IMG/VR virus record: IMGVR_UViG_3300025128_000135
Span: 1-37,316 of that record
DNA from: a virus
DNA: 37,316 nt
Reading direction: 5' to 3' (one strand)
This document shows positions 1 to 37,316 of the stretch, one piece after another; within the stretch, counting starts at the first letter, position 1, and every line of letters starts with the position of its first letter. Position numbers and translations under genes: made by a program. A model generated the notes under the pieces. It worked only from the letters and a program-made list of their open reading frames with translations. It was not told the origin of the DNA and made no database searches.

Positions 1-326
1 CCACAGATACTTTAACAAACAAATCAATAGATTCAGATAACAACACAATTACAAACATTGTAAACGCAGATATTAAATCAAGTGCTGCGATTGCAGATAC
101 AAAATTAGCTACAATATCAACAGCAGGGAAAGTAGCATTAACAGCATTAGAGATTGATGGAGGATCTGACATAGGTGCAGATTTAACAACATCAGATTTA
201 ATAATAGTGGATGATGGTGCCGGTGGTACAAATAAAAAAGCAGCATTGTCTAGAGTAGTAACATTAATGTCAGCACAAGGATTTTCTACAGAAGACCCTA
301 CTGCATTAGCAATCGCATTAGGATAG
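1..326 (+). CDS. Tail fibre / virion structural protein, C-terminal part (5' end outside window)
   Basis: The reading frame is open from the window edge (frame beginning at base 3) to a TAG at 324-326, so only the last ~107 residues are present. The visible part begins with a TDTLTNKSID type repeat and a DIKSSAAIADTKLATI stretch, which are low-complexity Asn/Thr/Asp/Ala segments typical of phage tail-fibre shafts in marine podoviruses. It ends in a short helix-like tail (TEDPTALAIALG). The stop codon TAG runs directly into GAGG, which forms the ribosome binding site of the next gene. The function is inferred from composition and position at the head of a fibre cluster. The receptor or attachment portion cannot be judged. 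Confidence 0.75.
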   Translation, partial: TDTLTNKSIDSDNNTITNIVNADIKSSAAIADTKLATISTAGKVALTALEIDGGSDIGADLTTSDLIIVDDGAGGTNKKAALSRVVTLMSAQGFSTEDPTALAIALG

Positions 327-334
327 GAGGGTAA

Positions 335-682
335 ATGGCAAATACATTTAAAGTAGTAACAAAAGCAGGTGTAACTAGTGCTGATGTTATCTATACAGTA
401 GCAAGTTCTACAACAACAGTAGTTCTTGGAATTATGATAGGTAACACAACAACAACACAAGTTACTGCAACAGTAAGTTTAGGATCAGATACTTCCAACA
501 GAGCAGGTGCAAACAATGAAGCTAACCAAACAGTTGAGTTAGTAACCAATGCACCTATACCTGTAGGTGGTACACTTGAATTATTGTCAGGGAATAAAGT
601 TGTTATGGAAACAACTGATACCCTTTCGTTAACAGCTTCAGGTGCTGCAGATATAGCTTTATCAATTATGGAGATAACCTAG
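335..682 (+). CDS. Small beta-rich virion protein (paralogue of the gene at 11048)
   Basis: A 115-residue protein rich in Thr, Val and Ala with alternating beta-strand pattern and no signal peptide or membrane segment. It starts 8 nt after the previous stop and is preceded by a TAGGAGGG Shine-Dalgarno made from that stop. The pattern of a Tyr-Thr-Val strand near residue 20, an I/V-rich strand, a Thr-rich strand and a final L-S-x-M/L-E motif matches the 109-residue product at 11048-11377, so the two look like paralogues. Location between fibre genes suggests a particle component such as a decoration or fibre-joint protein. No specific family is recognised. Confidence 0.75.
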   Translation: MANTFKVVTKAGVTSADVIYTVASSTTTVVLGIMIGNTTTTQVTATVSLGSDTSNRAGANNEANQTVELVTNAPIPVGGTLELLSGNKVVMETTDTLSLTASGAADIALSIMEIT

Positions 683-683
683 A

Positions 684-1526
684 ATGGCATATCTTGGTAC
701 ACCTATAGATACAACCAATCAGTTTCAGTCTTTACAAGGTAAACGATTTAGTGGTGATGCTAGTACAACAGCATTTACATTAGACATTGCACCGAGTTCA
801 GTATTTGACATAGAAGTTTTTGTAGAAAATGTTAGACAGGACCCAAACTCTGCGTATGGCATAAGCGGAACTACTCTTACATTTACCGGAGCACCTCCTT
901 CTGGTACAAATAATATTTATGTAGTTCATCAAGCAAAGGCTGTAGGAACTATTGATGTTCCTGCTAGTGGTGTCGTACCTGCAAGTTTAGCAAGTAATAT
1001 TATATCAGGACAAACAGAATTAGCTTCTGCTCCTGATGATACAGATGAACTTTTAGTATCAGACGCAGGAACAATAAAAAGAGTTGATGTGTCATTAATA
1101 AAATCAACTAACACACCTAGTTTTTATGTAAGACTGTCTGGTAACTTTGATTTAACTAATGATACTTGGACTAAAATTCCGTGGGATACTGAACAATTTG
1201 ATACAGATAATGCTTTTGCTTCAAACAAATTTACAGTACCAAGTGGCAAAGGTGGCAAGTATTTTTTTCTTATTCATGCTTTTTTAGGAAATCAGTTAGG
1301 TGCTTATAATCTTAAATTATACAAAAATGGATCAGCACTTACTCCTGCTTCTCAATGGGCACATATAAATCGTAATGGTTCTGATGCAGATATGTCACAA
1401 GGACTTTGGCAAATAGTTGATTTAAGTGCTAGTGATTATATAGAAACTTATGCACAAACAACTGCTGGCAGTAATGGTGATGTAATAGCAACAACAAGTT
1501 TTTTTCAAGGATTTAAATTAGCATAG
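684..1526 (+). CDS. Tail fibre / receptor-binding protein with C1q-like jelly-roll tip
   Basis: A 280-residue protein in three parts. Residues 1-90 form an adaptor-like domain containing FTLDIAPSSVFDIEVFVENV, shared in layout with the start of the protein at 3663. Residues 90-140 form a linker. Residues 145-280 form a beta-sandwich beginning PSFYVRL and containing an FTVPSGKGGKYFFLIHAF strand pair and an LYKNGS motif, which resembles phage C1q/TNF-like head domains. These trimeric domains usually sit at fibre tips and contact the cell surface. The gene is followed by a small chaperone-like gene at 1535, making the first of four such pairs. Family assignment is by pattern only. Confidence 0.75.
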   Translation: MAYLGTPIDTTNQFQSLQGKRFSGDASTTAFTLDIAPSSVFDIEVFVENVRQDPNSAYGISGTTLTFTGAPPSGTNNIYVVHQAKAVGTIDVPASGVVPASLASNIISGQTELASAPDDTDELLVSDAGTIKRVDVSLIKSTNTPSFYVRLSGNFDLTNDTWTKIPWDTEQFDTDNAFASNKFTVPSGKGGKYFFLIHAFLGNQLGAYNLKLYKNGSALTPASQWAHINRNGSDADMSQGLWQIVDLSASDYIETYAQTTAGSNGDVIATTSFFQGFKLA

Positions 1527-1534
1527 GAGAAATA

Positions 1535-1891
1535 ATGGCAGACGTATCAACAAAAGTAAAATTATATTTAGAAGACAATTCTAAAACATGGGATTCAGAA
1601 AAAGATAAAATATTAATTCAAGATGATTCTGATGGAAAAGGTGCTTACATTGCAACATGGTCAGTATCAGGTTTAGCAAAACCTTCAGACTCACAGTTAG
1701 CAGCTTTTGATACTGCGGGTAATACAAAAGAAACTTTAGATGCAACTTTATTAAAAAGAAAAAGAGAATACTTATCGTGGGAAGAACAATTAGATAAATT
1801 GTATCACGATATTAATGATGGTAAATTAGATAAGACAGGTTCTTGGTACACGCATATCAAGTCTGTGAAGGATGCAAATAGCAAGGAGTAA
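1535..1891 (+). CDS. Putative tail-fibre assembly chaperone (XkdW-like C-terminus)
   Basis: A 118-residue acidic protein. Its C-terminal third (about residues 75-115: YLSWEEQLDKLYHDI followed by a W-Y-x-H-I-K-x-VK helix) has the layout of the XkdW / tail-fibre assembly accessory proteins found just after fibre genes. It starts 8 nt downstream of the previous stop with a TAGGAG site. Its place directly after a fibre gene supports a role in folding or attaching that fibre. It differs in sequence from the chaperone-like proteins at 2487, 3370 and 4415. Function is inferred. Confidence 0.6.
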   Translation: MADVSTKVKLYLEDNSKTWDSEKDKILIQDDSDGKGAYIATWSVSGLAKPSDSQLAAFDTAGNTKETLDATLLKRKREYLSWEEQLDKLYHDINDGKLDKTGSWYTHIKSVKDANSKE

Positions 1892-1893
1892 AC

Positions 1894-2487
1894 ATGGCAC
1901 TTAGTACAATAAAACCTGCTTCAATAGATTTGTCAGCAGCATTTCCCTTTACAGGAACAGTAACAGGTACGGACCTAGTTAAATTATCTACAGTAGATGC
2001 AAGTGACAGTAATACTATTAATTTTGATAATTCAATTATAACATCTTCTTTCGTAAATTATGTTCTTAAATATAGTAGAGTCGTTCCTGAAACTGACCAA
2101 ACTACATTAAATCTTATGTTGTCTACTGATAATGGTTCCAATTTTTTAGGCAACACAAAAAAAGGACAAGATTACAATAACCTTTCAAGTTCTGCTTCAG
2201 GTCCTGAACAAGCATCAGGCTCTAATAATGGAACAATAGTTCTTGGTTATCAAGATGATGGTGCAGATGGCTGTGCAGGAACTATTTTAATAAATGGTTT
2301 AACAAGTACAGGATATAAATATGCAGACTTTCGTCATATATTTCGTCATGGTGGTGGTAGTGATTTTTACATAATTTCTGGAGGTGCAGTATTTGAATAC
2401 AATGCTGCGTTTAATTACATGAGATTAGCAAGTTCTAGTGGTGCTATAGAGTCAGGAAAATTTACATTGTATGGAGAAAAAGCATAA
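1894..2487 (+). CDS. Fibre-tip-like virion protein (paralogue of 2783)
   Basis: A 197-residue beta-rich protein. It shares the N-terminal motif IDLS-x3-F-x-FTGTVTG, an internal SF-x-NYV strand and a C-terminal F-x-LYG strand with the product of 2783-3373, so the two are tandem paralogues with diverged middles. The middle is Ser/Gly/Asn-rich as in receptor-binding domains. An AAGGAGTAAAC site overlaps the previous stop codon. Its stop overlaps the start of the chaperone-like gene at 2487 (TAATG). It is probably an exchangeable adhesin, but no named domain is recognised. Confidence 0.7.
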   Translation: MALSTIKPASIDLSAAFPFTGTVTGTDLVKLSTVDASDSNTINFDNSIITSSFVNYVLKYSRVVPETDQTTLNLMLSTDNGSNFLGNTKKGQDYNNLSSSASGPEQASGSNNGTIVLGYQDDGADGCAGTILINGLTSTGYKYADFRHIFRHGGGSDFYIISGGAVFEYNAAFNYMRLASSSGAIESGKFTLYGEKA

Positions 2488-2774
2488 TGCCAAGATATCA
2501 TAATGTAAACGGAGTTAAGGTTCAGTTCACAGCAGAAGAAGAAACTGCTCGTGATGCTGAAGAAAAAGCATGGGCTGATGCAGCTCCTGCTAGAGCCTTG
2601 GCTGAATTAAGAGATAAAAGAAACAGATTATTAGCAGAGACAGATTATCTAGCTTTATCAGATAATACTCTTAGTGATGATATGAAAACATATCGACAGA
2701 ATCTAAGAGACTTACCTGCAGGAAAAGATACAGTAGAGAAGTGCGAGAACGCAACTTGGCCTACTAAACCATAG
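2487..2774 (+). CDS. Phage tail assembly chaperone-like protein (Phage_tail_APC type)
   Basis: A 95-residue protein with a charged helical N-terminus, then the signature RNRLLAETDYLALSD, MKTYRQNLRDL and a terminal WPTKP. This R-x2-LL-x2-TD...M-x2-YRQ-x-LRD...WP layout is that of the phage tail assembly chaperone family PF16778. It overlaps the upstream adhesin gene by one base (TAATG), as expected for translational coupling of a fibre with its helper. A second copy of the same family lies at 3370 and a relative at 4415. Confidence 0.75.
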   Translation: MPRYHNVNGVKVQFTAEEETARDAEEKAWADAAPARALAELRDKRNRLLAETDYLALSDNTLSDDMKTYRQNLRDLPAGKDTVEKCENATWPTKP

Positions 2775-2782
2775 GAGGATAG

Positions 2783-3373
2783 ATGAGTAAGACAACAGTA
2801 GCATCAACAGGTATAGATTTAAGTGATACATTTGCTTTTACAGGCACTGTGACTGGTACACCTAATGATTTTACACATATAACAGATACTGATGCGGCAG
2901 GAGCAACTTATGTAGAATTTACATCAATAGGTAGTTTTAAAAATTATGTAATATGGGGTAGAGATATAAATTTATCAGCAGATACAAGTTTATATTTAAC
3001 CTATTATATTGGTGGAACAAGACAAACAAGTGGTTACAGATGGAGAAGTAAGTCTTTTAAAGACGATGGAAATGATGAGTCTGCAAATACGCAAAGTGCG
3101 AATGAAATATTAGTTGGAAAAGATTTTGATAATGCTAGTTCTTCAAAAAATCAATTAACTATATGGTTTTCTCAATTAACAGGAACAACAACAGAACCAT
3201 CTTTGTATTTTGAAAATTCTGGTAAAATGTCTAATGGTACTTTTTGTAGAACCATAGGTTTTGGCACATCTGTTAGTTCTAGTTCAGGAGTTGTATCGGG
3301 TTTTAGAATACACACAGGTTCAGGCACTTATACAACAGCTTCATTTTCATTATATGGAGTAGCAACATCATGA
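2783..3373 (+). CDS. Fibre-tip-like virion protein (paralogue of 1894)
   Basis: A 196-residue beta-rich protein with an N-terminal GIDLSDTFAFTGTVTG segment, a GSFKNYVIWGR strand, and a C-terminal FSLYG strand, all of which align with the product of 1894-2487. The middle 100 residues differ strongly, as expected of a receptor-contacting region under diversifying selection or recombination. An ATAGGAGGATAG site precedes the start and includes the previous stop. The 3' end overlaps the next chaperone-like gene by 4 nt (ATGA). Confidence 0.7.
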   Translation: MSKTTVASTGIDLSDTFAFTGTVTGTPNDFTHITDTDAAGATYVEFTSIGSFKNYVIWGRDINLSADTSLYLTYYIGGTRQTSGYRWRSKSFKDDGNDESANTQSANEILVGKDFDNASSSKNQLTIWFSQLTGTTTEPSLYFENSGKMSNGTFCRTIGFGTSVSSSSGVVSGFRIHTGSGTYTTASFSLYGVATS

Positions 3374-3663
3374 GCAGATTTAAAATAATAAACAATGTAA
3401 AAATTGATTTAACAGCAGAAGAAAATGCTATTGAAGACCAAAAAGATAAAACACATAAAGAAAACGAATTGAATAGAAAATTAGACCATTTAAGGTCAAC
3501 TCGTAATTATTTATTAAGTAAAACTGATTGGACATCTAGTAGTGATTTAATAATGAGTACAGAAATGAAAGAGTATCGACAAAAACTTCGTGATGCTACT
3601 GAAGGCTTAGATACTGTAGAAAAAGTACAAGCATACGAATTTCCAACAGAGGTAACAAAATAA
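3370..3663 (+). CDS. Phage tail assembly chaperone-like protein, second copy
   Basis: A 97-residue protein that repeats the layout of the 2487 product: charged helical N-terminus, LRSTRNYLLSKTDWTSSSD, MKEYRQKLRDATEGLDTVEKV and a final FPTEV. It belongs to the same PF16778-like chaperone group. The start overlaps the stop of the paired adhesin gene (ATGA) and its own stop overlaps the next start (TAATG). It is probably the dedicated helper of the 2783 product. Confidence 0.75.
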   Translation: MSRFKIINNVKIDLTAEENAIEDQKDKTHKENELNRKLDHLRSTRNYLLSKTDWTSSSDLIMSTEMKEYRQKLRDATEGLDTVEKVQAYEFPTEVTK

Positions 3664-4406
3664 TGGCATACATAGGACAATCAATTAAAAACGGAACCTT
3701 TGCTGTCTTAGACACAAGCGGTAATACTTACAATGGTTCTAACACAACATTTAGTTTAGGAACACAGGTAGGTTCTGCAGCACAGTTATTAGTATCCCAT
3801 GATGGTGTTATTCAAAAACCGGGAACAGACTACACACTAGCTTCAGGTGGAGCATCAATTACTTTTAGCACAGCACCTGCAAGTGGAGCATCAATCTTTA
3901 TTGTAGAAATATCTGGTGCAGTAGGTGGGCCAATGAACAGAGATTTAAATGGTGAAGAGTTAATCTTGGATGTTGATGGCGACTCAAGTTTTCATGCAGA
4001 TACAGATGATCAAATAGATTTTAAAGCCGGTGGTACAGACGTCATGCAGTTTACCACTGCGAATACAAAATTTAATGTGGGTGCGTATAACCCCGAAGCA
4101 ACTTTAACAGATGGTTCTACAATCAATTGGAATGTATCAACACAGCCTGTCGCTAAAGTTACCTTGGGTGGTAATAGAACACTAGCCGCAGCAAGCAATG
4201 GAGTGACAGGACAGTTTGTATCTTTATTGATTATTCAAGATGGCACAGGTTCAAGAACAGTTACCTTTAATGCTATATATGAATTTGTAGGAGATACCGC
4301 ACCAACACTAACTGGAACAGCAAGTAAGGGAGACCATTTTGTATTTAGATATAATGGTTCAAAGTTTATAGAGGTAGGTAGAAGTCTTAACCTAACATTA
4401 TCATAG
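3663..4406 (+). CDS. Tail fibre protein with N-terminal adaptor domain
   Basis: A 247-residue protein. Residues 1-95 form an adaptor-like domain (FAVLDTSGNTYNGSNTTFSL, then LLVSHDGVIQKPGTDYTL and a final ISGAVGG) common at the start of marine phage fibre proteins and shared in outline with the 684 product. Residues 105-140 contain a DGDSSFHADTDDQIDFKAGG segment known from repeated phage fibre modules. The C-terminal beta region contains ATLTDGSTINWN and a final FRYNGSKFIEVG. It overlaps the previous stop by one base and is followed by the chaperone-like gene at 4415. Confidence 0.75.
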   Translation: MAYIGQSIKNGTFAVLDTSGNTYNGSNTTFSLGTQVGSAAQLLVSHDGVIQKPGTDYTLASGGASITFSTAPASGASIFIVEISGAVGGPMNRDLNGEELILDVDGDSSFHADTDDQIDFKAGGTDVMQFTTANTKFNVGAYNPEATLTDGSTINWNVSTQPVAKVTLGGNRTLAAASNGVTGQFVSLLIIQDGTGSRTVTFNAIYEFVGDTAPTLTGTASKGDHFVFRYNGSKFIEVGRSLNLTLS

Positions 4407-4414
4407 GAGTAAAT

Positions 4415-5029
4415 ATGTTTGCATTAGTAGAATCAGGAAAAATTACACAGTTCCCCAAAGGCAACAAAGGAATTACAATAGGAGATAATCAATATCCACA
4501 AACTATTTACACAGTATGGACCGAAGCAGAAAGAAACGCTATTGGCATCTATACTGTAGAAATAGATGAGACAAATAAAAAAGATGAAGCATTTTATGTT
4601 AATACAAATATTACTTATGCATTTGGTAGTGGTAAAGTAACAGGTAGTTATGGAACAGCAACTGCTAAAGAACTTGCAGACAAAGACGCAGTTGATAAAG
4701 ATGGTAATAAATTAAAAGATGATAAAGGTAATCAAATAGTTATCTATGGTCTTAAAACACAATACAAAAATAAATTTAATACACACGCTGCAGAATTACT
4801 TGCCAAGACAGATTGGTATGTTATCAAAGCTGCAGATGTAGATTCTTATTCTGTACCTGATAATATTAAAACATACAGAGCAGCAGTAAGAACAAAAGTT
4901 AATGCGATGGAAACATCCATAGATAATTGTTCAGATGTAGATGCCTTAATAACTTTATTGACATATACTACAGATAGTGAGGGAGTCACATCAAGACCCC
5001 TAGGTGAGTTTCCAGACGAGGTAGTGTAA
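4415..5029 (+). CDS. Fibre-associated chaperone-like protein
   Basis: A 204-residue protein. The N-terminus (MFALVESGKITQFPKGNKG and IYTVWTEAERNAIGIYTVEI) is the form usually seen in phage tail-fibre assembly or DUF4376-like accessory proteins. The C-terminal half has the Phage_tail_APC-like pattern AAELLAKTDWYVIKAAD, IKTYRAAVR and EFPDEV. It is therefore a longer relative of the 2487 and 3370 products and the fourth helper in the cluster. A TAGGAGTAAAT site precedes it. It is less certain than the two shorter copies. Confidence 0.65.
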   Translation: MFALVESGKITQFPKGNKGITIGDNQYPQTIYTVWTEAERNAIGIYTVEIDETNKKDEAFYVNTNITYAFGSGKVTGSYGTATAKELADKDAVDKDGNKLKDDKGNQIVIYGLKTQYKNKFNTHAAELLAKTDWYVIKAADVDSYSVPDNIKTYRAAVRTKVNAMETSIDNCSDVDALITLLTYTTDSEGVTSRPLGEFPDEVV

Positions 5030-5030
5030 C

Positions 5031-6485
5031 ATGGGAGTTACAATACCTGGACCTTCAGGTGAAGTTAAAGAAAGTTATGAAATAAGTAACTCTCTTAGGT
5101 TTAATGATGGAGATAGTCCGCAATTAAACTTAGCCAATGAGGGCACTGTAACCAATAATAAAATATTTACATATAGTGTTTGGATAAAAAAATCTAGCAT
5201 TGAAAGTGCTAATCAAAGTATTATTAGTGCTGAAAGCGGTAACAACAGAGCACAACTTCTTTTTAGGAGTAGCAGTAATGATGCAATTAGAATTGTAGAA
5301 ACCTCTGATGCTTATTCTAGTTTTAACACACTTCTAACAACGGCTTCTTTGTTTCGTGACCCTAGTGCTTGGTATCACATCGTATTAAGTTATGACAGCA
5401 CAGATGGAACAGCAGGAGATAGAGTAAAAATATATGTTAATAGTGTTTTACAAACTTTGTCTGGAACAACAGCAGATTCAAATTTTACAACACCATTTAA
5501 CGAAGAAAGTTATAATTTAGACATAGGGCATCTTAATAATAGTGAATTTCTAGATGGACATATGTCTGATGCACATTTTATAGATGGACAAGCGTTAACA
5601 CCAACTTCTTTTGGAGAAACTAATGACAACGGAGTTTGGATACCAAAAAGATACACAGGTTCTTATGGTCTTAATGGCTTTAAATTAGAATTTAAACAAA
5701 CAGGAACTAGCACTAATTCAAGTGGTATTGGTGCAGACACATCTGGTAATGATAGGCACTTTGCTGTGTCAAATCTTGCAGCTCATGACATAACAGAAGA
5801 TACACCTACTAATAATTTTGCTACACTAAATTCATTGTTTAGAAGTAATTTTGATAATGATGGAGAATTCAGAGAGGGTAGTTCTCAAATAGCTTTTACA
5901 TCAGGAGACTCAGATAGAGGATATGGTTTTTCAACTTTTGGTGTGACATCTGGTAAATGGTATTGGGAAGTAAAAATTACAACTGTAGCGAGAGCTAATA
6001 CGGGTATTGGAGATGCCACCGCCATAGCAGCATTTACTGGTCCCTTATATGACGAAAGTACATCAAAAGGTTTTATAGTAAATTATGCAGGTGGAATTGA
6101 AGAAAATGGCACATCAACAAGTTATGCTAATTCCTTGAGTGATAATGATATAGTCATGTGGGCATTAGATATGGATAATCACAGAGCGTATTATGGTATA
6201 AATGGAACATGGCAAGATAGTGGTGACCCTACAAGCGGCTCAACAGGAACAGGGGATGTTACTACACAAATTAGTGACCAGTCTCATTTAAACACAGGAG
6301 AGCCTATGTTCCCATTTTGTCTTGATGCTTCAACAAGCGGACAATCAAATTTTAAATGGAATTTTGGCAACCCCCCTTTTACAATATCAAGTGGTAACAA
6401 TGACGGCAAGTATGGTAACTTTGAATATGCACCACCATCAGGATATTATGCACTATGTACTAAAAGATTAGCGGAGTTTGGATAA
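5031..6485 (+). CDS. Virion surface protein with LamG-like and SPRY-like domains
   Basis: A 484-residue protein with two recognisable lectin-like folds. Residues ~20-225 show a concanavalin/LamG pattern: SLRFNDGD, FTYSVWIKKSS, WYHIVLSYDSTDG, VKIYVNSVLQ, and IGHLNNSEFLDGHMSDAHFI. Residues ~305-484 show a SPRY pattern: GKWYWEVKI, GIGDATA, an ALDMDNHRAYYGING strand, and a terminal FGNPPF segment. Both domains bind carbohydrate or protein surfaces in other systems. It begins one base after the preceding stop and shares a base with the next start. A host-surface binding role is inferred. Confidence 0.75.
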   Translation: MGVTIPGPSGEVKESYEISNSLRFNDGDSPQLNLANEGTVTNNKIFTYSVWIKKSSIESANQSIISAESGNNRAQLLFRSSSNDAIRIVETSDAYSSFNTLLTTASLFRDPSAWYHIVLSYDSTDGTAGDRVKIYVNSVLQTLSGTTADSNFTTPFNEESYNLDIGHLNNSEFLDGHMSDAHFIDGQALTPTSFGETNDNGVWIPKRYTGSYGLNGFKLEFKQTGTSTNSSGIGADTSGNDRHFAVSNLAAHDITEDTPTNNFATLNSLFRSNFDNDGEFREGSSQIAFTSGDSDRGYGFSTFGVTSGKWYWEVKITTVARANTGIGDATAIAAFTGPLYDESTSKGFIVNYAGGIEENGTSTSYANSLSDNDIVMWALDMDNHRAYYGINGTWQDSGDPTSGSTGTGDVTTQISDQSHLNTGEPMFPFCLDASTSGQSNFKWNFGNPPFTISSGNNDGKYGNFEYAPPSGYYALCTKRLAEFG

Positions 6486-7546
6486 TGGCTTATACAACAA
6501 TAGATGACGGTTCAAAATATTTTCAAGCAATTACATATTCAGGTAATAGTAATACAAGTCATGCAGTAACTAATACTGGTAATTCAACTTTACAACCCGA
6601 TTGGATTTGGGTAAAAATTAGAACTGGACAAAATGACGACCACGTTTTAGTGGACTCTAGTAGAGGAAATTTAAAAAGACTTAAAGCTAATCAGGCTTAT
6701 GATGAGGAAGCTGATAGAGCTGAAATTAAATCTTTTGACAGTAATGGTTTTACTTTAGGCACAGACGATGGTTCAAGTAACTATAATGGTTTTACTTATG
6801 TAGCATGGCAATGGAAGGCAAATGGCGGAACTACAACGACTAATGATGCAAGTGCTACAAGTGTAGGAAATTTAGATTCAGTCTATCAAGCAAATACTAC
6901 AGCAGGATTTAGTATTGTAACATGGACAGGAGTACATCCTGGTAATCATTCTGTTGCTCACGGTTTGGGTATAGCACCTAAAGCTATAATTTTTAAAAAT
7001 AGAAGCGACAATAATAACTGGCAAGTTCGACACGCAAGTTTAGCAGCATATCAAAAACTTCCTTTAAACGATACCACTCTTCCATCTACAGATTATAATT
7101 TAGGTCATGACATGGGCACAACGACATTTGCTTTGCAGAACAGTGAACTTGATAATGGTGACGGTGATTCAATGATAGCATATTGTTTTGCACCTATACA
7201 AGGATATTCTAAATTTGGTTCTTATAAAGGTAATAATAATGCAGATGGAGCGTTTGTTTATACAGGATTTAAACCAGCTTGGCTTATGGTAAAAAAAACT
7301 ACTGATAATGCTAGAGCATGGGTAATACATGATAATAAACAAGACCCAGATAATCCTACGGCTAATAGATTAGATGCAAATACTAATGAAGTTAATCAAA
7401 GTTCTGGACATTTTGATTTTTTAAGTAATGGGTTTAAATGTCGGTCAACAGAGGGTGCTACAAATGCTTCTTCAACATATATATACTTCGCATTTGCAGA
7501 GCATCCATTTGTAAGTAGTAAAGGAGTGCCAGTAACGGCAAGATAG
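6485..7546 (+). CDS. Virion surface protein of a marine-phage family (DUF7483-like)
   Basis: A 353-residue protein. It contains QPDWIWVKIR, a DSSRG turn, the motif KSFDSNGFTLG, VAWQWKANGG, a GFSIVTWTG strand, VAHGLGIAPKAIIFKNRS, and a C-terminal FDFLSNGFKCRS with a closing YIYFAFAEHPFVSS. Proteins with this series of motifs occur repeatedly in marine phage fibre regions and are annotated as DUF7483-like; I recognise the pattern but cannot verify it here. The internal repetition of the HGLG-x-AP-K-x-I-x-F-K-N type motif suggests two related domains. It is probably a decoration or receptor-binding component. Confidence 0.7.
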   Translation: MAYTTIDDGSKYFQAITYSGNSNTSHAVTNTGNSTLQPDWIWVKIRTGQNDDHVLVDSSRGNLKRLKANQAYDEEADRAEIKSFDSNGFTLGTDDGSSNYNGFTYVAWQWKANGGTTTTNDASATSVGNLDSVYQANTTAGFSIVTWTGVHPGNHSVAHGLGIAPKAIIFKNRSDNNNWQVRHASLAAYQKLPLNDTTLPSTDYNLGHDMGTTTFALQNSELDNGDGDSMIAYCFAPIQGYSKFGSYKGNNNADGAFVYTGFKPAWLMVKKTTDNARAWVIHDNKQDPDNPTANRLDANTNEVNQSSGHFDFLSNGFKCRSTEGATNASSTYIYFAFAEHPFVSSKGVPVTAR

Positions 7547-7549
7547 AAT

Positions 7550-7987
7550 ATGTTTGGTGTATCTTCTTTTGGTCAATACTCTTTTTCAGGATATACTGAT
7601 CAACCGGTAAACTTAGAAGGTGTTCAAGCTACAATAAGCTTAGGAAACATTGCAGCGATTGAAGCGAACGCTGATGTTACTTTAGGAACTAATGTAAACA
7701 ACATCTCTATCGGTGACTTAACCTTTGTAGGGGCAGCTAATGTTACTGTCAGTGGCAATGCACTTACATCTAGTTTAGGTAGTGCTACACCAAAAGGTGA
7801 AGCTGACGTAACTGTCACGACTAATTTAGCAGGAACCGTGGCTAGTGGAACAGTTACAATTGTAGCAAAAGCTGTTGTTCTTCCGGGAACAAATCTTTTA
7901 ACTTCTTCGGTTACTAGTCCTGGTGTTATCACTTGGAACGATATAAACACAGGTGCAAGTCAAACATGGACAAATGTAGAAACTTAA
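7550..7987 (+). CDS. Small virion-associated hypothetical protein
   Basis: A 145-residue protein starting FGVSSFGQYSFSGY and followed by five or six short Val/Thr/Ala strands of similar length (for example GNIAAIEANADVTLGTN, then NVTVSGNALTSSLGS). This suggests a small repetitive beta-structure. The C-terminus is a Trp-containing ITWNDINTGASQTWTNV. It starts 3 nt after the previous stop without a strong Shine-Dalgarno. No family is recognised. Its position inside the fibre cluster points to a particle protein. Confidence 0.65.
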   Translation: MFGVSSFGQYSFSGYTDQPVNLEGVQATISLGNIAAIEANADVTLGTNVNNISIGDLTFVGAANVTVSGNALTSSLGSATPKGEADVTVTTNLAGTVASGTVTIVAKAVVLPGTNLLTSSVTSPGVITWNDINTGASQTWTNVET

Positions 7988-8004
7988 TATAAAATGGAGA
8001 ACAC

Positions 8005-8712
8005 ATGTCATCATCATATTCAACATCACTAAAATTAGAAAAAATGACCACTGGCGAAAAAGCTGGTTTATGGGGCACAGTTACTAATACAAATTTAGAT
8101 TTAATTCAAGAGGCAGTAGGAGGTTATATTTCTATTGCTGTTACCAATGCAGATATAACAACAACTATAGCAGATGGAGCATCTTCTAATGGCCGTAACG
8201 CTGTTATTAAATTAACAGGAACACTTACTGCTAATAGAAATATTACTGTTCCAGATTCAGTAGAAAAAGCTTGGTTAGTCGTTGATGCAACGGATAGAAG
8301 TTCTAGTCACTATACATTAACATTTAAAACTGCATCGGGGACTGGGGTTACACTAGCTCGAGGTTCTACTACTTTATTGTTTTCAGACGGAACAAACATT
8401 GTAAAAGGTATGATAAAAAAAGGATATGTAACAACTACTTCCGCTTATACTGCTGTTGCAGATGATCAAATTATAGTAGATACAAGTTCTGCTCCTGTCA
8501 CAATCACATTACCTGCAAGTCCTAGTGTAGGAGATGAAGTACATTTTATAGATGCAAAAGGATCTTTTGGTTCTAACAATTTAATTATTAATAGAAATAG
8601 TTCCAATATTAATTCAGGCACATCTAATTTAACAGTATCAACAAACGGTCAGTCTTTTACATTAGTTTATGCAAACGCAACTAGAGGTTGGACTTATAAG
8701 ACATTTATATAG
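8005..8712 (+). CDS. Tail fibre-related protein
   Basis: A 235-residue protein beginning SSYSTSLKLEKMTTGEKAGL followed by WGTVTNTNLDLIQEAV, an N-terminal motif seen widely in fibre proteins of marine and freshwater phages. The rest is beta-rich (IKLTGTLTANRNITVPDS, an LTFKTASGTGVTLARGS segment, VTITLPASPSVGDEVHFID, and a closing FTLVYANATRGWTYKT). The latter half looks like a parallel-strand shaft or tip. An AATGGAGAACAC site precedes the start. It lies directly before the nozzle gene, consistent with a fibre that docks on the tail hub. Confidence 0.75.
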   Translation: MSSSYSTSLKLEKMTTGEKAGLWGTVTNTNLDLIQEAVGGYISIAVTNADITTTIADGASSNGRNAVIKLTGTLTANRNITVPDSVEKAWLVVDATDRSSSHYTLTFKTASGTGVTLARGSTTLLFSDGTNIVKGMIKKGYVTTTSAYTAVADDQIIVDTSSAPVTITLPASPSVGDEVHFIDAKGSFGSNNLIINRNSSNINSGTSNLTVSTNGQSFTLVYANATRGWTYKTFI

Positions 8713-8721
8713 GAGATAATT

Positions 8722-10884
8722 TTGTCTCTTATTAATTTCGAAATTATTCCTGGAATAGATAAACAAAACACTACTAAAGGTGCTGAAAATCGTTGGATTG
8801 ATAGTACCAATGTAAGATTTAGATATGGTTTACCAGAAAAGATAGGTGGTTGGTCTTCTTTAGTTTCAGATAGTATTGTTGGTGTGGTTCGTGCACAAAA
8901 ACCTTTTATAGACACAACTGGTAATAGATATATTGCTCTTGGTACAGATAAATTTTTATTATTATTTTTTGAAGGTCAACTTCACGACATCACTCCTTTT
9001 GATTCTACAAGACAACAAACAAGTGCTACTTTAGCAACAACCGATGAATCAACATCTGTTTTAGTCACAACTTCAAGTGCTCATGGTGCAAGTGTTGGAG
9101 ATATTATATTACTTGATAGCGTCACCTTACCTAGTGGTACAGGTCTTAGTGCTAGTAATTTTGAAGACAAAGTTTTTATGATTAATACTGTTCCTAGTAC
9201 AACTACATTTACAATTACTTCTTCGGCGGCAGCAACAGCTACTGTTAGTGCAGGAGGTTCTACCACGGTAGAATTTTATTTTGTAGTTGGCCCACAAAAA
9301 CAAACTTATGGATATGGTTGGGGTGTTAGTACATGGGGTGGCACAATATCAGACGCAGCGTCAACAACGGTGAACGAAGATTTAGATAACAGTGAAACAA
9401 CAATAACACTTTCTAGTGCTTCATCTTTTCCTACAGCAGGAACTATTTTAATTGGTTCAGAACTTATAACTTACACAGGAAAGTCTACTAATGATTTAAC
9501 AGGGTGTACACGAGGAGCTTTAGGTACTACAGCTACAACCCACAGTAATGGAGCAACCGTAGTTAATGCAACAGATTATAATGCTTGGGGTGACGCAGTA
9601 AAAGCTGGCCAAGTAAACTTAGAACCGGGTCTTTGGTCTTTAGATAATTTTGGTGAAGTATTGGTTGCAACAGTTGCTAATAGTAAAACTTTTACATGGA
9701 ATCCTTCATCAACAACACCTTTAACAACTAGAGCAGCTTTAGATACAACAAACTTTGCAACAGGAAGTAATCCTACAGCTTCTCGATTAACTTTAATATC
9801 ACCTACTACAAGACACTTAATACACTTTGGTACAGAAACAACCGTGGGTACAGCAACAACTCAAGACGATATGTTTATAAGATTTTCAGAGAGAGAAAAT
9901 ATTAATAGTTATACACCTAGTGTTACGAATACGGCAGGTTCTCAAAGACTTCAAGACGGAACAAAAATTATTGGTGCTTTAAAAGCAAAAGAAAATATTT
10001 TGATATGGACCGATACAGCTTTATATACAATGAAGTTTGTTGGATCTCCTTTTATATTTGGTTTTGAACAAGTAGGCACTAACTGTGGTTTAATTGGTAA
10101 AAACGCTGCTATAGAAGTAGATGGTGTTGCTTATTGGATGGGCACAAAAGGTTTCTTTTTATTTGACGGTACAGTTAAAACACTACCTTGTTCCGTAGAA
10201 GACGAAGTTTTTAACAACATAGATACAACAAAAGGACAACAAGTTGTTGCAGGATTAAATAATTTATTTTCAGAAATAACTTGGTGGTATCCTACAAATA
10301 GTGATTTTAATAATAAGGCTGTAGCATATAATTATGCTGAGTCAGCACAAGTTCCCGGTGGTGTGTGGTACACCAATGGTGAACCGAGGACTTCTTGGAT
10401 TGATGCAAACTTATATCCGAAACCTCATGCAACAAAATTTGATGATACTGGCACAGGAAGTTTTCCTGTTATTTTAGGTGAAGATGGATTAGGTAAAACA
10501 ATATATTTTGAACATGAAATAGGAACTGATCAAGTTAATGAAGATGGAAGCGTCACTACCATAGAATCTAACATAGAGTCTTATGATTTTGATTTACAAA
10601 CTGAAACAGGTGTTGGTGAAAAATTTGTATCGGTTAGTCGTTTTATACCTGATTTTAAAAATTTAACAGGTAACGCTACTGTAACTTTAGCTGTTAAAAG
10701 ATATCCTTCTGAAACAGGTATTAGTTCTACACATAGTCCTTTTACAATAAATTCAAGCACCGATAAAGTAGATACAAGAGCAAGAGGAAGATATGTTAAT
10801 GTTAAAGTTGCAAACACAGATATTAATCAAGAGTGGAGATACGGAACATTAACTCTTGATGTTAAACCAGATGGAATGAGATAA
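8722..10884 (+). CDS. Tail nozzle / hub protein (P22 gp10 / T7 gp12-like)
   Basis: A 720-residue protein with a TTG start after a TAGGAGATAAT site. The N-terminus (FEIIPGIDKQNTTKGAENRW, then VRFRYGLPEKIGGWS) and the central segment at roughly residues 385-500 (MFIRFSERENINSY, TKIIGALKAKENILIWTDTA, EQVGTNCGLIGKNAA, AYWMGTKGFFLFDGTVKTLP) are the repeating blades of the beta-propeller nozzle proteins of short-tailed phages. The C-terminus has the usual ending, RARGRYVNVKV then WRYGTLTLDVKPDG. The protein forms the hexameric exit channel below the portal. This is the best evidence that the phage is podovirus-like. Residues ~90-260 appear to be an inserted beta-rich region. Confidence 0.8.
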   Translation: MSLINFEIIPGIDKQNTTKGAENRWIDSTNVRFRYGLPEKIGGWSSLVSDSIVGVVRAQKPFIDTTGNRYIALGTDKFLLLFFEGQLHDITPFDSTRQQTSATLATTDESTSVLVTTSSAHGASVGDIILLDSVTLPSGTGLSASNFEDKVFMINTVPSTTTFTITSSAAATATVSAGGSTTVEFYFVVGPQKQTYGYGWGVSTWGGTISDAASTTVNEDLDNSETTITLSSASSFPTAGTILIGSELITYTGKSTNDLTGCTRGALGTTATTHSNGATVVNATDYNAWGDAVKAGQVNLEPGLWSLDNFGEVLVATVANSKTFTWNPSSTTPLTTRAALDTTNFATGSNPTASRLTLISPTTRHLIHFGTETTVGTATTQDDMFIRFSERENINSYTPSVTNTAGSQRLQDGTKIIGALKAKENILIWTDTALYTMKFVGSPFIFGFEQVGTNCGLIGKNAAIEVDGVAYWMGTKGFFLFDGTVKTLPCSVEDEVFNNIDTTKGQQVVAGLNNLFSEITWWYPTNSDFNNKAVAYNYAESAQVPGGVWYTNGEPRTSWIDANLYPKPHATKFDDTGTGSFPVILGEDGLGKTIYFEHEIGTDQVNEDGSVTTIESNIESYDFDLQTETGVGEKFVSVSRFIPDFKNLTGNATVTLAVKRYPSETGISSTHSPFTINSSTDKVDTRARGRYVNVKVANTDINQEWRYGTLTLDVKPDGMR

Positions 10885-11048
10885 TGGCTAGAATAGTAGT
10901 AAGAATACCAGAACCTAAAGATAACTATGAGGTATCTAATCAAAGACAAATTAACAGAGGTATTGCAGCATTGATTGAAGAACTCAATACAACATATCAA
11001 CAAAATTTAAGAGAGGAAGAAGAGCGTTTTGCTTTCTTCTTTAGTTAA
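10884..11048 (+). CDS. Small conserved hypothetical protein after the nozzle gene
   Basis: A 54-residue protein read from ATG at 10884 to TAA at 11046-11048, sharing one base with the gene on each side (TAATG at both ends). The sequence MARIVVRIPEPKDNYEVSNQ is followed by an amphipathic helix ending in REEEERFAFFF. The double one-base overlap and the intact frame make it a real gene despite its length. It may be a small tail adaptor or scaffold peptide. No family is recognised. Confidence 0.75.
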   Translation: MARIVVRIPEPKDNYEVSNQRQINRGIAALIEELNTTYQQNLREEEERFAFFFS

Positions 11049-11377
11049 TGGCTAATAATTATTTAAACAAAAAAGTAGATTTAACTAGTACTGACATAAC
11101 AACTCTTTATACAGTACCTTCTGAAACTACAGGTATAATTAAATCAATTATTGTATCAAATGATTCTGCTAGTGCAGACACTCTTACAGTTACTTTAACT
11201 AATGGTAGCAATGTTTTTAGTGTTTATAAAGAAGAAGCAGTTGGTGCAAAAACTACCAAAGAACTTCTTTCACAACCTTTGGTTGTTGAAGAAACAGAAA
11301 TAATTAAAGTCACAGCAGCTACAGCCAATAGACTTCATGTCATATTATCTGTACTAGAAATGACAAGAACAACATAG
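11048..11377 (+). CDS. Small beta-rich virion protein (paralogue of the gene at 335)
   Basis: A 109-residue protein with a Tyr-Thr-Val strand near residue 22 (TLYTVPSETTGIIKSIIVSN), a TLTVTLTNGSN strand and a terminal ILSVLEMT. The same plan is found in the 115-residue product of 335-682. Both look like a single beta-sandwich domain. It overlaps the upstream small gene by one base. The family is common in marine phage structural regions but its role is not known to me. It probably decorates the particle or joins fibre to tail. Confidence 0.7.
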   Translation: MANNYLNKKVDLTSTDITTLYTVPSETTGIIKSIIVSNDSASADTLTVTLTNGSNVFSVYKEEAVGAKTTKELLSQPLVVEETEIIKVTAATANRLHVILSVLEMTRTT

Positions 11378-11385
11378 GAGGTAAA

Positions 11386-11634
11386 ATGGTATCATTTGTA
11401 GAAAAAGGTAAAGCAGATACAATAGTCAATGGTAAGGTTATTGAACAAATTGACATTGAAACAGAAGTAACAGTTAAAAACCTTAAAACTAACAAAGAAT
11501 ATTCATCAGATAAAGAGGCAGAAGACGATGTTAATGACCCAAATACAGACACAAAACAAGAAGATATTTCTAGAAGTGTTAATATAAAGGTTGCTAAAAT
11601 GCCAGATGTTATATCTAAATCTGAGGATGAATAG
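11386..11634 (+). CDS. Small acidic hypothetical protein
   Basis: An 82-residue protein. The N-terminal 45 residues look folded (VEKGKADTIVNGKVIEQIDI then VTVKNLKTNKEYSS), while the rest is acidic and low-complexity (DKEAEDDVNDPNTDTKQED). An ATAGGAGGTAAA Shine-Dalgarno uses the previous stop codon TAG. Its stop is directly followed by the TTG start of the acyltransferase-like gene. No family is recognised. Confidence 0.65.
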   Translation: MVSFVEKGKADTIVNGKVIEQIDIETEVTVKNLKTNKEYSSDKEAEDDVNDPNTDTKQEDISRSVNIKVAKMPDVISKSEDE

Positions 11635-12099
11635 TTGATTTTCAAGGCAAAAAAAAGTAATGTGTTTATGATAGATGCAGATAAAATAAAGGATATAGCC
11701 ATAATATGTGGTTTATATAAATCTTTTCCTCGCTATCAAGACTACACGAACGAGGACGTGCTCCAACATATTTTACCATCCATTATATTAGGACAATACA
11801 AGGTGCATTATGAAAATAATTTACCAATTGCTTTTACCAATTGGGCTTTTTTAAATGAAGAAACAGAACAAAAATTTATGAAAACAGCAGACTTAGACCC
11901 TCAAGATTATAATAGTGGAACGATACCTTGGCATATAGATACTGTGTGTTGTGGTAATATTAAAAAGGTAATGAAGTGGAGTAAAGAATACTTTACTAAA
12001 TTGTTAGGATATAATAAACCTGTGAAATGGTTAAGAATGTCAGACAACGAAACAATTAAAAGAATGGCTATTCAATATACAAAAGGATATTATGCATAA
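11635..12099 (+). CDS. HlyC-like toxin-activating lysine acyltransferase homologue
   Basis: A 154-residue protein, TTG start with GAGG about 9 nt upstream. Residues ~40-105 match the HlyC/RTX toxin acyltransferase family in order: a helix ending in ILPSIILGQYKVHYENN, then LPIAFTNWAFLNEE, then SGTIPWHID. HlyC proteins transfer an acyl chain from acyl-ACP to lysines of a toxin. The Asp of the HlyC WFID motif is kept (D102), but the catalytic His of the HlyC SPLH motif has no counterpart: the equivalent segment reads KSFPRYQDY. Related proteins occur in marine phage structural modules, where the substrate is unknown. It may act on, or only bind, an ejected protein. Confidence 0.7.
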   Translation: MIFKAKKSNVFMIDADKIKDIAIICGLYKSFPRYQDYTNEDVLQHILPSIILGQYKVHYENNLPIAFTNWAFLNEETEQKFMKTADLDPQDYNSGTIPWHIDTVCCGNIKKVMKWSKEYFTKLLGYNKPVKWLRMSDNETIKRMAIQYTKGYYA

Positions 12100-13409
12100 T
12101 GGGTAAAGTATTTAAAAAAGCAGAAGACGTAGTATCAGACGTATTTAGACCTGTTAACAAAGTTATTTCAAGAATTGTACCTAATGAAATTAAACCTTTC
12201 ATAGGACCCCTAGCATCCGTTCTAGTTCCTGGTAGTCTAGTTCCTGGTGGTGCAGGAATTATGAGTAATTTTGCTAGAGGTTATTTTGCTAACCTATTAG
12301 CAGACAGTGCTGTTAATGAAGGTAAAACAGATTTAAGAAAAGCTGCATTATCTGGAATATTTAAAACTCTTCCAACTTCTGCAGATATTCGACAAGATGT
12401 TCCAGCACCAGATAAAACATTTATGCAAAAACTAGCTACAGAAGGTAAAGAAGTTACAGCTAAAGTTGGAGACTTTTTAAATCCAAGTATTTCTAGTGAA
12501 GAAGGTAAAATACTTTCATCAATAGCTAATGTTGGTAAAGCTGTAGGAACACAAGCAGCAGCGGGAGCAGGATTTGATATTTACGATGCTGCTAAAGCTG
12601 CACAAGACGCTTATCAAAATTCAGAAGATGGATACAATACGGCTGAATACTTGGGTTATTTAAGAAATTATCTTGCAAACGCAGGATATTCACAACAACA
12701 AATAGATGATTATGTGGCCAATAGACCAAGTTACAATAAAGGTGGTCGTGTAGGATTCGCTGAAGGCACAGGAATATTTGACACTATGCAAGATCCCGGT
12801 GATCCTTATAACGACAAATATATCTTACAAGAAAAAGACGATGAATTAAGCATAGAAGAAATACTTCAAATTTTAAAAGATGGTGTAGCCATGGCTGATC
12901 CTAAACCTACAGAATCTGGAAACCCTGCTGACACCTTAATAGATTTACCGGGTGAATTAGAAGATGTGGACGATAGAAGTTTTGCAGGTGGACCTAAAAG
13001 TTTATTAGACCCTAGTGAAATGATAGCAGACAATGCTGGTGGTGGTTTAGGTAAGATGCAACAACAATTAATACAAATGGGAGTTAATACTTCTCAAATG
13101 TCACCAACTGAAATTATGGAAATATATAACAGAATGATGGGTGGAGAATCAGGACAATATTTTGGTGCTAAAAAAGGTGGACTTGCAACTTTAAAAATGG
13201 GTGGTATGCCTTCTATGGAAATGGACTATAGAGGCGGTGGCTTTATACCTGTGGGGTCTAAAGAGAAAGCTGATGATGTCCCCGCAAGATTATCAAAAAA
13301 TGAATTTGTTATGACGGCTGATGCCGTTAGAGCTGCTGGTGGTGGTAGTGTTAATAAAGGAGCACAAAGAATGTATCAATTAATGAACGCCTTGGAGAGT
13401 AAAGTATAA
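12099..13409 (+). CDS. Internal virion / ejection-type protein with Gly-rich C-terminus
   Basis: A 436-residue protein. Residues 1-70 contain a hydrophobic helix-forming segment (IKPFIGPLASVLVPGSLVPG). Residues ~180-225 contain an EYLGYLRNYLANAGYSQQQI helix ending in the motif KGGRVGFAEG. The C-terminus (about 370-436) contains RGGGFIPVGSKEKADDVPAR then LSKNEFVMTADAV and a GGGSVNKGAQRMYQLMN end. These motifs are frequent in structural proteins of uncultured marine phages. Its place at the head of the run of large virion genes fits a DNA-ejection or capsid-interior protein. No enzyme motif is seen. Confidence 0.65.
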   Translation: MGKVFKKAEDVVSDVFRPVNKVISRIVPNEIKPFIGPLASVLVPGSLVPGGAGIMSNFARGYFANLLADSAVNEGKTDLRKAALSGIFKTLPTSADIRQDVPAPDKTFMQKLATEGKEVTAKVGDFLNPSISSEEGKILSSIANVGKAVGTQAAAGAGFDIYDAAKAAQDAYQNSEDGYNTAEYLGYLRNYLANAGYSQQQIDDYVANRPSYNKGGRVGFAEGTGIFDTMQDPGDPYNDKYILQEKDDELSIEEILQILKDGVAMADPKPTESGNPADTLIDLPGELEDVDDRSFAGGPKSLLDPSEMIADNAGGGLGKMQQQLIQMGVNTSQMSPTEIMEIYNRMMGGESGQYFGAKKGGLATLKMGGMPSMEMDYRGGGFIPVGSKEKADDVPARLSKNEFVMTADAVRAAGGGSVNKGAQRMYQLMNALESKV

Positions 13410-14251
13410 TGGCAGAAACAACAATAACTAGACCCGCCCCCTTTATAGAAGCCGGTGGTGAGGTACTTGTAGATAAATTAACAAAACAATTAGGAACACC
13501 TATTGATACACGTTCTTATGCACCTACTGTAGCAGGCGAAACAGCTTTACAACAACAAGCTAGAACTTTAGCAGGTGGCCTAGGTTCTTTTGAACCGTTC
13601 TTAAATCAAGCAGCGACCGATGCTACTGCTGCTCAAACTTTAACAGGTCCTCAAGCCTATCAAGATTTTATGTCACCGTATCAACAAGAAGTTATCGATG
13701 CTTCTCTTGCTGCTTTGGAACGAGAAAGAGCAGCACAAAGATCAGCGATTGGTGATCAAGCGTTTCAGTTTGGTGCCTTTGGTGGTGGTAGACAAGGTGC
13801 TCAAGAAGGTGAGTTTGATGCCGTTACTGCTTTTAATAAAGCACAACTAGAAGCACAATTAAGACAACAAGGATTTCAACAAGCACAACAAGCAGCACAA
13901 CAAGCTTTTGCTAATCAACAAGCATTATCTACACAACAACAAGGATTAGCTCAACTAGCCCCACAATTAGCACAACAACAAATTACCGGTGTTGGTCAAT
14001 TAGGTCAGCAACAACAAGCACAGGCACAAGCTATTATTGATGCACAAGCGGCAGCAGATAGAGAAGCAGCTTTTGCCGATCAACAAAACTTAGGATTTGT
14101 TGGTCAACAATTAACAGGATTAATAGGTGGATATCCAGCACAAGCAGGCTACTCTACAACATCAGCACCTCCTCCTAGCCCACTATCTCAAATTCTTGGA
14201 ATGGGTGCGGGTCTTGCAGGTATTGGTGGTCAGTTAGGATTGTTTGGTTAA
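13409..14251 (+). CDS. Gln/Ala-rich internal virion protein
   Basis: A 280-residue protein. The central part (about residues 60-225) is strongly enriched in Gln and Ala (for example RQQGFQQAQQAAQQAF), consistent with a long helical rod. Before it lies YQDFMSPYQQEVIDASLAAL and a GAFGGGRQG turn, a layout seen in marine podovirus structural proteins upstream of the large internal protein. The C-terminus is Pro/Gly-rich and hydrophobic (ILGMGAGLAGIGGQLGLFG), possibly membrane-active. One-base overlaps with both neighbours show a coupled operon. A role in DNA ejection is inferred. Confidence 0.65.
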   Translation: MAETTITRPAPFIEAGGEVLVDKLTKQLGTPIDTRSYAPTVAGETALQQQARTLAGGLGSFEPFLNQAATDATAAQTLTGPQAYQDFMSPYQQEVIDASLAALERERAAQRSAIGDQAFQFGAFGGGRQGAQEGEFDAVTAFNKAQLEAQLRQQGFQQAQQAAQQAFANQQALSTQQQGLAQLAPQLAQQQITGVGQLGQQQQAQAQAIIDAQAAADREAAFADQQNLGFVGQQLTGLIGGYPAQAGYSTTSAPPPSPLSQILGMGAGLAGIGGQLGLFG

Positions 14252-15432
14252 TGAGTAGAACTTTAAATAGACCTATGTTTAGACGTGGTGGTAAAGTCGA
14301 TAGCCGTGGAACAGGGATCACGTCTGGATTAATGCCAAGACAAAATTATCAAAATGCAGGTTTTGTATTTCCAGGTGATGAATCTAAAACAACACCAACA
14401 ACACAACCCACAGGAGGAGGTACAGGTTTTTCTCAATCTCCTTTTAAAAAACTTATTGTAGATCCCGCTTTAAGTGCCATTCATCCTGTTGTAAATGTTG
14501 GTTCAGACATAGGTAATTTTGCAAAAATATTTTTTGGTGGTGAACCTACTTTTAAATATTTAGATCCTTTTGAACCAGGTAGTGGTTTTGGAGTAGCAGT
14601 AGAGGACTTTGATACTTTTAGATATGGTCCTAATAAAAAAGAACAAACGACAACAGAACTTCCTGAAGCTCCTGTAATAGATCAATCAGAAGATAATCAA
14701 CAAGGAGATAAGACAGTAACCATGGATGAAAAGAAAGATGCTCCTGAAGTACAAGATAATAATAAAGCAATAGATGTTGATGCTATGGAAGATCTGATAG
14801 ACGCAGACGCTAAAACTTTTGAAAGAATTATGTTAGGGGATAGTGCTACTAAAGATAAAATATTTAAGATGTTAACTGCTGCTGCTCCTAAAATTTTAGA
14901 TGAAGATTATGGTGGAGCTATTGAAGCTGCTGGTGAGGTAGGAGACGATAGTACTATAAAAGCAAAAGCAAGAGAAGCTGCCGTTTCAAAATATATTTCA
15001 GATACAGCGTCTACTGATAAACAAAAAGATTATGCTTTTATTAAAAATAAATATCCTAAAATATCTGAAGAAGACGCTATTGCTTTTGCAGGAGGTCAAA
15101 GTCAATTTCAAAAAGAGTTACCTTTATCTACAGTAAGAGCTACTATTAGTTCTAACTTTGAACCATCTACTTTACACGAACAAGCTTATAGAGACGGACA
15201 TATTGAATTTAGAGCTTTAAAAACAAGGTATGGTGCCGATCTTAAAATACTTCCATATAAAGCAAAAGGTAAATCAATAGAAGATGGTTTTGAAGTAGTT
15301 ACAACAAATTTAGATAAATCTAGTATTTATTTTGATACAGTAAATCAAAATTACATTGTGGCAGATAAAGAAACAGGTCAATCAAAAACATTTAATACTT
15401 TTGAAAGTGCTAACAGTTATTTAAGATCTTGA
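14251..15432 (+). CDS. Internal virion protein with RRGGK N-terminal motif
   Basis: A 393-residue protein. It begins MSRTLNRPMFRRGGK then GITSGLMPRQNYQNAGF, an N-terminal signature that recurs in virion proteins of marine phages. Residues ~120-200 are acidic and disordered-looking. The rest is mixed helix and strand, with SKYISDTASTDKQKDYAFI and a YFDTVNQNYIVADKETGQS strand pair. It overlaps the upstream gene by one base and is followed by the largest gene of the window. It is probably ejected or capsid-lining; no enzymatic motif was found. Confidence 0.6.
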   Translation: MSRTLNRPMFRRGGKVDSRGTGITSGLMPRQNYQNAGFVFPGDESKTTPTTQPTGGGTGFSQSPFKKLIVDPALSAIHPVVNVGSDIGNFAKIFFGGEPTFKYLDPFEPGSGFGVAVEDFDTFRYGPNKKEQTTTELPEAPVIDQSEDNQQGDKTVTMDEKKDAPEVQDNNKAIDVDAMEDLIDADAKTFERIMLGDSATKDKIFKMLTAAAPKILDEDYGGAIEAAGEVGDDSTIKAKAREAAVSKYISDTASTDKQKDYAFIKNKYPKISEEDAIAFAGGQSQFQKELPLSTVRATISSNFEPSTLHEQAYRDGHIEFRALKTRYGADLKILPYKAKGKSIEDGFEVVTTNLDKSSIYFDTVNQNYIVADKETGQSKTFNTFESANSYLRS

Positions 15433-15441
15433 GGAGGATAA

Positions 15442-18400
15442 ATGGTTGATTTTAATTTCGATCAAGAGCCTGAAAATAAAGTTGGAACTATACAATCTAT
15501 ACTAGCAGGTATTGCATCTGGTTTTATTAAGATACCAGAAGGTGTTATATCTTTAGGAGCAAGTCTCATTGACCTCGGTGCGGGAACCAATAACGCTGCA
15601 AAAGTAGAAGCTTTCTTTGATCAAATAAATCCTTTTGATGAAGCAGCAGAAGCAACCACAGCAGGTAAAATAACAGAAACCTTAGTTAATCTTGGTATTC
15701 CCGGTGCTGTTGCGTTTACAAAAGGCGCTCAACTTGCTAACGCTGCAATTAAAGGAAAGAAAGCAAAAAAATATTTCGCATTAGATAAAAAAGCATTAAG
15801 CCCTGTGGAGTTAAGAGAAGCTAGAAAGCTTGCCACGACATTTAACAAAAAAGAAAAAGCTGCCAAATACGGCATAGCAGCATTTGGTTCAGGTATGGCT
15901 GAAGGTGTGTTTGTAGGAGACGTAGATAAAGTAGGAACTTTTGGTGATATGTTAGGAGGTCCTACTAAATTAGATAGAACTGAAGACTATGATCCAGGTA
16001 GAGAAATATTAAATCGTATTAAGTTTGGAACAGAAGGTGCTTTGTTTTCTGGTGTTATTGGTGGCACAGGATTAGCAATTAAAAAATTAGTTCAAAGAAA
16101 TAAAAATTTAGCTCGAAGCGATGAAGCGGGTGATAGATTTTTAGATAAATTTGCAGGAAAATTTAGAGCAAGAAGTCAAAAAGATCCTGAATTTTTTAGA
16201 ATAGAAAGAGAATTTGAAGGAATCAGAGCACAAGATGTAGCTATAGCTCAACAAACAGCAAGAGAAATTACAAAAGAAATAGATAAGATGTTTCCTTTTT
16301 TAAAGACGGCATTTAACTCAACAACAAAGAAAGAAAGAAAAAAATTATTAAAAGAATTAAATGATGTTCTTTTGTCTGGTAAACCTGGTTTTGATGATTC
16401 AAGGAAAATAGTTTTTGGTGGAATGGATAAAGAACTTTCGCAAAAATTATTTAAAAAATTAAAATCACTCGGTGCTGACACTAATAGTATTAAAAATATA
16501 TTTGATCAAATGAATACTGTTAGAGGTAGTTGGGAAAAAATGTTTGGCTTTATAGGAAAAAACATGGATGAAAAATCTTTTAAAGAATTTAAAGGAGTTT
16601 TTGGAGAAAAATTTAAAAGTTTTCTAGGTTCTAATTATGAGATATTTCAAAACAAATCCATAATACCTTGGTTAAATTATAGACCAACAAAACAATTAAT
16701 AGAAAAAATGAAAACAGAAATAATAAAGCAAGCAGAACTAGGAGGAAATAAAATAACCTCTGAAACAGCAGAAAAATATGTTAATGAAATAATTAAAACA
16801 GCAAGACTTCCTAATAAAAAATCTTTGGCAATGGGTGAAAAAAGATCACCTGCTGCTATTTTTAAATTACCTAAGTTTCTTGCAACCAATAGTGTTCTTA
16901 ATGATATAGATTCTTTTGGTAAATATAAATCAGGTTATGTTTCTTTAGATGATTTGACACCTGCTTTTAAAGAATCCATAGAAGAACTTTTCGGTAAACA
17001 AAATAATGTGGGTTTAACTATATTAGGAGGTACAGAAAGACTATCTCTAATAACAAGAAATAATCAATACTATAAAGCATTGGAATTACAATCTGATGAA
17101 TTAGTAAAAAAAGCAATGCAACCTATCGCTGAAGGTGGAGAAGGATTATCAGAATATCAAGCAAAGAAAAAATATAAAATGTTTTTTAAAGATGAAGACG
17201 AGGCTTTAGATGTTTTTGGTAGTGATAATTTAAAACAAATAAGTTTTCAAGATCAAGCACCAGATTCTGTATTAGCAGGAATAACAAATCCTTTGGATGG
17301 ATTATATACTACAAAAGGAATGGCTGATGCAGTAACAGGAGCAACTAATTCTTTAATAAGTAATGATACAGCACTTGGTTATACTTTAAATAATTTTATT
17401 CTTTTTCCAAAAGCAACTTCTCAAATAGCTAAAACAATTTTATCACCTCTAACACACGTTCGTAACTTTATTAGTGCTGGAGCTTTTGCTGCCGCTAATG
17501 GTGTTATACCGAACAGAAAAGCTTTTGTAGATGCCTATAAATCTTTACAAATACCTTTAAAAGGAGCAGGGCAGTTTAATGATTTTTATAATAAACTATT
17601 AAAATTAGGTGTTGTTAATTCTAACGTTCAAGTGGGTGATCTTAGAAAACTTTTTAAAGAAATAGATTTTTTAGGAGAAAATATAAATCCAAATAATTTT
17701 TTGGCTAAAATACAACAAATAGGTTCTAAGGCTAAAAAAGTTGGTGAAGACTTTTATACTGCTGAAGATGATTTTTGGAAGATAACTACATATATTTCTG
17801 AAAGAGCTAGATTAGATAAAGCCTATAAAAGATTTGGTATAAAAAGAACTGCTGACCAATTAGATGAAGAAGCAGCAGACATTGTAAGAAACAACGTTCC
17901 AAACTATGCTTATGTTAGTGATTTTGTTAAAGGTTTAAGAAAGTTTCCTTTAGGTAATTTTGTATCTTTTCCAGCAGAAATTATGAGAACAGGAACTAAT
18001 ATTGTTAGAAGAGCACTAAAAGAAATAAATTATGAAGAAAGAATAGGTAAAGAAGTAGTAAATCCTTTAAGAAATATAGGTATAAGAAGATTAGTTGGTT
18101 TTGGAGCAACCACTACTGCTGTTCCTTTTGCTGCTGTAGAAGGAGCAAAAGCTTTATATAATGTAACAGATGAAGAGATGGAAGCTTTAAGAAGATATGT
18201 ACCTAGTTGGTCTAAAAATTCTACTCTTATACCTATCAGAGATAAAAAAACAAACGAATTAAAATACATAGATTTTTCTCGTACTAATGCTTATGACACT
18301 TTAATACGACCTATTCAAACAGTTCTTAATGCTGTTCAAGAAGGTAGAACAGATGAAGACGGTATTATGAATGATTTTATATCTGGTATGTTTGAATCAA

Positions 18401-19323
18401 CAAAAGAAATAGCTAGTCCTTTTATTAGTGAATCTATTTGGACAGAGGCAGCAACAGATATACTAGTAAGAGGAGGAAGAACAAGAGAAGGTAGTGTTCT
18501 TTACACAGATCAAACTCCTCCAGGTGAAAAGGTAAGTGCAATTTTAAATCATTTAGTTAAGTCTCAATCTCCCGGTTCTATTGCACAATTCAATAGAATA
18601 GGTTTAGCGATATCTGGAGAAACAGATGATTACGGTAGAAGTTATGAATTAGGTGATGAACTACAAGGATTGGTTGGTTTCAGAGCAATTAAAGTAGACC
18701 CAGAGAGAGCGATTAACTTTAAGATCGCTGACTTTCAAAGAGGTATTCGTAATTCAAGAAGAGAATTTACATCTAAACTATTAAAAGGTGGAGATGTAAG
18801 TCCTAGTGATATTATTGATAGATATAAGATAGCTAATGCTCAAGCCTACAAAGTTAAACAAGAAATGATGAAAGATTATTTTGCAGCGATAAGATTAGGT
18901 GCTGATCAATTTGCTTTGAATAAATCTTTTGATGATCGTGGAGCTAAAAATGAATTGCGTGCTTTAAGATTAGGATCGTTTAAACCTTTAAAGATCAGTG
19001 ATAACATTAAAAGAACTTTTGCAGAAAATGCATTAAAAGCAGGAAAACCAAATCCTTATTTTCCTGCATCTATTTATATAAACAGTATGTTTAATTTCTA
19101 TAATAATGTTCCTTTAGGGTTAGCAACATTACCTGACTTTCCTAACCCCTTTAAAAATATAGAATTACCTGCTAATGATACTTCTTACTTTCAACAAATT
19201 AGTAGTGATCCTTCAACAATAGCTCAAGTAGCAGGATCGACTATTCCTATTGAAAATCCAAATAAACTTGGTACAACTAATAAAGCTAAAATAGACAGCT
19301 TTAATCAAATAGTAAGAAAATGA
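15442..19323 (+). CDS. Large internal virion protein (1293 aa), probable DNA-ejection protein
   Basis: The longest gene of the window. The start follows a TGAGGAGGATAA site in which the stop of the previous gene is embedded. The N-terminal 110 residues contain two hydrophobic segments (GTIQSILAGIASGFIKIPEG and a LVNLGIPGAVAF stretch). A further hydrophobic segment lies near residue 205 (FSGVIGGTGLAI) and one near 880 (RRLVGFGATTTAVPF). Most of the rest is Lys/Glu-rich helix. In short-tailed phages the largest protein between the nozzle and lysis genes is usually the core protein ejected to span the periplasm. I see no lysozyme or transglycosylase motif, so any cell-wall activity is unsupported. 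Confidence 0.65.
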   Translation: MVDFNFDQEPENKVGTIQSILAGIASGFIKIPEGVISLGASLIDLGAGTNNAAKVEAFFDQINPFDEAAEATTAGKITETLVNLGIPGAVAFTKGAQLANAAIKGKKAKKYFALDKKALSPVELREARKLATTFNKKEKAAKYGIAAFGSGMAEGVFVGDVDKVGTFGDMLGGPTKLDRTEDYDPGREILNRIKFGTEGALFSGVIGGTGLAIKKLVQRNKNLARSDEAGDRFLDKFAGKFRARSQKDPEFFRIEREFEGIRAQDVAIAQQTAREITKEIDKMFPFLKTAFNSTTKKERKKLLKELNDVLLSGKPGFDDSRKIVFGGMDKELSQKLFKKLKSLGADTNSIKNIFDQMNTVRGSWEKMFGFIGKNMDEKSFKEFKGVFGEKFKSFLGSNYEIFQNKSIIPWLNYRPTKQLIEKMKTEIIKQAELGGNKITSETAEKYVNEIIKTARLPNKKSLAMGEKRSPAAIFKLPKFLATNSVLNDIDSFGKYKSGYVSLDDLTPAFKESIEELFGKQNNVGLTILGGTERLSLITRNNQYYKALELQSDELVKKAMQPIAEGGEGLSEYQAKKKYKMFFKDEDEALDVFGSDNLKQISFQDQAPDSVLAGITNPLDGLYTTKGMADAVTGATNSLISNDTALGYTLNNFILFPKATSQIAKTILSPLTHVRNFISAGAFAAANGVIPNRKAFVDAYKSLQIPLKGAGQFNDFYNKLLKLGVVNSNVQVGDLRKLFKEIDFLGENINPNNFLAKIQQIGSKAKKVGEDFYTAEDDFWKITTYISERARLDKAYKRFGIKRTADQLDEEAADIVRNNVPNYAYVSDFVKGLRKFPLGNFVSFPAEIMRTGTNIVRRALKEINYEERIGKEVVNPLRNIGIRRLVGFGATTTAVPFAAVEGAKALYNVTDEEMEALRRYVPSWSKNSTLIPIRDKKTNELKYIDFSRTNAYDTLIRPIQTVLNAVQEGRTDEDGIMNDFISGMFESTKEIASPFISESIWTEAATDILVRGGRTREGSVLYTDQTPPGEKVSAILNHLVKSQSPGSIAQFNRIGLAISGETDDYGRSYELGDELQGLVGFRAIKVDPERAINFKIADFQRGIRNSRREFTSKLLKGGDVSPSDIIDRYKIANAQAYKVKQEMMKDYFAAIRLGADQFALNKSFDDRGAKNELRALRLGSFKPLKISDNIKRTFAENALKAGKPNPYFPASIYINSMFNFYNNVPLGLATLPDFPNPFKNIELPANDTSYFQQISSDPSTIAQVAGSTIPIENPNKLGTTNKAKIDSFNQIVRK

Positions 19324-19544
19324 CAATAGAACCTAAAACACAAAGAGAGCATATTATTTCATTACATGGACATATTACAGGAGTTAAAAAGGAGATTAAC
19401 GAGATTAAAAATAATCACCTTAAGCATATGCATGAAGATATTGATAAGTTGGGTGGCAAGATAGACAAAATCTATTGGGTTGTATTATCTACAGTGGGGG
19501 CTGTGGGTTTAATGTTTATAGATACTTTATTGGGGATGTTATGA
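19320..19544 (+). CDS. Putative holin / XhlA-like membrane protein
   Basis: A 74-residue protein. Residues 1-48 form a charged coiled-coil-like helix (EHIISLHGHITGVKKEINEI, then a HMHEDIDKLGGKIDKI segment). Residues 51-73 form a single hydrophobic span (YWVVLSTVGAVGLMFIDTLL). This is the layout of the haemolysin XhlA family and of single-span holins. It overlaps the big virion gene by 4 nt (ATGA) and the endolysin gene by 4 nt (ATGA), so it sits in a lysis cassette. Holin function is inferred from the arrangement. Confidence 0.65.
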   Translation: MTIEPKTQREHIISLHGHITGVKKEINEIKNNHLKHMHEDIDKLGGKIDKIYWVVLSTVGAVGLMFIDTLLGML

Positions 19545-20005
19545 AACTATCAGAAAACTTTACACTATCAGAGATGACTAAATCTCAAACAGCTATTAGA
19601 AAAAATATAGACAACACACCAACAGATGAGCATATTGAAAATTTAAAATATGTTGCTGATAACTTATTACAACCTATCAGAGATCATTTTGGTAAGCCTG
19701 TGACTGTGTCATCTGGATATCGAAGCGTGGATCTTTGTGAAGCCATTGGTTCTTCTTCTAGATCTCAGCATGCTAAAGGAGAAGCTGCTGACTTTGAAAT
19801 AGGTGGAATAGATAATAAAGAACTTGGCCTGTGGATTCGAGATAACATCGAATACGATCAATTAATTTTAGAATTTTATAATGATGGTGATCCTAATTCC
19901 GGGTGGATACATTGTTCAATGGTCAAGGACCGTGAACCGAGGAAGAGTACTTTAAAGGCTATTAAAAATAACGGACAAACTCAATACGTTCCCTGGTCTG
20001 TCTAA
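19541..20005 (+). CDS. Peptidase M15-family endolysin (zinc D-Ala-D-Ala carboxypeptidase-like)
   Basis: The start is taken at ATG 19541 because it forms an ATGA overlap with the holin-like stop; the frame is open further upstream but only inside that gene. The 154-residue product has the M15A layout: FTLSEMTKS near the N-terminus, VTVSSGYRS (55-62), SQHAKGEAADFEI with H77 and D84, and GWIHCSM with H124. H77, D84 and H124 are the expected zinc ligands. The protein should cleave peptide cross-links of host peptidoglycan. No signal peptide or cell-wall binding domain is present, so export would depend on the preceding membrane protein. Confidence 0.85.
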   Translation: MKLSENFTLSEMTKSQTAIRKNIDNTPTDEHIENLKYVADNLLQPIRDHFGKPVTVSSGYRSVDLCEAIGSSSRSQHAKGEAADFEIGGIDNKELGLWIRDNIEYDQLILEFYNDGDPNSGWIHCSMVKDREPRKSTLKAIKNNGQTQYVPWSV

Positions 20006-20517
20006 GTATCTAATTTTCCAAGATTAAGTTCGATAGGAGCACCCTCACCTTCTGGTGATCCAAAGTATGTTCCTAATCTTCTAAATTTATTATACGCTCC
20101 GTCTGTTCCAAAAATATCTACAGCAGCTTTATATAAATCATTTAAACTATTAACATCTTTAGCGTCATTAAAATTAAATTGATCAGTTAAAATTATTTCT
20201 CCTTGATCATTTATTTTAATATTTGCTGAACCTATTGCTGTTCTCATTTGAAAATCTGGATCAAACATTTTTTGTATAAAATTTTTGTTATAATCCATAT
20301 AACCTTTAGGATAATCACCATAGCTCAAAGAATCTTTGCCTTCACCTATTGCTTTTTCTGCTGTTTCTTTCATCACATTTAATTGATCTTTTGTAAAATC
20401 TTCATTAGTTATTAACTCATCTTTACCCATTAAATCTGAAACAAACAATCTCATGTTAGGAGGTAACTTGTTGAAAAGAGTTTTAAGTACGTTTGGTTTT
20501 TCGTCCGTAGTGGCCAT
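20002..20517 (-). CDS. Hypothetical protein at the end of the leftward operon
   Basis: About 171 residues from ATG 20517 (MATTDEKPNVLKTLFNKL). A GTG at 20532 is an alternative start with a weak GGA site, and neither has a good Shine-Dalgarno. It has an acidic helical N-terminal half and a C-terminal half containing IILTDQFNFNDAKDV, AAVDIFGTDGAYNKFRRLG and a GSPEGEGAPIELNLG end. No family is recognised. It overlaps the upstream membrane-protein gene, so it belongs to the helicase operon. Its stop overlaps the endolysin stop by 4 nt on the opposite strand. Confidence 0.6.
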   Translation of the reverse strand: MATTDEKPNVLKTLFNKLPPNMRLFVSDLMGKDELITNEDFTKDQLNVMKETAEKAIGEGKDSLSYGDYPKGYMDYNKNFIQKMFDPDFQMRTAIGSANIKINDQGEIILTDQFNFNDAKDVNSLNDLYKAAVDIFGTDGAYNKFRRLGTYFGSPEGEGAPIELNLGKLDT

Positions 20518-20683
20518 TAAGTATTTTAACACGGATCCAAAGGCAAAAAAAGAGCAAAATCAAACCTGGTTGTATTATTACAAATATAATAATATTAGCT
20601 AATTCGTAGCCCCAACCTGTGAAATCTCCTATAACAACCAATACTTGACAACACCAATCAAAAAATTGATTTACTATATCCAA
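20483..20683 (-). CDS. Small membrane protein, one or two spans
   Basis: A 66-residue protein starting with TTG at 20683, 8 nt after a GAGAGGAG site, and overlapping the helicase stop by 10 nt. Residues 1-20 are moderately hydrophobic (VNQFFDWCCQVLVVIGDFTG). Residues 28-50 form a clear transmembrane span (ANIIIFVIIQPGLILLFFCL), followed by a basic tail (KILNGHYGRKTKRT) expected in the cytoplasm. Similar short hydrophobic proteins with an IFVIIxP motif are common in marine genomes and phages. It could be a second holin or an inhibitor of lysis, but this is unproven. Confidence 0.65.
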   Translation of the reverse strand: MDIVNQFFDWCCQVLVVIGDFTGWGYELANIIIFVIIQPGLILLFFCLWIRVKILNGHYGRKTKRT

Positions 20684-22119
20684 TCTTTTAACTCCTCTCC
20701 CATGATTTCATTAGCTATACTAATTTTATTTCGTAAAGCTTTTACTATTTTTTCATCTACAGTTTTTTCTGTCATCAAGTCTATGTAAGTGACAACATTC
20801 TTTTGACCAATTCTGTGAGCTCTATCTTCTGATTGTAGTCTTTTTTCTAAGTCATAATTGTTAGAATAGTAAATTACTGTGCTTGCAGCAGTTAGTGTGA
20901 TTCCATACCCCCCGGTTTGAGTGTTTCCAACAAAAAACCTTACAGGGCTGTTTTCAGACTGATACAGAGCAATGTTTTTCTGACGTGTGTTTGTATCAAT
21001 TGCACCATAGTATGCTACTGTAGAGTCCTCTCCGTAGGTTTTTTTTAAGGCTTCAACTATCTTTTCTATATCATAGATGTAATTTGCCCAAATAATCGCT
21101 TTTCCGTCTACTTCTTCTAAAACCGACATCAATTCATTAATACGATTACTTTTTACTTCAACCATAGACCCATCATCCATTTTCACATGACCACAAACTA
21201 TTTGCTGCATCCTCATTAATTGTGTCATAGCATTTGTAGTGCTTGTAATTTTACCTTTAGATTCTGCCAAGGCTGTTTGTTTCATCATTGTGTACATTTT
21301 GATTTGTTCATCAGTCAAATCTACAACTCTTTTCGTGTAGGTTTTTTCTGGTAAATCAAGACAATCTTTTTTAAGAACTCTATAAGAAAATTTATCTATG
21401 ATTCCTGTTAACTCATCAAGCCTTCTGTAACTAGATATCAATTGAACTCTACGTCCACCAAAATTTCTTTCAATCATATTGGCGTATCGAGCTCTAAAAG
21501 AATAATAAGAACCATAACCTAGATGATACTCATCTAGAAATTTACATTGAGAATACAAGTCAAGTGGTGACTTGGTAACCGGAGACCCTGTTAAGATTCT
21601 ACGATATTTCGCTAACTCCCCTATTTTTAAAATGTTTTTTGTTCGCTTAGCCGTGGGATTTTTGATTGTCGTAGACTCATCTATTCCTATTAAGCTAGGT
21701 CCTACAGTATTATTCAAAAATTTTTCTGCAAAAGCAACACCTTTTAATGTAGAAAAAGATTCTACATTCATAATTAATATTTTTAATTTGTCATCATTTT
21801 CAAATAAAGTATCTAGTTCATTTTGTTTTCTCTTAGTAATGTTTGCTTCCCATAAAACTTTTGTATATTCAACATGTTCAGCTAAATGAACTGGTATTTC
21901 TATGTCGTGCCAATTTTTATAAACACCTTTAGGAGCTACAATCAAAGCAGTTTTAATACCACCCTTGTCGTATAAAATAGATATGTTATCTACCAATACT
22001 TTAGATTTACCAGTGCCCATTTCCATAAAAAGAGCAAATGTTTTTTTATTCCAGGATGCTTGTAATGCATCTAATTGGTGACTATATGGCTTAGTCTTAA
22101 ACTTATAATGTTCAATCAT
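20674..22119 (-). CDS. SNF2/DEAD-like superfamily II helicase
   Basis: A 481-residue protein from ATG 22119. A longer frame would start at 22155, but that codon lies upstream of the predicted -10 box, so the shorter start is preferred. Motifs in order: KPYSHQLDAL (Q-motif-like), MEMGTGKSKV at 32-41 (Walker A), IDEST at 146-150 (motif II, DEST rather than DEAH), LTGSPVTKSPLD (III), GNTQTGGYGITLTAAST (V), and RLQSEDRAHRIGQKN (VI, arginine finger). This is the SNF2-type ATPase core seen in phage helicases, which remodel or unwind DNA during replication or recombination. It is the first gene of a leftward operon. Confidence 0.85.
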   Translation of the reverse strand: MIEHYKFKTKPYSHQLDALQASWNKKTFALFMEMGTGKSKVLVDNISILYDKGGIKTALIVAPKGVYKNWHDIEIPVHLAEHVEYTKVLWEANITKRKQNELDTLFENDDKLKILIMNVESFSTLKGVAFAEKFLNNTVGPSLIGIDESTTIKNPTAKRTKNILKIGELAKYRRILTGSPVTKSPLDLYSQCKFLDEYHLGYGSYYSFRARYANMIERNFGGRRVQLISSYRRLDELTGIIDKFSYRVLKKDCLDLPEKTYTKRVVDLTDEQIKMYTMMKQTALAESKGKITSTTNAMTQLMRMQQIVCGHVKMDDGSMVEVKSNRINELMSVLEEVDGKAIIWANYIYDIEKIVEALKKTYGEDSTVAYYGAIDTNTRQKNIALYQSENSPVRFFVGNTQTGGYGITLTAASTVIYYSNNYDLEKRLQSEDRAHRIGQKNVVTYIDLMTEKTVDEKIVKALRNKISIANEIMGEELKDWI

Positions 22120-22146
22120 AATTTTTATCTTCTTTCTTACTTGTAA

Positions 22147-22176
22147 TTTATACATGAATGTATATATTTATGTCAA
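22147..22176 (-). promoter_or_regulatory. Predicted sigma70 promoter for the leftward helicase operon
   Basis: On the minus strand a TTGACA (-35, bases 22171-22176) is followed after 18 nt by TATAAA (-10, bases 22147-22152). Transcription would begin near 22140, giving a leader of about 20 nt before the helicase ATG at 22119. The site lies in the only divergent gap of this part of the genome (22120-22188). The match to the consensus is strong and the fit with the shorter helicase start is independent support. Confidence 0.7.
22149..22164. promoter_or_regulatory. Operator-like inverted repeat inside the promoter
   Basis: Perfect 7-bp arms TATACAT and ATGTATA separated by GA overlap the -10 box and spacer of the leftward promoter. 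Such a site would block RNA polymerase if bound by a repressor. On the plus strand a weaker promoter for the rightward genes (TTGTAA at 22141, TATATT at 22163, 16-nt spacer) would be covered too. One candidate binder encoded here is the ribbon-helix-helix protein at 30415. Binding is inference. Confidence 0.45.
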
Positions 22177-22188
22177 GAAAGAAAACAA

Positions 22189-22605
22189 ATGAAAAAAGAA
22201 GTATTTGAATTATACAGAAAAGATAGTTTAAGTAAGTTTTTAGACACGTTAAAAAACGAACCTGAACAAAATTTTGTGTATGTTTTACAACACCCACCGA
22301 CTAATATGAATATATTAAGTGCTGGTGAATTTGGCCAATTAGTTATTTGTTTACCTATGTTGTCTCAAATAGTTTTTAGTTCCTCGCCTTTTATTTTTAA
22401 GATGAGAAAAAATTTAAGAGACTTTAGAAAACAAGACTATATTTTATGTTTAGGTGATCCTGCTATTATTGGATTATCAACAGCCATAGTTAGCGAAACA
22501 ACCAACGGTATGTTTAATCTATTGAAATGGGATAAAAGAGAATATAAATATTATCCTTTATCAATTGATTTGTATCAGAAAGATGATAACATAGCCGTAG
22601 ATTAA
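22189..22605 (+). CDS. Conserved hypothetical protein, first gene of the rightward replication module
   Basis: A 138-residue protein with an N-terminal helix, then NFVYVLQHPPTNMNILSAGE, an LVICLPMLSQIVFSSSPF segment, DYILCLGDPAIIGLSTAIVS, NGMFNLLKWDKREYKYYPLS and an acidic end. The LCLGDP-x3-GL-x-TAI and LKWDK-x3-YYP motifs recur in replication regions of marine phages, in proteins of unknown function. A purine-rich tract (AAGAAAGAAAAC) precedes the start. It is the first gene to the right of the divergent promoter region. Confidence 0.7.
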   Translation: MKKEVFELYRKDSLSKFLDTLKNEPEQNFVYVLQHPPTNMNILSAGEFGQLVICLPMLSQIVFSSSPFIFKMRKNLRDFRKQDYILCLGDPAIIGLSTAIVSETTNGMFNLLKWDKREYKYYPLSIDLYQKDDNIAVD

Positions 22606-22636
22606 TAACCTAAAAGAAAGAATAAAGAGGTAAAAA

Positions 22637-23200
22637 ATGAACGATCAAAACACAATTAACTTTGAGGAAGACCAACAAAAGATAATTGAAAAAACTAATT
22701 TAGATATATTATCTGAACAGTGTTTCAAACTTCTATCTATAGAAAAAGATATAGAAGATTTAGAAAATAAAATTAAAAAGAAAAAACAGGAACACGATAA
22801 AATTAGTTCTGAAATAATTCCAGACATACTTGCTGAGCAAGGTATCACATCATTAAAATTATCTGACGGATCATCAATTGAAATCAGAAAAGTATTTAGC
22901 TGCACTATTCCCAAAGATGCAAATAAAAGGGAAGCATGCTATGAATGGCTTCGCCAAAACGATCTCGGTGACATTGTTAAAAACAGTGTTAGTGTAGATT
23001 TCGGTAAAGGTGAGGATAACAGAGCCAAAGATTTTTTTGGTTCTGCAGTGGATCAAGGTTTTGAACCAACTCAGTCTACAAAGGTTGAGAGTTCTACTTT
23101 GAGAGCACTTTATAGAGAGCGTGTTGAGGCCGGCCTCGACATGCCCTCTGATCTTTTTCATACATTTGTAAAAGATCAAACTAAAATTAGTCGGAAATAA
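22637..23200 (+). CDS. Conserved hypothetical protein next to a putative SSB, with coiled coil
   Basis: A 187-residue protein. Residues ~30-60 form a Lys/Glu coiled coil (IEKDIEDLENKIKKKKQEHD). Residues 65-187 are folded and contain IPDILAEQGITSLKLSDGSS, EWLRQNDLGDIVKNSVSV, a SSTLRALYRERVEAGLDMPS motif and LFHTFV. Proteins with the same order of motifs (an xWLxxNGxGDxIKN-like segment and a TLxAxxREQxExGxxxP segment) are common beside single-strand binding proteins in marine phages; their role is not known to me. It lies 14 nt before the next gene. It may be an accessory recombination or replication protein. Confidence 0.65.
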   Translation: MNDQNTINFEEDQQKIIEKTNLDILSEQCFKLLSIEKDIEDLENKIKKKKQEHDKISSEIIPDILAEQGITSLKLSDGSSIEIRKVFSCTIPKDANKREACYEWLRQNDLGDIVKNSVSVDFGKGEDNRAKDFFGSAVDQGFEPTQSTKVESSTLRALYRERVEAGLDMPSDLFHTFVKDQTKISRK

Positions 23201-23214
23201 TAGGAGAACGAAAA

Positions 23215-24003
23215 ATGAATGACGAAACGAAAACAAAGATGACTGAAAAAAGCAAGACGGAAGTACTACCAATGTCTTTCTTTGAGCAAGACGCTCAAAG
23301 TGGGTTTGATAATATGTCATCAGATGACTATGCCTTACCCTTTTTAAGAATATTGGGTCAACTATCACCACAATGTAACAAGCGTGATGCTAAGTATGTA
23401 GAAGGTGCCGAAGCTGGTATGATCTTTAATACTGTTACTAGTGAACTTTACGATGGTGAAAAAGGCATCAACTTATTACCTTGTTATTACAAAAGGGAGT
23501 TCGTTGAGTGGACCGATAGAGGTGAAGGAACTGCTGCACCTGTAGCAATACATCCTGTTAGTAGTCCTATTATAGGAACTGCAAAAAGAGACGCAACTTT
23601 CAAGGATAGATTACCAAGTGGTAACTATTTAGAAAACACAGCATCTTACTTTGTAACTATAATTAAGGATGACGGATCTGGTGAGACAGCCTTAATTACT
23701 ATGAAATCTACACAACTTAAAACAAGTAGAACATGGAACTCCATGATGAATAGTATTAAGATAAAAGGTTCTAACGGACATTTCACACCACCACCTTTTA
23801 GTCATATCTACAATCTTAAAACAGTACCACAATCAAACGATAAAGGAACTTGGTTTGGTTGGAGTATATCCAAAGTGGGTCCTGTTCAAGATAGAGAGAT
23901 CTATGAACAAGCAAAAGCTTTTGCAGAAAGCATAAGTAAAGGTGATGTGCAAACTAGTCATGGTGAAGAAGAGAAGACTAAGTCAGAAGCGACTAACTAT
24001 TAA
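23215..24003 (+). CDS. Putative single-stranded DNA-binding protein (phage replication)
   Basis: A 262-residue protein. After a disordered start, residues 38-250 contain DDYALPFLRILGQLSPQCNK, the LLPCYYKREFVEWTDRG strand pair, SYFVTIIKDDGSGETALITM, a RTWNSMMNSIKIKG segment, and GTWFGWSISKVGPV. This is the pattern of a phage protein usually placed beside primase and helicase genes and often assigned as an SSB-like protein. The C-terminal tail is charged and disordered (GEEEKTKSEATNY), as in many SSB-like proteins. A TAGGAGAACG site precedes the start, and a strong terminator follows. The SSB role is inferred rather than shown by a clear OB-fold motif. Confidence 0.5.
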   Translation: MNDETKTKMTEKSKTEVLPMSFFEQDAQSGFDNMSSDDYALPFLRILGQLSPQCNKRDAKYVEGAEAGMIFNTVTSELYDGEKGINLLPCYYKREFVEWTDRGEGTAAPVAIHPVSSPIIGTAKRDATFKDRLPSGNYLENTASYFVTIIKDDGSGETALITMKSTQLKTSRTWNSMMNSIKIKGSNGHFTPPPFSHIYNLKTVPQSNDKGTWFGWSISKVGPVQDREIYEQAKAFAESISKGDVQTSHGEEEKTKSEATNY

Positions 24004-24010
24004 TCTATAA

Positions 24011-24033
24011 GGGGGCTTCGGCCCCCTTTTTTT
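24011..24033 (+). terminator. Rho-independent terminator
   Basis: A perfect GGGGGC / GCCCCC stem (24011-24016 and 24021-24026) closed by the stable tetraloop TTCG is followed by seven T residues. Two flanking A-T pairs can extend it. It lies 8 nt after the stop of the putative SSB gene and ends the first rightward unit, although the next gene starts only 14 nt further on. Confidence 0.9.
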
Positions 24034-24046
24034 ACAAGGAAAATTT

Positions 24047-24253
24047 ATGTTTAGAGTTAAAAGATATTACAAAGGACAATTAATTAGACAAAATAAAACA
24101 CCATTGTATCCAAAAGAATTAATGAATTTAGATGAAAAAGATGAGTATCAGTCTTGGAATATAACAAAAGATGAAAAGGGTAGAACAATAGAAGCAACTT
24201 ACACACCAACTATTTGGAGGATAGTAGTAGAAAATATTGAGGATGAAAAATAA
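24047..24253 (+). CDS. Small hypothetical protein
   Basis: A 68-residue protein that starts MFRVKRYYKGQLIRQNKTPL and ends in a strand-rich RTIEATYTPTIWRIVVENI followed by an acidic tail. An AAGGAAAAT site precedes the ATG at good spacing. It lies directly after the terminator and before a tiny membrane protein and the primase, and its 3' end overlaps the next gene by 11 nt. No family is recognised. Confidence 0.65.
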   Translation: MFRVKRYYKGQLIRQNKTPLYPKELMNLDEKDEYQSWNITKDEKGRTIEATYTPTIWRIVVENIEDEK

Positions 24254-24353
24254 ATTAAAAAAAATATTTATTAAATACGAATTTGAAATCTGGAGTTTGT
24301 ATTTTTGGTTGTTAACTTTTTTAATGCTTCTATTTGTGTGGCTAACAGTATGA
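24243..24353 (+). CDS. Tiny single-span membrane protein
   Basis: A 36-residue protein starting at ATG 24243 and ending at TGA 24351-24353. The first 12 residues are basic (MKNKLKKIFIKY). Residues 17-36 are a hydrophobic span (WSLYFWLLTFLMLLFVWLTV). The stop forms an ATGA overlap with the primase start, the commonest junction in this genome. A GAGG lies directly before the start, closer than usual. Its size and hydrophobicity resemble small phage membrane peptides of unknown role. Confidence 0.5.
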   Translation: MKNKLKKIFIKYEFEIWSLYFWLLTFLMLLFVWLTV

Positions 24354-25864
24354 GATTTAAAGAAATATTCCAGGGTATGCAAGGTGCATACGGACAATAT
24401 GTTATTGGTGAACAAGCCATAAATGGTAATAAGCAAGAAGGTAAAGCCTTTATAAAAAGAAAACCTGTAACAGATGATTTATGGCAAGATCATTTAGACG
24501 GTAAAGATCCTGCCTTAGGTATCATACCTATTAATGAAGAGAACAAATGTAAATGGGGTTGTATTGATGTAGATAAATACAATCTAGATCATAAAAAAAT
24601 AATTGAAACTATTAGAAAGAATAACTTACCTTTAATACTATTTAGATCAAAGTCCGGGGGAGCACATATATTTTTATTTTGTAAGACATTTATTTCAGCA
24701 GCTCTCATGCAATCTAAATTAAAAGAAATCGCTGAACTACTAGGTTACATGGATTGTGAGATCTTTCCTAAACAAACAGAAGTTCTTGTAGAACGTGGTG
24801 ATACAGGAAACTTTTTAAACTTACCTTACCACAACCAAATGAAGGGATTAAGATATGCTTTTAACGATAATGGCACCGCTGCTACACTTGAAGAATTTTT
24901 TGAGCTCTATGATATCTATGCTCAAGAAGAAATTGGTATCGATGAAATTAAAATTGAAAAACCAAAACAAGAAGAAGTCTTCAAAGACGGACCACCTTGT
25001 TTAAATAAATTAGCCAATGAAGGATTTGGTGAGGGTGGTAGAAACAACGCTTTGTTTAACATAGCCATGTTTTACAAACAGGCTGAACCAGATAAGTGGG
25101 AGGATTTAGTTGAGGACGCTAATATTAATTACATGAACCCACCTTTAAGATCTAGTGAAGTTCAACAACTTCTTAAATCAATAGGTAAAAAGGGTTATGA
25201 TAAATATAGATGTAAGCAAGCTCCAATTAATTCTGTTTGTAATTCTAGTTTATGTAGACTTAAAAAATTTGGCGTAGGTTTTGATGAGGAAGAGATGCCA
25301 CCGTTAAATGATTTAACAAAGATTACTTCAGATCCTCCACAATGGTTTTTAAATGTGGACGGAAAGAGATTAAAATTCACAACAGAACAATTGCATAGTG
25401 CTCACATGTTTTCTATAGCATGCATGGCTCAAGCAAGTTTAATAGTGCCTATACCTAAGTCAACTGATTGGAGAACTTTATTGAAAGAATTAATGAAGTC
25501 TATTCAAGAAATAGAACCTATGGAGTCTTTGAGTGCTGTTAATCAATTAGAAAATTTATTGTATGAGTTTACTGTTAACAGAGCACAAGCAAGAACAAAA
25601 GAAGATATACTGAATAAAACACCATGGACCGATGACGGTTATACTTATTTTAAAATGGATGATTTTTATAATTGGTCAAAGAAAAACAATTGGGAACTCG
25701 ATAAAACAAAGACAGGAAATTTAATGATGGAATTATCTTGTTATGAAGGTGAGATTAGAAGTTTAGAAATAAAAGGAACCAATCCTAGAATAACTAAAAT
25801 AAAATCTTTAAAAGTTATAAAGCAAACAGTAAGTGATAGACCATATAAAGAAACAAATTACTAA
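24350..25864 (+). CDS. Archaeo-eukaryotic primase-type DNA primase (TOTE/AEP-like) with PriCT-like C-terminus
   Basis: A 504-residue protein. ATG 24350 is chosen because it overlaps the upstream stop (ATGA) and begins with the conserved MRFKEIFQGMQGAYGQYV. An in-frame extension to 24305 lies inside the upstream gene. Catalytic features of the AEP fold are visible: WGCIDVDKY with D73 and D75, SKSGGAHIFLF with H106, then CEIFPKQTEV and NLPYHNQMKG. Residues ~215-305 form a helical region with GGRNNALFNIAMFYK and a cysteine cluster (C288, C297, C302) suited to bind zinc. It should make primers for the DNA polymerase at 27550. It replaces the DnaG/T7 gp4-type primase of most podoviruses. Confidence 0.8.
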   Translation: MRFKEIFQGMQGAYGQYVIGEQAINGNKQEGKAFIKRKPVTDDLWQDHLDGKDPALGIIPINEENKCKWGCIDVDKYNLDHKKIIETIRKNNLPLILFRSKSGGAHIFLFCKTFISAALMQSKLKEIAELLGYMDCEIFPKQTEVLVERGDTGNFLNLPYHNQMKGLRYAFNDNGTAATLEEFFELYDIYAQEEIGIDEIKIEKPKQEEVFKDGPPCLNKLANEGFGEGGRNNALFNIAMFYKQAEPDKWEDLVEDANINYMNPPLRSSEVQQLLKSIGKKGYDKYRCKQAPINSVCNSSLCRLKKFGVGFDEEEMPPLNDLTKITSDPPQWFLNVDGKRLKFTTEQLHSAHMFSIACMAQASLIVPIPKSTDWRTLLKELMKSIQEIEPMESLSAVNQLENLLYEFTVNRAQARTKEDILNKTPWTDDGYTYFKMDDFYNWSKKNNWELDKTKTGNLMMELSCYEGEIRSLEIKGTNPRITKIKSLKVIKQTVSDRPYKETNY

Positions 25865-27372
25865 TGAAAACAATTATTCTTGGTCCACCTGGTACAGGAA
25901 AAACAACTACTTTATTAGATTTAGTTGATCAATTTATACAACAAGGTGTTAGACCAAAACAAATAGGTTATTTTTCTTTTACAAAAAAGGCTGTTAATGA
26001 AGCAATATCAAGAGCTGCAAACAAATTTAATTTAGATCCTAAAGAAGATTTAAAATTTTTTAGAACTCTTCATTCTTTTGCATTTAGATTATTGGGTGCA
26101 AGTAAAGAACAAATGATGAGTAATAGAGATTACTTAGAGTTTGGTAAGAAAAACGGTTTAATTATTAAGGGTACATCTTATTCAGAAGATGACGGTATAT
26201 TTAATTCTGATTGTGAAGAATTAAAAATTATAGAACGAGCAAGGATTAAAGGTATTTCTTTAGAAGAAGAATACGACATGAACCAACACCTTACAGACGT
26301 GGAACGAGGAACGTTGATCTTGTTAGATCAAGAGTTAAAAAAATTTAAAAAAGAAAATGGCATGAAAGATTTTACAGACCTTATAGAAGAGTTTATTGAA
26401 CAAGGTAATACACCTCCTTTTAAAGTTTTATTCATAGATGAAGCACAAGATTTAAATAGACTACAATGGAAAATGGTTAGAAGTATATGGAAAAAATCAG
26501 AGAAAACTTATATTGCAGGAGATGATGATCAAGCAATTTTTAAATGGGCAGGTGCTGATATAGATCACTTCATTGCATTGAAAGATGAAGTGGATGAAAT
26601 TAAAACATTAAAACAATCTTATAGAATACCAGGTGGACCCATACATGAACTATCACAAAGAATAATTAAGAATGTAGAAAATAGATTTGATAAATCATAT
26701 AAGTCAAAAGAAGAACAAGGTATTTTAAAATATTATTCTGATGTAACTCAAGTAGATATGTCTCAAGGTGAGTGGTTAGTTTTATCTACAGCACATCATT
26801 TTTTAAATGATGTAAAAGAGTTATGTGAATTACAAGGTTGGTACTATCAACACAAGAATAAAAATTCTGTAGACATAGGACTTTTACTAGCAATTAGTAA
26901 TTGGGAAGCATGGAGAAAAGGTAGTGAATTCAATCACTTAGAGATAAAAAATATGTATGCTTATCTGGGTGAGAACATTATGCCGGGATATAGAGATGCT
27001 AAAACTTTGTTGAGTGATAAAAAATATACTTTGAAAGATTGTATGCAAGATCACGGTCTACAAGTTGATAATGTTTGGTTTGATGCTTTTGATAAATTAG
27101 ACCCTGTCACAGAAAATTATATTAGAAACATGAGAGCTAATGGTGAAAAAATAAATAGAACACCTAGAATATTATTGTCAACAATACATGGAGCAAAAGG
27201 AGGTGAAGCTGATAATGTTTTAATTATGTCAGACTTAACTATTAAAGCTGTAAAACATAAGGAGAAAAGTCCTGATGATTTTCACAGATTATTTTATGTT
27301 GCAGTAACTAGACCAAGAAAAGAACTACATATTGTAGATCCAAGAAATTATGAGAAGGCATATATATTATGA
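25864..27372 (+). CDS. UvrD/Rep-like superfamily I DNA helicase
   Basis: A 502-residue protein with all SF1 motifs in order: GPPGTGKTT (7-15, Walker A), FSFTKKAVNEA (Ia), FIDEAQDLNRLQW (190-202, Walker B), GDDDQAIFKWAGA (219-231, III), LKQSYRIPGG (IV), LSTIHGAKGGEADNVLIMSD (V), and LFYVAVTRPRKELHIV (VI). These ATP-driven 3'-5' translocases unwind DNA during replication or repair. It overlaps the primase stop by one base and the next small gene by 4 nt, so it is part of the replisome operon. At 502 residues it is shorter than bacterial UvrD (about 720), consistent with reduced accessory 1B/2B domains. Confidence 0.88.
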   Translation: MKTIILGPPGTGKTTTLLDLVDQFIQQGVRPKQIGYFSFTKKAVNEAISRAANKFNLDPKEDLKFFRTLHSFAFRLLGASKEQMMSNRDYLEFGKKNGLIIKGTSYSEDDGIFNSDCEELKIIERARIKGISLEEEYDMNQHLTDVERGTLILLDQELKKFKKENGMKDFTDLIEEFIEQGNTPPFKVLFIDEAQDLNRLQWKMVRSIWKKSEKTYIAGDDDQAIFKWAGADIDHFIALKDEVDEIKTLKQSYRIPGGPIHELSQRIIKNVENRFDKSYKSKEEQGILKYYSDVTQVDMSQGEWLVLSTAHHFLNDVKELCELQGWYYQHKNKNSVDIGLLLAISNWEAWRKGSEFNHLEIKNMYAYLGENIMPGYRDAKTLLSDKKYTLKDCMQDHGLQVDNVWFDAFDKLDPVTENYIRNMRANGEKINRTPRILLSTIHGAKGGEADNVLIMSDLTIKAVKHKEKSPDDFHRLFYVAVTRPRKELHIVDPRNYEKAYIL

Positions 27373-27548
27373 GAATTGTATATCAAGACGGAAAATTATA
27401 CTATAGTATAACTAAAAACGAATATGAGAATATCGAGGTTGGAAAACCAACTGAGATAGATGTTGCTTGGTTACCACATTTGGTAAAAGATATATCAGAG
27501 GCTAACCTCCAACACTGGAAAAAAGAATTAGAAAAAAATAATAAGTAA
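27369..27548 (+). CDS. Small hypothetical protein between helicase and polymerase
   Basis: A 59-residue protein from ATG 27369 (overlapping the helicase stop as ATGA) to TAA 27546-27548. The sequence is MRIVYQDGKLYYSITKNEY, then EVGKPTEIDVAWLPHL and a basic/acidic C-terminal helix. It ends one nucleotide before the polymerase start. The overlap and the tight fit between two essential genes support real coding. No family is recognised. Confidence 0.7.
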   Translation: MRIVYQDGKLYYSITKNEYENIEVGKPTEIDVAWLPHLVKDISEANLQHWKKELEKNNK

Positions 27549-27549
27549 T

Positions 27550-29400
27550 ATGCAAATACCTTTATTGTTTAAACCTCAAACAGAATGGTTACCTCCAACA
27601 GACTTAAAAAATTTATCTGATGCAAAAGAAATAGCCATAGATTTAGAAACATGTGATCCTAGTTTAACAGTTTTAGGATCCGGTGCTATTACAGGTAAAG
27701 GATTTGTTGTTGGTATTGCCGTTGCCGTGGACGGTTGGTCTGGATATTATCCTATTGCTCATGAGGGTGGTGGTAATTTAGATAAAAGAATAGTTTTAGA
27801 TTGGTTTCAAGATGTTTTAAATACTAATGCTAATAAAATATTTCATAACGCTATGTATGATGTGACTTGGATAAAAGCCATGGGTTTAAATATCAATGGT
27901 CGTATCATTGATACAATGATTGCTGGGTCCTTAATTAATGAAAATAGATTTAGTTACACCTTAGATTCTATGGGTAAAGAGTATGTAGGGTTTGGTAAAA
28001 ATGAAACAAATTTAAAAGATGCAGCTAGAGATTGGAACATAGATCCTAAGAAAGATATGTGGAGATTACCTGCTATGGAAGTAGGAACTTATGCAGAGAA
28101 AGATGCAGAACTAACTTTAAAACTTTGGCAACGATTACAACAAGAACTTACGTCACAAGATCTTTGGACTATCTTTACATTAGAAACAGATTTATTTCCT
28201 TGTTTGATTGATATGAAATTTAAAGGTGTTCGTGTTGATATGCAAAGAGCATCTGACATAAAAAAAGAATTAATTAAAAAAGAAAAACTAGCACTACAAG
28301 ATATTAAAAAACAAGTAGGATTTGATGTAGAAATATGGGCAGCAGCAAGTTGTGCAAAAGCATTTGATAAAGTAAAACTACCTTACGATAAAACAGATAA
28401 AGGTAATCCTAGCTTTACAAAAAACTTTTTAGCAACTCATCCTCATCCTTTGGCCAAAAGTATTACACAAGCAAGAGAACTCAATAAGGCTCATACGACA
28501 TTTATAGATACAATTATTAGATATGAACATCGAGGTAGAATTCATGCTGACATTAATCAAATACGTTCCGATCAAGGTGGTACAGTAACAGGAAGATTTA
28601 GTTACAGTAATCCAAACTTACAGCAAGTCCCGGCAAGGAACAAGGATCTTGGACCAATGATTCGATCTATCTTTATTCCAGAAGAAAAGTGTGATTGGGG
28701 TTGCTTTGATTATTCACAACAAGAACCAAGAATATTAGTACACTATGCAAGCTTAGATAATTTTAGATCGGTTGATACTATCATAGAGAGTTATAAAAAT
28801 GCAGACGCAGACTTTCACCAGGCTGTAGCCGATATGGCTAACATTGAAAGAAAACAAGCTAAGACAATTAACTTAGGTTTAATGTATGGTATGGGTAAGA
28901 ATAAACTCATGGCTGAACTTGGATTACAAGTAGAAGCTGCTGAGAAACTTATAAAAAAATATCATGAGAACGCTCCTTTTGTTAAACAACTTATGGATAG
29001 CGTATCGAGAAGAGCTCAAGATAGTGGACGTATAAGAACAATTGGAGGTCGTGTATGTCACTTTGATCTATGGGAACCTACAACGTTTGGTGTACATAAA
29101 TCTCTACCTCATGCACAAGCATTAAGGGAATACGGACCGGGGATTAAAAGAGCCTTTACATACAAAGCATTAAATAAATTAATTCAAGGTAGTGCAGCAG
29201 ACATGACAAAAACTTCTATGTTAGCTTTATACAAAGAAGGTATTGTGCCACACATACAAATACACGATGAGTTAGATATCTCTGTGCAAAATCCAGAACA
29301 GGCTTCAAAAATTATTGAAGTTATGGAAGGAGCAGTTGACCTACAAGTACCTAATAAGGTAGACTACGAGAAAGGAAAAAATTGGGGCGAAATAAAATAA
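27550..29400 (+). CDS. polA: DNA polymerase I family A with 3'-5' exonuclease (Leu at the F762 position)
   Basis: A 616-residue replicative polymerase. The exonuclease residues are intact: IAIDLET (D31, E33), HNAMYDVTW (D104) and YAEKDAELT (Y181, D185). The polymerase has GGTVTGRFSYSNPNLQQVP, motif A CFDYSQQEPR (D387, E392), motif B RKQAKTINLGLMYG (R434, K438, Y446) and motif C QIHDELDISV (H572, D573, E574). Motif B residues sit exactly 320 positions below E. coli R754, K758, F762 and Y766, so L442 corresponds to F762. Gln391 replaces the usual Ile of SQIE. No 5'-3' exonuclease domain is present. It should act with the primase at 24350 and helicase at 25864 in genome copying. Confidence 0.92.
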   Translation: MQIPLLFKPQTEWLPPTDLKNLSDAKEIAIDLETCDPSLTVLGSGAITGKGFVVGIAVAVDGWSGYYPIAHEGGGNLDKRIVLDWFQDVLNTNANKIFHNAMYDVTWIKAMGLNINGRIIDTMIAGSLINENRFSYTLDSMGKEYVGFGKNETNLKDAARDWNIDPKKDMWRLPAMEVGTYAEKDAELTLKLWQRLQQELTSQDLWTIFTLETDLFPCLIDMKFKGVRVDMQRASDIKKELIKKEKLALQDIKKQVGFDVEIWAAASCAKAFDKVKLPYDKTDKGNPSFTKNFLATHPHPLAKSITQARELNKAHTTFIDTIIRYEHRGRIHADINQIRSDQGGTVTGRFSYSNPNLQQVPARNKDLGPMIRSIFIPEEKCDWGCFDYSQQEPRILVHYASLDNFRSVDTIIESYKNADADFHQAVADMANIERKQAKTINLGLMYGMGKNKLMAELGLQVEAAEKLIKKYHENAPFVKQLMDSVSRRAQDSGRIRTIGGRVCHFDLWEPTTFGVHKSLPHAQALREYGPGIKRAFTYKALNKLIQGSAADMTKTSMLALYKEGIVPHIQIHDELDISVQNPEQASKIIEVMEGAVDLQVPNKVDYEKGKNWGEIK

Positions 29401-30036
29401 ATGTCTTTCTTAGTAGCAAATGTACCACCCACAAAGGTGTTTGTAAAAAAACAATATCTCTATGATTTACAAAAAGGTCATGGTGAATTTGTAGAGGGAG
29501 TTTGGGTAACTTGTAAATCTATAGAAGGTAGGGCCTTATACTTTGAAACATATCTACCAGAATATGGAGCACTTTATGATAAACTTCCTATCTCTGCATT
29601 TGTATCAGAACCTACTGATTTAGATTTACCTTTAGAAGAATTAGAGTTATGGGATGCTTTTAGTTATCACATGACTGTGATTACAAAATCGAGCATCGCT
29701 GGTTGTAAGGCTAAATATCTAGCACCTTCTAAGTCTTGGTATACAGGTGAATATTTATTTACAGTCGATAATTGTCATTCTGACGTTAACACAATGAATA
29801 GTGGTTATTCTGAAATGCCAGAAGAACATAAATCATTTAATATATTAGGATTAGACAATAAACATTTTGCAGCTCAACCAAATAATCGTTGTTTATTTTT
29901 TGATAAATCACTAACACCTGCAAAATTAAAAGTTCCAGATTTTAAAGTGTCTACTATTGAATACAATGTGGAAACAGAAAGCAAATGGACAGCAGGAGAT
30001 GACGATCATTATTTTTATGATCTTAAAGAACAATGA
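29401..30036 (+). CDS. Conserved hypothetical protein following the polymerase
   Basis: A 211-residue protein that starts immediately after the polymerase stop. It begins FLVANVPPTKVFVKKQYLYD and has GHGEFVEGVWVTCKSIEGRA, YETYLPEYGALYDKLPI-like and WDAFSYHMTVI segments, then a KSWYTGEYLFTVDNCH motif and a C-terminal KVPDFKVSTIEYNVE. Proteins with this layout follow polymerase or primase genes in marine phages, but their function is not known. The immediate adjacency and the 4-nt overlap with the next gene suggest a replisome-linked role. Confidence 0.7.
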   Translation: MSFLVANVPPTKVFVKKQYLYDLQKGHGEFVEGVWVTCKSIEGRALYFETYLPEYGALYDKLPISAFVSEPTDLDLPLEELELWDAFSYHMTVITKSSIAGCKAKYLAPSKSWYTGEYLFTVDNCHSDVNTMNSGYSEMPEEHKSFNILGLDNKHFAAQPNNRCLFFDKSLTPAKLKVPDFKVSTIEYNVETESKWTAGDDDHYFYDLKEQ

Positions 30037-30284
30037 TAGTAGTATTAGGAATTTGTCATGCATGTGCTGAATATACACCTTTAGTTAAACAAGATATTAG
30101 AGATAAATTAGTTTATAAATGTTTTCATTGTCATTCACGATATGAACAGATGATTAATGGTAAAATTTTATTTCAATTTATAGATCAACCAGAAGAATTA
30201 GAAAAAGAAAGTAAAAGAATTATAGATAAACTTAATAAAAAAGAAGAAGAAGAACTAGAAATAGACGTAGAACTAGAAGATTAG
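30033..30284 (+). CDS. Zinc-ribbon protein
   Basis: An 83-residue protein with four cysteines in two pairs: CHAC (residues 8-11) and CFHC (residues 30-33), a treble-clef or zinc-ribbon spacing. The second pair is followed by HSRYEQMINGKILFQFID. The C-terminal 30 residues are a Glu-rich helix (KEEEELEIDVELED). It overlaps the upstream gene by 4 nt (ATGA). Small zinc ribbons like this may bind nucleic acid or RNA polymerase; which applies here cannot be said. Confidence 0.75.
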   Translation: MIVVLGICHACAEYTPLVKQDIRDKLVYKCFHCHSRYEQMINGKILFQFIDQPEELEKESKRIIDKLNKKEEEELEIDVELED

Positions 30285-30360
30285 CTGCTCACCTGGCTTC
30301 AGAATAAAGCTCAGATGAGCATAAAGGTGAAGATTTATTATATTATCCACAATTATTTTC

Positions 30361-30389
30361 TTGTCAATACCCTCTCGACATGGTATAAA
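30361..30389 (+). promoter_or_regulatory. Predicted sigma70 promoter before the ribbon-helix-helix gene
   Basis: TTGTCA (30361-30366) and TATAAA (30384-30389) are separated by an optimal 17 nt. Transcription would start near 30396, giving a short leader that contains AGGAG before ATG 30415. The gap 30285-30414 is the first longer non-coding space in the replication module. The -10 is preceded by TGG, as in the promoter at 36.6 kb. Confidence 0.7.
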
Positions 30390-30414
30390 ATCCCATATAA
30401 TAGGAGAAATAAAA

Positions 30415-30588
30415 ATGCCGAACACTAATAAATACAAATCAGTATCAGTTCATATAGATACTCACAATAAGTTGAATAAAATTAGTAGTGCTTTGTTAGA
30501 TAATACAAGACTTAGTATTTCTAAAACAATAGAACTATTAGCCAATGAGAAAGCAAAAAAACTTAATGGAAAACTCTCAACAAAATAA
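30415..30588 (+). CDS. Ribbon-helix-helix transcription regulator
   Basis: A 57-residue protein starting at ATG 30415, 9 nt after TAGGAG. The frame is open upstream to 30361, but that part contains the promoter. The sequence YKSVSVHIDTHNKLNKISSA gives the basic strand and first helix of an RHH/CopG fold, followed by LSISKTIELLANEKAKK as the second helix. Such proteins dimerise and bind short inverted repeats. It has its own promoter and is the likely regulator of this phage. Candidate operators are the repeats at 22149 and 35123. Confidence 0.75.
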   Translation: MPNTNKYKSVSVHIDTHNKLNKISSALLDNTRLSISKTIELLANEKAKKLNGKLSTK

Positions 30589-30745
30589 TAAAAAAATATG
30601 TCCTGCCTGTATGGGTAATGGATTTGTTCTTATTGATTCTTGGGATAATTTCTTTCAATGTGATGTTTGTGACAGCCAAGGTGAGATAAGTTTAGAAAAA
30701 TTTGAAGAAAGGAAAAATGATGAAAAAGAAACCACACGCATTTAG
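30566..30745 (+). CDS. DnaJ-like zinc-finger protein
   Basis: About 59 residues if ATG 30566 is used (MENSQQNNKK); an upstream ATG at 30545 is possible but overlaps the previous gene more. The sequence has two cysteine pairs of DnaJ central-domain type: CPACMGNGF and CDVCDSQGEI, that is C-x2-C-x-G-x-G twice. This domain binds zinc and, in DnaJ, unfolded protein. The gene overlaps the end of the RHH gene and the start of the next one. In the SAR116 phage HMO-2011 a partial DnaJ zinc domain is linked to the polymerase, so a replication link is plausible. Confidence 0.75.
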   Translation: MENSQQNNKKICPACMGNGFVLIDSWDNFFQCDVCDSQGEISLEKFEERKNDEKETTRI

Positions 30746-30968
30746 AAGTTACGTTACTGATTGGGTAGAGTCTGAAGAGTTTAGAAAACAAGAAGAGCAA
30801 TACCCGGAACCATCCGAACCTATGCAAATAGGTTTACCTGGTGGTAGAAAAATAAATGTAAACAAAGATCTTTTTGAAGCTACAAAAGAACTTTTAGAAG
30901 GAAAAGAAATAACAGTATTACAGAGAAAGAAGAACAATGGAAAAACTATTAGACCTAAAAAAACTTAA
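30717..30968 (+). CDS. Small hypothetical protein
   Basis: About 83 residues from ATG 30717 (an immediately following ATG at 30720 is equally possible), with AAAGGA 5 nt upstream. The sequence contains KKPHAFRSYVTDWVESEEFR, a Pro/Glu-rich linker, PMQIGLPGGRKINVNKDLFE and a basic end. No family is recognised. The LPGGRKINVN segment resembles a short DNA- or nucleotide-contacting loop, but that is speculative. It overlaps both neighbouring genes. Confidence 0.6.
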   Translation: MMKKKPHAFRSYVTDWVESEEFRKQEEQYPEPSEPMQIGLPGGRKINVNKDLFEATKELLEGKEITVLQRKKNNGKTIRPKKT

Positions 30969-31107
30969 AGAGATAACAAGTAAAATGCCAAGAGATAAAG
31001 TGGAAGAACTTCTCATGGCTAGTCTCGAAGAAGTAAAACGTTTACTCAAACTTCTAAAAGATCATGGTTATGAAGACGAAGACATTGACGATAGGACCAT
31101 AAACTAA
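30937..31107 (+). CDS. Small helical hypothetical protein upstream of the methyltransferase
   Basis: A 56-residue protein from ATG 30937 to TAA 31105-31107. It is almost entirely helical and Lys/Leu/Glu-rich (LLDLKKLKEITSKMPRDKVE, then LMASLEEVKRLLKLLKDHG) with an acidic C-terminus. Its stop overlaps the start of the methyltransferase (TAATG) and its start lies within the previous gene. Tight overlaps on both sides support it. It may be a small coiled-coil regulator. Confidence 0.65.
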   Translation: MEKLLDLKKLKEITSKMPRDKVEELLMASLEEVKRLLKLLKDHGYEDEDIDDRTIN

Positions 31108-32147
31108 TGTATCAACACTTAGATTTATTTTCTGGAATAGGTGGTTTTAGTTTAGGATTAGAAGCAACAGGAGAATTTGAAACTGTTGCTTTCTGTGACT
31201 ACGATCCCTTTTGTCAAAAAGTATTAAGAAAACATTGGGAGAATGTTCCCATTTATGGAGATATAAAGGAACTTACATATGAAAAACTCAAAGCAAATGG
31301 AATTAATAACATCGACATCATCACAGGAGGATACCCTTGTCAACCTTTCTCCGTTGCAGGTAACAAAAAAGGTGAGCAAGATCCGAGACATCTCTGGCCA
31401 GAGTATTTTAGACTTGTCCAAGAGTGTCGACCGACTTGGGTTATTGGAGAAAACGTTGGTGGACACATTAAACTCGGTCTTGACACCGTACTCAAGGACT
31501 TGGAGAGTGAAGGTTACTCCGCAAGGACGTTTAGTATTTCAGCTTCTAGCATCGGTGCCAACCACAAAAGAGAAAGAGTCTGGATTGTGGCCAACTCCAA
31601 CGACAGACTCAGCAAACAATCGAACGAAGAAGTACGCACAGGGGGGAACACCTTTGACAATGGCAATTCAGACATGGCCAACTCCAACATCGAGAGATTG
31701 GAAGGATCAAATCGGAGCTTATCCTCCGAGCACGAACGTGACAAGAGGAGAGACTCTCATGAACACAGTGACGAGAAGATCATGGCCAACTCCAGCAGCG
31801 AGAGATTGGAAAGACACAGGAGAGAACACGAACTACGAGAAGATAGCGAAGAAGGGAAAGTTAGCAGGAGCAGTGAAGATGTGGCCAACTCCGAACGCAT
31901 CAGACAACAGGGACCGGGGAAACCTATCGGACCCAGCAATACAAAGACGAATAGCAATGGGAAAACAAGTTGGTTTAACCATGGCAGTGAAAGAAAAGAA
32001 GGGTGGTGGGACGTTGAACCCAACGTGGGTCGAGTGGCTCATGGGATACCCAACAGGGTGGACCGACTTAAGTCCCTCGGAAACAGCCTCATCCCTCACA
32101 TCCCCTACTACATCGGACAATCAATCATCCAATCAGAAAGAGAGTAA
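31107..32147 (+). CDS. dcm: C5-cytosine DNA methyltransferase
   Basis: A 346-residue protein with the main C5-methyltransferase motifs in order: LDLFSGIGGFSLGL (5-18, AdoMet site), CDYDPFC (II), GGYPCQPFSVAG (74-85, catalytic C78), ENVGGH (115-120), HKRERVWIVA (153-162), and a C-terminal LGNSLIPHIP (324-333) that closes the fold. Between motif VIII and the C-terminal motifs lies a ~130-residue region with repeated ANS-x-ERLE peptides where the target-recognition domain is expected. It should methylate cytosine in a short DNA target, probably to protect phage DNA from restriction. No partner endonuclease is recognised. A second reading frame overlaps most of it. Confidence 0.9.
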   Translation: MYQHLDLFSGIGGFSLGLEATGEFETVAFCDYDPFCQKVLRKHWENVPIYGDIKELTYEKLKANGINNIDIITGGYPCQPFSVAGNKKGEQDPRHLWPEYFRLVQECRPTWVIGENVGGHIKLGLDTVLKDLESEGYSARTFSISASSIGANHKRERVWIVANSNDRLSKQSNEEVRTGGNTFDNGNSDMANSNIERLEGSNRSLSSEHERDKRRDSHEHSDEKIMANSSSERLERHRREHELREDSEEGKVSRSSEDVANSERIRQQGPGKPIGPSNTKTNSNGKTSWFNHGSERKEGWWDVEPNVGRVAHGIPNRVDRLKSLGNSLIPHIPYYIGQSIIQSERE

Positions 32148-32154
32148 CAAATGA
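31279..32154 (+). CDS. Overlapping +1-frame gene nested in the methyltransferase (WPTP-repeat protein)
   Basis: An intact 291-codon frame lies in the +1 frame of the methyltransferase, from ATG 31279 to TGA 32152-32154. AAAGGAAC lies about 7 nt before the start. The product has four WPTP peptides (residues 104, 133, 169, 202) in repeated contexts such as WPTPTSRDWKD and WPTPAARDWKD, and a C-terminal LNPTWVEWLMGYPTGWTDL (246-264). This WPTP...NP-x-WVEWLMG-P-GWT pattern is the signature of a protein family that many phages encode beside or inside cytosine methyltransferase genes, usually annotated as a methylase-related protein. The stop forms ATGA with the next gene. The exact role is unknown; an accessory to target recognition is one possibility. 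Confidence 0.65.
   Translation: MKNSKQMELITSTSSQEDTLVNLSPLQVTKKVSKIRDISGQSILDLSKSVDRLGLLEKTLVDTLNSVLTPYSRTWRVKVTPQGRLVFQLLASVPTTKEKESGLWPTPTTDSANNRTKKYAQGGTPLTMAIQTWPTPTSRDWKDQIGAYPPSTNVTRGETLMNTVTRRSWPTPAARDWKDTGENTNYEKIAKKGKLAGAVKMWPTPNASDNRDRGNLSDPAIQRRIAMGKQVGLTMAVKEKKGGGTLNPTWVEWLMGYPTGWTDLSPSETASSLTSPTTSDNQSSNQKESNK
32118..32154. repeat. 37-bp direct repeat, copy 1
   Basis: The 37-bp sequence covers the last 10 codons of the methyltransferase and the start codon of the next gene. It occurs again at 32395-32431 with two mismatches (35 of 37 identical). Each copy contains the end of one gene, the shared GAAAGAGAGTAAC tract acting as stop and ribosome site, and the ATGA of the following gene. 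Confidence 0.9.
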
Positions 32155-32438
32155 TAAGTAAAACAGATTTAGCTATTAAGCGTCATAAATTAAAAAATAT
32201 TTTGGTTAAGTTAAAAGCTCAAGACGATACAGTTAAATGGCTACAAAAAAAGATCGAATACCTACAAAAAGATAATTCTGTAAATATAATTGAAGAAATT
32301 CAAAAATGGATTATTGAAGGAATTAACGTTAGGGCAGAGAAAAGAAAAGAGATTAATGAGACGTTAGATAATTTACCAAGAGTAAATTCAATATCAATCA
32401 ATCATCCAAACAGAAAGAGAGTAACGAATGAAATATAA
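32151..32438 (+). CDS. Coiled-coil hypothetical protein flanked by direct repeats
   Basis: A 95-residue protein, strongly helical and basic (DLAIKRHKLKNILVKLKAQD, then VKWLQKKIEYLQKDN and IIEEIQKWIIEGINVRAEKR). Its start overlaps the stop of the WPTP-repeat frame (ATGA). The last 10 or so residues lie inside the second 37-bp repeat, so the gene is bounded by the repeat on both sides. Its C-terminus therefore copies the C-terminus of the methyltransferase region at DNA level but in another frame. No family is recognised. Confidence 0.65.
   Translation: MISKTDLAIKRHKLKNILVKLKAQDDTVKWLQKKIEYLQKDNSVNIIEEIQKWIIEGINVRAEKRKEINETLDNLPRVNSISINHPNRKRVTNEI
32395..32431. repeat. 37-bp direct repeat, copy 2
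   Basis: This copy covers the end of the 32151 gene and the ATGA of the next gene at 32428. It matches 32118-32154 at 35 of 37 positions (a T/A and an A/G difference). The two copies are 277 bp apart, the length of one gene. Confidence 0.9.
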
Positions 32439-32565
32439 ATACGATCACATTATTAAGATATTAAAAGAAAGATATAATTGGACAAAGATACCTCTTATCG
32501 AAAAGAAACTAGAAGAAGATAAGTGGTGGGAAAAAATTCCTCACGGACCGAGTATGGGAGAATAG
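32428..32565 (+). CDS. Small hypothetical protein
   Basis: A 45-residue protein from ATG 32428 to TAG 32563-32565 (MKYKYDHIIKILKERYNWTK, then IPLIEKKLEEDKWWEKIPHG). Its start lies within the second direct repeat and overlaps the end of the previous gene by 11 nt. The next gene starts one base after its stop. The product is charged and Trp-rich. No family is recognised. Confidence 0.6.
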   Translation: MKYKYDHIIKILKERYNWTKIPLIEKKLEEDKWWEKIPHGPSMGE

Positions 32566-32566
32566 A

Positions 32567-32797
32567 ATGCCACAACTTAAAAAAGAAAAACTAACTGCAG
32601 AAGAAGAAAAGATATTAAATAATTGGAGTAAGTTAAATCAAAAAGAAAAAGATACTTTGTTTTTAAATGTCGTTCAAAGACTTATTAAAGTAGAGAAGAA
32701 GATAGAAAATTTAACTACATTACGATATACTCCTGTTGTAAAGAAAGAGTTAAGAGACTATATCGCTTGGTCTATTAACCAGAGAGAGAAAAAATAA
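32567..32797 (+). CDS. Small helical hypothetical protein
   Basis: A 76-residue protein (LTAEEEKILNNWSKLNQKEK, then LFLNVVQRLIKVEKKIENLT and a final LRDYIAWSINQREKK). It is predicted to be helical throughout. It overlaps the nuclease gene at 32797 by one base. It may be a small cofactor of the neighbouring nuclease, but this rests on position only. Confidence 0.65.
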   Translation: MPQLKKEKLTAEEEKILNNWSKLNQKEKDTLFLNVVQRLIKVEKKIENLTTLRYTPVVKKELRDYIAWSINQREKK

Positions 32798-33063
32798 TGG
32801 TTAAAAAATCTGCAAAGGGAGCTCTAGGAGAGTTGACCGTGGCTATTGAATACATGAAAAAGGGGTATTGGGTTGCTTTGGCAGTTGATCCTCACTCTCC
32901 CTTTGATTTAATTGCTGTTGATGATGACGGTAATTGTACGTTGATAGATTCTAAATGTTTTTCTGTCAGAGCCACAGGAAGAAAAGGAACTAAGATTCAT
33001 AGAAGTTTAAATAAAAAACAAAAACAAATGGGGGTTAAATTAAAATATGTCGATTGCGATTAA
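32797..33063 (+). CDS. PD-(D/E)XK-type endonuclease, Holliday-junction resolvase-like
   Basis: An 88-residue protein with a compact PD-(D/E)XK core: E12 in GALGELTVAIEYMKKGYWVA, D37 in SPFDLIAVD, and D51-x-K53 in CTLIDSKCF. This spacing fits small resolvase-like endonucleases such as PF11645. It is shorter than most members (about 130 residues), and its C-terminus is overlapped by the next gene. The protein could resolve branched replication intermediates or cut DNA ends. Overlaps of 1 nt upstream and 17 nt downstream place it in the operon. Confidence 0.7.
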   Translation: MVKKSAKGALGELTVAIEYMKKGYWVALAVDPHSPFDLIAVDDDGNCTLIDSKCFSVRATGRKGTKIHRSLNKKQKQMGVKLKYVDCD

Positions 33064-33718
33064 TGAAAAATTTATTTATCCCAAAACTATTCGAGAAGCA
33101 ATCTCTGGTCACAGACATTATGCCGTGGGTGAAGAAAAACTTCCAAGTGTTACAACCATACTAGGTGAGACGAAAGATAAAAGTTTTTTAAAGGAATGGA
33201 AGAAGAGAGTAGGGGAACAAGAAGCAGAAAGAATTAAGAACTCTGCTTCCACTAGAGGTAGTGTAATGCACCACATCATCGAAGAATATATTAAAGGTAA
33301 TAAACATGTGGACTTGACTTCTATTGGACAGCGAGCAGGAGTTATGGCTAATATAATTATCAGTAAAGGTTTATCGAAAGTAAACTCTGTTTATGGTATT
33401 GAGGCTGTCATGCATTATCCTGGTCTTTATGCCGGATCTGCTGACCTTGTAGGAATACACGAGGGCCAAGACGCTATTATGGATTTTAAACAAACAAACA
33501 AACCGAAACGAGAAGAGTGGATCGAGGATTATTTTCTACAGTTAGCAGCTTACGCCATGGCTCATGATTATGTTTATGGTACTCAGATCAACAAAGGTGT
33601 TGTTATGATGTGTAGTGTTGATAGTTACTACCAAGAATTCATTGTAGAGGGTGAGAAATTAAGATATTATAAGCACGAATTTTTAAGGAGACTAGATAAA
33701 TACCATGGAACTAAGTAA
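33047..33718 (+). CDS. Cas4/RecB-like PD-(D/E)XK exonuclease
   Basis: A 223-residue protein. The exonuclease layout is clear: LPSVTTILGET, TRGSVMHHIIEEYIKGN (H75), GIEAVMHYPGLYAGSADLVG (D133), IMDFKQTNK (D146, K148) and the motif DYFLQLAAYAMAH (Q165, Y169). This HxxxE..D..D-x-K..Q-x3-Y arrangement is that of the RecB/Cas4 nuclease family and of phage genome-maintenance exonucleases. It probably processes DNA ends for recombination or degrades host DNA. It overlaps the upstream nuclease by 17 nt and the next gene by 14 nt. Confidence 0.85.
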   Translation: MSIAINEKFIYPKTIREAISGHRHYAVGEEKLPSVTTILGETKDKSFLKEWKKRVGEQEAERIKNSASTRGSVMHHIIEEYIKGNKHVDLTSIGQRAGVMANIIISKGLSKVNSVYGIEAVMHYPGLYAGSADLVGIHEGQDAIMDFKQTNKPKREEWIEDYFLQLAAYAMAHDYVYGTQINKGVVMMCSVDSYYQEFIVEGEKLRYYKHEFLRRLDKYHGTK

Positions 33719-33899
33719 AACTGATATGATTAAAGAGATTAATCTATTAGCGCAAGGTTTATCAGAGCAAGATCTCAAGTCCTTAATGGCTATGACCGAT
33801 CAAGAAGTCAAAGCTATCTATACCAATGCTATGAATAGTATGAAAAAAGCAGGTGGTGGTATGATAGACAAGGCCATTTTATATCCTCCTAGAAATTAA
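33705..33899 (+). CDS. Small helical hypothetical protein
   Basis: A 64-residue protein (LSKTDMIKEINLLAQGLSEQ, then DLKSLMAMTDQEVKAIYTN and KKAGGGMIDKAILYPPRN). Helical segments are separated by a Gly-rich turn near the C-terminus. Its start lies inside the exonuclease gene and its stop is directly followed by the TTG of the next gene. No family is recognised. Confidence 0.6.
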   Translation: MELSKTDMIKEINLLAQGLSEQDLKSLMAMTDQEVKAIYTNAMNSMKKAGGGMIDKAILYPPRN

Positions 33900-34106
33900 T
33901 TGTTAAAATTTTTTTTAGTAGGGTGGATTTGCATAGGTCAAGGTGTAGAGCAGAAATGTGTACGCATGGCTTCATCCATTGTTCACGATAGTTATGACGA
34001 TTGTAACCAATATTTCAGCGTGGTCCGTGAAGAAATGACTGATTTAATTGATGTAAAGCTTCAATTTACGTGTGTCGAGGCCGGATTATTAGAGCATTAC
34101 CTATAA
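33900..34106 (+). CDS. Small exported cysteine-containing protein
   Basis: A 68-residue protein with a TTG start directly after the previous stop. The first 13 residues (MLKFFLVGWICIG) are a short hydrophobic signal-like segment. The mature part has cysteines at 20, 35 and 58 (QKCVRMAS, YDDCNQYF, FTCVEAG), which could form disulphides in the periplasm. Proteins of this form (signal, CVRM/CIRMxS, DxxC, C near the end) recur in marine phages and have no known role. The stop lies within the left arm of the 23-bp inverted repeat. Confidence 0.6.
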   Translation: MLKFFLVGWICIGQGVEQKCVRMASSIVHDSYDDCNQYFSVVREEMTDLIDVKLQFTCVEAGLLEHYL

Positions 34107-34123
34107 GGAATATTAGGCCCCCT
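34101..34123 (+). repeat. Left arm of a 23-bp inverted repeat
   Basis: This 23-nt arm begins CTATAAGGAATATTAGGC and ends in a run of C. Its reverse complement occurs at 34304-34326 with one mismatch (22 of 23). The two arms enclose the non-coding interval 34124-34303. The arm overlaps the stop codon of the gene at 33900. Confidence 0.9.
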
Positions 34124-34303
34124 ATGTGTAAAAAAATATTTTTACTAGGGTAGGGTGTGGTAATGGTGGTAAATGGCTAGAATGGTTGATAAATAAGGTT
34201 AAAACAGTCAAAAAGGCTTACCAGAGTAGTGGTAAGCACTGGTAAATATCAAACTCATTAGCCGTATGGCGATCTAATTTTTTATTTTTATATTTAAACT
34301 TGA
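34124..34303. other. Structured non-coding interval with TGGTAA repeats and hairpins
   Basis: About 180 bp without a plausible gene. It holds four TGGTAA copies (34158, 34167, 34230, 34240) arranged as two pairs spaced 9 and 10 nt. A perfect 8-bp stem, GCTTACCA / TGGTAAGC (34216-34223 and 34230-34237), contains one of them. A weaker stem ATTAGCC / GGC...CTAAT before a T-rich tract (34257-34293) could terminate + strand transcripts. The flanking inverted repeat can fold the whole interval into a single stem-loop. It could be an origin, a small RNA or a mobile hairpin element. Function is not determined. Confidence 0.6.
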
Positions 34304-34326
34304 AGGGGGTCTAATATTCCTTATAG
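34304..34326 (-). repeat. Right arm of the 23-bp inverted repeat
   Basis: Reverse complement of 34101-34123 with a single A/G difference. It ends 7 nt before the ATG at 34334, so one arm touches the end of one gene and the other precedes the next. Confidence 0.9.
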
Positions 34327-34333
34327 TGAAAAT

Positions 34334-34582
34334 ATGGATATAGTTAGAGTAGTTTGGTTAGATACTAATGAATGTAGTCTATCTACTTGGCAAAGTAGGG
34401 AAGAGTTATTAGGTAGTGAGCCTTGTCAAATATCTTCTTTAGGGTATCTAATTAAAAAAGATGAAAAGACTATTACAATATCTGCTGATAAAGATGATTT
34501 CGATCAAGATGATTTGTTTGGTAGATCTCAAGTAATTCCTTTAGGTGTGGTGTTAAGAATAGAACACTTAAAATTAACTTAA
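34334..34582 (+). CDS. Small hypothetical protein
   Basis: An 82-residue protein (VRVVWLDTNECSLSTWQSRE, then SSLGYLIKKDEKTITISADK, an acidic DDFDQDDLFGRSQVIPLG and VVLRIEHL). Small phage proteins with a VVWxD start and a VIPxxVVxxIxxL end are common and unassigned. It has no clear Shine-Dalgarno and is preceded by the right arm of the inverted repeat. Its stop overlaps the stop of the small terminase gene on the other strand by 4 nt. Confidence 0.65.
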   Translation: MDIVRVVWLDTNECSLSTWQSREELLGSEPCQISSLGYLIKKDEKTITISADKDDFDQDDLFGRSQVIPLGVVLRIEHLKLT

Positions 34583-35109
34583 TCGTTATCTTCTTTTATA
34601 GGTTTAACTATTTTTAAAACCCTAGGTTTCTTAACTTTATCTTTCATTTCTTCAAAATCCTCCTCTTGAAGAAGAACTTTATTTTCTTCTATAATAGATT
34701 TCATTCTTTCTTCTAATTCTTTTTCTGATAAATCTTCTAGTTTACCATGCTTGATGATTTTTTGTTCTATATATAATCCTGCAGCTTTACCCCTTGCGAC
34801 CTCTGCATTAACAGCAGCAGACCAAGACTTAGCTTCAATTGCTTCTTGCCTGATCCTTGCTAATTCTGTTATATGTTTTTCGTAAGTGATCTCATATTTC
34901 TTTTGCATTTCAGCCCTAAGGTTATTCATATGCTTGACGACTAAAGGAAATTTATTCGGGTTTCTTAGTTCTGAAGCTCTTACATGGCATGAGCCCTCTG
35001 CATATCCTGCTTCATACGCACATTCTGTAGGTGACATACGACCCTCATTAAAAACTAATAACTCAGCAAATTTTTTTTGTTGTTCTGTTAATATTTTTGG
35101 TAATCCCAT
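34579..35109 (-). CDS. terS: Terminase small subunit (Terminase_2-like)
   Basis: A 176-residue protein. Residues 1-60 (ILTEQQKKFAELLVFNEGRM, SPTECAYEAGYAEGS, RASELRNPNKFPLVVKHMN) form the helix-turn-helix domain of the Terminase_2 small-subunit family (PF03592). This domain recognises the packaging site. The middle is helical and oligomerising, and the C-terminus is acidic then basic (KPRVLKIVKPIKEDND). No large-subunit gene follows it. It is the last gene of a leftward operon and is preceded by a palindrome at 35123. Confidence 0.82.
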   Translation of the reverse strand: MGLPKILTEQQKKFAELLVFNEGRMSPTECAYEAGYAEGSCHVRASELRNPNKFPLVVKHMNNLRAEMQKKYEITYEKHITELARIRQEAIEAKSWSAAVNAEVARGKAAGLYIEQKIIKHGKLEDLSEKELEERMKSIIEENKVLLQEEDFEEMKDKVKKPRVLKIVKPIKEDND

Positions 35110-35112
35110 GGG

Positions 35113-35136
35113 AAGTAAATATAAGTAAATTTACTT
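35113..35136. promoter_or_regulatory. Operator-like palindrome upstream of the small terminase gene
   Basis: A perfect 14-bp palindrome AAGTAAATTTACTT (35123-35136) lies 14 nt upstream of the terminase start. An extra half-site AAGTAAAT (35113-35120) lies between the two. The terminase start has no Shine-Dalgarno, so this interval could control its translation or transcription instead. It may be an operator or a site bound by the terminase itself. Confidence 0.4.
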
Positions 35137-35140
35137 AAGA

Positions 35141-35359
35141 TTACAATAATTTTTTACGCCTGCGTCTTGGTGCATAATACTCAGGTCCATGATTGGGTAA
35201 TAAATCCGGATGTGTGTTGCTTGTGGCTTGTTGCTTGTTGCTTGAGGCTTGTGCCTTATAGGTTATAGATTCAATGCTGCTATTATTTTCAAAAATTTCT
35301 AGGGTATACCGGGCCACATTAGCAGCCCGAAATTTATCTATTATTTTTTTATCTATCAT
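35141..35359 (-). CDS. Small hypothetical protein containing the heptamer repeat
   Basis: A 72-residue protein (MIDKKIIDKFRAANVARYTL, then FENNSSIESITYK, a Gln/Ser/Asn-rich AQASSNKQQATSN segment, and a basic RRRRKKLL end). Its Gln/Ser/Asn segment is encoded by the heptamer array at 35218-35252. The start overlaps the upstream gene by 11 nt, favouring real coding. The repeat could instead be a DNA element that happens to stay open. No family is recognised. Confidence 0.5.
   Translation of the reverse strand: MIDKKIIDKFRAANVARYTLEIFENNSSIESITYKAQASSNKQQATSNTHPDLLPNHGPEYYAPRRRRKKLL
35218..35252 (+). repeat. Heptamer tandem array, 5 x (T/G)GCTTG(T/A)
   Basis: Five contiguous 7-bp units read TGCTTGT, GGCTTGT, TGCTTGT, TGCTTGA and GGCTTGT. 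Three units of the same heptamer occur at 37156-37176. The unit length of 7 is not a multiple of 3, so the protein repeat period is 7 residues per three units. The same heptamer in a gene and in a gap suggests a DNA-level role. Confidence 0.85.
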
Positions 35360-35693
35360 TGACGCTCTCTAAGTGCTCAACAAAACTTTTGACGCTTGCT
35401 ATAACTTCTTTTGTACTTAATTTATTTTGTTGCTTATGTACTTCTTGCCAATTTAAAGACTTTGAAAAGGCATTTATCATATGATTTAAATCCATATCTA
35501 ATATTGGAATATTAACGCCTTTACTAGTGGACCACCAGGGGTTTAAGTCTTCATCATTCATATTAGAAGCTATAGCTCTTTTTGTTTTTATATGCATAAC
35601 CTCTAATAAATCCCTAACAGTCAACTTATCTTTATTTAAAACAATAGATATTTTTATTACATCATCTAGGTTTAAATATTTTTCTTTTTTCAT
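35349..35693 (-). CDS. Hypothetical protein in the leftward operon
   Basis: A 114-residue protein (MKKEKYLNLDDVIKISIVLN, then KLTVRDLLEVMHIKTKRAIA, DLNPWWSTSKGVNIP, and NHMINAFSKSLNWQEVHKQQ). It is mainly helical and could contain a helix-turn-helix-like segment near residues 20-40. Its start forms ATGA with the stop of the upstream gene, and it overlaps the next gene by 11 nt. No family is recognised. Confidence 0.65.
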   Translation of the reverse strand: MKKEKYLNLDDVIKISIVLNKDKLTVRDLLEVMHIKTKRAIASNMNDEDLNPWWSTSKGVNIPILDMDLNHMINAFSKSLNWQEVHKQQNKLSTKEVIASVKSFVEHLESVNDR

Positions 35694-35839
35694 TGTTCAT
35701 TCTCGCTTTCTTGTTTCCAATCTCTAATAGCTTTTAATAAAAGTTTATTATCTTCTATTAGTTCATCATCCATAGTCATTGAACGGATATTTAAAATAAG
35801 CCATTCTCTAACTTTTTTTATTACTTTTTTGTCAGTCAT
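35690..35839 (-). CDS. Small hypothetical protein in the leftward operon
   Basis: A 49-residue protein from ATG 35839 to TGA 35692-35690 (MTDKKVIKKVREWLILNIRS, then MDDELIEDNKLLLKAIRDWK and an acidic end). It forms ATGA overlaps with both neighbours, a strong sign of a true gene. GAGGAAAA precedes the start. The product is a charged two-helix peptide with no recognised family. Confidence 0.7.
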   Translation of the reverse strand: MTDKKVIKKVREWLILNIRSMTMDDELIEDNKLLLKAIRDWKQESENEQ

Positions 35840-36552
35840 TTTTCCTCACTTTCCAAAACAAATCCAGAATAATCCGTTTTTGCTTTTCCTTTTGCTTTTA
35901 ATCCAGCAATGATATTATTCCCGTCTAAAAATCTTAAATCACTCTCATCAGCATTTATAACTTTAAATCCTTTAAAAGTTTTAGGTAAATTAGATCTAAA
36001 AACGGCAGCAATATTGCCACCAAGTTTTAAAACGTTCATAGCTTCGTCTTTATTATCCTCTGTCAGGCTGTAAGTTAGATGATAATTTGACGGCATTTGG
36101 CCATTAACATATTTTAAAATTCTTTTGTAAACCTTGGTATAATCATAAAACTGAACGCTTGAAAACTCCTCCATAATCCCGGTATTTTCCCAAGATATAT
36201 CACTCGTGCCGTTTAATCTTATGCATGGTATTAAATTTTTCTTTTGAGCTCTGTTTAAAAAAGCTTTTATTTCTTTTCTAAGTTGGTTTAAAAAGGTTTC
36301 TCTTTCTTGAATATACCACCTGGTTTTATTTATTCGACCTTGCTGCACGTTATTAAATGCGCCATGGCCTGCAGTATATAAACAAGATTTTAAACAACCT
36401 TTACTAGCTTGGGGGCAGACATTAAAACCAGATTGAGAACCAGACGCACCGTAAAAAATAGCTGTCATATATCCGAAATTTTGGCCTTTGACTGTTTTGG
36501 CGTTGTTGTCAATGTTTAAAATTTTAGGTGATTTTTTAAACTCTAAATACAT
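35836..36552 (-). CDS. Gp88-like conserved phage protein with a cysteine cluster
   Basis: A 238-residue protein, the first gene of the leftward operon. It belongs to a phage family marked by GQNFGYMTAIFYGASG, a cysteine cluster C46-x6-C53-x3-C57 (NVCPQASKGCLKSCLYTAG), NNVQQGRINKTRWY, IRLNGTSDISWE, VQFYDYTK, NYHLTYSLTE, GGNIAAVF and a C-terminal GLKAKGKAKTDYSGFV. I recognise this as the group annotated Gp88-like or DUF7227-like. The Cys cluster could hold zinc or an iron-sulphur centre, and the strand pattern is barrel-like, but no activity is established. The family is conserved widely enough to suggest an enzyme. Confidence 0.75.
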   Translation of the reverse strand: MYLEFKKSPKILNIDNNAKTVKGQNFGYMTAIFYGASGSQSGFNVCPQASKGCLKSCLYTAGHGAFNNVQQGRINKTRWYIQERETFLNQLRKEIKAFLNRAQKKNLIPCIRLNGTSDISWENTGIMEEFSSVQFYDYTKVYKRILKYVNGQMPSNYHLTYSLTEDNKDEAMNVLKLGGNIAAVFRSNLPKTFKGFKVINADESDLRFLDGNNIIAGLKAKGKAKTDYSGFVLESEEK

Positions 36553-36577
36553 TTTTTCTTTCTCTCTTTCTGTTTAT

Positions 36578-36606
36578 TTTATACCACAAAATCCCACAAT
36601 AGACAA
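36578..36606 (-). promoter_or_regulatory. Predicted sigma70 promoter for the leftward operon
   Basis: On the minus strand TTGTCT (bases 36601-36606) and TATAAA (36578-36583) are spaced 17 nt, with TGG directly before the -10. The match closely follows the promoter at 30361 (TTGTCA, 17 nt, TGG, TATAAA). A start near 36571 would leave a leader of about 20 nt with AGAGAGAAAG before ATG 36552. Confidence 0.7.
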
Positions 36607-36651
36607 ATAAATAATAATAAAATATATATATATTTGTATGGTTGATTTACT

Positions 36652-37011
36652 TTGAAATCTGAAACTAAATTGTGGCAAGAATTGAAAAGAAAAACGCCTT
36701 TAATATCATGGACTAGATTAGAAAGTTGGGCGTCTTTGGGTGTTCCTGATCTACTTGGTTATACTGACATTAAAGGTTTTTTCACTGTCGAATTAAAAGT
36801 AATCAATAGTAATAAAATTCGCTTTTCACCTCATCAAATATCGTTCCATATTAAGCATGCTAAAAATTCTTATATCTTGGCCAAGACCCTCGACCCTTTG
36901 AGCTATAAACTTTATCCAGGGGCCTCGGTCCTTGCTCTATCAAAAGGTGAACCGGTTCGGGCACTAGCTGACAATTGGCCAGAAATCCAAGAAAAACTTA
37001 TCCACAGTTAA
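36652..37011 (+). CDS. VRR-NUC / PD-(D/E)XK endonuclease
   Basis: A 119-residue protein with a TTG start (no clear Shine-Dalgarno) after an AT-rich gap. The catalytic core is visible: GVPDLLGY (D33), FTVELKV (E47, K49), FSPHQISFH (Q62) and a terminal YILAK strand. This spacing is that of small VRR-NUC and resolvase-type nucleases, which cleave branched DNA. It is the third PD-(D/E)XK enzyme of the window. It stands alone on the + strand between the leftward operon and the long non-coding end. Confidence 0.75.
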   Translation: MKSETKLWQELKRKTPLISWTRLESWASLGVPDLLGYTDIKGFFTVELKVINSNKIRFSPHQISFHIKHAKNSYILAKTLDPLSYKLYPGASVLALSKGEPVRALADNWPEIQEKLIHS

Positions 37012-37067
37012 TATTATATTATCCCATTTTATATTTGACTTTCCCATAATAAAGTTTAAAATAGTAA

Positions 37068-37083
37068 GGGTTGGGAGGGAGGG
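37068..37083 (+). other. G-quadruplex motif (+ strand)
   Basis: GGGTTGGGAGGGAGGG has four G-triplets with loops of 2, 1 and 1 nt, the form that folds into the most stable parallel quadruplexes. It lies 56 nt after the stop of the nuclease gene. Folding is predicted, not shown. Confidence 0.75.
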
Positions 37084-37115
37084 CTAAAAGATTCCCGGTG
37101 CTTGCGCCTTCTGGG

Positions 37116-37145
37116 CCCACCCGCCCCCACCACCCCCGGTTTCCC
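37116..37145 (-). other. G-quadruplex motif (- strand)
   Basis: On the + strand five C-runs of 3, 3, 5, 5 and 3 nt (37116, 37120, 37124, 37133, 37143) are separated by 1-5 nt, so the minus strand carries five G-runs that satisfy the quadruplex rule. It starts 32 nt after the + strand motif ends. Confidence 0.7.
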
Positions 37146-37155
37146 TGGTTCGTGC

Positions 37156-37176
37156 AGCTTGCTGCTTGTGGCTTGT
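37156..37176 (+). repeat. Heptamer array, 3 units, same unit as at 35218
   Basis: AGCTTGC, TGCTTGT and GGCTTGT lie in tandem. A single further TGCTTGC stands at 37099-37105. The unit is the same as in the five-unit array inside the gene at 35141. Confidence 0.75.
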
Positions 37177-37206
37177 GGATTATTTTTTATTTTTTTTTTT
37201 CAGTCT

Positions 37207-37223
37207 CGAGCTCTCAGAGCTCG
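37207..37223. repeat. 7-bp hairpin CGAGCTC / GAGCTCG
   Basis: Perfect 7-bp arms with a TCA loop follow a run of ten T. With T-runs on its left it could act as a leftward terminator when the A-run is read on the minus strand as T only in part, so its role is uncertain. Confidence 0.55.
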
Positions 37224-37239
37224 TGGCCTGTGCCTAAGC

Positions 37240-37274
37240 AATAAATTCCCGGACCGGAATTTATTATTTTTTTT
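37240..37274 (+). terminator. Rho-independent terminator
   Basis: Perfect 10-bp arms AATAAATTCC and GGAATTTATT enclose a 6-nt loop (CGGACC), followed by A and eight T residues. The stem is AT-rich at its base and GC at the loop. It would end rightward transcripts coming from the 36652 nuclease side before the next (unseen) genes. Confidence 0.75.
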
Positions 37275-37316
37275 AACCCAGATCTGGGCTTGTTGATCCA
37301 GGATCTGGAATGCAGC

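Follow-up and report, generated by a model that had tools for sequence, protein, structure and literature searches.

A gene nested in the +1 frame of a cytosine methyltransferase gene

The window (the whole stretch of DNA analysed, a virus record of 37,316 bases) carries two overlapping genes, alpha and beta, with genes for DNA polymerase, helicase and exonuclease among those nearby. Their features are as follows.

31107..32147, + strand: alpha, C5-cytosine DNA methyltransferase subunit with motifs I-VIII and X, 346 aa (PF00145, E 9e-46; phrog_363, E 2e-79)
31122..31148, + strand: alpha motif I, DLFSGIGGF (sequence; alignment with M.HhaI)
31265..31270, + strand: internal Shine-Dalgarno (SD) AAAGGA for beta, within alpha codons D-I-K-E-L (codon choice in relatives)
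31279..32154, + strand: beta, nested +1-frame WPTP protein, 291 aa (phrog_1008, E 2e-41; nested ORF conserved)
31279..31587, + strand: beta N-terminal domain, residues 1-103, lying over alpha motifs IV-VIII (both frames constrained)
31326..31352, + strand: alpha motif IV, GGYPCQPFS, with catalytic Cys78 (PCQPFS invariant in 44 relatives; M.HhaI alignment)
31563..31589, + strand: alpha motif VIII, HKRERVWIV, overlapping the first WPTP of beta (alignment)
31588..32013, + strand: four WPTP modules of beta, starting at 31588, 31675, 31783 and 31882, the presumed target-recognition region
31608..32021, + strand: alpha residues ~168-305, an unconstrained tether predicted to be disordered (omega-like ratio; pLDDT about 31)
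32008..32070, + strand: beta motif IX, GTLNPTWVEWLMGYPTGWTDL (best motif IX match in the +1 frame)
32076..32129, + strand: alpha motif X, LGNSLIPHIPYYIGQSII, residues 324-341 (alignment with M.HhaI 298-318, weak alone; helices)

The original prediction had described a 291-codon open reading frame (31279-32154) in the +1 frame of the methyltransferase ORF (31107-32147), with its own start site, an ATGA overlap with the following gene, and four WPTP motifs and a WVEWLMGYPTGWTDL segment in its product, and all of these are present. AAAGGA lies 8 nt ahead of the ATG at 31279, the beta stop TGA (32152-32154) overlaps the ATG (32151) of the next ORF, and the product is made up of an N-terminal domain, the four WPTP modules and motif IX. 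The further claim that this is a conserved family rather than random sequence also held. When the synonymous codons of alpha were permuted while its protein was kept, the +1 frame remained open in none of 20,000 shuffles (9.4 stops expected from the shuffle mean, 0 seen; the +2 frame of alpha has 23), and the gene recurs in many phages and bacteria. Stops in the beta frame of relatives, named beforehand as evidence that would count against the gene, are absent from all 72 related loci. The +1 ORF is confirmed as a real gene nested in the methyltransferase gene.

Codon choice at the internal SD is biased towards the SD itself. The lysine codon is AAG in all 61 distinct relatives, compared with 25% of other alpha lysines, and 53 of the 61 use GAG for the glutamate, compared with 34% elsewhere in alpha; the SD, the beta start codon and both frames are kept in relatives down to about 40% identity. 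Since the codons that form the SD within alpha are chosen for it, beta most likely initiates separately from alpha.

Adjacent to the pair, a 63-nt direct repeat (79% identical) occupies 32118-32180 and 32395-32457 of the window. Its first copy spans the alpha and beta stops and the next start, and its second the end of the next ORF and the start downstream of it; this suggests that ORF 32151-32438 was acquired via duplication or recombination. At 29401-30036, adjoining the DNA polymerase gene, the window matches phrog_3704, which carries the database label 'ferredoxin'.

Division of selection and of motifs between the frames

Alpha contains the PF00145 features expected of one catalytic fold, motifs I, IV (PCQ), VI (ENV) and VIII, as well as motif X after the variable region. 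It aligns with M.HhaI through motif VIII and then weakly at motif X. In the AlphaFold model residues 1-167 and 317-345 are confident, with helices at 317-327 and 331-345 coinciding with motif X, while residues 168-305 are disordered; a Foldseek search with the model returned M.HaeIII and M.HhaI as best matches. Motif IX, which canonical single-chain enzymes carry on the same polypeptide, has no match in alpha, its match falling in the +1 frame.

The two frames are registered such that third codon positions of alpha are second positions of beta, and first positions of alpha are third positions of beta. Codon-position divergence was taken from 32 independent pairs of relatives as simple counts without correction for multiple hits. 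Upstream of the beta start alpha alone is constrained, with third-position divergence of ~0.28; in the first 300 nt that the two genes share it drops to 0.08-0.18, and both frames are constrained there. Past motif VIII the pattern inverts, so that first positions of alpha are free (0.25) and third positions diverge by about 0.1. In this middle region the omega-like ratio (non-synonymous to synonymous changes, scaled to expectation) is about 1.2 in the alpha frame and 0.29 in the beta frame; among close pairs the values are 1.6 and 0.13, respectively. Both frames are again constrained over the motif IX stretch, and alpha alone over motif X. From 5' to 3', selection thus acts on alpha, on both frames (motifs IV-VIII), on beta only, on both (motif IX) and on alpha (motif X). 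Because selection in the middle region acts on the beta frame, it is the middle of alpha that is a by-product of beta there and not the reverse, in agreement with the disorder of this part in the alpha model.

The excess constraint at synonymous sites of the methyltransferase, a test put forward in the original prediction, is therefore found in alpha. The accompanying claim of two conserved proteins encoded by nearly 870 nt stands over motifs IV-VIII (about 300 nt) and at motif IX (about 60 nt); it fails for the 400-odd nt between them, which are constrained in the WPTP frame only.

To place motif IX, a matrix was built from 19 canonical C5-methyltransferases, enzymes that have this motif in frame. 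Of 139 nested loci, 130 have their best match in the beta frame, and its most frequent position is exactly 68 nt upstream of the LGN of alpha. The scores are modest and individually within the range of shuffled sequence, so it is the consistency of frame and position that constitutes the evidence. The WPTP region of beta is homologous to the stretch that separates motif VIII from motif IX in enzymes made as one chain. Such single chains, from Mycobacterium phage Martik and Gordonia phage Phinally, match both phrog_363 and phrog_1008, the latter only after motif VIII. Together with the loci described below in which motif X has moved into the beta frame, they weigh most in the argument that beta corresponds to the variable region of the enzyme plus its motif IX and carries an additional N-terminal domain, encoded across motifs IV-VIII. 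Pfam, NCBIfam and PADLOC hold no model for beta, a beta profile found no match among PDB sequences even at E 10, and the AlphaFold model of beta alone has low confidence (pLDDT 46).

Distribution, exceptional loci and module turnover

Counts of alpha and beta relatives are lower bounds. Fully nested or overlapping alpha/beta pairs, always in the +1 register, occur in at least 80 viral loci and in 78 of the 80 bacterial loci listed, across many phyla (the exceptions are L130 and L148). Both frames are open with a +1 offset in all 83 loci that have a match to each. The search of the beta product against phage sequences that had been proposed returned phrog_1008 (E 2e-41), with beta relatives in at least 223 of the 50,697 phage records searched. 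In the survey of bacterial loci beta is seen only overlapping alpha, and among PF00145 proteins of 14 bacterial genomes canonical C5-methyltransferases occur without beta, and alpha-type ones with it. The suggestion of a general phage strategy fits in that the arrangement recurs in many phages, but it is also found in bacteria and its principle was known from M.EcoHK31I. Annotation is uneven; both frames are annotated in Escherichia phage K1ind2, and several database records examined call only one of the two.

In three loci (L077, L130 and L160) alpha stops just past motif VIII and the beta-frame ORF continues through motif IX into motif X; with motif X moved into the beta frame, the tether frame closes. 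The original prediction had paired the methyltransferase with a distinct WPTP protein, and on these splits and the single chains the WPTP protein is instead the missing half of the same enzyme.

Several other loci depart from the common layout. In a Synergistaceae contig (L148, 1144-2774) alpha is interrupted near motif IV by a sequence that encodes an HNH-like protein and is probably a mobile intervening element. In a Eubacteriales contig (L102, 3153-3155) the alpha tether contains an in-frame stop that parts motifs I-VIII from X, which may be a real split, decay or an error. Long beta ORFs (577-601 aa) extend beyond the alpha stop in L078 and L080 (2501-4303) and in L075 (478-2208). Alpha of Mycobacterium phage AlpineSix (L200, 1579-2494) changes frame between motifs, giving two overlapping ORFs, and may have decayed or been split further. 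Five copies of one alpha/beta locus (L119, L121-L124), perhaps repeated prophages, lie at separate sites of a single Roseovarius chromosome assembly.

The variable region consists of tandem WPTP-type modules, four of them in the window. The 232 modules of 72 loci fall into 65 families, one of which occurs in 30 loci at differing positions and with 17 different successors. One close relative (L005) is 97% identical to the window elsewhere; the window's second module (108 nt) is absent from it, and a different module of 114 nt is inserted further on. Disruption of the frame had been considered for this pair (97% nucleotide identity and about 77% best-segment protein identity) and was rejected, the difference being a whole-module deletion plus an insertion. 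Close pairs differ by 26 large indels in total, every one of them within the WPTP region and most of them module-sized. This turnover matches, by sequence comparison, the behaviour expected of a target-recognition region, and suggests modular specificity: even near-identical phages differ by the gain, loss and recombination of modules as complete cassettes.

Interpretation and comparison with known systems

We consider it highly probable that this stretch encodes one C5-cytosine DNA methyltransferase as two polypeptides in different frames, on the plan of M.EcoHK31I. Alpha (frame 0) would supply motifs I-VIII, which form the SAM-binding and catalytic fold, together with motif X, the fold's C-terminal helix, and beta (frame +1, with its own ribosome-binding site and start) would supply an N-terminal domain, the variable WPTP target-recognition region and motif IX. 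The DNA-recognition part is probably encoded in the beta frame, and the middle of the alpha frame would be kept open solely to link motif X with the rest of alpha. The two chains presumably assemble as a single enzyme, needing both for activity, that would methylate phage DNA; most simply, the phage would benefit by protection of its DNA from host restriction.

Other accounts of the +1 ORF differ in how they read the same observations. It could be an untranslated by-product of codon use in alpha, ANSN-type repeats yielding WPTP in the +1 frame, and the two sets of repeats are indeed linked because VANSN/MANSN in alpha and WPTP in beta are read from the same nucleotides. Synonymous shuffles close the frame, however, the internal SD is under selection, the WPTP region is in frame within single-chain homologues, and in the middle region selection acts on beta and not on alpha, so that alpha is the by-product there. 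The by-product account, whose probability we regard as next to negligible, was rejected on the codon-position divergence, the shuffles and the selected SD. Programmed frameshifting from alpha would give one trans-frame enzyme with no internal initiation, and a +1 followed by a -1 shift would restore the canonical order of motifs I-VIII, variable region, IX and X. Conservation of the beta start codon, selection on the SD and constraint on beta residues upstream of the junction instead favour a separately initiated protein; frameshifting was rejected and appears very unlikely.

Beta might also be a separate protein whose function (e.g. as an inhibitor or DNA-binding factor) is unrelated to the methyltransferase that it overlaps. 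In favour of this, the beta N-terminal domain is without a known relative in Pfam, NCBIfam or PDB sequences. Against it, beta is seen only overlapping alpha, the motif IX match is in beta and none is in alpha, and the splits and single-chain fusions place the beta region between motifs VIII and X, which together make a separate function improbable.

Within the divided-enzyme interpretation, the WPTP modules may form a combinatorial target-recognition array in which phage recombination swaps cassettes and alters methylation specificity, a proposal to which we give slightly less than an even chance. The cassettes would be about 30-50 residues long and bounded by conserved GTGGCCAACTCC-type DNA sequence readable in both frames, and the alpha tether, because it is unconstrained, would tolerate any module.

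The locus offers a clear and testable example of a single enzyme shared between overlapping frames, in which alignments show the selected stretch of each, within a large family often half-annotated in databases. It suggests that searches for the target-recognition domain of such methyltransferases have looked in the wrong frame, and that swaps of WPTP modules may allow phages to re-programme methylation. The principle of the split enzyme was already known from M.EcoHK31I and beta is annotated in some phages; this work adds the way in which selection is divided, the assignment of the recognition region to beta and the shuffling of modules. A search of the accessible literature found no general description of nested phage methyltransferase pairs, which does not prove that none exists.

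The beta subunit of M.EcoHK31I is also encoded within alpha in a different frame, and on that definition the window pair, with its small subunit nested in the large one, has the same layout. M.EcoHK31I is a C5-methyltransferase (YGGCCR) with motifs I-VIII and X on the larger polypeptide and motif IX on the smaller (PMC3404938), a distribution that the window pair shares. The title of the original paper, as it stands in the reference list of PMC3404938, states that both polypeptides are required in vitro. The target-recognition domain of M.EcoHK31I is predicted in its alpha (PMC3404938), which speaks against the placement proposed here, although it is a prediction and does not define that type of enzyme. 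In the window this domain is assigned to beta, in the form of several WPTP modules, on the grounds of selection and homology, and none is found in the large subunit, whose middle is unconstrained and disordered. A search for the M.EcoHK31I sequence via plasmid relatives returned prophage-like solitary methyltransferases and not the restriction-modification system.

M.AquI (CYCGRG) is a two-polypeptide C5-methyltransferase split within the region after motif VIII (PMC3404938). Its small subunit carries motif IX as well as motif X, whereas X stays with alpha in the window. A split of the M.AquI type occurs in L077, L130 and L160, and gp77/gp76 of phage Commander are of this kind. Paenibacillus phage Shelly (g55/g56) and its sister phages carry a homologous nested pair (alpha 35% and beta 32% identical to those of the window), annotated as a DNA-cytosine methyltransferase and a 'g55 internal gene' without described function; Shelly beta is shorter, ends about 150 nt ahead of the alpha stop and has fewer WPTP modules. 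The Martik and Phinally enzymes share their catalytic part with the window pair and differ in being a single polypeptide in a single frame, which runs from motifs I-VIII through xPTP repeats and an EWMM-type motif IX to motif X.
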